Assembly (NCBI GenBank): GCA_017852335.1 | Contig: JAFMLG010000003.1 | Location: 1 to 64,000, forward strand | Length of the DNA: 64,000 bases | Origin: Actinomycetota bacterium | GTDB taxonomy: Bacteria > Actinomycetota > Nitriliruptoria > Nitriliruptorales > Nitriliruptoraceae | Reading direction: 5' to 3' | Part shown: positions 1 to 64,000 of the stretch, one piece after another | How the letters are laid out: each line of letters opens with the position of its first letter | Position numbering within the stretch: position 1 is the stretch's first letter | The notes under the pieces: generated by a model | Seen by the model: the letters and a program-made list of their open reading frames with translations, nothing else | What the model was told of the DNA's origin: nothing | Databases searched by the model: none | Translations under genes and position numbers: made by a program

Positions 1-139
1 GAGCCTTCTTCGCCGGCGCCTTCTTCGCGGCGGGCTTCTTCGCCGGCGCCTTCTTCGCCGGGGCCTTCTTGGCGGGGGCCTTCTTCGCCGGGGCCTTTTT
101 GGCGGCGGAGGTGCGCGCGCGGGACTTCTTCTCTGCCAC
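1..139 (-). CDS. Lysine/alanine-repeat protein, N-terminal fragment (cut by window edge)
   Basis: Only the first 46 codons are present. A GTG start at 139 follows GGAAGGAG about 8 nt upstream. After roughly 13 residues the protein becomes a chain of KKAPA-type pentapeptides (about six, one reading KKPAA), running off the edge at base 1. Such tails bind DNA or RNA non-specifically in HU/HupB and H1-like proteins. Because the repeats come first, a globular domain presumably follows. One candidate is the actinobacterial DksA/TraR zinc-finger type with a lysine-rich N-terminus, which also sits near lipoprotein genes, but nothing visible here proves it. It lies 37 nt behind tRNA-Glu with no promoter-like hexamer between them. 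Confidence 0.7.
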   Translation of the reverse strand, partial: MAEKKSRARTSAAKKAPAKKAPAKKAPAKKAPAKKPAAKKAPAKKA

Positions 140-176
140 GACGATGGCTCCTTCCGGACCGCGGGGTTCGGCGGCG

Positions 177-249
177 TACCCCCGACCGGATTCGAACCGG
201 CGTCACCACCTTGAAAGGGTGGGATCCTAGGCCGCTGGACGACGGGGGC
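177..249 (-). tRNA. tRNA-Glu (anticodon TTC)
   Basis: The minus strand folds as a 73-nt cloverleaf. The acceptor stem GCCCCCG pairs with CGGGGGT (one G-U pair) and is followed by discriminator A. The anticodon loop is CTTTCAA on a CCACC/GGTGG stem, and the T-loop reads GGTTCGAATCC. CCA is not encoded. The 5' part lies inside the 3' end of lnt. Confidence 0.95.
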
Positions 250-1813
250 GGGATCCTCGGCGGCGCCGACGACGGGGCAGGCTACCCAGTGCGGTCCCGG
301 CGACCGCGGCCGCACCGACCCCTCCGAGCAGGTCGCCCAGCACCAGGTACGGGGTCGTCCCGACCGCGAGCGGGACGTCGCGACGGATCGTCGCCAGGGT
401 GAACGGCTCGGTCCGCGCGACGACCCGGCCGTCGGGATCGACGACCGCGGTCACCCCGGAGATCGCGGCGTGGACCACCCAGCGGCCGGTCTCGACGGCG
501 CGCATGCGACTCTGGGCCAGATGCTGCTCGGGCTGCCCGGAGTCCCGGAAGGACGCGTCGTTGGTCAGGGTCAGGACGACCCCCGCGGGCTCGGTCCCCG
601 CCATCACGTTGCTGCGGACGACGGCCGGGAACAGCGTCTCGAAGCAGTAGGCGATGGCCGCCGTGACCCCCGGCGCGACCTCGACCGTGGTCGCCTCGCC
701 GCCCCGGACCGCGTCCCGGGGCACGCGGTCCAGCGCCGGGATCCAGTCGAGGAGCGCCCTGGCCGGGACGAACTCGCCGAAGGGCACCGGCATGCGCTTG
801 ACGTACCGGTCGCGCTCCCCCTCCGGCCCGAGGACGACCGCGCCGACGATGCGCTGGGTCGCGGGGTCCGGTCCGTCGAGGCTGACCCCCGCCACGAGCG
901 TCCCCGCGGCGCGGGCCGACTCTCCGGCCAGCTCCCAGAGCGGGGCGCCGGCGGCCCGGGACGGGTCGCGGTCGATGCTGGACTCCGGCCAGACGGCGAC
1001 GTCCGGCGGGCCGTCGCGCGCCACGGCCGCCACGGTCAGGTCCCGATGGTTGCGGGTGATGACCAGCGGTGCGTTCGGGACCGGCGCCTCCCAGTGCCGC
1101 ACGTCGTTCCCCTGCACGGCGAGGACGTCGAGCGCGCCCTCGGTCGGCGGGGGGCCGACCGTCACGAGGGTCACGAGCAGCACGGGCAGGACGAGCTGGA
1201 CGAGGGCGGTCCGCGGCGGCGTCTCACGGTCGAGCCGCAGACCGAGGAGGCCCTGGAGGGCCGCGATGCCGACGATGACGACGACGAGGCTGAGACCGGA
1301 GGCGCCGAGGACGCGGCCGGTCGGCGTCAGCCAGGCGAGCTCGACCTGGCTGTAGGCCAGACGGCCCCACGCGAAGCCGTCGAGCGGCCATCGCGTCCGC
1401 AGCCACTCGATGCCGACCCAGAGGACCGCGCCGTGCAGGGGCAGCAGGCGGGACCCCAGCCGAGGGGCGACGAGGAGCGCCCAGAGCCCCACCCAGCCGG
1501 CCTGGATCCCGGCCAGGAGGACCCACGCCACCGCGCCGCCGGCGAACGCGATCCAGTGGAGCATGACGCCGTACCCGACGGCGCCCGCGACGAGGCCGAG
1601 GACCACGGCCCGCCCGGCCCCCGGCCCGACGCCGGCCGGGTCCGCCGGATGGTCCGGTCCGGCGGTCCGGAGCGCGACGACCAGCAGCGGTGCGACGAGC
1701 CAGGCCGCCCACCACCAGCCCAGCGGCGGGTGGGCCACCACCAGGGCCAGTCCCGCCGCGCCGGCCGCCGCGACCGCGGCGGCGGTCCGGGCCGGCGCGG
1801 GGGGAGCGCTCAC
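227..1813 (-). CDS. lnt: Apolipoprotein N-acyltransferase
   Basis: Membrane enzyme that N-acylates the lipidated cysteine of lipoproteins, the last step of their maturation. The 528 residues begin with hydrophobic segments (about 10-215), followed by a nitrilase-fold domain (about 228-470) carrying the catalytic triad: E277 in WPES, K339 in YVKR and C390 in YCFE. A final hydrophobic stretch ends in an Arg-rich tail. The GTG start overlaps the upstream DUF4193 stop as GTGA. The TAG stop lies inside tRNA-Glu, so the Arg-rich tail is encoded by the tRNA promoter and 5' arm. Downstream targets in this window would include the two ABC-type binding lipoproteins. Confidence 0.93.
   Translation of the reverse strand: MSAPPAPARTAAAVAAAGAAGLALVVAHPPLGWWWAAWLVAPLLVVALRTAGPDHPADPAGVGPGAGRAVVLGLVAGAVGYGVMLHWIAFAGGAVAWVLLAGIQAGWVGLWALLVAPRLGSRLLPLHGAVLWVGIEWLRTRWPLDGFAWGRLAYSQVELAWLTPTGRVLGASGLSLVVVIVGIAALQGLLGLRLDRETPPRTALVQLVLPVLLVTLVTVGPPPTEGALDVLAVQGNDVRHWEAPVPNAPLVITRNHRDLTVAAVARDGPPDVAVWPESSIDRDPSRAAGAPLWELAGESARAAGTLVAGVSLDGPDPATQRIVGAVVLGPEGERDRYVKRMPVPFGEFVPARALLDWIPALDRVPRDAVRGGEATTVEVAPGVTAAIAYCFETLFPAVVRSNVMAGTEPAGVVLTLTNDASFRDSGQPEQHLAQSRMRAVETGRWVVHAAISGVTAVVDPDGRVVARTEPFTLATIRRDVPLAVGTTPYLVLGDLLGGVGAAAVAGTALGSLPRRRRRRGSRPRRPAA
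279..284 (-). promoter_or_regulatory. Candidate -10 box for tRNA-Glu
   Basis: TAGCCT on the minus strand, 29 nt before the tRNA 5' end and inside the last codons of lnt. The same spacing to a TAGGCT is seen at tRNA-Leu(GAG). No convincing -35 is visible. Confidence 0.45.
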
Positions 1814-2235
1814 GCGCAGTCGCGGCAGATGCGCAGCCGTGGTCGTGCGAGCTGGGTGTCGCGCTTCACGAGGTGGCAGCGCGTGCAGACGAACTCCCCG
1901 CTGCGCTGCACGGCGAGGTCGTCGTCCTCGTCGTCGTCCGCACCACGGTCCCGGGCGGCCGCCTCCAGCACGTCGGTGGCCCGCTCGCGGTCCTCCTCGA
2001 CCGCCGTGGCCCGCGCCGGTACGGCGGGGTCCTCGTCGTCGGAGGGAGGGCCGTCGTCGGCGTCGACGACGCTGAACCCCTCGGGGAGGTCCGTGCCGTC
2101 GTCCTCCTCGAGGTCCTCGTCCTCCGCCAGTCCGCCGAGGTCGTCGTCGAGCTCGTCGACGTCGTCCTCCGCCACGACGGGATCGTCGTCGATCCCCGGC
2201 CCCTCGTCCCCGTCCTGCCGGCGTGCCCTCGCCAC
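1810..2235 (-). CDS. DUF4193-type acidic zinc-ribbon protein
   Basis: A 141-residue protein from a GTG start at 2235, with a weak GGGGGA upstream. The first 110 residues are dominated by Asp/Glu runs. The end is a compact zinc-ribbon-like module, CTRC about 120 and CRDC at the extreme C-terminus, as in the actinobacterial DUF4193 family (usually about 100 aa). Function unknown; I infer a nucleic-acid or RNA-polymerase-associated small protein only from the ribbon. A longer reading from 2490 exists, but its extra Arg/Pro-rich part looks like read-through of an 80-nt spacer. It overlaps lnt by 4 nt. Confidence 0.68.
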   Translation of the reverse strand: MARARRQDGDEGPGIDDDPVVAEDDVDELDDDLGGLAEDEDLEEDDGTDLPEGFSVVDADDGPPSDDEDPAVPARATAVEEDRERATDVLEAAARDRGADDDEDDDLAVQRSGEFVCTRCHLVKRDTQLARPRLRICRDCA

Positions 2236-2315
2236 GACGTCCCCCACCCGCCCGGGGCCGGACGGCCCCGACGGCGCGCGGTGGGTACCACGGGGCGGGT
2301 GGTCCTGCAACAACG

Positions 2316-2579
2316 TCACGCCGTCGCGAGACCCGCCAGGAGCAGGGCGACCGCGAGGGGTAGGACGGCCGCGACGTAGGCCCGACGGTCCGGCGCGTCC
2401 CGACGCCACTCGCGGCGCGCGAGGACGAGGACGCGCCGGAGACCGACGACGAGCAGCCCCGCCGCGACGCCGACGGCCGGCGCCCGCCACGCGGCCGCGC
2501 CCCCCCCGACCAGGACCGCGAGGACGACGCCGACGGCGAGCCCGACGCCGACGGCCGGGAGGAGCCGGGGGGAGGTCAT
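2316..2579 (-). CDS. Small three-helix membrane protein
   Basis: 87 residues from the ATG at 2579, which overlaps the stop of the upstream acetyltransferase as ATGA. Two hydrophobic helices (about 5-25 and 30-48) are followed by a basic loop rich in Arg and a third helix (about 67-86). No motif or family is recognised. The tight overlap suggests co-translation with the GNAT. A longer version starting within the GNAT gene is an antisense-like artefact of high GC. Confidence 0.6.
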   Translation of the reverse strand: MTSPRLLPAVGVGLAVGVVLAVLVGGGAAAWRAPAVGVAAGLLVVGLRRVLVLARREWRRDAPDRRAYVAAVLPLAVALLLAGLATA

Positions 2580-2986
2580 TCGGCGCCGGACGTCCGTTCC
2601 GGGACCATCAGGATCCGGCCGGGGCGGTAGCCGGACGCCTCGAGGAAGGCGACGCCACCCGGGTTGTCGGCGTTCACGGCGATCTCGACCACGGGGACGC
2701 CGGTGTCGGTCACCCACCGCTCGATCGCGGCGAGGAGCGCCGCCCCCGTGCCACGGCGACGGCCGGTCTCGCGCGTGAAGATCGGACCGATGCTGCACCC
2801 CTCCGGCCGCAGCGTCCCGGCGGCGTACCCGAGCGCCGTCCCGTCCGCGTCCTCGGCCAGCCAGAACACGCCGCCCTGCGGCAGCGGCGGCGAGGTGGGC
2901 CGCCCGAACCGCGCCTCCTGCTCGGCGAGGTACTCGGCGGCCAGCGGGCGGATCTCCTCGAGCCGGGCGCGACGGACCTCCATCAC
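2576..2986 (-). CDS. GNAT-family N-acetyltransferase
   Basis: 136 residues, a single GNAT domain. The acetyl-CoA-binding motif A is visible as GRRRGTGAALL around residues 75-85, preceded by a beta strand IGPIFT. The later NADNPGGVAFLEASGY stretch is the typical beta6-alpha4 region. Substrate unknown: it could acetylate a small amine, an antibiotic or a protein. It overlaps the M24 peptidase gene upstream and the small membrane-protein gene downstream by 4 nt each, so it is part of the lipid kinase-peptidase operon. Confidence 0.85.
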   Translation of the reverse strand: MMEVRRARLEEIRPLAAEYLAEQEARFGRPTSPPLPQGGVFWLAEDADGTALGYAAGTLRPEGCSIGPIFTRETGRRRGTGAALLAAIERWVTDTGVPVVEIAVNADNPGGVAFLEASGYRPGRILMVPERTSGAE

Positions 2987-4074
2987 GCGACCACCCGCAG
3001 GCCGCGCGGTTCGCGGTTCAGCACCTCGACCCCGTCGGCGGTGACGGCGACGATGTCCTCGATGCGCGCCCCGGTCCGACCCGCGAGGTAGTACCCGGGC
3101 TCGACGCTGAACGTCATGCCCGGCGCGAGCACGGTGCCCTCCCCCGCGACGATCCAGGGCGGCTCGTGGACCTCGAGGCCGATGCCATGACCGGTCCGGT
3201 GCAGGAACGCGTCACCCAGTCCGGCGGCGGTCATGACGGCCCGTGCCGCGGCGTCGACCTCCTCGGCGGTGACGCCGGGTCGCACGGCCGCGACGCCGGC
3301 GTCCCGCGCCGCCTCGAGGACGGCGTACGCCTCGACGGTGCCCGGCGGGGGCGGCCCGAGGTGGTACGTCCGCGTCATGTCCGAGTGGTACCCGCGGAGC
3401 GGCCCGCCGATGTCGACGACCACGGCATCCCCGAGCGCGAGCGGGCGGGCACCCGGGTGGTGGTGGGGTGAGGCCGCGTTCGGCCCGGCGGCGACGATGA
3501 CGAAGGCGACCTCGTCGTGGTCCTCGCGGATGAGGGCCGCGAGGTCGGCGGCGACCTCGGCCTCCGTGCGGCCGGGTCGGAGCAGGCCGGGGACGCGGCG
3601 GTGGACGGCGTCGATCGCGGCGGCGACCTCGCGCAGCGCCACGAGCTCCTCCGCGTCCTTCACCGCCCGCAGCGGCGCGGTGACGCGGGAGGCCCGCTCG
3701 GTCACGCGCCCCGGGAGGTGCGCCTGCAGGTCCAGGGTCGTCGTCGACCACAGCCGGTCACCGACCGCCACCGCTCCCGTCGCCGGGACGGCCGCCACGG
3801 CCGCCGCGAGCGGGTCGTCCGTCTCGCCGTAGCTCCGCAGGTCGACCCCGGCGAGCTCGGCGTCCGCCCGGGCGCGGGGGGCCTCCAGCGCGGGGACGAC
3901 CAGGACCGGGGTCCCCCGCCCCGGCACGACGAGGAGGGTCGGGCGCTCGGACTCGTGGACGTCCCACCCCGTCAGGTACCGGAGATCGGGGCCCGGACCC
4001 AGGACGACGGCCCCGAGATCGGCGTCCAGGATCCGTTCGACCAGGAGGCCGCGACGTCGCAGGGTGGCGTCCAT
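2983..4074 (-). CDS. M24-family Xaa-Pro peptidase
   Basis: A 363-residue metallopeptidase of the aminopeptidase P/prolidase class, cleaving Xaa-Pro bonds in the cytoplasm. The creatinase-like N-domain (1-130) is followed by a pita-bread catalytic domain with the full set of metal ligands: D221 (VVDIGG), D232 (SDMTRTY), H296 (RTGHGIG), E325 (SVEPG) and E339 (RIEDI). The HHH cluster at 204-206 is the usual substrate-side histidine. The start lies 2 nt after the lipid-kinase stop. Dipeptidase versus aminopeptidase activity cannot be told from sequence. Confidence 0.9.
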   Translation of the reverse strand: MDATLRRRGLLVERILDADLGAVVLGPGPDLRYLTGWDVHESERPTLLVVPGRGTPVLVVPALEAPRARADAELAGVDLRSYGETDDPLAAAVAAVPATGAVAVGDRLWSTTTLDLQAHLPGRVTERASRVTAPLRAVKDAEELVALREVAAAIDAVHRRVPGLLRPGRTEAEVAADLAALIREDHDEVAFVIVAAGPNAASPHHHPGARPLALGDAVVVDIGGPLRGYHSDMTRTYHLGPPPPGTVEAYAVLEAARDAGVAAVRPGVTAEEVDAAARAVMTAAGLGDAFLHRTGHGIGLEVHEPPWIVAGEGTVLAPGMTFSVEPGYYLAGRTGARIEDIVAVTADGVEVLNREPRGLRVVA

Positions 4075-4076
4075 CG

Positions 4077-5003
4077 TCAGACCTTCAGGCGGACGGCGGC
4101 GGGGAGGACCGTGCAGGTCACCGGCGACCGGCCGAGCGGCTCGCCGTCCGCCTCGACCCGGACCGGCCGGTCGGTCTCGACCGTGACGCTAGCGGTGGAC
4201 CATGCACGGACGTCCGGCCGGGACAGGTGGGAGCCGTCCCGGAGCAGCCGTGCGGCGCGGACCACGTCCGTCGGGGATCCTCCCCAGGCCTGGAGGTCGA
4301 GGCGCCCGTCGTCCGGCAGCGACCGGGGTGCGACGTGGAGTCCACCGCCGAAGAACTGCCCGTTCGCCACGACCACGTTGCACAGCGCGGCCTCGTGCAC
4401 ACCGCCGTCGTGCGCGACGCGCATCCCCACGCGCCGGAAGGCCCCCCACGCGACCACGATGCCGGCGCGGTAGCGGCCCGCACCGAGACGACGCGGCAGG
4501 ACGGCGGCCACCGCCGCGACCGTGCCGCCGAAGCCGACCTCGACCGCGTTCGCCGCGAGGCGGACCCGACGGTCGGACGCCCCCCCGACCTCGACCCGGA
4601 TCAGGTCGAGCGGCGTCGTGTGCGGCGAGGCCAGATGGGCGGCGAGCACCTCGGGCGGCCGGTCCAGCCCGAAGGTCCGGACGAGGTCGCTGCCGCTCCC
4701 CGCCGGGACGACGCCGAGCACCGGCCGGGTCCCGGCGTCGCCGGGAGCACCAGGATCGACGAGGCCGTTCACGACCTCGTGGACGGTGCCGTCCCCGCCG
4801 ACCGCGACGACCAGTCCGACCCCGCGCCGGGCCGCCTCCGCGGCCACCGCGGTCGCGTCCCCCGGACCGCCGGTGACGGCCGTCTCCGTCCGGATCCCGC
4901 GGTCGGCGAGGAGCGCTGCGGTCCGTGCGGCGGCGTCCCGGGTCCCGGTGCCGGCACGGGGGTTCGCGACCAGGAGGACCGGCCCGAGGCTGGGATGCGA
5001 CAT
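4077..5003 (-). CDS. Diacylglycerol/sphingosine-type lipid kinase
   Basis: A 308-residue DAGK-catalytic-domain protein that would phosphorylate diacylglycerol or a related lipid. The nucleotide-binding GGDGTVHEVVNG motif is near residue 70 and PAGSGSDLVR near 100. The C-terminal beta-sandwich ends VRVEADGEPLG, typical of YegS/DgkB proteins. I start at the ATG at 5003 because the family's VLLVANPRAG strand follows at once and a TAGGCT hexamer lies just 7 nt upstream, giving a probably leaderless message. The longer in-frame start at 5132 reads into helY. Confidence 0.88.
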   Translation of the reverse strand: MSHPSLGPVLLVANPRAGTGTRDAAARTAALLADRGIRTETAVTGGPGDATAVAAEAARRGVGLVVAVGGDGTVHEVVNGLVDPGAPGDAGTRPVLGVVPAGSGSDLVRTFGLDRPPEVLAAHLASPHTTPLDLIRVEVGGASDRRVRLAANAVEVGFGGTVAAVAAVLPRRLGAGRYRAGIVVAWGAFRRVGMRVAHDGGVHEAALCNVVVANGQFFGGGLHVAPRSLPDDGRLDLQAWGGSPTDVVRAARLLRDGSHLSRPDVRAWSTASVTVETDRPVRVEADGEPLGRSPVTCTVLPAAVRLKV

Positions 5004-5010
5004 GCCGAGG

Positions 5011-5016
5011 AGCCTA
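5011..5016 (-). promoter_or_regulatory. Candidate -10 box, leaderless start of lipid-kinase operon
   Basis: TAGGCT on the minus strand, 7 nt before the ATG at 5003, with no Shine-Dalgarno between. The spacing puts the transcription start at or next to the A of ATG. Confidence 0.45.
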
Positions 5017-5026
5017 GGTCCCGACC

Positions 5027-7378
5027 TCAGGCGTCGACGATGCCCCGCTGCAGCTGCCGGGCCGCGGTCCCGAGAGCGGACCGCCGCTCCCCCGCGGCGA
5101 CGTCGCGGAGCTGCCCGAGGAGGTCGATGCACTGCTTCACGCCGCGCACGAAGTCGCCGCCGGTCATCCCGGTCTCGCCGACCGCCTCCTCGAGGCTGCC
5201 CCCGCGGGCCCAGACGTGGGCGGTGGCGACGAGGCCGGGGTCGAGCTCGCGCAGCGGGGAGACGCCGTGCGCCGACTCGGTGGCCCGGACGTCGGCGGCC
5301 AGCGCGAGCAGACGCTCCGCCGCCCGGTCGAGGGCCGGCGTCGGGAGGTGCTCCGGCGCCGGGACGTCGTCGCGCCGCGGCTCATGGACCAGGAGCGCGA
5401 CAAGTCCCGCGAGCTCCGGCGGGGCGAGACCGTCGAGCAGACCCCCGACGAGCGCCTCGGTGGCGACGAGGTCCGTCGCGCCGTGGACGCCGGCCAGCAG
5501 CCGACCCGACGGGGTCGGCCGGTCGTCGCCGCCGAGATGACCACGGACCCGCAGCACGTCCATGTGCTGGTGGAACGCCGTCACCAGGGAGCCACCGCGC
5601 CGCGCGACCTCGGCGGTCAGCCGTGCCGTCTCGGACGCGACCCGGTCGACGCGGCGCTGTTCACGGACGTGCGCGGCCCGGTCGGGGCAGGCGTGGCAGG
5701 CGTGCGCGCGGAGCTCGGCCCGCAGTCCGTCGATGACCGCACGGTCCGTCGCGCGCCGCCCACCCCGGGCGCGGCCGGCGGCCCGCTCGGTCTCGGTGAG
5801 GCGCCGCCGGAGGTCGGCGTACCCGGCCCAGTCGCCCGCACCGCACCGCACCGCCGGAGCGTCCTCCCCCGCGAGCTCCGCCAGGCGGTCCTCGTCGCGC
5901 GCGGTCTCGGCGTCCAGCTCGAACTGGGCGAAGGACCGCCGGAGCACGGACTCCGCACCCGCGACGTCATGGCGCGCGAGGAGGTTGACGACCATGTTGT
6001 AGGACGGTGCGAACGAGCTGTGCAGCGGGTAGGACCGGGCGCCGACCAGGCCGGCCGTGGTCCTGAACTCGACGTCGCGCTGGTGCAGGACGACCGCGTG
6101 TCCGATCGTGTCGATCCCACGACGTCCGGCCCGACCCGTCAGCTGCGTGTACTGGCCGGGGGTGATCAGTCGGTGCCCCTCTCCGTCGTACTTCTCGAGC
6201 CGCTCGATGACGACGGTCCGGGCCGGCATGTTGATGCCGAGCGCCAGCGTCTCGGTCGCGAAGACCAGCTTGAGGAGCCCCGCCTGGAACGCGGCCTCGA
6301 CGACCTCCTTGAACAGCGGGACGAGCCCGGCGTGATGCGCCGCCACGCCGTCCAGCAGCGAGCGGCGCCAGGCCGAGACGCCGAGCACCTCGAGGTCCTC
6401 GGGCGGCAGCTCCCAGAGCCGGTCGTCGACGAGCTCGGCGATGCGGTCGCGCTCGCCGTCGTCGGTCAGCGCGACGCCGGCGCGACGCAGCTCCGCGACG
6501 GCGTCGTCGCAGCCGGCCCGCGAGAACACGAACACGATGCCGGGCAGCCAGCCCCGCCGGGAGAGCTCCTCCGCGACCTCGGTCCGCGACGGCCACCGCA
6601 GCCGCGGGCCGCCCCGGTGCGAGCGACCCCGGCGATCCACCGTCCGTCGACGGGCGCGCTGCTCGAGCATGAGCACGTCGGGGTTCGGGACGCCGGCCTC
6701 CGCCCGGGAGGCCGCCTCGCGCTGGGCGGCGGAACCGCTCCGTGACGTCCGGAAGGTGTCGTGGATGCGCCCGTTCACGAAGTAGTGGTGGCGGAGCGGC
6801 ACCGGACGGTGCTCCTCGAGGACCAGGGCGCAGTCGCCACGGACGCGCGCCAGCCAGGCGCCGAACCGTTCGGCGTTGGAGACGGTGGCCGAGAGCGCGA
6901 CCAGACGGACGTGATCGGGGAGATGGAGGATGACCTCCTCCCAGACGGCGCCGCGCTCCCGATCGGCGAGGTAGTGCACCTCGTCGAGCACGACGTACGC
7001 CAGGCCGTCGAGAACGTCCCCGTCCGCGTACAGCATGTTCCTCAGGACCTCGGTCGTCATCACGACGACCGGCGCATCGCCGTCGAGGGATCGGTCGCCC
7101 GTCAGCAGGCCCACCCGACCCTCGCCGTGGACGGCGAGGAGGTCCCGGTACTTCTGGTTCGAGAGGGCCTTGATCGGGGTCGTGTAGAAGGTCCGGCCCC
7201 CGGCCTCCGGTCCCGCGGCGCAGGCGTACTCACCGACGACCGTCTTGCCGGCGCCGGTCGGGGCGGCGACGAGGACGTCCCGGCCCGCCGCGAGATGCCC
7301 GATGGCCTCGAGCTGGAACGGGTCGAGGGGGAAGGCCTGCCGGGCGGCGAACCGCTCCGGGGTCAGCGCCGCGATCAC
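5027..7378 (-). CDS. helY: Ski2/Mtr4-like DEVH-box RNA helicase HelY
   Basis: A 783-residue superfamily 2 helicase. Walker A APTGAGKT lies at 39-46 and the DEVH box at 132-135. SAT follows, then the C-lobe with RAGRRGID and the long helical arm typical of Ski2-like proteins. The GTG at 7378 overlaps the upstream stop as GTGA, and the protein then begins just ahead of the Q-motif-like LDPFQLEAI. Eukaryotic relatives feed RNA to exosomes; the mycobacterial HelY role is not settled. Position beside tatC/tatA and pafBC matches the mycobacterial neighbourhood. Confidence 0.93.
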   Translation of the reverse strand: MIAALTPERFAARQAFPLDPFQLEAIGHLAAGRDVLVAAPTGAGKTVVGEYACAAGPEAGGRTFYTTPIKALSNQKYRDLLAVHGEGRVGLLTGDRSLDGDAPVVVMTTEVLRNMLYADGDVLDGLAYVVLDEVHYLADRERGAVWEEVILHLPDHVRLVALSATVSNAERFGAWLARVRGDCALVLEEHRPVPLRHHYFVNGRIHDTFRTSRSGSAAQREAASRAEAGVPNPDVLMLEQRARRRTVDRRGRSHRGGPRLRWPSRTEVAEELSRRGWLPGIVFVFSRAGCDDAVAELRRAGVALTDDGERDRIAELVDDRLWELPPEDLEVLGVSAWRRSLLDGVAAHHAGLVPLFKEVVEAAFQAGLLKLVFATETLALGINMPARTVVIERLEKYDGEGHRLITPGQYTQLTGRAGRRGIDTIGHAVVLHQRDVEFRTTAGLVGARSYPLHSSFAPSYNMVVNLLARHDVAGAESVLRRSFAQFELDAETARDEDRLAELAGEDAPAVRCGAGDWAGYADLRRRLTETERAAGRARGGRRATDRAVIDGLRAELRAHACHACPDRAAHVREQRRVDRVASETARLTAEVARRGGSLVTAFHQHMDVLRVRGHLGGDDRPTPSGRLLAGVHGATDLVATEALVGGLLDGLAPPELAGLVALLVHEPRRDDVPAPEHLPTPALDRAAERLLALAADVRATESAHGVSPLRELDPGLVATAHVWARGGSLEEAVGETGMTGGDFVRGVKQCIDLLGQLRDVAAGERRSALGTAARQLQRGIVDA

Positions 7379-7980
7379 GCCCGGACGCCGTCCGGCAGCG
7401 GGGGCAGCGGGGCGATCCGCCGACCGCCGGTCCGGAGCTCCTCGACGGCCGCGAGGGCCGAGGCGACCAGCTGCTCGCTGCGCAGCCGGAGCCGGACCGC
7501 CTCGAGTCCGAGCTCGCGGCGCGCGCTCGCCTCGGGGACGCCGGCGGCACGGGCCACGAGGGCGGCGGCGTCCGCCGCCAGGGTCACGGCCGTGACGGCC
7601 TGGCGCTGGGCCCCCAGCGCCGGGGCCGGGAGGTCGAGGCCGACCACGCGGACCAGCAGGGCCGCGTGCGCCCCCGACCAGTCCGCGGCCGCGTCGGGGT
7701 CCGGTCGGACGCCGTCGTCCCGGAGGGCGGCCAGCGCACCGCCGGGACCGGTCGCGTCCGCGGCGGCCCACAGGACGTCGAGCTCGTCGAGGAGGGGGAC
7801 GAGGCGGGCGCGTGCGGCCGCCGCTGCGGCGGCGTCCTCGGCGGCGGCCCGCTGCTGGGCCAGCACCGCCCCCACGCCGACGGCGAGGACGACGACCAGC
7901 ACCACCAGGCGCCACGGGGCCCGCCACCGCGTGGTCCGGATCCGCCGCGGCGACGCGTCGCGGGGCCGGCCGAGCCGCAC
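7375..7980 (-). CDS. Membrane-anchored protein between tatC and helY (unknown function)
   Basis: 201 residues. A basic N-terminus, RRIRTTRWR, precedes one hydrophobic helix (about 25-43), followed by an Ala/Arg-rich, predicted helical domain that would lie outside the membrane. There are no Cys residues and no known motif. The GTG start is separated by 1 nt from the tatC stop, and the gene overlaps helY by 4 nt, so translation is coupled to both. The helical outside domain resembles, in general character only, four-helix-bundle sensor or stalk domains. Mycobacteria have no gene in this slot. Confidence 0.75.
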   Translation of the reverse strand: MRLGRPRDASPRRIRTTRWRAPWRLVVLVVVLAVGVGAVLAQQRAAAEDAAAAAAARARLVPLLDELDVLWAAADATGPGGALAALRDDGVRPDPDAAADWSGAHAALLVRVVGLDLPAPALGAQRQAVTAVTLAADAAALVARAAGVPEASARRELGLEAVRLRLRSEQLVASALAAVEELRTGGRRIAPLPPLPDGVRA

Positions 7981-7981
7981 G

Positions 7982-8776
7982 TCAGACCCGCCGGCGGGAG
8001 CGCTCGATCAGCGCCACGGCGAGGATCGCGACCTCGTAGAGGACGACCAGCGGGACCCCCACGGCGACGAGGCTGAGGATGTCGGTCGGCGTCACCAGCG
8101 CGGCGACGATCAGGTTGCCGACGATGGCGTACCGACGGGCGCTCCGGAGGGACGCCGCCGAGAGGACGCCGACGGCACCGAGGAACACGAGGACCAGCGG
8201 CACCTCGAACACGACGCCGAACCCGATGCCCATGGCCAGCAGGAACGTCAGGTACTCGTTCGCACCGAGCAGCGGCTGGATGTCCGTGCCGCCCAGCGTC
8301 AGCAGCACCTCGAGGCCGGTCGGGACGAACCAGACCGCGAACGCAAGGCCGAGGGCGAACATCACCTGGCTCATCAGGACGAAGGGCAGCGTGAAGCGCT
8401 TCTCGCGGCTCGTCAGCCCGGGCGCCACGAACCGCCACAGCTCGTAGAACAGGACCGGCGCGCCGAGGAACAGCCCGACGACCAGCGAGGCCCGGATCCG
8501 GACCGCGATCGGGTCCGTCGCACGGAACGCGTTGACCTGGCACGACTCCACCCCGACCACGTCGCAGTACGGGCCGAGGAGGACGTCGAAGAAGGTCGGG
8601 AACAGCAGGTACCCGATGACCGCGCCGAGTCCGATCGCGACGAGCGCGATCGAGAAGCGACGTCGGAACTCGCGGAGGTGCTCGGAGAGGGGCATCTCCC
8701 CGCGACGCCGGGCGTCACGGCGCGCCGCCTCGTCCGCCTCCCCGCCGCTCGGCAGGGGGTCGGGACCGGCGCTCAC
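7982..8776 (-). CDS. tatC: Sec-independent translocase subunit TatC
   Basis: 264-residue core receptor of the twin-arginine translocase, which exports folded proteins. The diagnostic cytoplasmic motif MPLSEHLREFRRR (28-40) is followed by six hydrophobic segments. The periplasmic stretch contains FRATDPIAVR, and the FVAPGLTSREKR loop is also typical. Two Cys (about 71 and 79) in the first periplasmic loop could form a disulfide. Start GTG/ATG overlaps tatA by 4 nt. No tatB is in the window; many actinobacteria carry it elsewhere. Confidence 0.96.
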   Translation of the reverse strand: MSAGPDPLPSGGEADEAARRDARRRGEMPLSEHLREFRRRFSIALVAIGLGAVIGYLLFPTFFDVLLGPYCDVVGVESCQVNAFRATDPIAVRIRASLVVGLFLGAPVLFYELWRFVAPGLTSREKRFTLPFVLMSQVMFALGLAFAVWFVPTGLEVLLTLGGTDIQPLLGANEYLTFLLAMGIGFGVVFEVPLVLVFLGAVGVLSAASLRSARRYAIVGNLIVAALVTPTDILSLVAVGVPLVVLYEVAILAVALIERSRRRV

Positions 8777-8991
8777 GCGTCGCGGTCGGTCCCGCTCCGC
8801 CCGGACTCGTCACGCGCCGTGTCGCGGGGGGCACCGGCCTGCTTCCCGTCCTCGACCTCGGCGGTCTCCTTGCGGAACTCCCGCATCGACCGGCCGATCG
8901 AGCCGGCGAGGTCCGGCAGGCGGCGCGAGCCGAAGAGGAGCAGGACGATGAACAGGATGATGAGCAGCTGCGGTCCGCCGACCCGTCCCAT
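8773..8991 (-). CDS. tatA: Sec-independent translocase subunit TatA
   Basis: 72 residues: a single transmembrane helix (about 8-21) ending in the invariant FG at 20-21, an amphipathic helix SRRLPDLAGSIGRSMREFRKE, and a charged, disordered tail. This is the pore-forming subunit of the Tat system. The ATG follows GGGAG by about 7 nt, and the gene overlaps tatC by 4 nt. It lies 15 nt behind pafC, so the Tat genes appear to be transcribed with the pupylation genes. Confidence 0.96.
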   Translation of the reverse strand: MGRVGGPQLLIILFIVLLLFGSRRLPDLAGSIGRSMREFRKETAEVEDGKQAGAPRDTARDESGRSGTDRDA

Positions 8992-9006
8992 GTGCGGTCT
9001 CCCGTG

Positions 9007-9969
9007 TCAGGCGTCCGACGTCCCGGACGCGGCGCCCGAGCTGCGCTCGAGCCGTTCGAGCCCCGCCAGGGCCCGCCGGTGGACGAGGGTACGCATCCCG
9101 GACGGGTCCCGGACCTCCGCGTGGCCGCCCGCCATCAGGATCAGCCGTGCGAACCACTCGGGGGCCCCGACGCGGAACCGCGCCGTCCGACCCCCCGGCG
9201 CCGCCCCCGTGGCCTCCGGGGCCACGGTGACGGCGTCCAGCAGCCACGTGCCCCCGGGGCCGAGCAGGACCTCGACCTCGGGGTCCTCCGGGCCCGGGAC
9301 GTACCGCGGGGCCTCCAGCTCGGCGGGGACCGGGACGGTCACGGGCTGCTCGGTCACGCGGAGGGCCGCGGCCCGGTCCAGGCGGAAGATGCGGGCCGCG
9401 CCGGCCCCGTGGTCGTGGGCGTGCAGGTACCAGGCCCCGTCGTGCAGCTCGAGGCGCCAGGGATCGAGGTCGCGGTCCACGGCGGTGGTGTCGCCGCGGC
9501 CCCGGTAGGAGATCCGGACCCGGCGTCCCGCGACGACGGCGGCCCGCAGCTCCTCGACCAGGTCACCCGCCTCCGGCTCGACCACCACGACCGCGTCCTC
9601 CGGGACGCCGAGCGCCGCGCGCAGCTTGGCGACCGCGCGGGTCAGCGCCCCCGCGGCGGGGCCGAGCATCCGCTCGGCCTGGGAGGCCGCGAGGAGGAGG
9701 CGGAGGGTCTCGGCCGGCGTGGTGCGCATCGGACGGCGGAGCTCGTCCGCCATTCCGACCACGACGGTGTCCCCCAGGATGCGGACGTCGATGAGATCGC
9801 CGCCGCCGAGCCCCGGCAGTCCGCAGTAGTCCAGGTGGTCGAGCTCGGTCCGGATCGCCTCCTCGGTCGTGGCGAAGGCCGCGGCGATCTCGGCGATCGA
9901 GGCGCCGGGCCGCTCCAGCAGCCACGGCACCAGCGTCAGCATCCGCACGACGTCGGGCACCCGGCTCAC
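9007..9969 (-). CDS. pafC: WYL-domain transcription factor PafC
   Basis: 320 residues. A winged-helix N-terminus (about 1-60) precedes a WYL domain with the GAWYLHAHD core near 160 and a C-terminal WCX extension. In mycobacteria PafB and PafC form a heterodimer that activates the RecA/LexA-independent DNA-damage response and senses single-stranded DNA, although both were named as proteasome accessory factors. The 4-nt overlap with pafB fits obligate partners. Given the uvr, nucS and polA genes in the same window, targets may lie nearby, but no binding motif was identified by eye. Confidence 0.92.
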   Translation of the reverse strand: MSRVPDVVRMLTLVPWLLERPGASIAEIAAAFATTEEAIRTELDHLDYCGLPGLGGGDLIDVRILGDTVVVGMADELRRPMRTTPAETLRLLLAASQAERMLGPAAGALTRAVAKLRAALGVPEDAVVVVEPEAGDLVEELRAAVVAGRRVRISYRGRGDTTAVDRDLDPWRLELHDGAWYLHAHDHGAGAARIFRLDRAAALRVTEQPVTVPVPAELEAPRYVPGPEDPEVEVLLGPGGTWLLDAVTVAPEATGAAPGGRTARFRVGAPEWFARLILMAGGHAEVRDPSGMRTLVHRRALAGLERLERSSGAASGTSDA

Positions 9970-10904
9970 GAGGGGACCTCCGCGTGGGCCTCGACCACGC
10001 GGTGCAGACCGTGCGCGACGTCGTCCCGCACCTCCGGTGGCCCGAGGACCGCCGCCTCCGGCGAGATCGCGAGCAGCCAGGCCAGGTCCCGGACGCGGTC
10101 CAGGCCCTCGACCCGCATCACGCGCGTCCCGTGGGCGCCCGGACCGACGTCCCGGCCGCCGCGGGCGACGACGTCCCGGACACCCTCGGGCGTCACCTCG
10201 AGGTCGACGGCCACCGGCCGGGCCTCGGGCCCGCTGACGACGGCGGCGAGGTCCAGGCCGTCGGGGACCTCGAAGGCACCGGCCTCCCCCACCGCCTCCA
10301 GCGGACCGGTCATGCGGTCGAGGCGGAAGCCGCGGAGCCCGTCGCGCGCCACGTCGCGACCCACCAGGTACCAGGCGCGGCGGCGGCGGACGACCCCGTA
10401 CGGCTCGACCTCGCGCGGCTCCTCCCGGCCGTCGGCCGTCCGGTACGGGAACCGGACGCGACGCCGCTCGACCACGACGGCGGCGGCCCCGTCCACCGCG
10501 GTGACGTCCAGCGGGAGCCGCGCCGCCGGGACGACGTCCGGATCGGGGTCCGGACCACGCGCCGAGACCTTGGCCAGCGCCAGGGCCAGCTCCGCGGGGG
10601 CGACCAGCTCGGCCGCCAGGGCGAGGGCCGTGACCTCGTCCGGCTCGAGGTGGAGGTCGCGGAGCTCGTACTCCCGGCGGTCGATGCGGTAGCCCGGCTC
10701 CTCCATCCCGTAGGCCTGCTCGGTCCGGATCGGGACGCCGAGACTCCGCAGCAGCTCCTTGTCCCGCTCGAACATCCGCCGTGCGGTCGCGTGCTCCGGC
10801 TGGGGGTAGTACCGCGTCCGCCGGCGGAGCTCGTCGAAGGTCATCGGCCGCCGGGCCTCGAGCAGGGCGATGGTGAGGTTCACGAGGCGTTCGGCGGCAT
10901 GCAT
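9966..10904 (-). CDS. pafB: WYL-domain transcription factor PafB
   Basis: 312 residues, paralogous to PafC. The HTH domain (about 1-75) has a MFERDKELLRSLG recognition region, followed by the WYL domain with RRAWYLVGRD near 170 and GFRLDRM. This is the partner of PafC in DNA-damage transcription control. ATG at 10904 is preceded by GAGGATC, and the stop of pafA lies 10 nt upstream, making pafA-pafB-pafC one unit. Assignment as B rather than C rests on gene order and on the N-terminal sequence. Confidence 0.92.
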   Translation of the reverse strand: MHAAERLVNLTIALLEARRPMTFDELRRRTRYYPQPEHATARRMFERDKELLRSLGVPIRTEQAYGMEEPGYRIDRREYELRDLHLEPDEVTALALAAELVAPAELALALAKVSARGPDPDPDVVPAARLPLDVTAVDGAAAVVVERRRVRFPYRTADGREEPREVEPYGVVRRRRAWYLVGRDVARDGLRGFRLDRMTGPLEAVGEAGAFEVPDGLDLAAVVSGPEARPVAVDLEVTPEGVRDVVARGGRDVGPGAHGTRVMRVEGLDRVRDLAWLLAISPEAAVLGPPEVRDDVAHGLHRVVEAHAEVPS

Positions 10905-10914
10905 GGGCGGATCC

Positions 10915-12273
10915 TCAGAGGGCGTCGATGAGGCGGTCGACCCGCTCGTCCTGCCAGACCAGGGGGTCCTTGCACAGCACCGTCCGCTGCGCCTGCTCGT
11001 TCAGCTTGAGGTGGACCCAGTCGACCGTGACGTCCCGCCCGGCCCGGCGCGCGGCCGCGAGGAACCGTCCGCGCAGCGCCGCCCGCGTCCGGCGGGGCGG
11101 GTGCTCCATCGCGTCGGCCACGGCCGCGTCGTCCACGAGCCGCTGCATCCTCCCCTCCCGGACCAGCAGGTGGTGCAGCCCGCGACGCGGGTCCAGGTCG
11201 TGATAGGCGAGATCGACGAGCGCCAGCCGCGGGTCGTCCGCGGGGAGGTCGTGTCGCGCGCGGTACGCCTCGAGCAGCCGCAGCTTCGCGACCCAGTCGA
11301 GCTGCCGCTCCAGCCGCATCGGATCCTCGCGCAGGGCGGCGAGGACGAACCGCCACTCCCCCAGCGCGTGCTCCGCCAGCTCGTCGTCCGGGTGACGGGC
11401 CGCCACGAACCGCTCGACCGCGACGAGGTACAGCTCCTGGACGTCGAGGGCCGTCGGGGTGCGACCGGAGGTCAGGCGGACCGGTCCGCGTCCCGACAGG
11501 TCACGACTGACGTCCCGGATCGCCACGGCGGGATCGGCCAGCTCCGGGGCGGCGAACGCGGCGCGCTCCTCGAGCATCCGGACGACCAGATCGGTGGTCG
11601 CGAGGCGGAGCCAGCAGGCGTAGTCCGACATGTTCGAGTCGCCGACGATCACGTGCAGCCGGCGGAACCGCTCGGCGTCGGCGTGGGGCTCGTCCCGTGT
11701 GTTGATGAGCGGCCGCGATCGCGTCGTCGCGCTGGACACACCCTCCCAGACGTGCTCGGCGCGCTGGGAGAGGACGTACTCGGTCCCGCCGGGGCCGCGG
11801 AGCAGCTTGCCCGCGCCGGCGAAGACCTGACGGGTCACGAGGAACGGGACGAGTCCGGAGGTGATGCGTCCGAAGTCACCGGCGCGGTCCACGAGGTAGT
11901 TCTCGTGCGACCCGTAGGAGTTCCCCGCGCTGTCGGTGTTGTTCCTGAACACGCGGACCTCGCCGCGGATGCCCTCCGCGGCGAGCGCCTCCCCCGTCCG
12001 GACGGCGAGGTCGTGGACGATGCGGTCGCCCGCGCGCTCGTGGACCACGGCCTCCAACGGCGTGGCGCACTCGGGGGTGGCGTACTCCGGATGCGCGCCG
12101 ACGTCGAGGTACAGCCGGGCCCCGTTCTCGAGGAAGACGCTGGACGAGCGACCCCAGGCGACCACGTGCCGGAACATGTGCCGGGCGACCTCGTCGGTGC
12201 TGAGGCGCCGCTGACCCCCGAGCGTGAACGAGACGCCGTACTCGGTCTCGAGCCCGATCACGCGCCGCCGCAC
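10915..12273 (-). CDS. pafA: Pup-protein ligase PafA
   Basis: 452 residues, glutamine-synthetase fold. It uses ATP to activate the C-terminal Glu of Pup and joins it to lysines of target proteins. The N-terminal GLETEYG carries the catalytic E9, and YLDVGAHPEYATPEC carries the base D57. RNNTDSAGNSYGSHENYL and the INTRDEPHAD loop are further family signatures. Length equals that of mycobacterial PafA. The gene sits between pup (56 nt upstream) and pafB. It is distinguished from Dop by lacking the insertion after ETEYG and by the VGAHPEY variant. Confidence 0.97.
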   Translation of the reverse strand: MRRRVIGLETEYGVSFTLGGQRRLSTDEVARHMFRHVVAWGRSSSVFLENGARLYLDVGAHPEYATPECATPLEAVVHERAGDRIVHDLAVRTGEALAAEGIRGEVRVFRNNTDSAGNSYGSHENYLVDRAGDFGRITSGLVPFLVTRQVFAGAGKLLRGPGGTEYVLSQRAEHVWEGVSSATTRSRPLINTRDEPHADAERFRRLHVIVGDSNMSDYACWLRLATTDLVVRMLEERAAFAAPELADPAVAIRDVSRDLSGRGPVRLTSGRTPTALDVQELYLVAVERFVAARHPDDELAEHALGEWRFVLAALREDPMRLERQLDWVAKLRLLEAYRARHDLPADDPRLALVDLAYHDLDPRRGLHHLLVREGRMQRLVDDAAVADAMEHPPRRTRAALRGRFLAAARRAGRDVTVDWVHLKLNEQAQRTVLCKDPLVWQDERVDRLIDAL

Positions 12274-12329
12274 GTCAGCCCCCGGTCGTCGTGCGGTGCC
12301 GTCGGCGCGTCACCGCGCCGCGACGCCGG

Positions 12330-12521
12330 TCACTCGCCGCCCTTCTGGACGTAGCCGCGGACGAACTCCTCGGCGTTGTCCTCGAGGACCTCGTCGATCT
12401 CGTCGAGCAGGTCCTCCACCCCGTCCAGCAGCTCGCGGGCCGGCGCCGCCGCCTCGGCCACCACGACGTCGTCGTCCCGCGGGACGTCGCCGGACCGCGA
12501 CACGCGCTCCGTGCCGGCCAT
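12330..12521 (-). CDS. pup: Prokaryotic ubiquitin-like protein Pup (GGE form)
   Basis: 63 residues from ATG 12521, which has GGAGGGA 4-5 nt upstream; a start 8 codons earlier lacks a ribosome site. The protein is acidic and mostly disordered, with the coiled-coil-forming helix ELLDGVEDLLDEIDEVL near 29-45 that docks on ARC. It ends QKGGE. Terminal Glu means it can be used by PafA directly, whereas GGQ Pups must first be deamidated by Dop. K60 is the only Lys, a possible Pup-chain site. Its own TACGCT hexamer lies 49 nt upstream. Confidence 0.97.
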   Translation of the reverse strand: MAGTERVSRSGDVPRDDDVVVAEAAAPARELLDGVEDLLDEIDEVLEDNAEEFVRGYVQKGGE

Positions 12522-12570
12522 CCGTCCCTCCGGGTCCCCGTGCACCGGACGCGGCCCGGTGCGCGCGCCG

Positions 12571-12576
12571 AGCGTA
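12571..12576 (-). promoter_or_regulatory. Candidate -10 box for pup
   Basis: TACGCT on the minus strand, the only TA-containing hexamer in the 64-nt dop-pup gap. It would give pup its own transcript with a leader of about 45 nt and allow Pup to be made in excess over its enzymes. Confidence 0.4.
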
Positions 12577-12585
12577 GCCGTGGCC

Positions 12586-14094
12586 TCAGGCGAGCTGGCC
12601 GGGGAGCTCCGGCGCGCCGCCGAGCCGCGCCAGCAGGTCGGCGGCGTCGACCGCCTCCTCGACGAGGTCGCCGACGCGCGCCCGCGTCCCGCGGCCGGGC
12701 TCGTCCAGCGGGAGCCGGACGAGCGCCTCGGCTCCCGTGTCGAGGACGACGCTGTCCCACCCCGCGGCCACCACCGCGTCCGGGAACCGGGCGATGCACC
12801 GCCCGCGGAACCACGCCCGCGTGTCCTCCGGCGGCACGGTCATCGCCCGCTCGACCTCGGCGTCGGTCGTGAGGCGCACGACCCGGCCCGCCGCCACCAG
12901 CCGGTGGTGGAGCCCGCGGTCGCGCCGGACGTCGTGGTACTGGAGGTCCAGCATCCGGACGCGGGCGTCCTCGGGTCCGAGGCCGTGCCGCTCGCGGTAG
13001 GCCTCGAGCACGGCCAGCTTCGTCGCCCAGTCGACGAGGCCCCCGAGGGCCGCCGGATCGGCGCGGGCGGTGTCGAGGAGGCGGGTCCACCATCCGAGGA
13101 CCAGCTCCTCCCCCGGACGGGCCCCCTCCCGAGCGACGAGGTCGGCGCAGGCGTCGCGGAGCCCCTCCTGGAGGTCGAGGGCCGTGACCCGGCGTCCGTC
13201 GGTCAGCGGGAGGGTCGCGCGGAGCGTGGTGTCCCGGCTGACGGTCCGGAACGCCCGGAGCGGATCCTCGAGCTCGGTCGGGTCCCCGAGCGCGCCGGCC
13301 GCGACCGCGCGGAGCACGAGCAGCATCGCCCCGACCTTCACCAGCGTCGCGACCTCGCAGAGGTTCGCGTCCCCGTTGATGACGTGGAGGCGCCGCCACC
13401 GGTCCGGGTCCGCGTGCGGCTCGTCGCGCGTGTTCATCAACGGGCGGCGGACGGTCGTCTCGAGGCCGACCTCGGCCTCGAAGAAGTCCGCCCGCTGGGA
13501 CAGCTGGAACGACGCCTCGGGAGCGGCGTCGCTCCCGACGCGCCCCGCGCCGGTCAGCACGACCCGGCTGACGAACATCGGGAGGAGGTGGCGGGTGAGC
13601 AGCCCGAACGGCACCTCGCGCGGGACGAGGTAGTTCTCGTGGGTGCCGTACGCCGCGCCCTTGCCGTCCGTGTTGTTCTTGTGGAGGTGGACGGTCGAAC
13701 CGGGCGGCAGCGCGGCCTCCGCGCGGCGACCCGCGGCCTCCATGATGCGCTCGCCCGCGACGTCCCAGACCACGAGGTCCCGGGCGGACGCGCACTCGGG
13801 CGTCGCGTACTCCGGATGGGCGTGATCGACGTACAGCCGCGCCCCGCTCGTCAGGACGGTGTTCGCGGCGCCGGCGTCTCCGATCACGGGCTCGGGACGG
13901 TCCGGCCGGACCTCGGGGATCCGGGCGTCGCGGTCCGGCTGCTCGTCGGTGTGGTCCCATCGCACCGCCGCACCGCCCCGACCGCGCCAGGCGTCGACGA
14001 CCAGCGTCGAGGCCCGGACCGGGTGGACCTCCTCGGGACCGGTGACGGCGACCCCGTACTCGGTCTCGACGCCGACGTACCCGGCCGGGGTCAG
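12586..14094 (-). CDS. dop: Depupylase/deamidase Dop, apparent CTG start
   Basis: 502 residues if read from CTG 14094; this removes Pup from substrates. The first ATG/GTG/TTG in frame is GTG 13965, but the essential GVETEYG motif (E10, E12) lies upstream of it in frame, preceded only by CTG. That CTG overlaps the arc stop as CTGA, the same geometry as the GTGA/ATGA junctions around it. Other Dop signatures are RWDHTDEQPDRDAR (Dop-loop region), YVDHAHPEYATPEC, KNNTDGKGAAYGTHENYL and NTRDEPHAD. The resulting length matches the family at about 500. With a GGE Pup, only the depupylase activity should be needed. Confidence 0.93.
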   Translation of the reverse strand: MTPAGYVGVETEYGVAVTGPEEVHPVRASTLVVDAWRGRGGAAVRWDHTDEQPDRDARIPEVRPDRPEPVIGDAGAANTVLTSGARLYVDHAHPEYATPECASARDLVVWDVAGERIMEAAGRRAEAALPPGSTVHLHKNNTDGKGAAYGTHENYLVPREVPFGLLTRHLLPMFVSRVVLTGAGRVGSDAAPEASFQLSQRADFFEAEVGLETTVRRPLMNTRDEPHADPDRWRRLHVINGDANLCEVATLVKVGAMLLVLRAVAAGALGDPTELEDPLRAFRTVSRDTTLRATLPLTDGRRVTALDLQEGLRDACADLVAREGARPGEELVLGWWTRLLDTARADPAALGGLVDWATKLAVLEAYRERHGLGPEDARVRMLDLQYHDVRRDRGLHHRLVAAGRVVRLTTDAEVERAMTVPPEDTRAWFRGRCIARFPDAVVAAGWDSVVLDTGAEALVRLPLDEPGRGTRARVGDLVEEAVDAADLLARLGGAPELPGQLA

Positions 14095-15797
14095 AGCGAC
14101 CGCCCGGCGGGGTGGGGGTCGACGGGCCGTCGGCGCGCGGCGTCACCGGCGAGCGGGCGCACGGCCACGACGGTGCCGCCACGGCGGCCGCCGATGCGGG
14201 CCCAGTCGCCGGGGTGTCCGGCCCCCGGCAGGTCCTCGTTCTCGCGCAGCTCCTCGGCGACCGCGGCCACGAGGTCGCCGGGCGCGAGGCCGTCGCCCCC
14301 CGCGTCGAGCTCCCGCCGGATGGCGTGCCGCTTCGCACGTGCGACGACGTTCTCGAGCAGCGCTCCGGACGCGAGGGCGCCGAGGTGCAGGACCTCCCGC
14401 TCGCCCGAGGCGTAGGTCATCTCGAGGAGCTCCGTCCCCGGCTCCTCGGCGTAGACCAGCTCGGTCGCGCGGTCGACCAGCGCGGCGGCGGCGGCGGCGC
14501 GGTCGCCGCCGTGGGCGGCGAGCAGGGTCGCGTCGAGCGGGACGTCGGCGGTGAGATGGAGGGCGAGGATCTCGCGTCCGGCGGTGCGGTCCGGCCGGTC
14601 GACGCGGATCTTGACGTCGAGCCGCCCGGGCCGGAGCAGCGCGGGGTCGATCATGTCCTCGCGGTTGGACGCGCCGATCACGATGACGTCGCGGAGCCGC
14701 TCGACGCCGTCGATCTCGGCGAGGAGCTGCGGGACGATCGTCGTCTCGACGTCGCTCGAGACACCGGTGCCGCGGGTGCGGAACAGCGCCTCCATCTCGT
14801 CGAAGAACACGACGACCGGCGAGCCGTCGGCCGAGAGCTCGCGGGCGCGCTGGAAGATGACGCGGATCTGCCGCTCGGTCTCCCCCACGTACTTGTCCAG
14901 CAGCTCCGGACCCTTCACGTTGAGGAAGTGCCCCCGGACCTCGGCGCCCCTCGCGGCCCCGACGCGGTCCGCGAGGGAGCGCGCGACGGCGCGTGCGATC
15001 AGCGTCTTCCCGCAGCCCGGCGGGCCGTACAGGAGGATCCCGCGCGGCGCCCGCAGGCCGTACCGGGCGTAGCGGTCCGCGTGGAGGAACGGCAGCTCGA
15101 CGGCGTCGCGGACGGCCCCGACCTGGGCGGCGAGACCGCCGATGCGCGACCAGTCGACGTCCGGCACCTCCTCGAGCACGAGGTGCTCGACCTCGGAGCG
15201 CTCGACGCGCTCGGCCGCGGTCCCGGCCCGTGGGTCGACGAGCAGCGTGTCTCCGGCCCGCACGCCGGCGGTCCGGACGGGCCCGGCGAGATGGACGACC
15301 CGCTCCTCCCCGCCCCGACCGACGACGAGCACACGACCGTCGTCGAGGACCTCGGCGACGCGCATCAGCTCGCCCCGGTCCTCGAACGCCCCGAGCCCGA
15401 CCACGGCGAGGGTCTCGTTCAGCAGGACCTGCTGGCCGGGGACGGGGTCCTCGGCGCGGACCTCCTCGGACCAGGCGACGTCGAGGACCCGGCCGGCGAC
15501 CGCGACGGACATCCCGCCCCCTGGTCCCGGCCCGAGGTAGGTCCCGTACGAGCGGGGCGCGGCCGAGAGCCGCTCCACCTCGTCGCGGAGCTCCTCGATG
15601 CGGGCGCGGGCCTCGCGCAGCGTCTCGGCGAGACGCGCGTTCTGGGCCGTCGCCTCGGCCAGCTCGCGCCGGAGCCGCGTCAGCTCGGAGGGCCGGGCCG
15701 AGCGGGCACCGAGCCCGGGAGCCGTCCGTCCGGAGGCGCCGGCGTCCCACTCCGCGTCGCGGTCCCGGTCGGGCCCGGGCGCCGGGATGCGTGGCAC
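14091..15797 (-). CDS. arc: AAA+ unfoldase ARC (Mpa-like), lacking the C-terminal proteasome motif
   Basis: 568 residues from GTG 15797, with GGAGG 5 nt upstream. A coiled coil (about 38-78) that captures Pup is followed by tandem OB folds (about 84-190) and an AAA+ module with Walker A YGPPGCGKT (257-265), Walker B FFDEME (331-336) and ASNREDMIDPALLRPGR. Hexameric ARC/Mpa unfolds pupylated proteins. Mycobacterial Mpa ends in GQYL, whose Tyr opens the 20S gate; this protein ends PAGRSL with no Tyr, as in proteasome-less corynebacteria. It is likely to work without a 20S core. Confidence 0.94.
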   Translation of the reverse strand: MPRIPAPGPDRDRDAEWDAGASGRTAPGLGARSARPSELTRLRRELAEATAQNARLAETLREARARIEELRDEVERLSAAPRSYGTYLGPGPGGGMSVAVAGRVLDVAWSEEVRAEDPVPGQQVLLNETLAVVGLGAFEDRGELMRVAEVLDDGRVLVVGRGGEERVVHLAGPVRTAGVRAGDTLLVDPRAGTAAERVERSEVEHLVLEEVPDVDWSRIGGLAAQVGAVRDAVELPFLHADRYARYGLRAPRGILLYGPPGCGKTLIARAVARSLADRVGAARGAEVRGHFLNVKGPELLDKYVGETERQIRVIFQRARELSADGSPVVVFFDEMEALFRTRGTGVSSDVETTIVPQLLAEIDGVERLRDVIVIGASNREDMIDPALLRPGRLDVKIRVDRPDRTAGREILALHLTADVPLDATLLAAHGGDRAAAAAALVDRATELVYAEEPGTELLEMTYASGEREVLHLGALASGALLENVVARAKRHAIRRELDAGGDGLAPGDLVAAVAEELRENEDLPGAGHPGDWARIGGRRGGTVVAVRPLAGDAARRRPVDPHPAGRSL

Positions 15798-15835
15798 GGC
15801 CGCCTCCACGGACCGCCCTCGGACGGCGGTCGGGC

Positions 15836-16708
15836 TCAGTCTACGTCGGAGCCCACCGGGCCGCGCCGGCGCGGTGCGGACGGGCCGCCGTCCTCGACGC
15901 GGGGGACGCGTCGCGCCCGGGTCAGGAACGCCGTGTGGGCCACCATCCGGTGGGCCGGGCGCACGGCCGGACCGTCGACGTCCCACGGGCGGACCAGCGT
16001 CTCGGTGGTCGCGACGTCGGCGAACCGTCCGTCGTCGCGCAGCGCCTCGGTGACGCGGGCGACCTGGACGATGGACGGGAGGTACGTGACGAGGACCCCG
16101 CCGGGGGCGAGCGCCGTCGCGACGGCGTCGAGCAGCGGCCGGGGCTCGGGCAGATCGAGGACGACCCGGTGGACGGCGATCCCGGCCAGGACGTCGGCGG
16201 CCTCGCCGATCCGGAGGTCCCACCGCGCCGGCGCGCCGCCGTGGAACCGCTCGACGTTCGCGCGGGCCACCTCCGCGTGGTCCTCGCGGCGCTCGACGGA
16301 CGTCACCCGACCCTCGGGTCCGACGGCGTCGAGCAGCGCCAGCGTCAGCGCGCCCGAGCCCGCCCCGGCCTCGGCGACGTGCATGCCGGGCCGGACGTCG
16401 CCGAGCGCGACGATCATGGCCTGGTCCTTGGGGTAGACGACCTGAGCGCCGCGCCGCATCTTCAGGACCATGTCCTCGCGCGTCGGACGGAGGGCCACGA
16501 CCTCGGTCCCGCGCGGCGTCCGGACGGCCGTCCCCTCGGGACGACCGATGAGTCCGTCGTGCGGCACGGCCCCGGCGTTGGAGTGCCACGTCCCGCCGTC
16601 CTCGAGCGTGACGAGCGACCGCCGCCCGCGGGCGTCACGGAGGACGACGACCTCACCGGCCGCGAGGGGCGCGCGGTCCCCGGGGACGCCGAACCGGCCC
16701 GCGCTCAC
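15836..16708 (-). CDS. trmI: tRNA (adenine-58-N1)-methyltransferase TrmI
   Basis: 290 residues. A small N-terminal beta domain (about 1-75) is followed by a Rossmann methyltransferase domain with the SAM motif AEAGAGSGALTLALL near 112-126 and the acidic VTSVERRED. The VVLDLPEP motif IV is near 185. It makes m1A58 in the T-loop of tRNAs. Actinobacteria keep it next to the mpa/arc gene, as here. The last residues, rich in Arg and Pro, look disordered. Its start overlaps the GH65 stop by 4 nt. Confidence 0.94.
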   Translation of the reverse strand: MSAGRFGVPGDRAPLAAGEVVVLRDARGRRSLVTLEDGGTWHSNAGAVPHDGLIGRPEGTAVRTPRGTEVVALRPTREDMVLKMRRGAQVVYPKDQAMIVALGDVRPGMHVAEAGAGSGALTLALLDAVGPEGRVTSVERREDHAEVARANVERFHGGAPARWDLRIGEAADVLAGIAVHRVVLDLPEPRPLLDAVATALAPGGVLVTYLPSIVQVARVTEALRDDGRFADVATTETLVRPWDVDGPAVRPAHRMVAHTAFLTRARRVPRVEDGGPSAPRRRGPVGSDVD

Positions 16709-19104
16709 GCCGCGCCCCCGGCCGTCCAGCGCGGCGGGACGGCGACCTCGACGGCGGCTCCGGGTGTCACGGCGAGGACGTCACCACGCACGCCGATCTC
16801 GACCGCCTCCCCCTCGTCGAGTACGAGCCGCAGCCGACCGGGACGCAGCTCCACGGCCAGGACCCGCTCTCGGAACCGCAGCCGGAACGCGAGGCGCCCC
16901 CAGCCGTCCGGGAGCGTCGGATCGAACGCCAGGCGACCGCCGTGGTCGGTCAGTCCGGCGAAGCCGTACACGAGGGCCATCCAGACCCCACCGGCCGAGG
17001 CGACGTGGACGCCGTCGACGGCGTTCCCGGCCGCGTCGGCCAGATCCATCATCAGGGCCCGCTCGAAGTGGGCGACCGCCCGCCCCTGGTCGCCGATCGA
17101 GGCGGCGAGGATCGACTGGACGCAGGCCGAGAGGGAGGAGTCCCCCGTCGTGATCGGGTCGTAGTACGCGAAGTTCCGCTGGCGCTGCTCGGGTGAGAAC
17201 TCGTGGGAGAGCAGGAACATCGCGAGCACCACGTCCGCCTGCTTGATCACCTGGTGGCGGTAGATGACGAGCGGGTGGTAGTGGAGGAGCAGCGGGTACC
17301 GGTCCGGGGGCGTGCCGGCGAAGTCCCAGACCTCCCGCTCGAGGAAGCCGTCGTCCTGCGGGTGGACGCCCCGCTCGGCGTCGAACGGGACGTACATCGC
17401 GTCCGCCGTCCGGCGCCAGGTGGTCGGCTCCTCCGGGAGGAGACCGAGCTCCCGCACGAGCCGCCGGTGGGCCGCCGGGCGCTCGGCCGCGAGCCACTCC
17501 AGCGCCTCGGCCGCGAGACGGAGGTTGTGACGGGCCATCAGGTTCGTGTAGGCGTTGTCGTTCACGACGGTCGTGTACTCGTCCGGCCCCGTGACGCCGT
17601 GGATGTGGAAGCGGTCGTCGTCCGGGCTGAGGAACCCGAGCCCGCACCACATCCGGGCCGTCTCGACCAGCATCTCGGCGCCGATCTCGACGAGCAGCTC
17701 GCGGTCGCCGCGGACGTCGAGGTACCGCCCGATGGCGTGCGCGATGTCGGCGTTGATGTGGTACTGAGCCGTTCCCGCCGCGTAGTACGACGACGCCTCC
17801 TCGCCGTTGATCGTCCGCCAGGGGAACAGGGCACCGTGCTCGGAGAGCTCGTCCGCCCGCTCGCGCGCCTTCGGCAGCATGGAGTGCCGGAACCGCAGCA
17901 GGTTCCGCGTCAGGCGCGGTTCGGTGTAGGTCAGGAACGGCGTGACGTAGACGTCGGCGTCCCAGAAGTAGTGCCCCTCGTACCCCGCGCCCGTCAGCCC
18001 CTTCGCGCCGATGCCGGCGGTCTCGGCGCGGCTGGAGGCCTGGTGCAGCTGGAACAGGTTCCATCGCACCGCCTGCTGGACCCGCGGGGTCGCGTCGACC
18101 TCGACCTCGACGTCGGCCCGGTCCCAGAACGCGTCGAGGGCCGCGCGCTGCCCCACGTGGAGTCCCTCGATGCCGGTCGCGACGGCGCGGTCGAGGCTGC
18201 GCAGTCCCCGGTCGACCAGCTCCTCCGCCGGGACGACGCGGGACGTGTGGTAGGTGACGTGCTTCTCGATGCGCAGCGTCCGACCCGCCGTGGCCTCGAC
18301 CGTGACCACGTGCTTCGCGAGGTCCTCGGTCCAGGTCGTCGCGGTGGTGTGGGTGTCGGCCGTGGCGATGACGTGGTCGACGCCGACGCACATGCTCATC
18401 CCCGACGCGGTCGTCCGGTATCCGGTGACGAGGCGGCCGCCGTCGGCGACGTGGGAGCGGGCGGAGAGGACGCGACCCGGGAACGGCCGCGCCCGGCGGG
18501 GGTCGTGTCCCGCCCCGCGCGGCTCGTCGAGGGCCCGGGCGTCCTGACGGTTCAGGACCTGGGACGAGACGACGACCGCCGCATCCGCGTCGACCTCGAC
18601 CTCGTGCACGATCGCCGCGAGGTGCCGATGCTCCAACGAGACCATCCGGGAGGACCGGATGGTCACGTGCTTCCCCCCGGGGGTCGACCAGACCAGCTCG
18701 CGGGTCAGGACTCCCGCCCGGAGGTCGAGGACGCGCTCGTACGCCAGCAGCCGGGCGCTGGGCAGGTGGAGCGGTTCGTCGTCAACGTACAGCTTCAGCA
18801 GCGTCGCGTCCGGGACGTTCACGATGGTCTGTCCGGTCCGCGCGAAGCCGTACGCCTGCTCGGCGTGGACGATCGGCCACGTCTCGTGGAACCCGTTCAG
18901 CAGCGTCGCGGCCTCGTGGACCGGACGGCCCTCGTCGTGCATGCCGCGGATGCCGATGAAGCCGTTCGCGACGGCGAAGACGCTCTCGGCCCAGCCGAGG
19001 CGCCGCTCGTCGAAGGCGCGCTCGACGAGCCGCCACGGGTCCGACGGATAGACGTCCTCCGGGAGGTCGCCGACCGGACCGGGCCGCGCGCGGGCCGCGC
19101 TCAC
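16705..19104 (-). CDS. GH65 disaccharide phosphorylase (maltose/trehalose/kojibiose type)
   Basis: 799 residues with the full GH65 architecture: N-terminal beta-sandwich, (alpha/alpha)6 barrel, C-terminal beta domain. Seen motifs include KGLTGAGYEGHYFWD (368-382), the general acid E509 in VTGPDEY, and KQADVVLAMFLL for the phosphate-binding region. Such enzymes split an alpha-linked glucose disaccharide with phosphate to glucose and beta-glucose 1-phosphate. No beta-phosphoglucomutase gene is adjacent, so the sugar cannot be assigned and hydrolase activity is not excluded. The gene lies between msrA (1 nt) and trmI (overlap), an unusual place for a sugar enzyme. Confidence 0.88.
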   Translation of the reverse strand: MSAARARPGPVGDLPEDVYPSDPWRLVERAFDERRLGWAESVFAVANGFIGIRGMHDEGRPVHEAATLLNGFHETWPIVHAEQAYGFARTGQTIVNVPDATLLKLYVDDEPLHLPSARLLAYERVLDLRAGVLTRELVWSTPGGKHVTIRSSRMVSLEHRHLAAIVHEVEVDADAAVVVSSQVLNRQDARALDEPRGAGHDPRRARPFPGRVLSARSHVADGGRLVTGYRTTASGMSMCVGVDHVIATADTHTTATTWTEDLAKHVVTVEATAGRTLRIEKHVTYHTSRVVPAEELVDRGLRSLDRAVATGIEGLHVGQRAALDAFWDRADVEVEVDATPRVQQAVRWNLFQLHQASSRAETAGIGAKGLTGAGYEGHYFWDADVYVTPFLTYTEPRLTRNLLRFRHSMLPKARERADELSEHGALFPWRTINGEEASSYYAAGTAQYHINADIAHAIGRYLDVRGDRELLVEIGAEMLVETARMWCGLGFLSPDDDRFHIHGVTGPDEYTTVVNDNAYTNLMARHNLRLAAEALEWLAAERPAAHRRLVRELGLLPEEPTTWRRTADAMYVPFDAERGVHPQDDGFLEREVWDFAGTPPDRYPLLLHYHPLVIYRHQVIKQADVVLAMFLLSHEFSPEQRQRNFAYYDPITTGDSSLSACVQSILAASIGDQGRAVAHFERALMMDLADAAGNAVDGVHVASAGGVWMALVYGFAGLTDHGGRLAFDPTLPDGWGRLAFRLRFRERVLAVELRPGRLRLVLDEGEAVEIGVRGDVLAVTPGAAVEVAVPPRWTAGGAA

Positions 19105-19105
19105 G

Positions 19106-19740
19106 TCACGCCGCCGGGTAGGCGGCCTGACAGAAGCCGTGGTTGCAGTAGCCGTCGGGGTGCTTCGCGAGGTACTGCTGGTGCTCGTCCTCGGCCGGGT
19201 ACAGCGCGCCCAGCGGCTCGATGGTCGTCGTGATCGCCCCGGCCCCGACCTCGGCGAGGGCGGCGGCGTACCGGTCCCGGCTCGCCTGCGCGATCGCGTC
19301 CTGCTCGGGCGTCGTCGTGAGGATGACGGAGCGGTACTGCGTGCCGACGTCGTTCCCCTGCCGCATCCCCTGCGTCGGGTCGTGCTGCTCCCAGAAGGTG
19401 GCGAGGATGCCCTCGTACGGCAGCACCGCGGGGTCGTGGACGACGACCGCGACCTCGGCGTGGTCGGTCAGCCCCGAGCAGACCTCGCGGTAGGTCGGGT
19501 TCGGGGTGACGCCGCCGGCGTACCCGACGAAGGTCGTGAAGGCGCCGTCGAGGCCCCAGTACAGCCGCTCGGCGCCCCAGAAGCAGCCCATCCCGAGGAC
19601 GGCGACCTCGTGCCCGGCCGGCCAGGGCGGCACGGTCGGACGCCCGTGCACGGCGTGGACGCCGCGGACCGGGAGCGGCTCCTCCCGACCCGGGAGGCAG
19701 CGGTCCGGACCGACCAGTCCGACGGGGGTCCGGCGCAGCA

Positions 19741-19741
<1 letters not shown>
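19106..19741 (-). CDS. msrA: Peptide-methionine (S)-S-oxide reductase
   Basis: 211 residues. Catalytic C53 is in GMGCFWGAE, with the downstream GYAGG...PTYREVCSG and QYRSVI family blocks. The C-terminal NHGFCQ and YCNH supply resolving cysteines. It reduces methionine S-sulfoxide with thioredoxin. The start is ATG 19741, sharing one base with the acnA stop (TGATG); a GTG immediately before it would give the usual GTGA overlap instead. An N-terminal extension of about 45 residues precedes the core. Confidence 0.94.
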
Positions 19742-22401
<2,660 letters not shown>

Positions 22402-22459
22402 GCGCGGGCTCCGGCGTCGCGGTGGGAGCGGGCGCACCGCGCCGGTGGCCCGGGGCGGG

Positions 22460-22483
22460 ACGGTAGCCGACGAGCGGTAGCGT
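22460..22483. promoter_or_regulatory. Divergent candidate -10 boxes for acnA and gpmA
   Basis: The minus strand has TACCGT at 22460-22465, facing acnA. The plus strand has TAGCGT at 22478-22483, facing gpmA with about 25 nt of leader to its ATG. These are the TA(G/C)NNT hexamers of the divergent spacer best placed for the two genes. -35 elements are not obvious. Confidence 0.45.
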
Positions 22484-22508
22484 CCTCCGGGGCGACGGGG
22501 AGGTCGTG

Positions 22509-23111
22509 ATGCCGACGCTGGCGCTGGTCCGTCACGGACAGTCCCTCTGGAACCTCCAGAACAGGTTCACGGGCTGGGTCGACGTCCCGCTGACCGAGCG
22601 CGGGCGCGAGGAGGCCCGCACGGCCGGGGCGGCGCTCCGCGGCATCGGGTTCGACGTCGCCTACACGAGCGCCCTCCGCCGAGCGCAGGACACGCTCGCG
22701 ATCATCCTGGCCGAGACCGGGCTGGACGTCCCCGTCATCCGCGACGCCGCCCTGAACGAGCGCGACTACGGGGACCTCGCGGGCCTCGACAAGGCCGAGA
22801 CGGCGGAGCGGTACGGGGCCGAGCAGGTCCACACCTGGCGCCGGTCGTTCGACGTCGCGCCGCCGGGCGGCGAGTCGCTCCGGGACACGGCCGCCCGGAC
22901 GCTGCCCTTCTTCGACCGGGCCGTGATGGGCGATCTGCGTCACGGTCGCGACGTCCTCGTCGTCGCCCACGGCAACTCCAACCGGTCCATCGTCATGCGC
23001 CTCGACGACCTCGGCCCCGAGGAGGTCGTCACCGTCGAGCTCGCGACCGGGGTCCCCGTCCTCTACGACCTCGACGACGCGGGCCGCGTGACCGGGAAGC
23101 GCGTCCTCTGA
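22509..23111 (+). CDS. gpmA: 2,3-bisphosphoglycerate-dependent phosphoglycerate mutase
   Basis: 200 residues; glycolytic interconversion of 3- and 2-phosphoglycerate. The phosphohistidine motif is [10 protein letters not shown] near the start, with [33 protein letters not shown] and the second histidine in VVAHGNSNR near 155. GTG 22506 and ATG 22509 are adjacent; GGGGAGG sits 5 nt before the ATG, so I prefer ATG. It is somewhat shorter than the 230-250 residues common in the family, like other compact actinobacterial forms. The stop overlaps the Nudix gene's CTG. Confidence 0.94.
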
Positions 23112-23656
23112 GCGCGGATCCGCGCCGCGGCGCGCTGGCCGCGCTGCTCGACGGTCATGCCGCCACCGACGCCGAGGAGGAGGACGCGGTCGCGCACCTG
23201 CGGCGCCTGCTGGGCGGGGACCCGGACCCGTTCGCCCGGACGACGCTGCCGGCCCACGTGACGGCCTCCGCCCTCGTGCTCGACCCGGCGGGCCGCCTCC
23301 TGCTGCATCGGCACCGGCGGCTGGACCGCTGGCTCCAGCCCGGCGGGCACGTCGAGGCCGGGGAGGACCCGGCCCTCGCGGCCCTGCGGGAGACCCAGGA
23401 GGAGACGGGTCTGGTCCCCCGCCATCCCGGCCCGGCCCCGGTCCTCGTGCACGTCGACGAGCACCCGGGGCCCGACCGGCACGTCCACCTCGACCTCCGG
23501 TTCCTGCTGCACGCCGACCCCGACCGGTCCGTCCACGCCGGGGAGGACGTCGGGGGCGGGGGCGCGGCGCTGCGGTGGATCGTCCCGGCGGCCGGCGCCG
23601 ACCTCGACCCGTCGCTCCGCCGCGCCGTCCGGACGCTCCGCGCGCGTCTGGCCTGA
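23108..23656 (+). CDS. Nudix hydrolase, apparent CTG start
   Basis: 182 residues if read from CTG 23108. The Nudix box GHVEAGEDPALAALRETQEETG is intact. The first ATG/GTG/TTG in frame is GTG 23258, inside the first beta strand (AHVTASALVL). The 50 codons before it encode a family-like lead-in with LRRLLGGDPDPFARTTLPAHV. Only CTG is available at the correct place, and it overlaps the gpmA stop as CTGA, the same geometry as dop. Substrate unknown: a nucleotide or phosphorylated small molecule. Convergent with nucS, 25 nt away. Confidence 0.8.
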   Translation: MSADPRRGALAALLDGHAATDAEEEDAVAHLRRLLGGDPDPFARTTLPAHVTASALVLDPAGRLLLHRHRRLDRWLQPGGHVEAGEDPALAALRETQEETGLVPRHPGPAPVLVHVDEHPGPDRHVHLDLRFLLHADPDRSVHAGEDVGGGGAALRWIVPAAGADLDPSLRRAVRTLRARLA

Positions 23657-23681
23657 CGGGCCGGCGTCGCCGCGGTCGGGC

Positions 23682-24341
23682 TCAGAACAGCCGCGGGGTC
23701 GGGTCCTCCTCGCCGCGCAGCCGCTGGAGGTCCACCTCGACCCAGCCGATGCCCCGCGACTCGGCGAGGACGCGGGCCTGCGGCCGGACGGTCGTCGCGG
23801 CGAGGATCCCGCGCAGGGGCCGCAGCTCGGGGTCGCGCCCCATGCGGTCGAGGTACCGGGTCAGCTGCTCGACGCCGTCGATCTCGCCGACACGCTTGAT
23901 CTCGACCGCGACGGCCGCGCCGTCCGGGTCCCGGCAGAGCAGGTCGACCGGTCCGAGGTCGGTCCGGAACTCACGGGTGACCGTGACCAGTCCCGGCTCG
24001 ACGTGGTCGGGGTGCGCGGCGAGGAGCAGCTGCAGCTCGCGCTCGACGCCGTCGAGCACGAGGCCGCGCTCGGTGTCGAGCGGGACGACCTCGTCGGAGA
24101 GGACCTCCTCCAGGAGGATCTCGAGGCGCTCCCCCGCGGGGTTGGTCACGACCCAGCGGTCCGGCTCCTCCGCGAGGAGGTTCGGGGCGTTCATCCAGTT
24201 CACCGGCTTGTACGCCCCGACGTCGGCGTGGATGGCGACGCAGCCGTCCGCCTTCACCATGATCAGTCGCAGCCCCGACGCCAGGGTCGAGGAGAGACGA
24301 CCGACGTAGGTGGCCGAGCAGCGGGCGATGACGAGACGCAC
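23682..24341 (-). CDS. nucS: Mismatch endonuclease NucS (EndoMS)
   Basis: 219 residues. The N-terminal dimer domain carries HADVGAYKPVNWM. The C-terminal nuclease domain has D133 in GPVDLL and E147-x-K149 in VEIKR, the restriction-enzyme-like active site. NucS replaces MutS/MutL mismatch repair in many actinobacteria and archaea by cutting both strands at G-T, G-G and T-T mismatches. The last residues, PTPRLF, look like the clamp-binding tail reported in this family. The GTG at 24341 is only 6 nt after a TAGGGT hexamer, so the mRNA is probably leaderless. Confidence 0.95.
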   Translation of the reverse strand: MRLVIARCSATYVGRLSSTLASGLRLIMVKADGCVAIHADVGAYKPVNWMNAPNLLAEEPDRWVVTNPAGERLEILLEEVLSDEVVPLDTERGLVLDGVERELQLLLAAHPDHVEPGLVTVTREFRTDLGPVDLLCRDPDGAAVAVEIKRVGEIDGVEQLTRYLDRMGRDPELRPLRGILAATTVRPQARVLAESRGIGWVEVDLQRLRGEEDPTPRLF

Positions 24342-24347
24342 GCGCGG

Positions 24348-24372
24348 ACCCTAGCCCCGGCCGGCGTAGGCT
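24348..24372. promoter_or_regulatory. Two divergent -10 boxes with leaderless geometry (nucS, ychF)
   Basis: Minus-strand TAGGGT (24348-24353) is followed by 6 nt and then GTG of nucS. Plus-strand TAGGCT (24367-24372) is followed by 6 nt and then ATG of ychF. Neither start has room for a Shine-Dalgarno sequence. The 37-nt spacer holds both. Confidence 0.55.
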
Positions 24373-24378
24373 CCCGGG

Positions 24379-25470
24379 ATGGCCCTCTCCGTCGGACTCG
24401 TCGGCCTCCCCAACGTCGGGAAGTCGACCCTCTTCAACGCGCTGTCCCGCGCCGGTGCGGAGGCGGCCAACTTCCCCTTCTGCACGATCGAGCCGAACGT
24501 CGGCGTCGTCCCCGTCCCCGACGCGCGGCTGGACCGGCTGGCCGAGCTGGCGGGCTCGGCGAAGGTCGTCCCGGCCGCGATGCGGTTCGTCGACATCGCC
24601 GGTCTCGTCGAGGGCGCGTCGCGCGGCGAGGGGCTCGGGAACCAGTTCCTCGCGCACATCCGCGAGGTCGACGCCGTCTGTCACGTGGTGCGGTGCTTCG
24701 ACGACCCCGACGTCATCCACGTCCGCGGTGCCGTCGACCCGGTCGCCGACATCGCCGTCGTCGAGACGGAGCTGCTCCTGAAGGACCTGGAGACCGTCGA
24801 GAAGCGCCTGGACCGAAGCCGTCGGGCCGCGAAGGGTGGCGACCGGGCGCTGCGCGACGAGGTCGAGGCGCTGGAGGCCCTACGGACCCACCTCGACGGC
24901 GGTGCACCCGCACGGTCGTTCCCGGGCGAGCTCGAGCCCGGCGTCCGTCGCGAGCTCTCCCTGCTGACCGAGAAGCCGGTGCTGTACGCGGCGAACGTCG
25001 CCGAGGCGGACCTCGCCCGCGGGAACGCCGCCAGCGCCGCCGTCGCCGCGCTGGCCGCAGAGCGGGGCGACGTCGCCGTCCTCGTCTCGGCCCGGGTCGA
25101 GGCCGAGCTCTCCGAGCTCGACGAGACCGAGCGCACCGAGTACCTGGCGGAGCTCGGCGTCGAGGGTTCCGGACTCGAGCGTCTCATCGCCGCCGCGTAC
25201 CGGCTGCTCGGGCTGATCACGTTCCTCACGGCGGGCCCGACCGAGGCCCGGGCCTGGACGATCCCCGACGGGTCGACCGCCCCGCGGGCCGCGGGGACGA
25301 TCCACTCCGACTTCGAGCGCGGGTTCATCCGCGCCGAGGTGATCGGCTACGAGGACTACGTGGCGCTCGGGGGCGAGGCGGCGGCCCGGGACGCGGGCCG
25401 CCTCCGGGTGGAGGGTCGCGAGTACGTCATGCACGACGGCGACGTCGTCCACTTCCGGTTCAACGTCTGA
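24379..25470 (+). CDS. ychF: Ribosome-associated GTPase/ATPase YchF (OLA1 family)
   Basis: 363 residues. The P-loop GLPNVGKST at 9-17, switch region NFPFCTIEPNVG, DIAGLVEGASRGEGLGNQFL and a C-terminal TGS domain (about 280-363) make the assignment secure. YchF binds the ribosome, prefers ATP over GTP and modulates stress responses and translation. The start ATG lies 6 nt behind a TAGGCT hexamer with no ribosome-binding site, pointing to a leaderless message. Its 3' end overlaps the convergent DUF1499-like gene by 11 nt. Confidence 0.96.
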   Translation: MALSVGLVGLPNVGKSTLFNALSRAGAEAANFPFCTIEPNVGVVPVPDARLDRLAELAGSAKVVPAAMRFVDIAGLVEGASRGEGLGNQFLAHIREVDAVCHVVRCFDDPDVIHVRGAVDPVADIAVVETELLLKDLETVEKRLDRSRRAAKGGDRALRDEVEALEALRTHLDGGAPARSFPGELEPGVRRELSLLTEKPVLYAANVAEADLARGNAASAAVAALAAERGDVAVLVSARVEAELSELDETERTEYLAELGVEGSGLERLIAAAYRLLGLITFLTAGPTEARAWTIPDGSTAPRAAGTIHSDFERGFIRAEVIGYEDYVALGGEAAARDAGRLRVEGREYVMHDGDVVHFRFNV

Positions 25471-25870
25471 GCCACCGCCCGTCCGGCGGCGCCCAGCCCC
25501 GGACCTCCGCGTCGACGGCGACGAGGACCTCGCGGCCGCGGGCCCGCAGCCCGCGCGGATCGAGGAGCCCGCGCGGACCGGCGAGCCGCAGGTGGACCGC
25601 CCCCGACACCACCACGGCGACGACCTCGGTCCGCACGCGGAGGACGCGCGAGACCGCGCGGACCCGGACGCGCCGACGGTCACGCTCCAGGACGCGCCCG
25701 CCGGGGACACGGGCGAGGACGCGGTGCACGGCGGCGAGGACCGCGTCGTCGGACCCGGCGACCGCGAGCGGCTCGAGCCGTCGCCGCGGATCCCCCGAGG
25801 CGTCGGCCGTCGACACGCAGTCCGGCGGTCCGCGGTCCGGCGGACAGGACCCCAGCCCGTCCGGTGCCAT
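25460..25870 (-). CDS. DUF1499-like small protein
   Basis: 136 residues. Residues about 38-125 show the pattern of DUF1499 proteins: an amphipathic helix DAVLAAVHRVLARVPGG, alternating strands VRVRAVSRVLRVRTEVVAVVVSGAVHLRLAG, then LDPRGLRARGREV. Similarity is judged by eye and is weak, so the family name is tentative. No Trp-rich or catalytic motif is seen. Gene reality is supported by a TAGCCT hexamer 47 nt upstream that mirrors the pepN promoter. The function of DUF1499 is unknown. Confidence 0.5.
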   Translation of the reverse strand: MAPDGLGSCPPDRGPPDCVSTADASGDPRRRLEPLAVAGSDDAVLAAVHRVLARVPGGRVLERDRRRVRVRAVSRVLRVRTEVVAVVVSGAVHLRLAGPRGLLDPRGLRARGREVLVAVDAEVRGWAPPDGRWLRR

Positions 25871-25913
25871 GTGCCCGCCCCCGCGTCCGACCGCTCGCCG
25901 GTCCCCACGGCGC

Positions 25914-25956
25914 CGCGAGGCTAGGCGCGGGGAGCCGGGCCCGCCCTAGCCTCGCG
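25914..25956. promoter_or_regulatory. 12-bp perfect inverted repeat containing both divergent -10 boxes
   Basis: CGCGAGGCTAGG at 25914-25925 is the exact reverse complement of CCTAGCCTCGCG at 25945-25956, with a 19-nt spacer (centres 31 bp apart, about three helix turns). Each arm holds a TAGCCT hexamer pointing outward: minus 25918-25923 to the DUF1499-like gene, plus 25947-25952 to pepN, 26 nt before its GTG. The symmetry could be a shared operator or simply twin promoters. Confidence 0.55.
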
Positions 25957-25978
25957 ACGACCCGGACCCGGAGGCGAC

Positions 25979-28549
25979 GTGGCGGTCACCGCGAACCTCA
26001 CCCAGCAGGAGGCCGGGACCCGCGCGGCCCTGCTCGCCGTACCGCGGACGGTGGTCCATCTCGACCTCTCGGACGGCGCCGATGACGTCCGGACGTTCAC
26101 CGCCCGGTCCGAGCTGCACCTCGATGTCCGGGCCCACGGCACCGCGTTCCTCGACCACCTCGCCGCCGAGGTCCGCACGGCGACGCTGGACGGGGTGCCG
26201 CTGCCGGCGGACGCGATCGCCGCCACCCGGATCGTCCTGCCCGACCTGACGCCGGGTGCCCACGTCGTCGTCGTCGAGGCGACGATGTCCTACACCCGCG
26301 ACGGGCGGGGCCTTCACCGCTTCGTCGACCCGACCGACGGCGTCGTCTACCTCCACAGCCAGCTCGAGCCGTTCCACGCCCACCAGGTCTTCGCCTGCCT
26401 CGATCAGCCGGACCTGAAGACGGCCTTCGCGCTGACGGTCGACGCGCCCGCCGGGTGGGTCGTCGTCTCGAACGAGGCGCCGACCGCGGCCCCGACGGAG
26501 GGGGCGGCCGGACGCTGGGAGTTCCCGCCGACCCCGCCGATGAGCACGTACCTCGCGGCGGTCGTCGCGGGCGGGTACGTCGGCCGCGCCGACCGTCACG
26601 TCCGCCCGGACGGGACGGAGGTGCCGCTCCGGCTGTTCGTCCGCCGCTCCCTCGAGCGCCACCTCGACGGGGACGAGCTGCTCGAGCTGACCCGCACCGG
26701 GCTGGCCTGGTTCGAGGGCGTGTTCGGCCCGTACCCCTACACCAAGTACGACCAGCTGCTCGTCCCCGAGTTCTCGGCCGGCGCGATGGAGAACCCCGGC
26801 GCCGTCACCTTCAGCGAGAACTACGTCTTCCGCTCCCGGGTGACCGACGCCCTCCGTGAGCGCAGGGCCGAGACGCTGCTGCACGAGATGGCCCACATGT
26901 GGTTCGGCGACCTCGTCACGATGCGGTGGTGGGACGACCTCTGGCTGAACGAGTCGTTCGCCACCTTCATGGCGGTCCTGTCGCAGACCGAGGCGACGCG
27001 CTGGACCGACGCCTGGGTCACGTTCCTCGACGCCGAGAAGACGTGGGCGAAGTTCCAGGACCAGCTGCCCTCCACCCACCCGGTGGCGGCGGACATGCCC
27101 GACGTGGAGTCCGTGCATCAGAACTTCGACGGCATCACGTACGCGAAGGGGGCGTCGGTCCTGCGTCAGCTGGTCGCCTGGGTCGGCCAGGACGCGTTCC
27201 TCGCCGGGTGCCGCGACTACTTCGCCCGGCACGCCTGGGGGAACACGACGCTCGCGGACTTCCTCGCCGCGCTCGAGCGGACCAGCGGACGCGAGCTGGG
27301 ACCGTGGGCCGACGAGTGGCTCCGGACGACCGGGGTGAACTCGCTGGAGGCGGTCGTCGAGGCCGCCGATGACGGCACGTACGCCCGCGTCGCGATCCGG
27401 CAGACCGACCCGGCGCCGCTGTGGCGGACCGAGGGCCACGCGCCCGTGCTGCGCCGTCACCGCCTGGCCGTGGGGTGCTACGCGTGGCGGGACGGCGCCC
27501 TCGTCCGCGTCCACCGCGAGGAGCTCGACGTGGCCGGTGAGGTGACCGAGGTCCCGGGACTGACGGGGCTCCCGGTCGCGGATCTGCTCCTGCTGAACGA
27601 CGACGATCTGACGTTCGCCCGGACGGTCCTCGATCCGGCCTCGCTGGCCACCGCGACGGCCCATCTCCGCGACGTGGCGGCGCCGCTCCCCCGCGCGCTG
27701 GTCTGGGCGGCGGCCTGGGACATGGTTCGGGACGCCGAGCTGCCCGCCTCGGGCTTCGTCGCGCTCGTCGTGAACAACCTCGCCCACGACGAGGGCGTGG
27801 GCGTCCTACAGCGCATGCTCGGTCGCGCGCACGCCGCGATCGAGCGGTACGCGGACCGTGCCAACGTGGCCCCGCTGCGGGCGGCCCTGCGCGACCGGTG
27901 CCGGGAGGCGCTCGACGCCTGCGCGCCCGGAGGCGACCACCAGCTGGCGTGGTTCAAGCAGTGGTCCGCCCTCGTCGAGGACGGCGACGACGTGGCGGTC
28001 CTCCGCGCCTGCCTGGGTGCGGAGACGCCGTTCCCCGGCCTCGAGGTCGACACCGACCTGCGGTGGCACGTCGTCGTGCAGCTGGCCAGGATCGGTGCGA
28101 TGGACGCCGACGACGTCGCCGCGGAACGCCGGCGCGACGACACCGACCTCGGGGAGCGCCAGGCGCTGACCGCGCTGGCCGCCCGGCCCACGGCCGCGGC
28201 GAAGGCCGAGGCCTGGGAACGCCTCCTCGAGGACGCGGACCTCTCGCACACGCTGGCGCGGCAGCTCTGGGGTGCGTTCGACCGTCTCGACCGTCCGGAG
28301 CTGCTCGCTCCGTACCGCGACCGCTACTTCGCGGCGCTGGACCGCGTCTGGACCGAGCGGAGCCTCGACTTCGCCATCGAGTTCGCGGGGGCGATGTTCC
28401 CGCACTCCCAGGTCGAGGACGGACTGCTCGCCGCCACGGACGCGGCGCTGGCCCGCGAGGACCTGCCCCGCCCGCTGCGTCGGGTGCTGCTCGAGCAGCG
28501 GGACACGGTCGTGCGGACGCGGCGGTGCCGGGCCCGGGACGCCGGCTGA
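25979..28549 (+). CDS. pepN: Aminopeptidase N (M1 family)
   Basis: 856 residues; zinc aminopeptidase that trims N-terminal residues from peptides in the cytoplasm. The exopeptidase motif GAMEN is near 268-272. The zinc site HEMAHMWFGD with E in LNESFA 18 residues later is near 302-325, and the catalytic Tyr lies in FDGITYAKGASVL near 390. An ERAP1-like helical domain fills the C-terminal half. GTG 25979 has GGAGG 4 nt upstream. It ends convergently with the DUF3039 gene, 16 nt away. There is no signal peptide. Confidence 0.95.
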   Translation: MAVTANLTQQEAGTRAALLAVPRTVVHLDLSDGADDVRTFTARSELHLDVRAHGTAFLDHLAAEVRTATLDGVPLPADAIAATRIVLPDLTPGAHVVVVEATMSYTRDGRGLHRFVDPTDGVVYLHSQLEPFHAHQVFACLDQPDLKTAFALTVDAPAGWVVVSNEAPTAAPTEGAAGRWEFPPTPPMSTYLAAVVAGGYVGRADRHVRPDGTEVPLRLFVRRSLERHLDGDELLELTRTGLAWFEGVFGPYPYTKYDQLLVPEFSAGAMENPGAVTFSENYVFRSRVTDALRERRAETLLHEMAHMWFGDLVTMRWWDDLWLNESFATFMAVLSQTEATRWTDAWVTFLDAEKTWAKFQDQLPSTHPVAADMPDVESVHQNFDGITYAKGASVLRQLVAWVGQDAFLAGCRDYFARHAWGNTTLADFLAALERTSGRELGPWADEWLRTTGVNSLEAVVEAADDGTYARVAIRQTDPAPLWRTEGHAPVLRRHRLAVGCYAWRDGALVRVHREELDVAGEVTEVPGLTGLPVADLLLLNDDDLTFARTVLDPASLATATAHLRDVAAPLPRALVWAAAWDMVRDAELPASGFVALVVNNLAHDEGVGVLQRMLGRAHAAIERYADRANVAPLRAALRDRCREALDACAPGGDHQLAWFKQWSALVEDGDDVAVLRACLGAETPFPGLEVDTDLRWHVVVQLARIGAMDADDVAAERRRDDTDLGERQALTALAARPTAAAKAEAWERLLEDADLSHTLARQLWGAFDRLDRPELLAPYRDRYFAALDRVWTERSLDFAIEFAGAMFPHSQVEDGLLAATDAALAREDLPRPLRRVLLEQRDTVVRTRRCRARDAG

Positions 28550-28565
28550 CCGCCGACGCCCTCGC

Positions 28566-28832
28566 TCACAGCCCCCTCGTCAGCCGGTCCGCCGCGATCT
28601 CGGCGCAGGTCGGGCACATCGGGAACCGGCTCGGGTCCGCGTCGGGCCTCCACCGCTTCCCGCAGAGCGCGGTCACCGGCCGGCCGGTCCGGCGGAAGCG
28701 TTCGAGGTCCCGCCGCGCGACGTAGTGGGTGAACCGGTCGTGATCCCCGTCACCGGCGTCCGGACGCTCGTCGACCTCCGGGCGGAGGTCGGGCAGGACG
28801 GGGGCCTGGGCGGGGCCGGAGGCGGCGCGCAT
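28566..28832 (-). CDS. DUF3039 zinc-ribbon-like protein
   Basis: 88 residues. The conserved actinobacterial DUF3039 pattern is clear: DRFTHYV near 32-38, TGRPVTALCGK near 49-59, then a second half FPMCPTCAEI, giving one Cys plus a CPTC pair that could bind zinc. The function is unknown. Its ATG at 28832 lies exactly 6 nt after a TAGCGT hexamer (28839-28844), as in nucS and ychF, so it is probably translated from a leaderless message although it sits 23 nt downstream of the epimerase stop region. Confidence 0.88.
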   Translation of the reverse strand: MRAASGPAQAPVLPDLRPEVDERPDAGDGDHDRFTHYVARRDLERFRRTGRPVTALCGKRWRPDADPSRFPMCPTCAEIAADRLTRGL

Positions 28833-28838
28833 GACGCG

Positions 28839-28844
28839 ACGCTA
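28839..28844 (-). promoter_or_regulatory. Candidate -10 box, leaderless DUF3039 gene
   Basis: TAGCGT on the minus strand followed by 6 nt and ATG 28832. No Shine-Dalgarno can fit. Confidence 0.5.
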
Positions 28845-28855
28845 CCCCTCGCGGC

Positions 28856-29827
28856 TCAGACGCGGCGCCGGTCGCGGACCGGATGGCGCCACTCGCGATC
28901 GACGAGGTCGTCGAGGGTCCGGGGGATCCCGACGGTGATGTCCGGGACCTCGGGGGCCAGCCCGAGCTCGTCCCAGAGCAGCTCCGGGTCGGCCCAGAGC
29001 GGCATGTTCCAGGCCCTGACCGTGTCGGGGGTGAAGATGTCCGGGGTCCGGAGCCGGGACCGCACGACGCGCATCAGGGCCGTCCCGGCCAGCGCCAACG
29101 GCGCCGGGATGCGCACCACCACGAGCCCCGGCAGGTGGCGTCGCAGCACGCCGAGGAACCTGCCCCAGTCGGCCGGGTCACGGTCGCCGATCCCGCACGC
29201 CCCCTCCCACGTCGAGCGCGCCGCCGCGATCAGCACCCGCGCGGCGTCGTGCACGTGCAGATGGGAGAAGGGGTTGTCCGCTCGCCCGGGCAGGACGAGG
29301 ACGCCGCGCCGCACGTTCGCGAACAGCTGGTCCCCCGCGCCGTAGACGTGGGGCAGCCGGACGGAGGCGACCGAGAGGTCGCCACGGGCCGCGAGCTCCC
29401 GCTCCATCCGAAGCTTCACCCGGCCGTAGTCGATGGCCGGCGCCGGTGGCGTGTCGGCCGTTATGGCGGCCTCGGACGGACCATGGACGAGGAGCGACGA
29501 GCCGAACACGAACCGGCGCACCCCGGCGGCCGCGGCCGCGTCGGCGAGGGCCCGCGTGCCCGCGACGAACGTCGGCTCGAGACGGCGCGCCGGCTCGAAG
29601 GTGGCGCGGCCACCGAGGTGGATGATCGCGTCGCAGCCGGCCACCGCGTGCGGCAGCGACTCGGGCACCGTCAGGTCGCCGTGGACGACCTCCGCGTCGA
29701 CCTCGTCGAGGAGACGCGATCGTGTCGGGCGGCGGACCATCAGCCGGGGACGCGCGCCCTCGGCGGAGAGCAGCCGCGCGACCTCGCGCCCGATGAACCC
29801 GGTCGCGCCGGTGACGAGGATCCGCAC
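28856..29827 (-). CDS. NAD(P)-dependent epimerase/dehydratase-like extended SDR
   Basis: 323 residues from GTG 29827, placed so that the Rossmann motif TGATGFIG (6-13) starts at once. The active site is present: S111 in FGSSLLVHG and Y134-x3-K138 in DYGRVK. HVYGAGDQLFANV is the substrate-loop region typical of 3-beta-HSD-like and NDP-sugar SDRs. The substrate cannot be told: sterol/hopanoid dehydrogenases and sugar epimerases share these features. The hydrophobic stretch LVVVRIPAPLALAGTALMRVV (about 245-265) hints at membrane association. It lies 125 nt after tRNA-Leu, without a clear promoter hexamer. Confidence 0.85.
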   Translation of the reverse strand: MRILVTGATGFIGREVARLLSAEGARPRLMVRRPTRSRLLDEVDAEVVHGDLTVPESLPHAVAGCDAIIHLGGRATFEPARRLEPTFVAGTRALADAAAAAGVRRFVFGSSLLVHGPSEAAITADTPPAPAIDYGRVKLRMERELAARGDLSVASVRLPHVYGAGDQLFANVRRGVLVLPGRADNPFSHLHVHDAARVLIAAARSTWEGACGIGDRDPADWGRFLGVLRRHLPGLVVVRIPAPLALAGTALMRVVRSRLRTPDIFTPDTVRAWNMPLWADPELLWDELGLAPEVPDITVGIPRTLDDLVDREWRHPVRDRRRV

Positions 29828-29952
29828 GTCACCCCCGGTCGTCGTGGACCGCGACGACGCGCCGATGCGGGCCGTCCCCGGAGGTGTAGCCCCTCGGGCC
29901 GGCGCCGCCGCGGGGCGGAGGTCCCGGAGCGGACGGACCGAGGTCCGTCGCG

Positions 29953-30036
29953 TGCGCGAGGGGGGACTTGAACCCCCAAGGAGTTTCCTCCACACGGCCC
30001 TCAACCGTGCGCGTCTGCCAGTTCCGCCACTCGCGC
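29953..30036 (-). tRNA. tRNA-Leu (anticodon GAG)
   Basis: 84-nt class II tRNA on the minus strand. The acceptor GCGCGAG pairs with CTCGCGC and discriminator A follows. The anticodon stem CACGG/CCGTG holds loop TTGAGGG, giving GAG. A long variable arm (GTGGAGGAAACTCC region) and T-loop GGTTCAAGTCC are present. CCA is not encoded. Confidence 0.95.
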
Positions 30037-30066
30037 GTGGCTCCGCGGTCGTCCCGCGGACGGCAC

Positions 30067-30072
30067 AGCCTA
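30067..30072 (-). promoter_or_regulatory. Candidate -10 box for tRNA-Leu(GAG)
   Basis: TAGGCT on the minus strand, 30 nt before the tRNA 5' end, nearly the same spacing as TAGCCT before tRNA-Glu. Confidence 0.45.
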
Positions 30073-30107
30073 CCGCCGGGGACCACCGCCCCCGTGGCCC
30101 CGGCCGG

Positions 30108-31820
30108 TCACCCGAGGGCGACCCGCTCCGGCCACCACCGGCCCGTCGGGTCGAGCGCGAACCCCCGCACGCCCGGCGCCACGGCGAGGTCCCGCTCGAG
30201 CCAGACCAGCGGGAGGACCACCGCCTCCCCCGTCAGCGCGGCGTCGAGCGCGGCCGCGGCCCCGGGGTCCGAGCCTCCCCGGAGGCGGTCGAGCAGGGCG
30301 TCGGAGTCCGCGTCGCCCCAGCCGGTCCCCGCGACCGGGCGGGGGGCCGTCGCGCGGAACGCGGGGTCGAGCAGGCTCGACGCGGCCGCGGCGCCGCCGA
30401 CACCGGACCGGAGCGACGGGCGGAACAGGGCCGCCTCCCCGGCCGCCACCGCCCGCGTCAGGCCCTCCGGATCGAGGGCGCGGAGGGTGACGCGGACGTC
30501 CAGGACGTCCTCGAGCGCGGCGGCGACCGCCTCGGCGACGGCCGCGTGGTCGGCGCGCCGGGGGACGCTGAGCGTCACGGGCAGGGGCAGGACGGGGTCG
30601 GCGTCGGCGACCCAGGCGGCGAACAGCTCGGCGGCGATCGCGGGATCCCGCACGCAGTGGGGGCAGGCCGCGACCGCGTCCCCGTCCGCCAGCAGCCCCG
30701 GCGGCAGGAGCCGCGCCGCGGGGACGGCCGCGGGACCGGCGGCCGCGGCGGCCGCTCCACGGTCCACGGCCGCGGCGAGAGCGCGCCGCAGGCGGACGTC
30801 GTCGTAGGGCGCGACCGTCGTGTCGAAGGCGTACGCGTAGACCGCCGCCTCGGTCCGGACGTGGTGGCCCGCCGTCGGACCCGGCGGCACCGGACGTGCG
30901 GGGCCGAGGACCGCGAGGGCGTCGTCGCGTCGGGCCGGGGGGAGCTCGGCGACCTGGAGGCGTCCGGCGGCCAGGGCCTCCCACCGCTGCCGCCCGTCGA
31001 GGTCGTCGGGATGGAACTGCAGCAGCAGCTCGGCCACCCGCGGTGCGCGGTGGTGGTCCGGGACCGCGACCAGGCGCAGGAAGGCGTCGTCCCCCGGCGG
31101 CTCGAGGAGCCGGAACGGCCCGTTCCCGACCGGCGGCCCCTCGGCCCCGGCCTCGTCGCGACCCGGTGGCAGCGGGACGAGACTGACGTCGGTCAGGGCG
31201 TGCAGGAAGCCGGGGTCCGGTGCGGTCAGGCGCAGGACCAGGTCCCACGTGCCCCGGACCTCGACGCCGCCCGCCGCCAGGACGTCGTCCGGACCGCCGG
31301 CGGTCCGGGTCCCGTCCTCGGCGACCACCACCGCGCCCCGCAGCCCCGCCAGGATCCCCTCCCGGCCGTACGGCGGGCGGGACGGATCGAGGGCCGCCAG
31401 CAGCGCAGCGGCGTGGTCCCGCGCGGTCACGGGCCGGCCGTCGTGGAAGGTCGCGCGACGCAGGCGGAAGCGGATCTCGGTGCCGTCCGCGGACGTCCGC
31501 CAGGTCTCCGCGCCGGCCGGCGCGACGCCGCCACCGGGCACCAGATCGACGAGGCCCTCGTGGAGCGCCCGTGCGACCAGCTCACCCGCGTCGTCGATGA
31601 CGAGCCGGGGGTCGATGGAGGCCGGCGCGGGCCCCAGGCCGACGCGGAGGGTGGTCGGTCCGGACACGGCGGGCCCGGGTGCGCCCGTCACCGGGGGCGG
31701 GGGCGGCGGCGCGGGGACCTCGGCCGCCGGCGGCGGCGCCGTGCAGGCCGTCGTGAGGGCCGCGACGACCGCGACGACGACCCGACGGCCGGGTCGGTGG
31801 CCCGCGCCGCGCACGGTCAC
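30108..31820 (-). CDS. Peptide/oligopeptide-type ABC substrate-binding lipoprotein (SBP family 5)
   Basis: 570 residues. The basic N-terminus and hydrophobic stretch VVVAVVAALTTAC end at C26, a slightly imperfect lipobox, followed by a Pro/Ala linker. The family-5 fold shows in TLRVGLG...SIDPRL, FRLRRATFHDGRPVTARD (near 120) and DDVRLRRALAAAVDR. Family members bind peptides, nickel or other ligands for import. No permease or ATPase gene is nearby, so it is an orphan binding protein. One nucleotide separates it from the secG stop, which suggests a shared transcript. Confidence 0.85.
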   Translation of the reverse strand: MTVRGAGHRPGRRVVVAVVAALTTACTAPPPAAEVPAPPPPPPVTGAPGPAVSGPTTLRVGLGPAPASIDPRLVIDDAGELVARALHEGLVDLVPGGGVAPAGAETWRTSADGTEIRFRLRRATFHDGRPVTARDHAAALLAALDPSRPPYGREGILAGLRGAVVVAEDGTRTAGGPDDVLAAGGVEVRGTWDLVLRLTAPDPGFLHALTDVSLVPLPPGRDEAGAEGPPVGNGPFRLLEPPGDDAFLRLVAVPDHHRAPRVAELLLQFHPDDLDGRQRWEALAAGRLQVAELPPARRDDALAVLGPARPVPPGPTAGHHVRTEAAVYAYAFDTTVAPYDDVRLRRALAAAVDRGAAAAAAGPAAVPAARLLPPGLLADGDAVAACPHCVRDPAIAAELFAAWVADADPVLPLPVTLSVPRRADHAAVAEAVAAALEDVLDVRVTLRALDPEGLTRAVAAGEAALFRPSLRSGVGGAAAASSLLDPAFRATAPRPVAGTGWGDADSDALLDRLRGGSDPGAAAALDAALTGEAVVLPLVWLERDLAVAPGVRGFALDPTGRWWPERVALG

Positions 31821-31821
31821 C

Positions 31822-32049
31822 TCAGCCGATGACCAGCAGGGTGATCGAGGTGAGCGCGAACAGGACGACGGCGCCGACCGTGAGGCGGTTGAGGTTCCGC
31901 TCGGCCACCGCCGAGCCCTGGACGGCCCCGCTGACGCCGCCGCCGAACATGTCCGAGATGCCGCCCCCCTGGCCCCGGTGCAGCAGGATCAGGCCGATCA
32001 GCGCGAGGCAGATCAGGAGGTGCAGGGCGGTGACGACGGCGACGAGCAC
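31822..32049 (-). CDS. secG: Preprotein translocase subunit SecG
   Basis: 75 residues with two transmembrane helices (about 2-22 and 53-74) flanking a Gly-rich loop, HRGQGGGISDMFGGG, the SecG signature. It assists SecYEG in protein export. The GTG start is 28 nt downstream of a TAGGCT hexamer that includes the stop codon of the M56 gene. In mycobacteria too, secG follows the gap-pgk-tpiA genes at short distance. Confidence 0.94.
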   Translation of the reverse strand: MLVAVVTALHLLICLALIGLILLHRGQGGGISDMFGGGVSGAVQGSAVAERNLNRLTVGAVVLFALTSITLLVIG

Positions 32050-32076
32050 GGGCGACTCCGGGGTGCGGACCGGCGC

Positions 32077-32082
32077 AGCCTA
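32077..32082 (-). promoter_or_regulatory. Candidate -10 box for secG overlapping the M56 stop codon
   Basis: TAGGCT on the minus strand; its first three bases are the TAG stop of the M56 gene. The secG GTG is 27 nt downstream. Confidence 0.35.
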
Positions 32083-33474
32083 CGGGGCCGGCGCGACGGC
32101 CGCGGCGTCCGGGCGGGAGAGCCAGTAGACCGCGATGCGGTCCCCCGGATCGGCGGTCAGCACCGGCGTGGCCTGCCACCGCACGGTCGGAGCGGCGACC
32201 AGCTCGATGGGATCCGGCCGCAGGCCGAGACCCGGCGTCCGGACGACGGTCCGGCAGGCCGCCGGCGCCGCCGCGCAGGTCGCCGCGACCCCGACGCGGT
32301 CGAGCGCCAGCAGGTCCCCCCGCACGGCGGGGCGGGTGGACGACGCCGCGGCGCTCCCGGCGCCGGCCCCGGCCCGGCGGTACACGGCGAAGGCCCGCGC
32401 CTCGGGGAGGGCGTCGGACGCCGACGCCTCCGCCGCGGACGCGGCGGGCGCGCCGAGGAGCACGCCGACCGCGTCGCGCTGTCCCTCCTCACCCCGGAGG
32501 GCCGCGGGCACGGCGACGGCCGCGGCGACGGCGAGCAGGCTGGTGGCGGCGGCGAGGGCGACCTCGGCGCGGTGGCGACGCCGGCCGGGCGCGGGCTGCT
32601 CCACGAGCAGGCGGACCCGTCCGACGACCCCACCGGCCTCGACGAGGGCGGCGCAGCCGGCCGGCTGTCGCCGCGGCGGCGCCGCGAGGTCGAGGGCCCT
32701 CAGGAGTCCGCTGGCCAGGGCCGCGGGACGGCCGGTGACCTCGACCGCGCGGAGGTCGGCAGCGGCCTCGCGCTCGCGCCGGAGCCGACGCATCGCACCG
32801 GCGGCGCCGGGCAGGAAGCAGACCGCGTCGCCGACCGCCGCCGCGAACCAGGCGACCAGGTTGTCGCGTCGCGCCAGATGGGCCAGCTCGTGGGCCAGGA
32901 CGCCCTCCAGCTCGCCGTCGTCCAGCGTGGCGACGAGGCGGGCGTCGAGGACGAGCAGCGGCGCGCGGACGCCGAGGAGGGTCGCGCCGCCGGGGACGAC
33001 GGGCGCGATCAGGGTCCGGGGCGGCGCGACCTCGAGCGCCCGCGCGAGGCGCGCGACGACCGCGGCGGTCCGTGGCGCGACCGGCTCGGCCGCCGCCGTG
33101 AGCAGGCGACGGCGGCGACGCGCACGCGCACCGCGTCGGAGCAGCAGGGCCCCGGCGGTGGCCGGCCAGACGAGCAGCAGCCACGGCACGGTCCGGGGGG
33201 CGAAGCCGAGGTAGCGGTCCTCCAGCGGGAGCGCGAGGGTGCCGGCGCCGACGGTCGGTTGGAGCAGCGACGGCAGCGCCGGGTCACCGCTGGAGAGCAG
33301 GGCGACCGCGGCCGTCACGACGAAGGGCGACACGGCCGCGAGGACCCGGGCCCGCGGCGAGCGCAGCCCGACCACGTCGAGGATCCGGACGAGGAGCAGC
33401 GCGACGCCCAGGGCGACGGCGAGCCGCAGCAGCAGCGAGCCGACCGGCAGCGCGAGCAGCATCCCCTGCCCCAC
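32080..33474 (-). CDS. M56-family membrane metallopeptidase (BlaR1/MecR1-like)
   Basis: 464 residues. Four hydrophobic segments fall before residue 225, with the zinc motif HELAHLARRDN at 195-205 in the loop and a later REREAAAD (about 233-240) providing the third ligand. Another helix lies near 315-335, and an outside domain of about 130 residues follows. In BlaR1 the outside domain is a penicillin-binding sensor; here it has no SxxK or KTG motif, so the signal must be different. The gene lies 5 nt after a BlaI-type repressor, which such peptidases cleave or cause to be cleaved. Confidence 0.88.
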   Translation of the reverse strand: MGQGMLLALPVGSLLLRLAVALGVALLLVRILDVVGLRSPRARVLAAVSPFVVTAAVALLSSGDPALPSLLQPTVGAGTLALPLEDRYLGFAPRTVPWLLLVWPATAGALLLRRGARARRRRRLLTAAAEPVAPRTAAVVARLARALEVAPPRTLIAPVVPGGATLLGVRAPLLVLDARLVATLDDGELEGVLAHELAHLARRDNLVAWFAAAVGDAVCFLPGAAGAMRRLRREREAAADLRAVEVTGRPAALASGLLRALDLAAPPRRQPAGCAALVEAGGVVGRVRLLVEQPAPGRRRHRAEVALAAATSLLAVAAAVAVPAALRGEEGQRDAVGVLLGAPAASAAEASASDALPEARAFAVYRRAGAGAGSAAASSTRPAVRGDLLALDRVGVAATCAAAPAACRTVVRTPGLGLRPDPIELVAAPTVRWQATPVLTADPGDRIAVYWLSRPDAAAVAPAP

Positions 33475-33479
33475 CCGGC

Positions 33480-33881
33480 TCAGTCCTCGTCGGCGCGTCG
33501 ACGGGCGACGGCCCGCCGCAGCTCGTCGAGCGTGACGTCATCGACGTCGCCGACGACCTCGGCGAGGTAGGCGGCCGCCGGCTCGGGGTACCGCTCGAGG
33601 AGCCACGACAGCACGTCACGGGTCGCGCCGCGGGCGTAGGCGTCCCGCTCGACCGCGGGCCGGTAGCGGTGCGCGAGATCCTTGGTGTCCCGCTCGAGCA
33701 GGCCCTTCCGGGCGAGCCGCGCCATCGTCGTCATCACCGTCGTGTACGCGATGTCGCGGTCGTCGCGGAGCCGCTCGTGGACGTCGCGGACGGTGGCGTC
33801 CCCGAGGCCCCAGACGACGTCCATGACGTCCTGCTCGAGGGGCCCGAGGAGGGTCTCGAGCGCGTCCCGGCGGCGGCCCAT
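33480..33881 (-). CDS. BlaI/MecI/CopY-family transcriptional repressor
   Basis: 133 residues from ATG 33881. The winged helix (about 5-75) has the family signature LEQDVMDVVWGLGDATVRDVHERL and AYTTVMTTMARLARKGLL, with RYRPAVERDAYA and a C-terminal dimerisation helix. Such repressors dimerise on inverted repeats and are inactivated by an M56 peptidase encoded next door, as here. A start 13 codons earlier (33920) is possible but adds non-family residues. A palindrome at 33932-33947 between the -10-like TACGCT and the ATG is a plausible operator. Confidence 0.92.
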   Translation of the reverse strand: MGRRRDALETLLGPLEQDVMDVVWGLGDATVRDVHERLRDDRDIAYTTVMTTMARLARKGLLERDTKDLAHRYRPAVERDAYARGATRDVLSWLLERYPEPAAAYLAEVVGDVDDVTLDELRRAVARRRADED

Positions 33882-33931
33882 GCGAACGTCCGTCCCGGCC
33901 GCCACACGGGCCCGGACCACCCGGGAGCCCG

Positions 33932-33966
33932 CCGGACCACGGTCCGGAACGGCCGTCGGCAGCGTA
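33932..33966 (-). promoter_or_regulatory. blaI-like promoter (TACGCT) with palindromic candidate operator
   Basis: TACGCT at 33961-33966 on the minus strand. Between it and the repressor start lies CCGGACC-AC-GGTCCGG (33932-33947), a perfect 7-bp-arm palindrome well placed for autorepression. Confidence 0.4.
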
Positions 33967-33987
33967 GCGAGGACGCTCCGCCGCGGG

Positions 33988-34764
33988 TCAGAGCCGCCGG
34001 TGCCCGACGATCAGGGCGAAGTCCTCGGCCGAGAGGCTGGCCCCGCCGACGAGGACCCCGTCGACGTCCGGCTGCGCCATGATGCTCCGGATGTTGGCCG
34101 GCTTCACGCTGCCGCCGTAGAGGATGCGGACCCCGGCCGCGAACGCCGCCCCGGACCGCTCGGCGAGCTCGGCCCGGATGGCGGCCGCCATCGCCTGCGC
34201 GTCGTCGGGGGTGGCGGTCCGACCCGTCCCGATGGCCCAGACGGGCTCGTAGGCCACGACGACCCGGGCCGGGTCGTCGGGCTCGACCCCCTCGAGGCTG
34301 CCGCGGACCTGCGCGAGGACGACCTCCTCGGCCCGACCGGCGTCGCGGACGGCCTGACCCTCGCCCACGCAGACGATCGGACGGAGCCCGCCGCCGAGCG
34401 CGGCCCGGGCCTTCCGGGCGACCAGCGCGTCGTCCTCGCCGTGGTGGAGGCGGCGCTCCGAGTGCCCGACGATGACGTAGCCCACCGCGAGGCGGGCGAG
34501 CATCGGGACCGAGACGTCCCCCGTGTGCGCCCCTTCGGCGTCGGGATGGCAGTCCTGGGCGCCGAGGATCAGGCGGAGCCGGTCCGAGTCGATCAGCGTC
34601 TGGACCGAGCGGAGCGCCGTGAACGGCGGGTGCACGGTGACCTCCTGCCCGTCGGTGTCCTCCTCGGTCAGGTGGTAGGCGAGCCGCTGGACCAGCTGGA
34701 TGGCCTCGAGGTGGTCGCGGTGCATCTTCCAGTTGCCGGCGACGAGCGGGGTGCGGTCGGTCAT
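33988..34764 (-). CDS. tpiA: Triose-phosphate isomerase
   Basis: 258 residues; interconverts dihydroxyacetone phosphate and glyceraldehyde 3-phosphate. Active-site residues are present: N11 and K13 in GNWKM, His in VIVGHSERR near 100, Glu in AYEPVWAIGTG near 173, and the phosphate-binding YGGSVKPAN. It lies 36 nt behind pgk, closing the gap-pgk-tpiA operon. ATG 34764 starts MTDRTPLVAGNW as in the family. Confidence 0.97.
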   Translation of the reverse strand: MTDRTPLVAGNWKMHRDHLEAIQLVQRLAYHLTEEDTDGQEVTVHPPFTALRSVQTLIDSDRLRLILGAQDCHPDAEGAHTGDVSVPMLARLAVGYVIVGHSERRLHHGEDDALVARKARAALGGGLRPIVCVGEGQAVRDAGRAEEVVLAQVRGSLEGVEPDDPARVVVAYEPVWAIGTGRTATPDDAQAMAAAIRAELAERSGAAFAAGVRILYGGSVKPANIRSIMAQPDVDGVLVGGASLSAEDFALIVGHRRL

Positions 34765-34800
34765 GGGGTCCTCGGGGGTCGGGGGACGGGGCGGATCGGG

Positions 34801-38015
<3,215 letters not shown>

Positions 38016-38019
<4 letters not shown>

Positions 38020-38909
38020 CCGAGGAGGTCGGTCAGCGCCGCCCCGAGCAGGGCCGGGTCGTGGGATATCCCGCGCCGACCGGCCAGCGCGGCGGGCACG
38101 ACCGGCGGACCGCCGGGGACCTCGGCCCCGAGCGGACTGGCCGGGTCGGCGAGGACGGCGTCCACGCGGAGATCCGGCGCATGCGCCCGGAGGGCCGCCA
38201 CGTGGTCGACGAGGGACATGCCCTCGGTCTCGCCCGGCTGCTCCCGGAGGTTCGCGACGAGCACGATCCGGGCCGTGGCCGCGGCCAGCGCGGCCGCGAC
38301 GCCCGGCACGAGGAGGTTCGGGAGCAGGCTCGTGAACAGCGAGCCGGGGCCGAGCAGGACCAGGTCCGCGGTGCGGAGCGCGTCGACCACCGCCGTGGGG
38401 GCGGTGGGCTCCGACGGCTCGAGGCGGACGCGTCGGATGCGCCGGGTCCCGGCCACCGCGGCCTGGCCCCTCACCTCGCCCCCGGACGTCTCGGCGACGA
38501 GGGTGACGGCGTCGGTCGCGCTCGGGAGGACGCGGCCGACGACCCCGAGCAGCCGCGCGACGTCGTCGAGCGCCGCGAGCAGGTCGCCGTCCCGGGCCTC
38601 GAGACGTGCGAGCAGCACGAGGTTCCCGAGGCTGTGGCCGTCGAGGTCCCCCGCGCCGAAGCGATGTCCGACCAGGTCGCGCATCACGGTGCGGTCGCCC
38701 GCCGGGGCCAGGGCGAGGAGGGCCGCACGCAGGTCCCCCAGGGCCACGACGCCGTGGTCCCGCCGGAGCCGTCCGGAGGACCCCCCGTCGTCCGCGACGC
38801 TGACGACCGCGGTCGGCGCCAGGCCCAGGCCCCGCAGGGCGGTCAGCGTCCGGGCGCAGCCGTGACCGCCGCCGACGGCGACGACCCGGGCGGCGGCGCC
38901 GTCGGTCAC
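38016..38909 (-). CDS. yvcK: YvcK/GlmR (CofD-like) UDP-sugar-binding regulator
   Basis: 297 residues, Rossmann-like CofD-family fold. VVAVGGGHG near 10-17, VVSVADDGGSSGRLR near 35-49, the HSLGNLVLLA block and LGPGSLFTSLLPNLLV are characteristic. YvcK (CuvA in mycobacteria) binds UDP-GlcNAc and links carbon metabolism to cell-wall synthesis. It overlaps rapZ upstream and whiA downstream by 4 nt each. Confidence 0.94.
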
Positions 38910-39802
38910 TCGGCCCCGAGGTCCCGGTGGACGGTCCGGACCGCGAGCTCCGGGTCCTCGGCGAGGTGCGCCGCGACGTGCTCGGCGATCGCGACCGAGC
39001 GGTGCTTCCCACCCGTGCAGCCGATGGCGACGGTGAGGTAGTGCTTGCCCTCGGCGCGGTACCCGGGCATGACGACGTCGAGCAGCCCCTCGAGCCGCTC
39101 GAGGAACGGCGCGGTGGCCGGCTCCGCCCAGAGATGGTCGCGGACCGGCGCGTCCAGTCCCGTCAGGGGGCGGAGCGCCTCGACCCAGTGCGGGTTCGGC
39201 AGGAACCGGACGTCGATGACCAGGTCGGCCTCGCGCGGCGTGCCGCGCTTGAACCCGAACGAGACGACGTTGACCTGGAGCCGCGCCGAGGTCCCCCCGG
39301 AGAGGAGCCCGACGATGCGGTCGCGCAGGTCGTGCACGCTCGTCCGCGAGGTGTCGACCACGAGGTCGGCGTCCTCCCGGAGGTCGGCCATCAGCCGCCG
39401 CTCGGCCGCGATGCCCGCGAGCAGGCCCTCCCCGGACTCGGCCGGGTGACGCCGGCGCGTCTCGGTGAAGCGGCGGACGAGGACGTCGTCGTCGGCCTCG
39501 AGGAACACGATGCGGACGTCGGTGCCGGCCGCCCGGAGCTCGGCGATGGCGCCCTGGAGCGCCGGGAAGAACTCCCGGCCCCGCACGTCGGTGACCAGCG
39601 CGAGACGGGCGACCGACGAGCCCGGCGCCGAGGCGAGGTCCGCGACGGGACGGATCAGCGCCGGTGGGAGGTTGTCGATGACGAACCAGCCGAGGTCCTC
39701 GAGGGCGTCCGAGGCCGTCGAGCGTCCGGCGCCGGAGAGGCCGGTGATGACCAGGACGGTCGGCGGTGCGGCCACCGCGTCCGGGGCGTCGATGCCGCTC
39801 AC
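38906..39802 (-). CDS. rapZ: RapZ-like nucleotide-binding protein
   Basis: 298 residues from GTG 39802, which overlaps the uvrC stop as GTGA. The Walker A is [10 protein letters not shown], with Arg in place of the P-loop Lys, a change I recall in other actinobacterial homologues. [39 protein letters not shown] and the C-terminal [10 protein letters not shown] are family blocks. In E. coli RapZ targets the glmZ RNA and senses glucosamine-6-phosphate; the actinobacterial role is less clear. Confidence 0.94.
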
Positions 39803-41685
39803 GCCGGGTCCTCCGGCCCGCCGAGCCGGTCCCGCAGGGCCGCGACGAGCGTAGGCGAGACCCCGGGCACGGCCAGGAGCGCCTCGTCGCTGGCCGCCCG
39901 GACCCCCGTGACCGAGCCGAAGGTGCGGAGCAGCGCGCGGCGGCGGGCCGGTCCGATGCCGGGCACGTCCTCGAGCGCGCTGCCGCGGACGGAGGACGTC
40001 CGCCGCGTCCGCTGGTACGAGACGGCGACGCGGTGCGCCTCGTCGCGGAGGCGCTGCACGAGGTAGAGGGCCTCGCTGCCGCGAGGGAGCAGGACCGAGG
40101 TCGGACGGCCCGGCCGCCACAGCTCCTCCAGGCGCTTCGACAGCGCGGCGAACGAGACGCCCTCGAGGGGCAGGTCGGCGACGCCCTCGAGGGCCGCCGC
40201 CAGCTGCGTCGGACCGCCGTCGACGATCACCAGGTCCGGCGCGGTGGCGAAGCCGCGCCGACGCGGGTCGTCGGGGCGCAGCGGCTCGGCCCGCTCGCGG
40301 AGCAGCCGCTCGAACCGGCGCCGGAGGACCTCGCGCATCGCGGCGGGGTCGTCGTTCGCGTCGACCCGGAGCTTGAACCGTCGGTACGCGTCGCGACGGG
40401 CCAGGCCGTCCTCGAACACGACCATCGAGGCCACGACCTCGGTCCCGCCGAGGTGCGAGATGTCGAAGCACTCGATCCGGAACGGTGCCTCGGGCAGGCT
40501 GAGCCGGTCCCGCAGCTCCTCGAGGGCGGCGCTGCGGGCGGCGAGGTCCGTCGCCCGCCGCAGGCGGGTCCGCTCGAAGGCCTGACGCGCGTTCTCGCCG
40601 ACGAGGTCCAGGAACGCACGGCGGTCGCCACGTCGGGGCACGGTGAGACGGACGCGACCCCCGCGGCGCTCGGCGAGCAGGTCCGCGAGCGCCTCCGGAT
40701 CCTCCGGCTCGGCGGGGACGAGGACGGTCGGTGGGACGTCGTCCGGCCGGTCGCCGTACAGCCGGAGCAGGCAGGAGGTGACCAGCGCCCCGAGGTCCCC
40801 ACCGTCCTGTCGCTCCGCCACCCACCCGGTCTGGCCGACGAGCCGTCCCGACCGGACCATGAAGACGTGCACGGCGGCCTCGAGGTCGTCGCCGTGGACC
40901 GCGAGCGCGTCGAGGTCCTCGTCATGGGGTCGGACCACCTGCTGCCGCTCGGTCACCCGGCGGGCCGCGTCCAGGCGGTCCCGGAGCACGGCCGCGGCCT
41001 CGAACCGCTCCTCCCCGGCCGCCGCCCGCATCCGGTCCTCGAGCTCGGCGAGGACCGGGGCCGTGCGTCCGCCCAGGAACGCCGCGAGACCGTCGACCAG
41101 CTCGCGGTGCCCGGCGGGATCGACCTCGTCCGTGCAGGGTGCGGCGCACCGCCCGATGTGGTGGAGGAGGCAGGGGCGATCGCTGCGCCGGGCGCGGTCG
41201 TACACCCCGTCGCTGCAGGTCCGGACGGGGAAGACCCGGAGCAGCAGGTCGAGGGTCGCCCGGGCGTCGGCGGCGCTGGCGTACGGACCGAAGCGGCGGT
41301 CCCCGGCCGCGACCCGGCCGCGCTGGACGCGGGCCCGCGGGATGTCCTCCGACGTCGTCAGGACCAGCTCGGGGTAGGACTTGTCGTCGCGGAACCGGAC
41401 GTTGTGGCGGGGCCGGTGGTGCTGGATCAGCGTCCACTCGAGATGCAGCGCCGCCGCCTCCGAGTCGACGACCATCCACTCGACGCGGGCGGCCCCGACG
41501 AGCATCCCGCGGACCCGCTCGGGGAGGCCGTCCCAGCTCCCGAAGTACGACGCCAGCCGGGACCGCAGGGACTTCGCCTTGCCGACGTACAGGACCCGGT
41601 CCCGGGCGTCGCGGAACAGGTAGCAGCCGGGCGCGTCGGGGACCGTGCCCGGGGCGGGGCGGAACGCGAGCGCCGGGTTCTCCAC
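39799..41685 (-). CDS. uvrC: Excinuclease ABC subunit C
   Basis: 628 residues; makes the dual incision in nucleotide excision repair. The GIY-YIG nuclease domain (about 15-95: [26 protein letters not shown]) is followed by a Cys cluster, [15 protein letters not shown], and a UvrB-binding UVR motif near 205-235. Then come the RNase H-like nuclease ([23 protein letters not shown]) and the tandem HhH end ([21 protein letters not shown]). It is followed by rapZ (GTGA overlap) and preceded by uvrA, 5 nt away. Confidence 0.97.
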
Positions 41686-41690
41686 GGTCG

Positions 41691-44615
41691 TCAGCCCGGG
41701 AGGAGCGGCCGGAGGTGGGCGCCCGTGTGGCTCCCGGCGACGGCCGCGACCTCCTCGGGCGTGCCGGCCGCGACGACGCGGCCGCCCCCGCCGCCGCCCT
41801 CCGGGCCGAGGTCGATGACGTGGTCGGCGGTCTTCACGACGTCCAGGTCGTGCTCGATCACGATCACGGTGTTGCCGCGGTCGACGAGACGGTGCAGCAC
41901 CTCGAGCAGGCGCCGGACGTCCTCGAAGTGCAGCCCGGTCGTCGGCTCGTCCAGGATGTAGACGGTGCGGCCCGTCGAGCGCTTCCGGAGCTCGGCCGCG
42001 AGCTTCACCCGCTGCGCCTCGCCGCCCGAGAGCGTCGTCGCCGGCTGGCCGAGGCGGACGTACCCGAGCCCGACGTCGACCAGCGTCTCGAGGTGGGTCC
42101 GGATCGTCGGCAGGTGCTCGAAGAACGCCAGCGCCTGCTCGGCCGAGAGGTCCAGGACCTCGGCGATGGAGCGGCCGCGGTACCGGACCTCCAGCGTCTC
42201 GCGGTTGTACCGCAGCCCCTTGCAGACCTCGCAGGGGACGTAGACGTCCGGGAGGAAGTGCATCTCGATGCGGAGCGTCCCGTCACCGCTGCAGGCCTCG
42301 CACCGGCCGCCCTTGACGTTGAACGAGAACCGCCCCGGCTGGTACCCGCGGACCCGGGCCTCCTGCGTCGACGCGAACAGCTTCCGGATGTGGTCGAACA
42401 GGCCGGTGTACGTCGCCGGGTTCGACCGTGGCGTCCGGCCGATCGGCGACTGGTCGACGATGACGGCCTTGTCGACGTGGTCCAGCCCGTCCACACGGCG
42501 GTGCGCGGCCGGCAGCTCGCGCGCGCCGTAGACGTGGCGCATCAGCACCCGCGACAGGATCCCGTTCACGAGGGTCGACTTGCCCGAGCCGGAGACGCCG
42601 GTCACGCAGGTGAACGTGCCGAGGGGGAACCGGACGTCCAGGCCGGTGAGGTTGTTCGCCGCCGCGCCGCGGACGACGACCGCCTCGCCGCTCCCGGAGC
42701 GGCGCGCCGACGGCACCGGGATCCCGCGGCGCCCGGCGAGGTGGTCCCCGGTCAGCGATCGACCCTCGGGCAGGGCCAGCAGCTCGGCGACCGGACCGCT
42801 GTGGACGACCGTCCCGCCGTGCTCACCGGCGCCGGGCCCGATGTCGACGACGTGGTCGGCGGTCTCGATGGTGCTGCGGTCGTGCTCGACGACCAGGAGC
42901 GTGTTCCCGAGGTCGCGGAGCCGCACGAGCGTCGCGATCAGCCGCTCGTTGTCCCGCTGGTGCAGCCCGATCGAGGGTTCGTCCAGCACGTACAGCACGC
43001 CGACGAGCCCTGCGCCGATCTGCGTCGCGAGCCGGATCCGCTGGGCCTCCCCGCCCGAGAGCGAGCCGGCCGGGCGGTCCAGCGTGAGGTACTCGAGCCC
43101 CACGTCGAGCAGGAACCGGAGCCGGGCCCGGATCTCCTTCAGGACCCGACCGGCGATCAGCGTCTCGCGGTCGTCCAGCGCCAGGCCGTCGACGAACGCG
43201 TCCGCCTCCCCGACCGGGAGGGCCGTGAGCTCGGCGATCGAGCGGTCCCCGACGGTCACCGCGAGGACCTCGGGCCGGAGCCGTCGCCCCTCGCAGTCGG
43301 GACAGGGGACCTCGCGCATGTACTGCTCGATGCTGGTCCGCTGGTGGTCGGAGTCGGTCTCCTGATGCCGCCGGAGCAGCGAGGGGAGGACGCCCTCGAC
43401 GTTGGCACGGAACGACCGGACGCGTCCGTACCGGTTCCGGAACTCGACGAGGACGCGCTCCTCCATCCCCTCGAGCACGGCCCGACGGACCCGGGCCGGC
43501 AGCCGCCGCCACGGCAGCCCGGGATCGGCGTCGTGGTGGACGACGACCGCCCGCAGCAGCTGTCGGTAGTAGCTGGCCTGCATCCCGGTCGCCCAGGGCA
43601 GGACAACCCCCTCCTCCACCGTCAGGTCGGGGTCGCCGATCACGAGGTCGGGGTCGACCGTCAGCTGGACCCCGAGCCCCGAGCAGGTCCCGCAGGCCCC
43701 GTACGGCGAGTTGAACGAGAAGCTGCGCGGCGCCAGCGCCTCGAACGAGACGTCGCAGTGCGTGCAGGCGAGGTGCTCGGAGAAGGTCCGCTCCTCCGAC
43801 GGCGCACCCTCCGGCGCGTCGCGGGACGGGAGGACCTCGACGACGAGGACGCCCTCCCCCAGCCGGAGCGCGGTCTCCACCGAGTCCGAGAGCCGTCGCC
43901 GCACGTCCGGGCCGGCCACGAGGCGGTCGACGACGACCTCGATCGTGTGCTTCCGGGTCTTCGCGAGACGCGGGACCTCCTCGATGGGGTGGACCGTGCC
44001 GTCGACCCGGACGCGGGCGTACCCGTCGGCCGCGAGGGTGGCGAGCAGGGCGGCGTGCTCCCCCTTGCGACCGCGGACGACCGGGGCGAGCACCTGGAAC
44101 CGCGTGCCGGGGGCCAGCTCGTCCACCCGGTCGACGATCTGCTCCGCGCTCTGGCGGGCGATCGGTCGCGCGCAGTCCGGACAGTGCGGCCGCCCGATGC
44201 GGGCGTACAGCAGGCGGAGGTAGTCGTAGACCTCGGTGATCGTCCCGACCGTGGACCGCGGGTTGCGCGACGTGGACTTCTGGTCGATGGAGATCGCCGG
44301 GGACAGCCCCTCGATGAAGTCGACGTCGGGCTTGTCCATCTGCCCGAGGAACTGCCGCGCGTACGCCGAGAGGGACTCCACGTACCGGCGCTGCCCCTCG
44401 GCGTAGATCGTGTCGAAGGCCAGGCTGGACTTCCCGGAGCCCGACAGCCCCGTGAAGACGGTCAGGCGGTCCCGCGGCAGCTCGACGTCGACGTCGCGGA
44501 GGTTGTGCTCGCGCGCCCCCCGGACGACGATGCGGTCGTGGCCGGCCGACGGCACGACCGGCGTCCGGCCACCACCCGCGGGGCGACGACCCCGCGCCCG
44601 TGCGCCCGTCGTCAC
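41691..44615 (-). CDS. uvrA: Excinuclease ABC subunit A
   Basis: 974 residues; dimeric ATPase that finds DNA lesions and loads UvrB. Two ABC modules are present: Walker [15 protein letters not shown] (about 54-67) and [11 protein letters not shown]; signatures [14 protein letters not shown] and [14 protein letters not shown]; Walker [15 protein letters not shown] and [12 protein letters not shown]. The zinc modules are CTHCD...CGTCSG and CEACSGDG...CEVCKG. It is the first gene of the uvrA-uvrC-rapZ-yvcK-whiA operon. GTG start; the first 30 residues are a basic, probably disordered lead. Confidence 0.98.
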
Positions 44616-44681
44616 CCGCGCACCCCCGCGGCGGTCCCGGACCGCACCGACGTCCCGCCCGCGGACCCGCGGCGGGGGGCG

Positions 44682-44691
44682 AGCCTACGCT
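44682..44691. promoter_or_regulatory. Overlapping divergent -10 boxes for uvrA and the MBL gene
   Basis: AGCCTACGCT reads as TAGGCT on the minus strand (44682-44687, towards uvrA, about 66 nt away) and TACGCT on the plus strand (44686-44691, towards the MBL gene, about 52 nt away). The two hexamers share the central TA, so polymerase could occupy only one at a time. Confidence 0.45.
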
Positions 44692-44743
44692 CGGCCGGGA
44701 CGGGCCCCGGGGCCGGACGCGCCCACGGCTCCCGGAGGGGCCG

Positions 44744-45409
44744 ATGGGGGCGAGGGCGGACGCGGCGGACCACGTCGTCCCGGGCGGACCGTTCCTCGAG
44801 CGGCGGGACGGACCGCTCCTGGTCCGGAAGCGCTCGGTCTCCGAGATGGACAACGACGTCTACGTCCTCGCCGACGCCCGGACGCGGACCGCGCTGGTGG
44901 TCGACGCGGCCGACGACGCCCCGGCGGTCCGGGCGATGCTCGCCGACCTGCGGCCCGTGGCCGTCGTCCAGACGCACGGCCACTGGGACCACGTCCGGGC
45001 CTGGGCCGACCTCCGCGCCGCGCCGGGACTCCCGGTCTGGGGCCACGCCGGGGACGTCGCGCTGTACCCGGCCCGGCCCGACCGCCTGCTCGAGGACGGC
45101 GAGGTGCTGCCGGTCGGCGACCTCGCCGTCGAGGTGCTGCACGTCCCGGGCCACACCGAGGGGTCCCTGCTGTTCGCGGTCGACGGTGCGGCGGCGACGT
45201 GGCTGTTCACGGGGGACAGCCTGTTCCCCGGGGGTCCCGGGGCGACCGGCGGCGACGCCGATCGGTTCGCCCGCCTGATGGACGGCCTGGAGGACCGCGT
45301 GTTCGCCCGGTTCGACGACGCGACGCGCGTGCTCCCGGGCCACGGCGACGGGACGACCATCGGCGCCGAGCGGCCGCACCTGGCGGCCTGGCGGGCCCGC
45401 GGCTGGTGA
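44744..45409 (+). CDS. Metallo-beta-lactamase-fold hydrolase (glyoxalase II-like)
   Basis: 221 residues from ATG 44744, preceded by GGAGGGG. The metal motif THGHWDH (77-83) is complete, with further ligands in VPGHTEGSL near 138 and FTGDSLFPGG, and the last His in LPGHGDGT. The short C-terminus lacks the glyoxalase II substrate domain. Hydrolase of a thioester or related ester is the most likely activity; the substrate is unknown. It faces away from uvrA across a shared promoter region. Confidence 0.9.
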   Translation: MGARADAADHVVPGGPFLERRDGPLLVRKRSVSEMDNDVYVLADARTRTALVVDAADDAPAVRAMLADLRPVAVVQTHGHWDHVRAWADLRAAPGLPVWGHAGDVALYPARPDRLLEDGEVLPVGDLAVEVLHVPGHTEGSLLFAVDGAAATWLFTGDSLFPGGPGATGGDADRFARLMDGLEDRVFARFDDATRVLPGHGDGTTIGAERPHLAAWRARGW

Positions 45410-45425
45410 GGCCGCGGCGCCGGCG

Positions 45426-45791
45426 TCAGACGCTGGCGACGAACACGGCCGCGACGACGAGGCCGAGCGTCCCGAGGAGACCCTGGGCGGCCGCCCGCGA
45501 CGACCCCGAGCGGCGTGCCCGTGCGAGCCCCGCGTGACCGACGCCGAGGGCGGCGACGCCGAGCAGGGGGTGGACGTACGCGACCAGCGCTCCGCCGTCC
45601 CACCAGCCCGCCGCGACGTACAGGGCGATCCCGACGGTGACGTGCAGGTCCAGGAGGACCATCGTCAGCGACGAGAGCCGGGAGACCGGCGGCTGCGCCG
45701 CCGCGCGGTACGCGACCACGGCGGCGACGAGGACGACGAGGACGACGAGGTACCCGACGTTCGTGTGGATGGTCTGGAGGGTGGAGGCCAT
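45426..45791 (-). CDS. Four-helix membrane protein with conserved-looking histidines
   Basis: 121 residues, four hydrophobic segments (about 10-30, 42-62, 68-88, 100-120). Histidines H9, H50, H74 and H86 lie at or near helix ends, a layout reminiscent of small b-type haem membrane proteins, but no family is recognised and the resemblance is only inference. GAGGAG lies upstream of the ATG, and a TAGCCT hexamer is at 45843-45848, so it has its own transcript between uvrB and the convergent MBL gene. Confidence 0.7.
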   Translation of the reverse strand: MASTLQTIHTNVGYLVVLVVLVAAVVAYRAAAQPPVSRLSSLTMVLLDLHVTVGIALYVAAGWWDGGALVAYVHPLLGVAALGVGHAGLARARRSGSSRAAAQGLLGTLGLVVAAVFVASV

Positions 45792-45842
45792 GACGGCTCC
45801 TCGGTCCGGGAGCGGCGCCGGCCGGTGCCGGCGACCGTCGGG

Positions 45843-45848
45843 AGGCTA
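45843..45848 (-). promoter_or_regulatory. Candidate -10 box for the four-helix membrane protein
   Basis: TAGCCT on the minus strand in the 74-nt uvrB-to-membrane-protein gap, about 52 nt before the ATG. Confidence 0.4.
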
Positions 45849-45865
45849 CGCCGCCGGCCCGCTCG

Positions 45866-47923
45866 TCAGGCGTTCGCGGCCTCCATCGCCGCCAGCTCGC
45901 GTCGGAGGTCCGCGAGCTCGTCGCGCAACCGGGCCGCGTACTCGAACCGCAGCTCGGCCGCGGCCTCCTGCATCTCCTCGTCCAGGCGGTGGATGAGCGC
46001 CCGCAGCTCCTCACGGGGCAGGAGCCCGGCCCCACGGTCCTCGGCCGCGCGGTCCGTCCGCTCGACGGGCGTGTACTCCTCCCCCAGCTCCTCGGCGCGG
46101 ACGGCGGCGATGATGTCCCCGACGCGCTTCCGGATCGTCTGCGGGTCGATGCCGTGGGCGGCGTTGTGCGCGAGCTGCAGCTCGCGGCGCCGGGCCGTCT
46201 CCTCGAGGGCCCGGCGCATGGCGTCGGTCTCGCCGTCGGCGTACATCACGACGGTGCCGTCGACGTTCCGCGCCGCGCGTCCGATGGTCTGGATCAGCGA
46301 CCGCTCGCTGCGGAGGAACCCCTCCTTGTCGGCGTCGAGGATGGCGACGAAGGAGACCTCCGGCAGGTCCAGTCCCTCCCGGAGGAGGTTGATGCCGACG
46401 AGGACGTCGAACTCCCCCAGTCGGAGACTGCGGAGGATCTGGACCCGCTCGACGGTGTCGACGTCCGAGTGGAGGTACCGGACGCGGACCCCGTTCTCGA
46501 GCAGGTAGTCGGTGAGGTCCTCCGCCATCCGCTTCGTCAGCGTGGTCACCAGCACGCGCTGGTCGCGCTCGACCCGGCCGCGGATCTCGCGGAGCAGGTC
46601 GTCGATCTGCCCCCGGGTCGGACGGACGACGACCTCGGGGTCGACGAGCCCGGTCGGACGGATCAGCTGCTCGACGACCGAGTCCGAGCGCTCGAGCTCG
46701 TACGCCCCGGGGGTGGCCGAGAGGTACATCGTCCGGCCGACCCGCGCCTCGAACTCCGCGAAGCGGAGGGGTCGGTTGTCCGCCGCGCTGGGCAGGCGGA
46801 AGCCGTGCTCGATCAGGGTCGCCTTCCGGACCCGGTCCCCCTCGTACATGCCACCGATCTGCGGGACGGTGACGTGGGACTCGTCGATGAGGACGACCAT
46901 GTCCGACGGGAAGTAGTCGAGGAGGGTGGATGGGGGCTCGCCCGGCCGCCGGCCGTCGAAGTGCAGCGAGTAGTTCTCGATGCCGTTGCAGAACCCGAGC
47001 TCACGGATCATCTCGAGGTCGAAGTTGGTCCGCATGCGGAGACGCTGCGCCTCGAGCAGGCGGCCCCCGCGTTCGAGCTCGGCCAGCCGGTCCGCCAGCT
47101 CGGCCTCGATGTCGCGGGCGGCCCGCTCGACCGTCTCGCGCGAGGCCACGTAGTGGGAGGCCGGGAACAGCGCCACGTGGTCGACCGGGGCCGAGACCTC
47201 CCCCGTCACCGGATCGACCCGGACGATGCGCTCCACGTCGTCGCCGAAGAACTCGACACGGACCGGCCGCTCCTCGTCCGCGGGGAACACCTCGAGCACG
47301 TCCCCGCGTACGCGGAACGTCCCGCGGGTGAGGTTCAGGTCGTTGCGGTCGTACTGCAGGTCGACGAGGCGGCGCATGGAGGCCTCGAGGCCGGCCGGCT
47401 GGCCGACCCTGAGGAGGAGCATGTGCTGGAGGTACTCCTCCGGCGATCCCAGGCCGTAGATGCAGGAGACCGAGGCGACGACGACGACGTCCCGGCGGGT
47501 GAGCAGCGCCATCGTCGCGCGGTGGCGGAGGCGGTCGATCTCCTCGTTGATCGTGGCGTCCTTCTCGATGAAGGTGTCCGTCTGCGGGACGTAGGCCTCG
47601 GGCTGGTAGTAGTCGTAGTACGACACGAAGTACTCGACCGCGTTGTCCGGCAGGAACTCGCGGAACTCGTTCGCGAGCTGGGCAGCGAGCGTCTTGTTCG
47701 GCGCGATGACGAGGGCCGGCCGCTGCAGCCGCTCCAGCACCTTCGCCGCGGTGAAGGTCTTCCCGGTCCCCGTCGCACCGAGCAGCGTGACGGCCCGCTC
47801 GCCCGCCGCGAGCGCCTCCGCCAGGCCCTCGATGGCCCGCGGCTGGTCGCCGGCCGGCGCGAACTCGCTCACGACCCGGAACGGCGTCGCGTCCGAGGCG
47901 TGCGCGTGGAGGTCCGCGCTCAC
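45866..47923 (-). CDS. uvrB: Excinuclease ABC subunit B
   Basis: 685 residues; damage-verifying helicase of nucleotide excision repair. Walker [12 protein letters not shown] near 40-50, the beta-hairpin [21 protein letters not shown] near 95-115, [38 protein letters not shown] and the C-terminal UVR domain ([20 protein letters not shown]) that contacts UvrC. It overlaps coaE by 4 nt and lies in the rpsA-coaE-uvrB transcript. Confidence 0.98.
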
Positions 47924-48549
47924 GACGACCGTCCGGACGCCACCAGGACGGGCAGCAGCGCCGCGACGGCGTCGGACAGCGCCGCGCGGTCCCCGTCGTT
48001 CACGAGCACGTGGTCGGCGGCGGCCCGACGCGTGGCGTCATCGGTCTGGCTGGCGATGCGGGCCCGGACGTCGGCCGGATCCATGCCGCGCCCGGCCGCG
48101 GTCCGCGCGACACGCACGTCCGCCGGGGCCTCGACGACGACGACCACGTCGACGTCCCGGACCGCCCCCGTCTCGACGAGGAGCGGATGCTCGACGACCA
48201 CGACCTCCGGCGTCGGACGGGTCGCCGCCAGTGCGCGGAGGCGGGACGCGATCCCGGCCCGGATGCACGGGTGCGTCAGGCCCTCGAGGTCGCGCCGGGC
48301 CACCGGGTCGGCGAACACGATCGCGGCGAGGGCCGCCCGGTCGAGCGAGCCGTCGGCCGCGCGGACCCGGGGACCGAACCGCGCCAGGACCGCATCGAGG
48401 CCGGGCGAGCCCGGCGCCGTGCAGTCGCGCGCGACGACGTCGGCGTCGACGACCGGGACGCCGTGGCCGCGGAGCAGCTCGGCGACGGTCGACTTGCCGC
48501 TGCCGATGCCACCGGTCAGCCCGACGACGCGCGGCCCCGCCGACGTCAC
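47920..48549 (-). CDS. coaE: Dephospho-CoA kinase
   Basis: 209 residues; last step of coenzyme A synthesis. The P-loop [13 protein letters not shown] is at 10-22, [13 protein letters not shown] near 38-50, and [19 protein letters not shown] near 115-135. Actinobacterial CoaE often carries an extra C-terminal UPF0157 domain; this one lacks it and ends after the core. It sits between rpsA (16 nt) and uvrB (4-nt overlap), the standard actinobacterial order. Confidence 0.96.
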
Positions 48550-48565
48550 CGCACGGTCCGTTCGC

Positions 48566-49924
48566 TCACGCGTCGGCCGCGGTCCCCTCGTCGGCCTCGG
48601 CCTCGGCCGGGGCCTCGGACGCGGGGGCGTCCTCGGCGGGGGCGGCGTCGCCGAGGCCGGCCGCGGCGAGGGCCGCGGCCATCGCCCCGCCGGCCGACGC
48701 CTCGTCGCCCGACGAGTACGCCGCCCGCGGGGCCTCCTCGGCCGGCTCGGAGGTCACCGCGGGCGTCGTCGCCGGGGCGGAGCCGGCCGGACGCATCGAG
48801 AGGCTGACGCGGCGACGCTCCTCGTCGACGTCGATCACCCGGACCTCGACGGCGTCGCCGACGTTCACGACCGCCTCGGGGGCCTCGACGTGGTCGGCGG
48901 CCAGCTCGGAGATGTGGACGAGCCCCTCGATGCCGTCGGCCACCTTGACGAAGGCACCGAACGGGACCAGCTTGGTGACCTCGCCCGGGACGACGGAGCC
49001 GACCCCGTGCTCGCGGCTGAACCGCGTCCACGGGTCCTCCTGCGCCTGCTTCAGCGAGAGGCTGACGCGCTCGCGCTGCAGATCGACGTCCAGCACGACG
49101 ACCTCGACCTGGTCGCCGACCTCGACCACCTCCGACGGGTGATCGATGTGCTTCCAGGACAGCTCGGAGACGTGGACGAGCCCGTCGACGCCGCCGAGGT
49201 CGACGAACGCGCCGAAGTTGACGATGGAGGAGACCACGCCGGCCCGGACCTCACCGGCCTGGAGGGCGTTGAGGAACTCGGAGCGGAACTCGCTCTGGGT
49301 CTCCTCGAGGAACTTGCGCCGCGAGAGCACGACGTTGTTCCGGTTCCGGTCCAGCTCGATGATCTTGCACTCGAGCGCCTGTCCGATGAACGGCGCGAGG
49401 TCCCGCACGCGGCGCATGTCGACCAGCGAGGCCGGGAGGAAGCCGCGGAGCCCGATGTCGACGATGAGACCGCCCTTGACGACCTCGATGACGGTGCCCT
49501 GGACCGTGCGGTCCTCGTGGTAGATGCGCTCGATCGAGCCCCAGGCCGCCTCGTACTGCGCCCGCTTCTTCGAGAGGACGAGGCGACCGAGGTCGTCCTC
49601 GCGGTTCATCACCATCGCCTGGACGACGTCGCCGACCTCCACGATGCTCTTCGGGTCGACGTCGGCCTTGATCGAGAGCTCGCGGGCCGGGATGACGCCC
49701 TCGGACTTCCAGCCGATGTCGAGGAGGACCTCGTCCGGGTCGACCTTCACGACCACGCCCTCGATGACGCGCCCCTCCTCCATCGCGCGGACGGAGGTCT
49801 CGAGAGCGGCCTCGAACTCGGCGTCGCTGAGGTCGTTCTCGACGATCGGGTCGCCGCCGGAGGTCAGGGTCCCGCCCGGGTCGGGCAGGACGAGGCCGTC
49901 GGTGGAGGTGGGGGCGTCGGACAT
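48566..49924 (-). CDS. rpsA: Ribosomal protein S1
   Basis: 452 residues with four S1 RNA-binding domains (about 48-115, 130-200, 220-290, 305-375; for example VEGVVVKVDPDEVLLDIGWKSEG and GVVSSIVNFGAFVDLGGVDGLVHVSEL). A long Ala/Glu-rich acidic tail follows. S1 helps mRNA bind the 30S subunit. ATG 49924 has no strong Shine-Dalgarno sequence; the leader of about 90 nt could be regulatory. Leaderless genes in this window would not need S1. Confidence 0.96.
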   Translation of the reverse strand: MSDAPTSTDGLVLPDPGGTLTSGGDPIVENDLSDAEFEAALETSVRAMEEGRVIEGVVVKVDPDEVLLDIGWKSEGVIPARELSIKADVDPKSIVEVGDVVQAMVMNREDDLGRLVLSKKRAQYEAAWGSIERIYHEDRTVQGTVIEVVKGGLIVDIGLRGFLPASLVDMRRVRDLAPFIGQALECKIIELDRNRNNVVLSRRKFLEETQSEFRSEFLNALQAGEVRAGVVSSIVNFGAFVDLGGVDGLVHVSELSWKHIDHPSEVVEVGDQVEVVVLDVDLQRERVSLSLKQAQEDPWTRFSREHGVGSVVPGEVTKLVPFGAFVKVADGIEGLVHISELAADHVEAPEAVVNVGDAVEVRVIDVDEERRRVSLSMRPAGSAPATTPAVTSEPAEEAPRAAYSSGDEASAGGAMAAALAAAGLGDAAPAEDAPASEAPAEAEADEGTAADA

Positions 49925-50018
49925 GGGTCGGGGATCTCGGCTCGGGCCGGGCGCGCGCGTGCGCGCGGGACGGCGGACGGACATGGGGGTGGCGCGCCCG
50001 AACGGACGGCCGGTCGGG

Positions 50019-50069
50019 AGCCTAGCGCCGCGGGCCCGCCCCCGACGAGCGGATCCCGGCCGGTAGCGT
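50019..50069. promoter_or_regulatory. Divergent candidate -10 boxes for rpsA and the Ig-like gene
   Basis: Minus-strand TAGGCT (50019-50024) lies about 94 nt before the rpsA ATG. Plus-strand TAGCGT (50064-50069) lies 32 nt before GTG 50102. The rest of 49925-50101, the longest gene-free stretch, holds nothing else recognisable. Confidence 0.45.
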
Positions 50070-50101
50070 CCCGCCCGGTCGGCGGCGGGAACGGGGCGGA
50101 C

Positions 50102-50521
50102 GTGGCGCGGGACGGCTGGCTCCGACGGGCCCGGCGGCGCCGCGTCGGTCCGGACGGCGTCGTGCCGCTGCACGACTCGCTGCCGAAGACGGGGCTGCTC
50201 GCCGAACCGGTCCGGGTGGCGGCCCTCGCGCACGCCGGGACCGAGCGGCTCGGGGACGGGTCGCACCGGGTCGTGTTCACGGTCGAGGTCCGAGCGGCCG
50301 ACGACGCCCGATGCCCCGGGATCGCCGTCGAGGCCCACGTGGCCGGCCCGGAGCGGGCTCGGACGGTCGCGGGGGCGACGGACCTGTTCGGCCGCATCCG
50401 GTTCCGCATGGCCGGCCCGCCGGGGACCTACACCTGCACGGTCACCGACGTGGCCGCGGGCGGGCTGGTCTGGGACCGCGACGCCGGTCCGCTGGTGGCG
50501 ACGGTCGACGTCGACGCGTGA
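50102..50521 (+). CDS. Small Ig-like beta-sandwich protein, unknown function
   Basis: 139 residues from GTG 50102. After a basic N-terminus, residues about 33-137 read as alternating strands (VVFTVEVRAADD, IAVEAHV, IRFRMAGPPGTYTCTVTDV) like a bacterial Ig-like/carboxypeptidase-regulatory fold, with two Cys that could pair. There is no signal peptide or membrane helix. It is followed after 13 nt by the DUF3152 gene on the same strand, so the two are probably one transcript. No family name can be given. Confidence 0.62.
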   Translation: MARDGWLRRARRRRVGPDGVVPLHDSLPKTGLLAEPVRVAALAHAGTERLGDGSHRVVFTVEVRAADDARCPGIAVEAHVAGPERARTVAGATDLFGRIRFRMAGPPGTYTCTVTDVAAGGLVWDRDAGPLVATVDVDA

Positions 50522-50534
50522 CGGACCGGTCCTG

Positions 50535-51302
50535 ATGCGCCGGACCGCCGCCCTCGGCGTCGCGGCCGTCGTCGCGGCCGCGGCCCCGGTCCTCACCGCG
50601 ACGGCCCCGGCGGACCCCGGCGCGACACCTCCCGTGGTGACGACGCCGGCCCCGGTCCCCGGCCCGCCGGCGGAGGCCGACACCGCGCGTCCGGCGACGG
50701 CGGCGCCGGGTCCCTCCGCCGCCACCGCCGACCCCGACGTCGGCGCGGGCGCGGACGCGGACGCGGACACCGGGGCGCCACCGCACGGGCGCAGCCGAGA
50801 GGGGTTCCTGGTCGCGGCCGGGGGCGCCGCGGCCGGACGCGGACCGCTGCTCCGCTACACGGTCGAGGTCGACCCGGCCACCGGGGCCGACCCCGCCGCC
50901 GTCGCGGCCGTCGCGGAGACGGCGCTCGGCGACGTCCGGTCCTGGGGCCGGCAGCGACGCCTGGTCCGCGTCGACGACCCGGACGCGGCGGACGCCCGGC
51001 TCGTCCTCGCCCCGCCCGACGTCGTCGACGCCCTCTGCGCCGAGGCGGGCCTCGACACCGCCGGCGTGTACAGCTGCTGGAACGGTCGGATCGTCGCCCT
51101 GAACGCGTGGCGGTGGGCGACGGGGGCGTACGGGTTCCCGGACGTCGCGACCTACCGCCTCTACCTCGTCAACCACGAGGTCGGGCACGTCCTCGGGTAC
51201 GGGCACGTCGCCTGCCCGGCACCGGGGGCGACGGCCCCTCTGATGATGCAGCAGTCGAAGGGGCTCGACGGCTGCACGGCGAACGGGTGGCCCCACCCCT
51301 GA
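50535..51302 (+). CDS. DUF3152 secreted metzincin-like metalloprotease
   Basis: 255 residues. A signal peptide-like start (about 1-25) is followed by a long Ala/Pro/Asp linker (to about 85) and a DUF3152 domain. The domain holds HEVGHVLGYGH at 214-224, the extended zinc motif HExxHxxGxxH of metzincins, and MM at 237-238 as a candidate Met-turn. C168, C181, C227 and C247 could form two disulfides. The substrate is unknown. Members are widespread in actinobacteria, but I know of no characterised one. Confidence 0.88.
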   Translation: MRRTAALGVAAVVAAAAPVLTATAPADPGATPPVVTTPAPVPGPPAEADTARPATAAPGPSAATADPDVGAGADADADTGAPPHGRSREGFLVAAGGAAAGRGPLLRYTVEVDPATGADPAAVAAVAETALGDVRSWGRQRRLVRVDDPDAADARLVLAPPDVVDALCAEAGLDTAGVYSCWNGRIVALNAWRWATGAYGFPDVATYRLYLVNHEVGHVLGYGHVACPAPGATAPLMMQQSKGLDGCTANGWPHP

Positions 51303-51335
51303 GGTCGGGACCCGCGCGGCCGGCGGCGCCGACCC

Positions 51336-54044
51336 TCAGTGCTTCTGCGCGTCGAACCAGGTCCGCCCGAACGCCGTGTCGACGACGAGCGGGACGCGGA
51401 GCTCGGCGACGTCGGAGAGGGCCGCGACGGTCAGACCGAGGACCGCGTCCTCCTCCCCCGGGGCGACCTCGAGGACGACCTCGTCGTGGACCTGGAGGAT
51501 CTGACGCGACGCCGTCCCCTCCGCCGCGAGGGCGCGGTCCAGCGCGACCATCGCCAGCTTGATCACATCCGCCGCCGTGCCCTGGATCGGCGCGTTCAGC
51601 GCCATGCGCTCGGCGATCCCGCGCCGCGTCCGGTCACCCGACGTCAGGTCCGGCAGGTACCGCCGGCGCCCGTACAGCGTCGTCGTGAAGCCGTCCTTCG
51701 CCGCCCGGGTGACGACGTCGTCGAGGTACGCCCGGACCGCCGGGAACCTCGCGTCGTAGGCGTCGACGATGCCCTGCGCCTCGTCGGGCGGCAGCCCGAG
51801 CTGTCGCGCCAGGCCGAACGCCGTCAGTCCGTACGCGAGTCCGTAGTTCACGGCCTTCGCCCGGTCCCGCAGCGTGGCGTCGACCTCGGCCGGATCCAGA
51901 TCGAAGAGCCGGGCCGCCGTGGTCGCGTGGACGTCCTCCCCGGCCGCGAACGCCGCGAGCAGGCCCTCGTCCTCGGAGAGGTGCGCGAGGATGCGGAGCT
52001 CGATCTGCGAGTAGTCCGCGACGAGCAGCGTCGCGAACCCGTCCCCGGCGACGAAGGCGCGCCGTACGGCCCGACCCTCCGGCCGGCGCACGGGGATGTT
52101 CTGGAGGTTCGGGTTCGACGAGGAGAGCCGACCGGTCGCGGCGGTCGTCTGGGACAGCGTCGTGTGGATGCGGCCGGTGGTGGCGTCCACCAGGGGCGGC
52201 AGCGCGTCGACGTACGTCGAGAGCAGCTTCGAGACCTCGCGCCACTCCAGCACCGCACCGACGATCGGGTGGGCCGCGGCGAGGTCCGCCAGGGCCGCCG
52301 CGTCGGTCGAGTGGCCGGTCTTCGTCCGGCGCGTCAGCGGCAGGCCGAGCTCCTCGAACAGCACCGTCTGCAGCTGCGGACCCGAGGCGACGTTGAACGG
52401 ATGCCCCGCGTGGCGGTGGACCTCTGCCTCGAGCTGCGCGACCCGTCCCGCCAGCTCGCCCCGGAGCTCGTCGAGGACCGCGGTGTCGACGGCGATGCCC
52501 GTCCGCTCCATCCCGGCCAGGACGGCCGCGACGGGGAGCTCGACGTCGTCGTGCAGCGCGGTCTGCCCCCGCTCGGCGAGGGCCGCGGTCAGCGGCTCGG
52601 CGAGATCGCGGACGTCGGCCGCCATCGCGGCCGCCGTGCGCCAGGCGTCGTCGCCGTCCACGTCGAGGGCGAGCCGACCCTCGGCCCCGCCGGCCTTCGC
52701 CGCCGGCCGTCCGAGATGGGCCGGGACGAGCGCCTCGAGGTCGTGATGCCGCTGGTCGGGGGCGAGGAGGTACCCGGCCAGCGTCACGTCGAGGACGACC
52801 CCGGCCGGACGCCGGTCCGGCGCGTCGAGCGCGTGGAGCAGCAGCTTCAGGTCCTGGACGGCCTTCGGCCGGTCCGGGTCGCTCAGCCACGCGTCCCAGG
52901 CGGGGCTCGCGCCCGGGCCGACGGCGGCGGCGTCGAGCCCGACCGGGTCGGCGCCGGGACGGGCCAGGCCGACGGCCCGGACCGCGACGTGCGGCGGCCG
53001 CCCCTCGGTCAGGACCGCGACCGCCACGGGGGCGTCGGCGGCGTCGAGCCACGACGCGACCTCGTCCGCGGCCAGTCGCCGCGGCTCGCCGGCGTGCTCC
53101 GATGCCGGGTGGGCCGGTGCCACCGGGGCCTCCGGGAGCAGCTGACGACGGACCCGGTCCCCGAGCGTGCGGAGCTCGAGCTCGGCGAAGAGCCGGGTGA
53201 AGCCCTCGGCGTCCGGTTCCCCCGGGCGCAGGTCCTCTATGCCGACGCCGACGGCCACGTCGCGGCGGAGCCGCATCAGCGCGAGGTTCCGCGCGACGAC
53301 GTCGCGGTGCTCCCTCAGCATCGCCGGGACCTTCTTGCCCGGGACCTCGTCGATGCGCGCGTAGATCCCCTCGACCCCACCGAACCGGGTGATGAGGTCC
53401 GCCCCCGTCTTCGCCCCGACGCCGGGGACGCCCGGCAGGTTGTCCGAGCCGTCGCCGCGGAGCGCCGCCAGCTCGACGTACCGGTCCGGGGGCACGCCGA
53501 ACCGCTCCTGGACGGCGGCGGGCGTCATCGTCCCGACCTCGCTGATGCCGCGGAGGGTGTAGAGGACGGTGACGTCGTCGTCGACGAGCTGCATCGCGTC
53601 CCGATCGCCCGTCACGATCTCGACGCGGTGGCCGGCTGCGACCCCGAGGGTCGCGAGGGTGGCGAGCACGTCGTCGGCCTCGACGCCCTCGACCTCCACG
53701 ACGGGGACGCCGAGGACCTCCAGCACCTCGTGCAGCCGATCGATCTGGCCCGAGAGGTCGTCGGGCATCTCGTCCCGGCCGGCCTTGTACTCGGCGTAGG
53801 CCTCGACGCGCTCCTCGTCCTCCCCGACGTCGAACGCGACGGCGACCGCGGCGGGTCCGCGTTCGTCCAGGAGTCTCAGCAGCATCGAGAGGAAGCCGTG
53901 GACGGCGTTGGTCGCCTCGCCGGCGGCCGTCCGGAGCGTGTCCGGCAGCGCGTGGAAGGCCCGGTACGCGAGGCTGTGGCCGTCGAGCAGGAGGAGGAGC
54001 GGTCGCCCCGCCTCGGGGGCGGCCCGCCGTGCGCGCCCGGCCAT
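51336..54044 (-). CDS. polA: DNA polymerase I
   Basis: 902 residues from ATG 54044. The 5'-3' exonuclease domain (about 10-300) has LLLLDGHSLAYRAF and VTGDRDAMQLV. The middle domain lacks the D-x-E motif of an active 3'-5' exonuclease, so proofreading is probably lost, as in other actinobacterial PolA. The polymerase domain has motif A VADYSQIELR, motif B RDRAKAVNYGLAYG and motif C LQVHDEVVLE. It fills gaps after excision repair and removes RNA primers. A start 22 codons upstream adds only Arg-rich residues. Confidence 0.97.
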   Translation of the reverse strand: MAGRARRAAPEAGRPLLLLLDGHSLAYRAFHALPDTLRTAAGEATNAVHGFLSMLLRLLDERGPAAVAVAFDVGEDEERVEAYAEYKAGRDEMPDDLSGQIDRLHEVLEVLGVPVVEVEGVEADDVLATLATLGVAAGHRVEIVTGDRDAMQLVDDDVTVLYTLRGISEVGTMTPAAVQERFGVPPDRYVELAALRGDGSDNLPGVPGVGAKTGADLITRFGGVEGIYARIDEVPGKKVPAMLREHRDVVARNLALMRLRRDVAVGVGIEDLRPGEPDAEGFTRLFAELELRTLGDRVRRQLLPEAPVAPAHPASEHAGEPRRLAADEVASWLDAADAPVAVAVLTEGRPPHVAVRAVGLARPGADPVGLDAAAVGPGASPAWDAWLSDPDRPKAVQDLKLLLHALDAPDRRPAGVVLDVTLAGYLLAPDQRHHDLEALVPAHLGRPAAKAGGAEGRLALDVDGDDAWRTAAAMAADVRDLAEPLTAALAERGQTALHDDVELPVAAVLAGMERTGIAVDTAVLDELRGELAGRVAQLEAEVHRHAGHPFNVASGPQLQTVLFEELGLPLTRRTKTGHSTDAAALADLAAAHPIVGAVLEWREVSKLLSTYVDALPPLVDATTGRIHTTLSQTTAATGRLSSSNPNLQNIPVRRPEGRAVRRAFVAGDGFATLLVADYSQIELRILAHLSEDEGLLAAFAAGEDVHATTAARLFDLDPAEVDATLRDRAKAVNYGLAYGLTAFGLARQLGLPPDEAQGIVDAYDARFPAVRAYLDDVVTRAAKDGFTTTLYGRRRYLPDLTSGDRTRRGIAERMALNAPIQGTAADVIKLAMVALDRALAAEGTASRQILQVHDEVVLEVAPGEEDAVLGLTVAALSDVAELRVPLVVDTAFGRTWFDAQKH

Positions 54045-54110
54045 GGTCCCGCCCCGCGCCCCCGCCCGCCCGCGCGGACGGTCCGGCGCGGCGCGGCGGC
54101 GCCGCCGCAC

Positions 54111-54120
54111 AGCCTACTTT
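54111..54120. promoter_or_regulatory. Overlapping divergent -10 boxes for polA and the thioredoxin gene
   Basis: AGCCTACTTT reads as TAGGCT on the minus strand (54111-54116, to polA) and TACTTT on the plus strand (54115-54120, to the thioredoxin gene). They share the central TA, as at 44682-44691. Confidence 0.45.
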
Positions 54121-54168
54121 CCGGCCCCCCGGGCCCCGACGGGCCGGGACCGGACCGAGGAGCACGGC

Positions 54169-54990
54169 ATGGCGGGCACGGCGGTCGTCGACGCGACGGA
54201 GGCGACGTTCGAGCGGGACGCGGTCGAACGGTCCCGGTCGGTCCCCGTGGTCGTCGACTTCTGGGCCGCGTGGTGCGGACCCTGCCGGACGCTGGGCCCG
54301 ATGCTGGAGGACGCCGTCGCCCGCAGGGGCGGCGAGGTCGTGCTGGTCAAGGTAGACGTGGACGGTGCGCCGGCCCTGTCGCAGCGGTTCGGCGTGCAGG
54401 GCATCCCGGCGGTGATGGGACTGCGCGACGGCCGCGTCGTCGACCGCTTCACCGGCGCGGTCCCGCTCGCGCAGGTCGAGGCGTTCCTGGACCGGCTCGT
54501 GCCCTCCGCCGAGGACCGGGCCCTGGCCGCCGCGGCGACCCGGGACCCCGAGGCCGCCCGTGCGACCCTCGAGGCGGCGCTCAGGGCCTCGCCGACGCAC
54601 GCCGGGCTGGCCGTCGCGCTGGCCGAGCTCGTCGTGGCGGAGGACCCCGCCGGGGCACGGACGCTCGTCGCGCCCCATCCCGGCGCACCGGGCGTCGACC
54701 GCGTCCTGGCCCGGGCCGCCGTCGCCGAGGCCGCGGGGGCGGACCTCGACGCGCTGCGTCCCCGGGCCGAGGCCGGCGACCCCGAGGCCGCCGCGGCCCT
54801 GGCCCGGGCCCTCGCCGCGACGGGCGCCGACGTCGAGGCGCTGGACGTGCTGCTCCGACTGGTCGAGTCCTCCGATGGCGACGCCCGCGACGCGGGCCGC
54901 CGCGAGCTGCTGGCGCTGTTCGCCCTGCTCGGGGACGACCACCCGCACGTCCCGGCCGCGCGGGCACGGCTGGCGCGCGCGCTGTTCTGA
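54169..54990 (+). CDS. Thioredoxin-TPR protein (YbbN/CnoX-like)
   Basis: 273 residues from ATG 54169, with GAGGAG 6 nt upstream. The thioredoxin domain (1-108) has the intact active site WCGPC (36-40) and cis-Pro in GIPAVMG. The rest is an Ala-rich series of helical repeats (about 115-270) resembling the TPR part of CnoX/YbbN. E. coli CnoX is a chaperone-holdase with a redox-inactive site; here both cysteines are present, so reductase activity is possible. A 4-nt gap separates it from the convergent ABC ATPase gene. Confidence 0.9.
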   Translation: MAGTAVVDATEATFERDAVERSRSVPVVVDFWAAWCGPCRTLGPMLEDAVARRGGEVVLVKVDVDGAPALSQRFGVQGIPAVMGLRDGRVVDRFTGAVPLAQVEAFLDRLVPSAEDRALAAAATRDPEAARATLEAALRASPTHAGLAVALAELVVAEDPAGARTLVAPHPGAPGVDRVLARAAVAEAAGADLDALRPRAEAGDPEAAAALARALAATGADVEALDVLLRLVESSDGDARDAGRRELLALFALLGDDHPHVPAARARLARALF

Positions 54991-54994
54991 GGCC

Positions 54995-55732
54995 TCAGCG
55001 CACCATCTGCAGGAAGCGCCGCGTCCGCTCGTGCGCGGGGTCGCCGAGGACGCGATCGGGCGGGCCCTCCTCCACGACGACGCCCCCGTCCATGAACACG
55101 ACGCGATCCGCGACCTCGCGGGCGAACCCCATCTCGTGGGTCACGATCATCATCGTCATGCCGTCGCGGGCCAGGTCGCGCATCACCGCCAGGACCTCGC
55201 CGACCAGCTCCGGATCCAGTGCCGACGTCGGCTCGTCGAACAGCATCATGTCCGGCTCCATCGACAGCGCCCGCGCGATCGCCACGCGCTGCTGCTGGCC
55301 GCCCGACAGGTGGGCCGGGTAGGCGTCGGCCTTCTCCGCCAGGCCGACCCGCGCCAGGTTCTCGCGCGCGACCCGGTCGGCCCCGTCGCGCCCGCGGCGC
55401 CGGACGCGGCGCTGTGCGATCGTCAGGTTGCGCAGCACCGAGAGGTGCGGGAAGAGGTTGAAGGACTGGAACACCATGCCGATCCGGCTGCGGAGCAGGT
55501 CCACGTCGGCGTCGGGGTCCCGGATGTCCTCGCCCTCGATCAGGATGGAGCCGTCGTCGGCCTCCTCCAGCCGGTTGACGCAGCGAAGGAGCGTCGACTT
55601 CCCCGATCCGGACGGACCGATGACGCAGACGACCTCGCCGACGTCGACCCGGAAGTCGATGCCGCGCAGGACGTGGTTCGCGCCGAAGGACTTCTGGAGC
55701 CCCTCCACGCGGATGGCCGGGACGGCGCTCAT
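54995..55732 (-). CDS. Polar amino-acid ABC transporter, ATP-binding subunit
   Basis: 245 residues. Walker [14 protein letters not shown] near 39-51, Q-loop [16 protein letters not shown], signature [16 protein letters not shown], Walker [14 protein letters not shown] and the H-loop [10 protein letters not shown] are all intact. It is the GlnQ/HisP-type engine for amino-acid import. It overlaps the permease gene by 4 nt and is the last gene of the binding protein-permease-ATPase transcript. Confidence 0.95.
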
Positions 55733-56508
55733 CGGGACCTCGCGTTACGACGCTCGAGCACGGCGACGACCTGCGTCAGGGGGATCGTGATCAGCAGGTA
55801 GACGGCTCCGACCACGATCAGCGGCGTCGCGTTCGCACGCGAGGTCAGGACGTCGCGGCCGAACTTCGTCAGCTCCTTCGTCGCCGGCGTCGTGCCGAGG
55901 ACGAACAGCAGCGACGTGTCCTTGATCAGCAGCACCAGCTCGTTGGTCAGCGGGGGGACGATGATCCGGAAGCCCTGCGGGATGACGATCGAGGCCATCG
56001 CCCGGCCGCGGGACATCCCGAGCGACCGTGCGGCCTCCATCTGCCCGCGCGGGACCGCCTCGATCCCGGCCCGGATCGTCTCCGCCATGTACGCCGCGGC
56101 CACGATGCCGAGCCCGAGGGTGATCTGGGCCAGCACCGGCCACCGGGTCTGGAACGCGATCGGGATCCCGAACCCCACGAGGAAGATCGTCAGGAGGGCC
56201 GGCAGCCCGCGGAACACCTCGATGTAGGCGGTGGCGAACCAGCGGTACGGCGCGATGCTGGACAGCCGCATCAGGGCCAGCACGAGCCCCAGGGCCAGGC
56301 CGAACGTGAACGCGAGCGCCGTGTAGAGGATCGTGTTCCGGGCCGCGACGAGCAGCACGTCGGGGAACATCTCGGCCGCGATGTCGACGTCCAGGAAGTT
56401 CCGGCGGAGGAGCTCCCAGTCCGCGACGGCGACCAGGGCGAGCACGACGAGGACCGCGCTGGCGTAGAGGGCCCCGCGCAGGAGCCGCTGCCGCTGCCGC
56501 CGCGTCAC
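55729..56508 (-). CDS. Polar amino-acid ABC transporter, permease subunit
   Basis: 259 residues with about six hydrophobic segments. The cytoplasmic EAA loop is [21 protein letters not shown] near 170-190, and [20 protein letters not shown] opens the HisM/GlnP core domain. It is the sole permease, so it presumably forms a homodimer. It lies 101 nt behind the binding-protein gene. That gap contains a GC-rich hairpin and then a TAGGGT hexamer (56536-56541), which allows separate or reduced expression. Confidence 0.94.
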
Positions 56509-56535
56509 CGGCCCCCCGTCCCCTCCGTGACCGGG

Positions 56536-56541
56536 ACCCTA
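56536..56541 (-). promoter_or_regulatory. Candidate -10 box for permease-ATPase
   Basis: TAGGGT on the minus strand, 27 nt before the permease start and downstream of the hairpin. Confidence 0.35.
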
Positions 56542-56564
56542 GGCCGCGACGGCCCCGGACGCGC

Positions 56565-56590
56565 GGGAGGGGGCCCGAGGGCCCCCTCCC
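56565..56590 (-). terminator. Strong GC hairpin between binding-protein and permease genes
   Basis: GGGAGGGGGCCC and its exact complement GGGCCCCCTCCC flank GA: a 12-bp perfect stem starting 20 nt after the binding-protein stop. No T-run follows, so it is more likely an mRNA-stabilising or partial-attenuation element than a full intrinsic terminator. It would let the binding protein be made in excess over the membrane parts. Confidence 0.5.
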
Positions 56591-56609
56591 GGCGGACGTC
56601 CGGACCGGC

Positions 56610-57365
56610 TCAGCCGCCGGTCGGGAAGTACTTCTGGAACAGCGCGTCGTAGGTGCCGTCGGCGCGCACCGCCGCGAGGGCCTCGTTCACGGGCCCGACG
56701 AGGTCGCTGCCCTCCTCGAACGCGATGCCGTAGAACTCGCCGGTCGGGTAGGTCTCGACGACGGTGGTCGCGCCCTTCGCGGCCTCCTCGACGTTCACCG
56801 GCAGGTCCTGGATCACGGCGTCGACCTGACCCGCGGCCAGGGCGGTGAGCAGGTCGCCTCCGCCCTCGAAGGCGCGGATCTCGGCGCCGGGGACGTTCTC
56901 GTTCGCGTACAGCTCGCCCGTGGTGCCGGTCTGGACGCCGACGACGACGCCGTCGACGAGGTCCGCGAGCGACGAGATCATCGAGCCGTTCGGGACGAGG
57001 AGCGACTGGTCGGCCTCGTAGTACGGGTCCGAGAAGTCGATCTGCTCGTCACGCTCGGCGGTGATCGTCATCGCCGAGATGGCCAGCTCGCAGGTGCCCG
57101 CGGCCATGGCCGTGCCCGACGTGAGGGCGTCGAAGCCGGTCACGACGATCTCGACCTCGCGGCCGAGCTCCTCGCCGATCGCGGCGATCAGCTCGATGTC
57201 GAAGCCCGAGTAGCCGAGGGCGGCGTCCGGGTCCTCGAACTCGAACGGCGGGTAGGGGATGTCGGAGCAGACGGTGAGGGGGCCCGCCGCCTCGTCGCCG
57301 CCGCAGGCGACGAGCACGAGGGCGAGGGCGGCGGCCGACGCGGCCGCACGGACTCGGGTGCGCAT
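56610..57365 (-). CDS. Polar amino-acid ABC transporter, substrate-binding lipoprotein
   Basis: 251 residues. The lipoprotein signal ends LVLVAC with C21. SBP family 3 fold: LTVCSDIPYPPFEFED near 30-45, GFDIELIAAIGEELG, the AMTITAERDEQIDFSDPYY hinge block and the C-terminal DALFQKYFP. These bind glutamate, glutamine, cystine or similar; the ligand is unknown. GGAGG lies 4 nt before the ATG, and a TAGGGT hexamer at 57416-57421 overlaps the upstream pdtaR stop. Confidence 0.95.
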   Translation of the reverse strand: MRTRVRAAASAAALALVLVACGGDEAAGPLTVCSDIPYPPFEFEDPDAALGYSGFDIELIAAIGEELGREVEIVVTGFDALTSGTAMAAGTCELAISAMTITAERDEQIDFSDPYYEADQSLLVPNGSMISSLADLVDGVVVGVQTGTTGELYANENVPGAEIRAFEGGGDLLTALAAGQVDAVIQDLPVNVEEAAKGATTVVETYPTGEFYGIAFEEGSDLVGPVNEALAAVRADGTYDALFQKYFPTGG

Positions 57366-57415
57366 GGATCCTCCAGAAGGGTTCGACCGCGGCTACGACC
57401 ACGGTCGTGGGGAGG

Positions 57416-57421
57416 ACCCTA
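57416..57421 (-). promoter_or_regulatory. Candidate -10 box for the amino-acid ABC operon
   Basis: TAGGGT on the minus strand overlapping the pdtaR stop codon, 50 nt before the binding-protein ATG. Confidence 0.4.
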
Positions 57422-58012
57422 GCCGGCGTCGCCGCCGAGACGGGCGATGGTCTCCTCGCTGACCGCGGCCATCGTCAGGCGTCGGCGCATCGCCTCGCGC
57501 TGCAGCGCCCGGAACGCCTCGGACTCGCTCATGCCCTCCCGCTCCTGGAGCAGCCCCTTCGCCCGCTCGACGACCTTGCGCGAGGCCAGCTGCCCCTGGA
57601 GGTCGTCGACCGTGGCCTCGAGGCCGCTGAGCTCGCGGAACCGCGAGGTCGCGATCTCGATCGCCGGGAGGAGGTCGTGCTTCTGGAACGGCTTCACCAG
57701 GTACGCGAGCGCCCCGGCCCTCCGGGCCCGCTCGACGAGGTCGCGCTGGCTGAACGCGGTCAGGATGAGGATCGCGCCGAGCCGCTCCTTCGAGATGGCC
57801 TCGGCGGCCTCGATCCCGTCCATCACGGGCATCTTGACGTCCAGGACCGTGAGGTCGGGCCGCAGCTCGCGCGCGAGCCGGACGGCGGAGGCGCCGTCGG
57901 CGACCTCCCCCACGACCTCGAAGCCCTCCTCGAGGAGCATCTCCTTGAGGTCGAGGCGGATCAGGGCCTCGTCCTCGGCGATGAGGACCCGGGTCGCGCC
58001 GCCGTCGGCCAC
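57419..58012 (-). CDS. pdtaR: ANTAR-domain response regulator (PdtaR-like)
   Basis: 197 residues from GTG 58012, with GGAGG upstream. The receiver domain (8-120) has the acidic pair ED at 13-14, phospho-acceptor D58 in LDVKMP and K107 in LVKPF. The C-terminal ANTAR RNA-binding domain (about 135-190) has RKVVERAKGLLQ and EAFRALQREAM. ANTAR proteins bind twin hexaloop hairpins to antiterminate. The cognate PdtaS kinase is not in the window. Neither a promoter hexamer nor more than 33 nt separates it from tRNA-Leu upstream. Confidence 0.94.
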   Translation of the reverse strand: MADGGATRVLIAEDEALIRLDLKEMLLEEGFEVVGEVADGASAVRLARELRPDLTVLDVKMPVMDGIEAAEAISKERLGAILILTAFSQRDLVERARRAGALAYLVKPFQKHDLLPAIEIATSRFRELSGLEATVDDLQGQLASRKVVERAKGLLQEREGMSESEAFRALQREAMRRRLTMAAVSEETIARLGGDAG

Positions 58013-58045
58013 CGCCGTCCTCCGTCCTCGGTCCGTCCCCGCGGG

Positions 58046-58129
58046 TGCCCCCGGTGGGAGTCGAACCCACACGCCCTCGCGGGCAGCGGATTTTGAGTCC
58101 GCCCTGTCTGCCGGTTCCAGCACGGGGGC
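58046..58129 (-). tRNA. tRNA-Leu (anticodon CAA)
   Basis: 84-nt class II tRNA on the minus strand. The acceptor GCCCCCG pairs with CGGGGGC and discriminator A follows. The anticodon stem GCGGA/TCCGC holds loop CTCAAAA, giving CAA. A long variable arm and T-loop GGTTCGACTCC are present. CCA is not encoded. Confidence 0.95.
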
Positions 58130-58191
58130 CGACCGGACCGGGTCCGCCGCTCCGCGGCACCCGGGACCCGTCCTGGTGACGGGCCCGCCGG

Positions 58192-58197
58192 ATGCTA
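58192..58197 (-). promoter_or_regulatory. Candidate -10 box for tRNA-Leu(CAA)-pdtaR
   Basis: TAGCAT on the minus strand, 62 nt before the tRNA. It is the only TA-containing hexamer of this type between trpA and the tRNA, so both tRNA and pdtaR may depend on it. Confidence 0.3.
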
Positions 58198-58204
58198 GCG
58201 ACGG

Positions 58205-59019
58205 TCAGCCGCCGGCCACCCCCCGCCGCAGGTCCGCGACGAGGCGCTCCACGCGACCGGCGGCACCGGCCGGGTCGCCGTCCGCGGCGGCCCGCAGCAG
58301 GGCCGATCCCACGATGACGCCGTCGGCGTACCCGGCGACCCGGGCGGCGTCACCGGCGTCACGGACACCGATGCCGACGGCGACCGGCGTCGACGTCCGC
58401 GCCCGGATCCGGTCGACGAGGATCCGCGTCGCCGCGTCGTCGACGGCGTCGACCCCGGTGACGCCGAGCAGCCCGACGGCGTAGACCCAGCCGACGCTGG
58501 CCGCCACGATGTCGTCGAGGCGCGCGTCCGTCGAGACCGAGGCGGCGAGGAACACGGTCGCCAGGTCGCGGGCGCCGGCCGCGGCGCGCCACGGCCCGGC
58601 CTCCGGCACGGGCAGGTCCGGGAGGATCGCGCCGTCGAGTCCGGCCGCGGCGCAGTCGTCGGCGAACCGCGTCCATCCCCGCGTGTCGGCGACGGTCGTG
58701 TAGGTCATGGCGACCCCGGGGACGCCGGCACCGGCGAGGCCGTCGCGCGCGATCGCGAGCTGCTCGTCCAGTCGGACCCCGGCGTCGAGGACGGCCTGGT
58801 TCGCGGCCTGGATGACCGGGCCGTCCATGATCGGGTCCGAGAACGGCAGTCCGACCTCGATCACGTCGGCACCACCCGCCGCGGCCGCGGCGAGGCAGGC
58901 CCGGGACGTCGCCGGGTCCGGGTAGCCGGCGGTGAGGTACGCGACCAGCGCGGCCCGACCCTCGGCCCGGGCCCGTCCGAAGGCCGCCGCGACGGCGGCC
59001 GGCCCGCGGGGGTCCGCGG

Positions 59020-59023
<4 letters not shown>
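58205..59023 (-). CDS. trpA: Tryptophan synthase alpha chain
   Basis: 272 residues from GTG 59023, which overlaps the trpB stop as GTGA. TIM barrel; catalytic E56 and D67 lie in [16 protein letters not shown], and the phosphate-binding [11 protein letters not shown] and IVGSAL segments are near 230-250. It cleaves indole-3-glycerol phosphate and passes indole to TrpB. It is the last gene of the hisI-trpE-trpC-trpB-trpA operon. Confidence 0.96.
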
Positions 59024-60254
<1,231 letters not shown>

Positions 60255-60258
<4 letters not shown>

Positions 60259-61073
60259 GCCGCACCTCCGGTCGTGCCGGTCGTCGATCCCGCCGCCACC
60301 AGGGCGGCGGTCGCGGCCGTCGGGTCCTCGCTGCGTACCAGATGCTCCCCGACGAGGACCGCGTCCGCCCCGGCGACCGCGTAGCCGGCGACGTCGGCCG
60401 GCCCCTCGACCCCTGATTCGGCGACGAGGACCGCTCCGGACGGGCGGAGCGCCGCCAGCGGCGCGAACCGGCCGCGGTCCACGGAAAAGTCTCGGAGGTC
60501 GCGGACGTTCACACCGACGAGGTCGGCCCCGAGCGCGGTGGCACGGGCCATCTCGGCGGCGTCGTGGACCTCGAGGAGCACGTCGAGGTCCGCCTCGGAC
60601 GCGGCCGCGGCGAGCGTCCGGAGGTGGTCGTCGTCCAGCGCCATCGCGATCAGGAGGACCGCCGCGGCCCCGGCGGCCCGTGCCTCCCAGACCTGACGGA
60701 CGTCGACGACGAAGTCCTTCCGGAGGGTCGGGACGCCCAGGTCGGACACGACCTCGAGGTCCGTCAGCGAGCCCTCGAACCCGAGCGGTGCGGTCAGGAC
60801 CGAGATCGCCGCCGCCCCACCGGCGACGTAGGACCGGGCGCGGGCGACCGGGTCGGGGATCGCCGCGAGCCCGCCGCGGGACGGCGAGGCCCGCTTCACC
60901 TCCGCGACGATCGCCGTGCCCGGACCGGTCAGCGCGGCCCGGAACGACGGCGGCGGCGGCCCCGCGGCGGCGCGGGCCCGCAGATCCGCCAGCGGTTCAC
61001 GGGCCGCGGCCTCGGCGACGCGCCGGCGGGCGTCGTCGAGCTGCCGGGCGAGGACGTCGGGGACCACCACCAC
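60255..61073 (-). CDS. trpC: Indole-3-glycerol-phosphate synthase
   Basis: 272 residues. Catalytic Lys and neighbours in [11 protein letters not shown] near 56-66, TLRKDFVVD near 115, LEVHDAAEM and [13 protein letters not shown] near 180-195, and [12 protein letters not shown] are the IGPS signature. It is not fused to TrpF; in many actinobacteria PriA supplies that activity. The GTG start directly abuts the trpE stop. Confidence 0.96.
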
Positions 61074-62612
61074 TCAGGTCCCCGCGCCGGCCCGGAGCCG
61101 TTCGGCCGCACGGATCGCGGCGAGCATCGCCCGCGCCTTGTCCCGCGTCTCGCGCTCCTCCGCGGCCGGGACCGAGTCGGCGACGACACCGGCGCCGGCC
61201 TGCACGTGGGCGACGCCGCGGTGGAGGACGACCGTGCGGATGGTGATGCAGGTGTCCATGTCGCCGGCGAGGTCGAGGTACCCGACCGCCCCGGCGTAGG
61301 GGCCGCGCCGGGTCGGCTCGAGCTCGTCGATGAGCTCCATCGCCCGGACCTTCGGCGCACCCGAGACCGTCCCGGCCGGGAAGGTCGCCCGCAGCACGTC
61401 GACCGCGCCGACCCCGTCGCGGAGCCGGCCGCTGACCGCGCTGACGAGGTGCATGACGTGGCTGTACCGCTCGACCTCCATCAGCTGGTCGACCCGGACC
61501 GACCCCGGCGCGCAGACCCGCCCGAGGTCGTTGCGCGCGAGGTCGACGAGCATGACGTGCTCGGCCCGCTCCTTGGCGTCGGCCAGGAGCTCATCGGCCA
61601 GCGCGCGGTCCTCGGTCGCGTCGTCCCCGCGGCGGCGCGTCCCGGCGATCGGCCACGTCACGACGCGCCGGTCCTGCACCTGGACGAGCGCCTCCGGTGA
61701 CGACCCCACCACGTGGGCGTCCCCCGTGTCGAGCAGGAAGAGGTACGGCGACGGGTTGATCACGCGGAGCACGCGGTAGAGGTCGAGCGGATCGACGTCC
61801 GTCCGGACCGAGAGGCGCTGGCTCAGCACCGTCTGGAACGTGTCGCCGGCACGGACATGGTCCTGGATGCGGTCGACCGCGGCGACGTACGCCCTGTCGG
61901 GCATCGAGGACGTCGCGGCCGGGAGCTCGTCGGCGGGGACGGGTGCCGGTGGGGGGACGGCCGGCCGCGCGGGGCGCGGGCCGGCCAGGCGGGCGACGAC
62001 CGCGGCGTTCGCCGCGACCGCCGCCGCGTACGCCGCCGCGATCCCGGCCTCGTCCAGCCCGTGGACGACGGCGTTCGTCACGACGGTGACCGTCTGACGC
62101 AGGTGGTCGAGGGCGACGACGTGCCGCGGGAACATCATCACCGCGTCGTCCAGGCCGAGGTCGTCGGTGGCGGTGTCGGGCAGCCGCTCGACCTCGCGGA
62201 CCACGTCGTACCCGAGGTACCCCACCGCGCCGCCGTGGAGGGGGACGCCCGGGACGCGCGGTGCCGAGAGGACGCCGAGCAGATGCTGGAGCGTCGCGAG
62301 GACCCCGCCCCCCTCGGGGGTGCCGGCCGGGACCTCGCCCTCGAGGACGGCCCGACCCGAGCGGGCCCGCACGACGAGGAACGGGTCGACGCCGACGAAG
62401 GAGTGCCGCCCCCACCGTTCGCCGTGCTCCGCGGACTCGAGGAGGAAGCTGGGACCGTCACCGCGGAGCCGGTCGTAGACCGCCAGCGGGGTGTCGAGGT
62501 CGCCGAGGATCCGCCGGATGACGGGGACGACCCCGTGCGCGGCCGCGGCGACGCGGAACGCCGCCGGCTCCGGCTCGGCGGGGAGGCCGTCGACGACCGA
62601 CGCGGCGCTCAC
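61074..62612 (-). CDS. trpE: Anthranilate synthase component I
   Basis: 512 residues; makes anthranilate from chorismate. [18 protein letters not shown] near 55-72 carries the feedback (Trp-binding) LLES element, and the catalytic half has [40 protein letters not shown] and [15 protein letters not shown]. The amidotransferase TrpG is not in the window. It overlaps hisI by 4 nt, linking histidine and tryptophan genes as in mycobacteria. Confidence 0.96.
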
Positions 62613-62995
62613 GAGCCGGGCGGACCGGGCACGCCCGCGGCCGGATCCCGGCCGGACGCGAGGTCGCGGTGGAAGCAGGACCGCGCCCCGGTGTGGCAGG
62701 CGACCCCCGTCTGCTCGACGGTGACCAGCAACGCGTCGGCGTCGCAGTCGACACGGACGTCCACGACCCGCTGGACGTGCCCCGAGGTCGCGCCCTTCGG
62801 CCAGAGCTCCTGCCGCGACCGGCTGTAGAAGACCGTCGTGCCGTCGGCCAGGGTGCGCGCGAGCGCCTCGCGGTCCATGTAGGCCAGCATCAGCACGTCG
62901 CCGTCGACGTCGCGGACGACGGCGGGCAGCAGCCCGTCGGGCCCGAACCGCAGCGAGGCCGGATCGACGGCGTCCGACGGGGTCGGCGTGGTCAC
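62609..62995 (-). CDS. hisI: Phosphoribosyl-AMP cyclohydrolase
   Basis: 128 residues from GTG 62995. Seen motifs are [34 protein letters not shown], the metal-binding DCDADALL and the CHTGARSCF cysteines. It opens the ring of phosphoribosyl-AMP in histidine synthesis. The HisE pyrophosphohydrolase part is absent, as usual in actinobacteria. A TAGGCT hexamer 38 nt upstream makes it the head of the his-trp operon; no Trp-rich leader peptide or attenuator is seen. Confidence 0.95.
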
Positions 62996-63032
62996 GACTC
63001 CCCCTCGGGCGCGTCCGCGGCGTCCGGGGTCG

Positions 63033-63063
63033 AGCCTATCGACGGCCGGCCCGCGGCTACCGT
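63033..63063. promoter_or_regulatory. Divergent candidate -10 boxes for hisI-trp and the DUF2510 gene
   Basis: Minus-strand TAGGCT (63033-63038) faces hisI, 37 nt away. Plus-strand TACCGT (63058-63063) faces the DUF2510 gene, 55 nt before its ATG. Confidence 0.45.
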
Positions 63064-63118
63064 CGCGCGCCGACCGTGCGGCCCCCACCGGGAGCCCGCG
63101 CCGAGCACCGGAGCGACG

Positions 63119-63691
63119 ATGCGGTTCCCGCCGGCCTGGTACCCGGACCCGACCGGACGTCACGACCACCGCTGGTGGGACGGCGTCGCGTGGACCGCTC
63201 ACGTCGCCGACGCCGGCAGGCCGGGGTCCGACCCCCTGCCCGCGGCGCCACCGGCCGGCGACGCGCCGTCGGGCGGCACCGGTGGCGAGACGACGGCGGA
63301 CCGACCGACGCCGGGACCGACCACCACCGGCGGCGCCCCCGGCGCCGCCGTCGCCGCGCTCGCCGTCGGCCTGAGCGCGGCCCTGCTCGGGTGGGTCCCG
63401 TTCCTCGGACTCGCCGTCGCGATCACCGCGATCGTCCTCGTGGTGGTCGCCCGCGGCCGGACCGCGGCCGGACGGGGTCGGGGCATGGTCGTCGTCGGTG
63501 GCGTCGCGGGCGGACTCGGACTCGTCACGGCGATCGCGACGACGTGGATCGCCGTCCTGCTCCTGGCCGATGGCACGGGCGGTCGTCTCGGCACCGCCGC
63601 ACGGGACTACGTCACCTGCCTCGAGTCGGCCCCGCAGGACGTCTGCGAGCGCCGGCTCACCGAGGACCTGCTCGACGCGTTCGGCGGATGA
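63119..63691 (+). CDS. DUF2510 membrane protein
   Basis: 190 residues from ATG 63119, with GGAG 5 nt upstream. The N-terminal DUF2510 module is clear ([23 protein letters not shown], 7-29). A Pro/Thr/Gly linker follows, then two transmembrane helices (about 80-110 and 121-150) and a short outside tail with two Cys. DUF2510 is thought to be a small soluble or membrane-proximal module of unknown role in actinobacteria. Its stop overlaps the next gene as ATGA. Confidence 0.85.
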
Positions 63692-64000
63692 CCGCCACCG
63701 GCCCGGGCTGCCCCCGCTGCGGGTCACCGCTACGGCCCCAGCGCCGAGCGGCCGCGTCCGGGAGTGCCGGCGCGGTCGAGGTCGCCGTCCCGCCGCGGAC
63801 GCTCGGGGTCTGCCCCGACGGGCACCGGTCCGACGCCGAGACCGTGGCCGTCCGGACCGCGCTCGGCGCCGTGCCGACCGCGCGCCGACGACGCCGTCTC
63901 GGTCGGTCCGGGACCCCCGATCGGTGCGGCGCCTGCGACACCGCCCTCGACCTCCCGCCGCGGCGGACCGTCCGCGGCGTCACCGTCGAGGGGACCACCG
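63688..64000 (+). CDS. Putative zinc-ribbon protein, 3' end beyond the window
   Basis: An ATG at 63688 overlapping the DUF2510 stop (ATGA) opens a frame of 104 codons that stays open to the end of the window. Two CxxC pairs are seen, CPRC near 8-11 and CGAC near 85-88, with another Cys/His (CPDGH, about 43-47) between. This suggests one or two zinc knuckles. No family is recognised and the end is missing. The coupled start with a DUF2510 gene and the Cys spacing support it as real. Confidence 0.55.

Follow-up and report, generated by a model that had tools for sequence, protein, structure and literature searches.

Our analysis showed that a genus of Nitriliruptoraceae has lost the 20S proteasome, that the C-terminal tail of its ARC ATPase has drifted, and that its remaining pupylation genes are under selection. 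We put at roughly 0.65 the probability of the full reading, namely that the 20S and the ARC tail were lost, that tagging, untagging and unfolding were kept under selection, and that ARC remodels its clients without a peptidase chamber. Judging from the protein families involved, ARC most likely takes pupylated complexes apart or unfolds them, and the tag is recycled by Dop; the clients are probably not ferritin-family proteins. The preliminary description of this DNA had proposed a pupylation locus built to work without a 20S proteasome. Its core, pupylation without a 20S and an ARC uncoupled from it, is supported at the sequence level (no PF00227 match and no GQYL tail in any of four genus genomes), whereas its use of the Pup terminus GGE, the idea of a built design, release in the ferritin form and a hand-over to another protease by way of the ARC tail were not supported.

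The pupylation locus

The window, i.e. the whole stretch of 64,000 nucleotides that was analysed, belongs to contig 16 of a 1.7-Mb genome (82 contigs, 97% complete). An ARC similarity search placed its relatives in the Nitriliruptoraceae. The locus is intact and lies on the minus strand in the order TrmI-like methyltransferase, ARC, Dop, Pup, PafA, PafB, PafC. Its features are as follows.

15836..16708, minus strand: TrmI-like methyltransferase, the conserved upstream neighbour (synteny), used as housekeeping control
14091..15797, minus strand: arc/mpa, proteasomal-type AAA ATPase (TIGR03689, 687 bits, cut-off 505; PF16450, PF17758, PF00004)
14094..14156, minus strand: C-terminal tail of ARC, PLAGDAARRRPVDPHPAGRSL, lacking the 20S-docking motif GQYL (comparison of ARC tails)
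12586..14094, minus strand: dop, depupylase/deamidase, 502 aa (TIGR03688, 552 bits, cut-off 492)
12330..12521, minus strand: pup, 63 aa, C-terminus VQKGGE (TIGR03687, 66 bits, cut-off 41; PF05639 above cut-off)
12274..12329, no strand: pup-pafA junction, 56 bases, the site of prcB-prcA in order members whose block was read whole
10915..12273, minus strand: pafA, Pup ligase, 452 aa (TIGR03686, 620 bits, cut-off 551)
9966..10904, minus strand: pafB-like WYL regulator (PF13280 WYL), a conserved neighbour of pafA in relatives
9007..9969, minus strand: pafC-like WYL regulator (PF19187 HTH_PafC, PF13280)

ARC, Dop, Pup and PafA each scored above the curated NCBIfam equivalog cut-off. The methyltransferase has no curated model behind its name, and we take it to be TrmI from synteny and general knowledge. 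ARC has 568 aa, starts with a GTG at 15797, and is made up of a coiled coil, two OB domains and an AAA domain. At 14091-14094, no ATG, GTG or TTG precedes the conserved GVETEYG of Dop. The likely start of Dop, as read from the sequence, is the CTG at 14094, which overlaps the ARC stop (CTGA) and would be either a non-canonical start or else a sequence error. For Pup, the ATG at 12521 lines up with the starts in relatives upon alignment, and there is an in-frame GTG at 12545.

Comparison showed that members of the genus have much smaller genomes than their relatives. The G+C content of the window is 75.8%, an unusual pairing with a genome of 1.7 Mb, because reduced genomes are mostly A+T-rich.

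Loss of the 20S proteasome and of the ARC tail

The genus was sampled by four genomes (G000, G002, G003 and G004) and the rest of the order by 32. These were searched with the PF00227 profile, which covers the proteasome fold, HslV included, and which was positive in E. coli as well as in nine further controls. This genome-wide search for prcA and prcB bore out the preliminary description, since PF00227 gave no match in the window's genome (97% complete) or in the three other genus genomes. A match was found in 30 of the 32 other order genomes; in G014 and G028 the sole match was weak and of a different kind. Each of the four genus genomes has ARC and the PafA/Dop family. The locus thus has every part of a proteasome-less locus of the Corynebacterium type, i.e. 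a Pup ending in GG(E/Q), PafA, Dop and an ARC lacking the C-terminal 20S interaction motif, with no prcA or prcB in any of the four genomes.

As the preliminary description had stated, arc, dop, pup and pafA run together, and prcB-prcA, which the canonical Pup-proteasome system has between pup and pafA, is missing from this place in the window's genome. The junction has only 56 bases and therefore leaves no room for prcBA. Wherever the complete block of an order member outside the genus was available, prcB and prcA were located between pup and pafA, at distances ranging from directly adjacent to several kilobases. Each of the four genus members has pafA immediately after pup in an otherwise syntenic operon, with prcBA cleanly deleted. 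A tree of the ARC core, PafA and TrmI united the genus in one clade (SH-aLRT 100) and placed it inside the order, beside the 20S-bearing G029 and G030 (SH-aLRT 93). Because the genus is nested among 20S-bearing order members, the loss is secondary. Read from the sequences, it is most simply one event on the genus stem. We conclude that the genus as a whole lost its 20S secondarily and retained pupylation, in an independent parallel to the corynebacteria.

Bpa, the second activator of the 20S besides ARC, has been said to co-occur strictly with 20S genes (PMC8223512). Its co-loss was considered as support for the loss of the 20S and was found unusable, because Bpa (PF10759) is also missing from many 20S-bearing order members, single-contig genomes included. 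In the order-wide search, PF10759 had no match in several 20S-bearing Nitriliruptorales, among them the single-contig G009 and G016. Bpa/PafE may be absent from these genomes or too divergent for the PF10759 model.

The ARC of the window ends in PHPAGRSL and the Pup in GGE, both as previously described. The canonical gate-opening tail, GQYL, was present in all 28 readable ARCs of the rest of the order and in none of the four genus ARCs, which end in PAGRSL, GTGSDR, GGTRGS and GAAPAG; since tail loss is one evolutionary event, the 28 and the four are not 32 independent trials. No conserved replacement tail that could serve as a docking site was found across the four genus members, whose tails differ in length and sequence. 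Within this short tail, substitutions are about equal at all three codon positions. From its sequence, the tail looks like the product of drift after the loss of the 20S, with four unrelated ends, rather than a new design, and the phrase "built to work without" a 20S overstates the case. Whether or not it carries GQYL, the tail is probably disordered.

Relatives that keep a 20S together with such an ARC tail were also sought, with none among the 28 readable tails in the rest of the order and one outside it. In a survey of the phylum, 102 of 111 loci with a readable ARC tail had GQYL or GTYL. The other nine had neither; eight of these lie in genomes without PF00227, and the ninth is that of Mobilicoccus pelagius, which has prcB and prcA. 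As a sequence marker of the 20S, the tail is therefore useful but imperfect. It helps to separate true losses from assembly gaps, because the ARC of G041 keeps GQYL in a genome with no PF00227 match.

In Mobilicoccus pelagius (L079), ARC (8001-9506) ends in EGDVL, prcB lies at 16790-17506 and prcA is also present; this ARC may be uncoupled from its existing 20S. In four Lentzea loci (L049, L054, L067 and L071), ARC ends in GTYL instead of GQYL, a variant of the docking tail, and no prcBA was found in the stretch read.

Within the genus, the GGE terminus of Pup is private to the window's species. The Pups of the three sister species end in GGQ, as in the 20S-bearing order members that were read, and a GGE Pup was found at 12 loci with a 20S and an intact ARC tail. 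The GGE terminus, which had been taken as a sign of proteasome-free life, was therefore rejected as a marker. Because its Pup ends in GGE, the window's species should no longer need Dop for activation; the Pup would be ready for ligation from birth, whereas in the three sister species Dop would still have to deamidate it.

Selection on the remaining genes and possible roles

All four pupylation genes are open in all four genus species. Between genus members, the third-position differences of the ARC core, Dop and PafA are 0.37-0.46 and those at first and second positions 0.09-0.24, as in TrmI, the former being two to four times the latter. On these codon patterns, we regard the ARC motor, Dop and PafA as remaining under purifying selection in the genus. 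ARC keeps its Walker A (GPPGCGKT), Walker B (VVFFDEME) and pore loop (KYVGETE), and its coiled-coil pattern is mostly kept. Relative to the family, the rate in the genus was 2.8 for ARC, 3.6 for PafA and 2.3 for Dop vs 1.6 for TrmI. The pupylation proteins retain 74-85% of the family-invariant residues, and TrmI 89-93%. The faster evolution could also mean a partial relaxation, and agrees with the report that members without a 20S are more variable (PMC3511204).

The only role that reviews report for pupylation without a 20S is in C. glutamicum, whose ARC dismantles pupylated ferritin and thereby releases iron (PMC8223512, PMC12288473, PMC5515868). We searched with PF00210, the profile for ferritin, bacterioferritin and Dps. 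None of the four genus genomes (G000, G002, G003 and G004) had a match, while the C. glutamicum control was positive. A match was present in 21 of the 32 other order members. Its lack across a whole genus is unusual, compared with a match in all 14 control genomes, C. glutamicum included. With no PF00210 gene detected in any genus genome, the release proposed by the preliminary description is unlikely in its known ferritin form, and the ferritin precedent is only a mechanistic analogy here. The clients of pupylation in this genus are probably not ferritin-family proteins.

The comparison shows that the genus ancestor carried the standard operon ARC-dop-pup-prcBA-pafA and then lost prcBA. ARC next shed its GQYL tail, which no longer served a purpose, and selection continued to act on tagging, untagging and unfolding. 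In the proposed mechanism, PafA would couple Pup to lysine residues of its clients. ARC would hold Pup by its coiled coil, pull on the client, and disassemble or unfold it without a peptidase chamber. The freed chains would refold or be removed by general proteases, ClpP for example, and Dop would remove and recycle Pup.

That the 20S genes are present but were missed in an incomplete assembly (97%, 82 contigs) has a very slight probability. Such gaps do occur, as in G041, G024, G014 and G028, which have no clear prcBA matches yet keep GQYL. In the genus, four independent genomes agree in having no PF00227 match, pafA directly follows pup, and none of the four ARCs retains the docking tail; the assembly gap was rejected on these grounds. 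It is also quite improbable, if somewhat less so, that the operon is a decaying relic whose deletion is pending. The raised rates of ARC, PafA and Dop and their lower share of retained invariant residues would fit a relic, but the four genes are open in four species with changes mainly at third codon positions, like their housekeeping neighbour, and from reduced genomes one would expect a useless operon of 5 kb to vanish.

Two other explanations are unlikely to about the same degree, each less so than a relic. One is that ARC passes pupylated clients to another peptidase, e.g. ClpP, via a different surface, so that pupylation is still a degradation signal. ClpP genes are present in the genus (two each in G000, G002 and G004, and a single partial gene in G003), and ARC retains its pore loop and motor. 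However, the four ARC ends, different in length and sequence, offer no conserved replacement tail, and ARC is not known to have a ClpP-docking loop. For the hand-over to another protease that was suggested earlier, a route through the C-terminal tail is unsupported, as the four ends share no new conserved sequence. The other is that pupylation acts as a reversible signal on its own, through the PafA/Dop cycle, with an additional or minor role for ARC. The related genome G058 has retained pup and pafA but neither ARC nor Dop, so that tagging can outlast an unfoldase; yet in the genus ARC is retained in all four genomes, under purifying selection. ATP-driven remodelling by ARC without a peptidase chamber is the best-supported reading.

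G058 belongs to the same class (2.1 Mb, 96% complete). It has TrmI and a 40-residue Pup ending in GGE, with a PafA-type ligase directly after it (L210:7101-8584, G058:C2). No ARC, no second PF03136 protein (Dop) and no PF00227 match were found in this one genome (96% complete). Its Pup and PafA have these families as best match, with scores below the NCBIfam cut-offs. G058 resembles the genus in having no 20S, with pup directly before pafA and TrmI upstream, but differs in having neither ARC nor Dop and a Pup of only 40 aa. It is an apparent case of minimal pupylation, more extreme than the genus and known from one genome. If true, its Pup and ligase would make an irreversible tag without a known reader.

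The class contains the full operon, the 20S loss of the genus and, in the separate lineage of G058, Pup and ligase alone, with a 40-residue Pup. A bolder reading, less likely than not, is that pupylation in this class was freed from degradation and became an independent system that tags and remodels clients, ferritin not among them. Ferritin in C. glutamicum is the only client that reviews name for pupylation without a 20S (PMC8223512, PMC12288473, PMC5515868). Here the 20S was lost separately and at shallow phylogenetic depth, and no ferritin-family gene was detected; this suggests that the tagging system is maintained by something else, and the 1.7-Mb genome is a place to look for it. The close 20S-bearing relatives give a clean before-and-after view of the changes in ATPase, ligase and depupylase that accompany loss of the protease.

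Comparison with known systems

The operon order and the neighbours (TrmI, PafB, PafC and TatA) are those of the canonical system, as in Mycobacterium and in the 20S-bearing Nitriliruptorales G008, G009 and G029, but prcB-prcA and the GQYL tail of ARC are missing from the genus. Some actinobacteria have been reported to lack the 20S genes yet keep pupylation (PMC3511204, PMC8223512); in these, the ATPase has no C-terminal interaction motif and pup adjoins pafA (PMC3511204), an arrangement shared by the genus. The locus of C. glutamicum, as it is described in the sources that relate it (Kuberl et al. 2016, via PMC8223512, PMC12288473, PMC5515868), likewise keeps ARC, Dop, Pup and PafA without prcBA. 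Unlike C. glutamicum, the genus, which belongs to a different class of the phylum and lost its 20S separately, has no detected ferritin/Dps-family gene and so misses the known client, and includes sister species that keep a GGQ Pup.

ARC tails were also lost in G163, G285 and G376 (family f38) and in Serinicoccus sediminis (L055), where they read SLVRS, LADKN, KSIDLG and DLGER, in genomes without PF00227. These four lie outside the class of the genus and are separate losses; Pup ends in GGE in G163 and G376, the two in which it was read. A full-text literature search, with incidental matches judged by title, found no paper on pupylation without a 20S in relatives of Nitriliruptor. Pupylation without a 20S is already known as a state, and the genus, notable for its missing ferritin, is a new and separate case of it.

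Follow-up and report, generated by a model that had tools for sequence, protein, structure and literature searches.

Two genes lie close together on the same strand in the window (the whole stretch of 64,000 nucleotides analysed here, from a Nitriliruptorales bacterium): a member of the DUF3152 family and, upstream of it, a small Ig-like gene that we call IgL. Do they form a functional pair? A sequence-only reading of this DNA had proposed that DUF3152 is a metzincin and that its neighbour is a binding partner or an immunity protein. The metzincin half of this proposal stands after our analysis, while the partner or immunity half does not. We consider it likely that an exported DUF3152 metzincin is found here next to a gene from a separate neighbourhood, and that the apparent pair arose through a move of DUF3152 and the loss of tag. 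Both open reading frames were confirmed as proposed, with the small Ig-like gene on the same strand (Table 1) and only 13 nt (50522-50534) between the two.

Table 1. Positions of the two genes and of their features in the window
Feature	Positions	Strand	Remarks
IgL, 139 aa, single Ig-like (Big_1-like) domain, Arg-rich N-terminus, no signal peptide seen	50102..50521	+	GTG start
Ig-like beta-sandwich domain of IgL, residues 34-139	50201..50518	+	AF2 model; intimin D00-D0 match
Predicted secreted metzincin of the DUF3152 family, 255 aa	50535..51302	+	ATG start; Pfam PF11350 102.1 bits
Signal-peptide-like N-terminus, residues 1-26	50535..50612	+	Hydropathy 2.33 at residues 6-20; inferred
Ala/Pro/Thr/Gly/Asp/Glu-rich linker, residues 27-89	50613..50801	+	A/P/T/G/D/E = 84% of residues 27-88
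Metzincin catalytic domain (model), residues 90-255	50802..51299	+	AF2 pLDDT 97.6, pTM 0.92; karilysin Z 11.1
Zinc-binding motif HEVGHVLGYGH, residues 214-224 (H214, E215, H218, H224)	51174..51206	+	Sequence and family conservation
Met-turn candidate LMMQQ, residues 236-240	51240..51254	+	M237 invariant in 46-member alignment

The downstream gene is a new member of DUF3152, which is itself a known family (PF11350; score 102.1 bits, Pfam cut-off 25.1 bits, E = 4.2e-29). We found the family in 53 of the 150 genomes in the set of relatives (own genome counted) and in 90 of 396 genomes sampled across the phylum Actinomycetota; among 14 control genomes it is carried by C. glutamicum. Several features seen in the sequence-only reading were recovered, namely a signal-peptide-like start (peak hydropathy 2.33 in a 15-residue window), the full HExxHxxGxxH motif, a plausible Met-turn and paired cysteines (residues 168, 181, 227 and 247). 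The hydrophobic N-terminus and the low-complexity linker behind it both agree with export, and secretion of the protein is plausible on these grounds.

The motif residues are strongly retained. In an alignment of 46 relatives found by Pfam, H125, E126, H129 and H135, which correspond to H214, E215, H218 and H224 of the window protein, are all invariant, as are M148 (M237 in the window) and three of the window's four Cys, indicating that the motif did not arise by chance. The statement on HE conservation rests on this Pfam-found set and not on the 80 loci from which 52 sequences were taken, together with that of the window, for the AlphaFold2 input alignment (53 sequences), as those loci had been found by a pattern already containing NHE. 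When a profile of the 46 homologues was compared with PDB sequences, human MMP-8 was matched at E = 2.3e-4, along with other MMPs, and the alignment with MMP-8 runs through the HExxHxxGxxH helix. Moreover, Pfam scans of the 53 members taken singly (E <= 1) gave matches to Peptidase_M10 in 41 (best 1.7e-5), to Reprolysin_3 in 43 and to Reprolysin_5 in 42.

The predicted structure points in the same direction. AlphaFold2 modelled residues 90-255 as a metzincin-like fold (pLDDT 97.6, pTM 0.92), and the first Foldseek matches of this model are karilysin and MMPs. The best of them, karilysin, has E = 1.4e-3 and a TM-score of 0.54; since no Foldseek match was obtained at E <= 0.001, the likeness to known metzincins seems to be distant. 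With VIA-align, karilysin (2xs4_A) is again at the top (Z = 11.1, rmsd 3.2 A, 129 residues aligned), level with MMP-11 (Z = 10.4, rmsd 3.4 A, 128 aligned) and snapalysin (1kuh; Z = 10.3, rmsd 2.6 A, 111 aligned). The best 50 rows (Z 9.5-11.1) consist of karilysin, MMPs, snapalysin and one snake-venom reprolysin, all of them metzincin peptidases. Judged from sequence and model together, the window protein possesses the HExxHxxGxx(H/D) motif, a Met-turn downstream of it as called from sequence, and the predicted fold of metzincins. The metzincin claim is hence borne out by the sequence profile, the predicted fold and the near-universal retention of the zinc motif. Our search of the open-licence literature found no text that places DUF3152 among the metzincins; database annotation, for example a Pfam clan, may already do so. 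What the present analysis itself provides is the family membership of the gene, the fold as a model, the conservation of the motif, the neighbourhood and the absence of co-occurrence described below.

It appears quite unlikely that DUF3152 has the fold of a metzincin without being an endopeptidase, acting instead as a zinc-binding scaffold or as a hydrolase of a non-protein substrate. Such a role would be in line with the lack of enzymology in the literature passages available on DUF3152, PF11350 and Rv3207c, and with a weak cross-match to the endoribonuclease YbeY in 6 of the 53 members; against it, the members sampled across the phylum retain the catalytic Glu and the His, unlike typical pseudoenzymes, and the best 50 fold matches are peptidases throughout. 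We favour the reading that DUF3152 proteins are zinc endopeptidases of the metzincin type, forming a family found in Actinomycetota. In such an enzyme the three His (H214, H218 and H224) would bind one zinc ion, the motif Glu (E215) would serve as the base that activates water for proteolysis, and the Met-turn (PVMxQQ; M237) would form the floor of the active site. Probably exported by a signal peptide and carried on a disordered linker, the protein would trim extracytoplasmic proteins in this Nitriliruptorales bacterium.

Its position within the metzincins was considered against two known groups. The matrixins (M10), represented by karilysin and MMP-8, agree in fold (2xs4_A, Z = 11.1) and in profile (MMP-8, E = 2.3e-4), but the window protein reaches only 11.4-12.5 bits against the Peptidase_M10 cut-off of 24. 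A cysteine-switch prodomain is a feature of M10 matrixins, whereas the window protein has no Cys before residue 168 that could be available for such a switch, and conserved Cys occur within its catalytic domain. With the Pfam cut-off missed and no Cys ahead of the catalytic domain, DUF3152 was rejected as a matrixin proper. Snapalysin (M7) is a small Streptomyces metzincin with similar agreement in fold (1kuh; Z = 10.3, rmsd 2.6 A over 111 residues). Its third zinc ligand is Asp, whereas the corresponding position in DUF3152 is His.

The zinc motif was also surveyed in 138 distinct segments, found by our own profile in loci fetched from the searches of relatives and of the phylum. The sequence-only reading would have been in difficulty if the zinc His were lost in most members, and this is not so: HE..H is present in 137 of the 138, the sole exception being the first piece of locus L077, where the gene is broken across two frames. 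A Met-turn-like match is found in 135. The third His lies at +10 in 120 segments, while 14 have it solely at +11 and another 2 at +13; for locus L072 the motif as printed is a regular-expression mis-hit at an upstream HEPGH, the true one being HEVGHGLGHGH. The two +13 cases, loci L070 and L075, are divergent DUF3152 sequences (HEAGHFLxFDQRSH).

Ten of the 14 segments with His at +11 only come from family f29 and four from elsewhere (L245, L246, L249 and L262). Within f29 (L002-L004 and L189-L205) all 20 loci have His at +11, eight of them also at +10, and the Cys after the third His is likewise displaced by one. Mycobacterium tuberculosis Rv3207c is given as DUF3152 in PMC3726780, and is described there and in PMC4413515 as a conserved or hypothetical protein. 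PMC8841753 prints an Rv3207c peptide that is the PVMMQQT Met-turn segment, and this peptide resembles the Met-turn segment of f29. The f29 clade, resembling Rv3207c in this printed peptide, probably uses HExxHxxGxxxH, as its sequences suggest, whereas the window protein has its third His at +10 (HExxHxxGxxH).

A gene for a ThiF and rhodanese (MoeZ-like) protein was observed in the fetched flank of 26 of 102 DUF3152 loci (L102-L181, L062-L081, L093 and L098), within 300 bp in 21; the MoeZ-like identity was checked by Pfam for one representative. As a clue to the substrate of DUF3152 this neighbourhood was dropped, being too generic for function.

The upstream protein is Ig-like, as had been proposed; this is supported by Big_1 matches among its orthologues and by an Ig-like sandwich in its model. 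The window sequence taken alone matches only Big_1 (PF02369) in Pfam, at 13.7 bits (E = 0.068) and below the cut-off of 34.9, and 23 of 29 orthologues match the same family at E <= 1 (best 9.6e-8). The AlphaFold2 model, built from two sequences, has a mean pLDDT of 76.7 and a confident core, with runs of three or more residues below pLDDT 50 confined to residues 1-28, and it aligns with intimin D00-D0 over 97 residues (Z = 9.5, rmsd 3.2 A). When PDB sequences were searched with the IgL profile, no match rose above chance level (best E = 0.62). The GTG start coincides with the start position in congeners.

Big_1 domains normally sit in surface proteins. IgL shares the likeness to the intimin/invasin type just described but differs in being a lone domain with no export signal seen and with one invariant Cys. 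No hydrophobic segment was found within the domains of 29 orthologues (19-residue hydropathy <= 1.17). Most of these were N-terminally trimmed in that test, which was repeated with the upstream residues restored; the N-terminal stretches do not exceed 0.79 in the 29 measurable of 30 loci, one being too short. The earlier description of the protein as non-secreted agrees with this result for the window and its orthologues. Both the lack of a hydrophobic segment and the single invariant Cys fit a cytosolic protein, and IgL is probably cytosolic, as far as these sequence properties tell. An LPKTG at residues 27-31 was considered as a sortase signal and rejected, being N-terminal with no hydrophobic stretch after it. 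The orthologues (L033-L061) share a conserved N-terminal P-K/R-x-G-[LFI] motif, reading x-P-K/R-x-G with variable x at the LPKTG site.

By profile, IgL occurs in 33 of the 66 genomes of the class, exclusively in families f1 (32 of 35) and f2 (1 of 1). Two weak single-sequence matches lie beyond the order, in G060 (E = 1.3e-4, with an internal stop) and G094 (E = 3.1e-4). They were left out of the counts, G060 being blank by profile and G094 lying outside the profile search.

The gene order in the window is uvrB(-), coaE(-), rpsA(-), IgL(+), DUF3152(+) and polA(-), where uvrB, coaE, rpsA and polA were identified by Pfam (UvrB, CoaE, S1 domains and DNA_pol_A). Of 30 IgL loci, 16 have tag (DNA-3-methyladenine glycosylase I) as the next gene upstream and 6 more have it 600-1,200 bp away on that side, and rpsA and polA are found in the stretch in 20 and 12, respectively; these neighbour counts are lower bounds, many flanks being 1.5 kb long or cut by contig ends. 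IgL probably belongs to an order-specific rpsA/tag/IgL/polA neighbourhood that is unrelated to DUF3152. Eight of the 30 loci showed no tag, and the notion of tag as an obligate companion of IgL is hence unsupported. In all three congeners tag stands between rpsA and IgL. No match to tag was found in the window genome (1.7 Mb, 82 contigs, 97% complete), and its usual slot, the rpsA-IgL gap at 49925-50101, is empty; the missing gene could sit in an assembly gap.

The proposed pairing of protease and binding partner or immunity protein finds no support in the distribution of the two genes. Within families f1 and f2 (36 genomes, own genome counted) both are present in 20, DUF3152 only in 1, IgL only in 13 and neither in 2 (Fisher p = 0.56), and across the class (66 genomes) the corresponding numbers are 20, 21, 13 and 12 (p = 1.0). 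For instance, G010, a single contig that is 96% complete, has IgL and no match to DUF3152. The two genes adjoin in 4 of the 30 IgL loci; these come from the four genomes of the window's genus, and DUF3152 is in none of the 26 IgL flanks outside it. Another 16 genomes, all from other genera, carry both genes, but there the two are separated by about 130 kb or more or sit on different contigs; in fragmented genomes different contigs do not strictly exclude closeness. With no association between the two genes, adjacency confined to one genus, IgL in shared rpsA/tag/polA surroundings and no export signal seen on it, we rejected the pair as a general explanation, and IgL is probably not the partner of DUF3152.

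A narrower version, in which IgL became an inhibitor, chaperone or immunity protein of DUF3152 within this genus only, after DUF3152 had moved there, seems very unlikely. The same-strand adjacency in all four genomes, with 13 nt between the genes in the window and a start/stop overlap or near-overlap in the congeners, is what such a unit would show, and similar enzymes do have inhibitor complexes (karilysin-potempin A, 8b2q; snapalysin-sermetstatin, 4hx3). However, IgL is found across the order and is retained in 13 genomes that give no match to DUF3152, no export signal is seen on it, its commonest upstream neighbour is tag, and the small genomes of 1.7 Mb lessen the meaning of tight spacing.

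The genus's DUF3152 clusters with family copies that occupy other loci in other genera, with moderate support (90/88). The simplest history is probably a move of DUF3152 beside IgL and a loss of tag. A resident DUF3152 gene would have moved 3' of IgL in this genus, IgL probably having occupied the site for longer, and tag would then have disappeared from the window's lineage, so that the two remaining genes resemble a pair. IgL itself probably works in the cytosol, with tag or polA as the neighbours of first interest. A more specific proposal, rather unlikely as a whole, is that IgL is an order-specific cytosolic family of stand-alone Ig-like proteins serving base-excision repair (tag, polA), and that DUF3152 is a separate unnamed metzincin family across Actinomycetota, with the third zinc His shifted (HExxHxxGxxxH) in the mycobacterial clade. 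If a repair role were true, it would put Big_1-type domains in an unexpected place. The judgement that IgL is probably no partner of DUF3152 avoids a false annotation as protease and immunity protein, and the metzincin class turns a widespread unknown family into a testable protease question.
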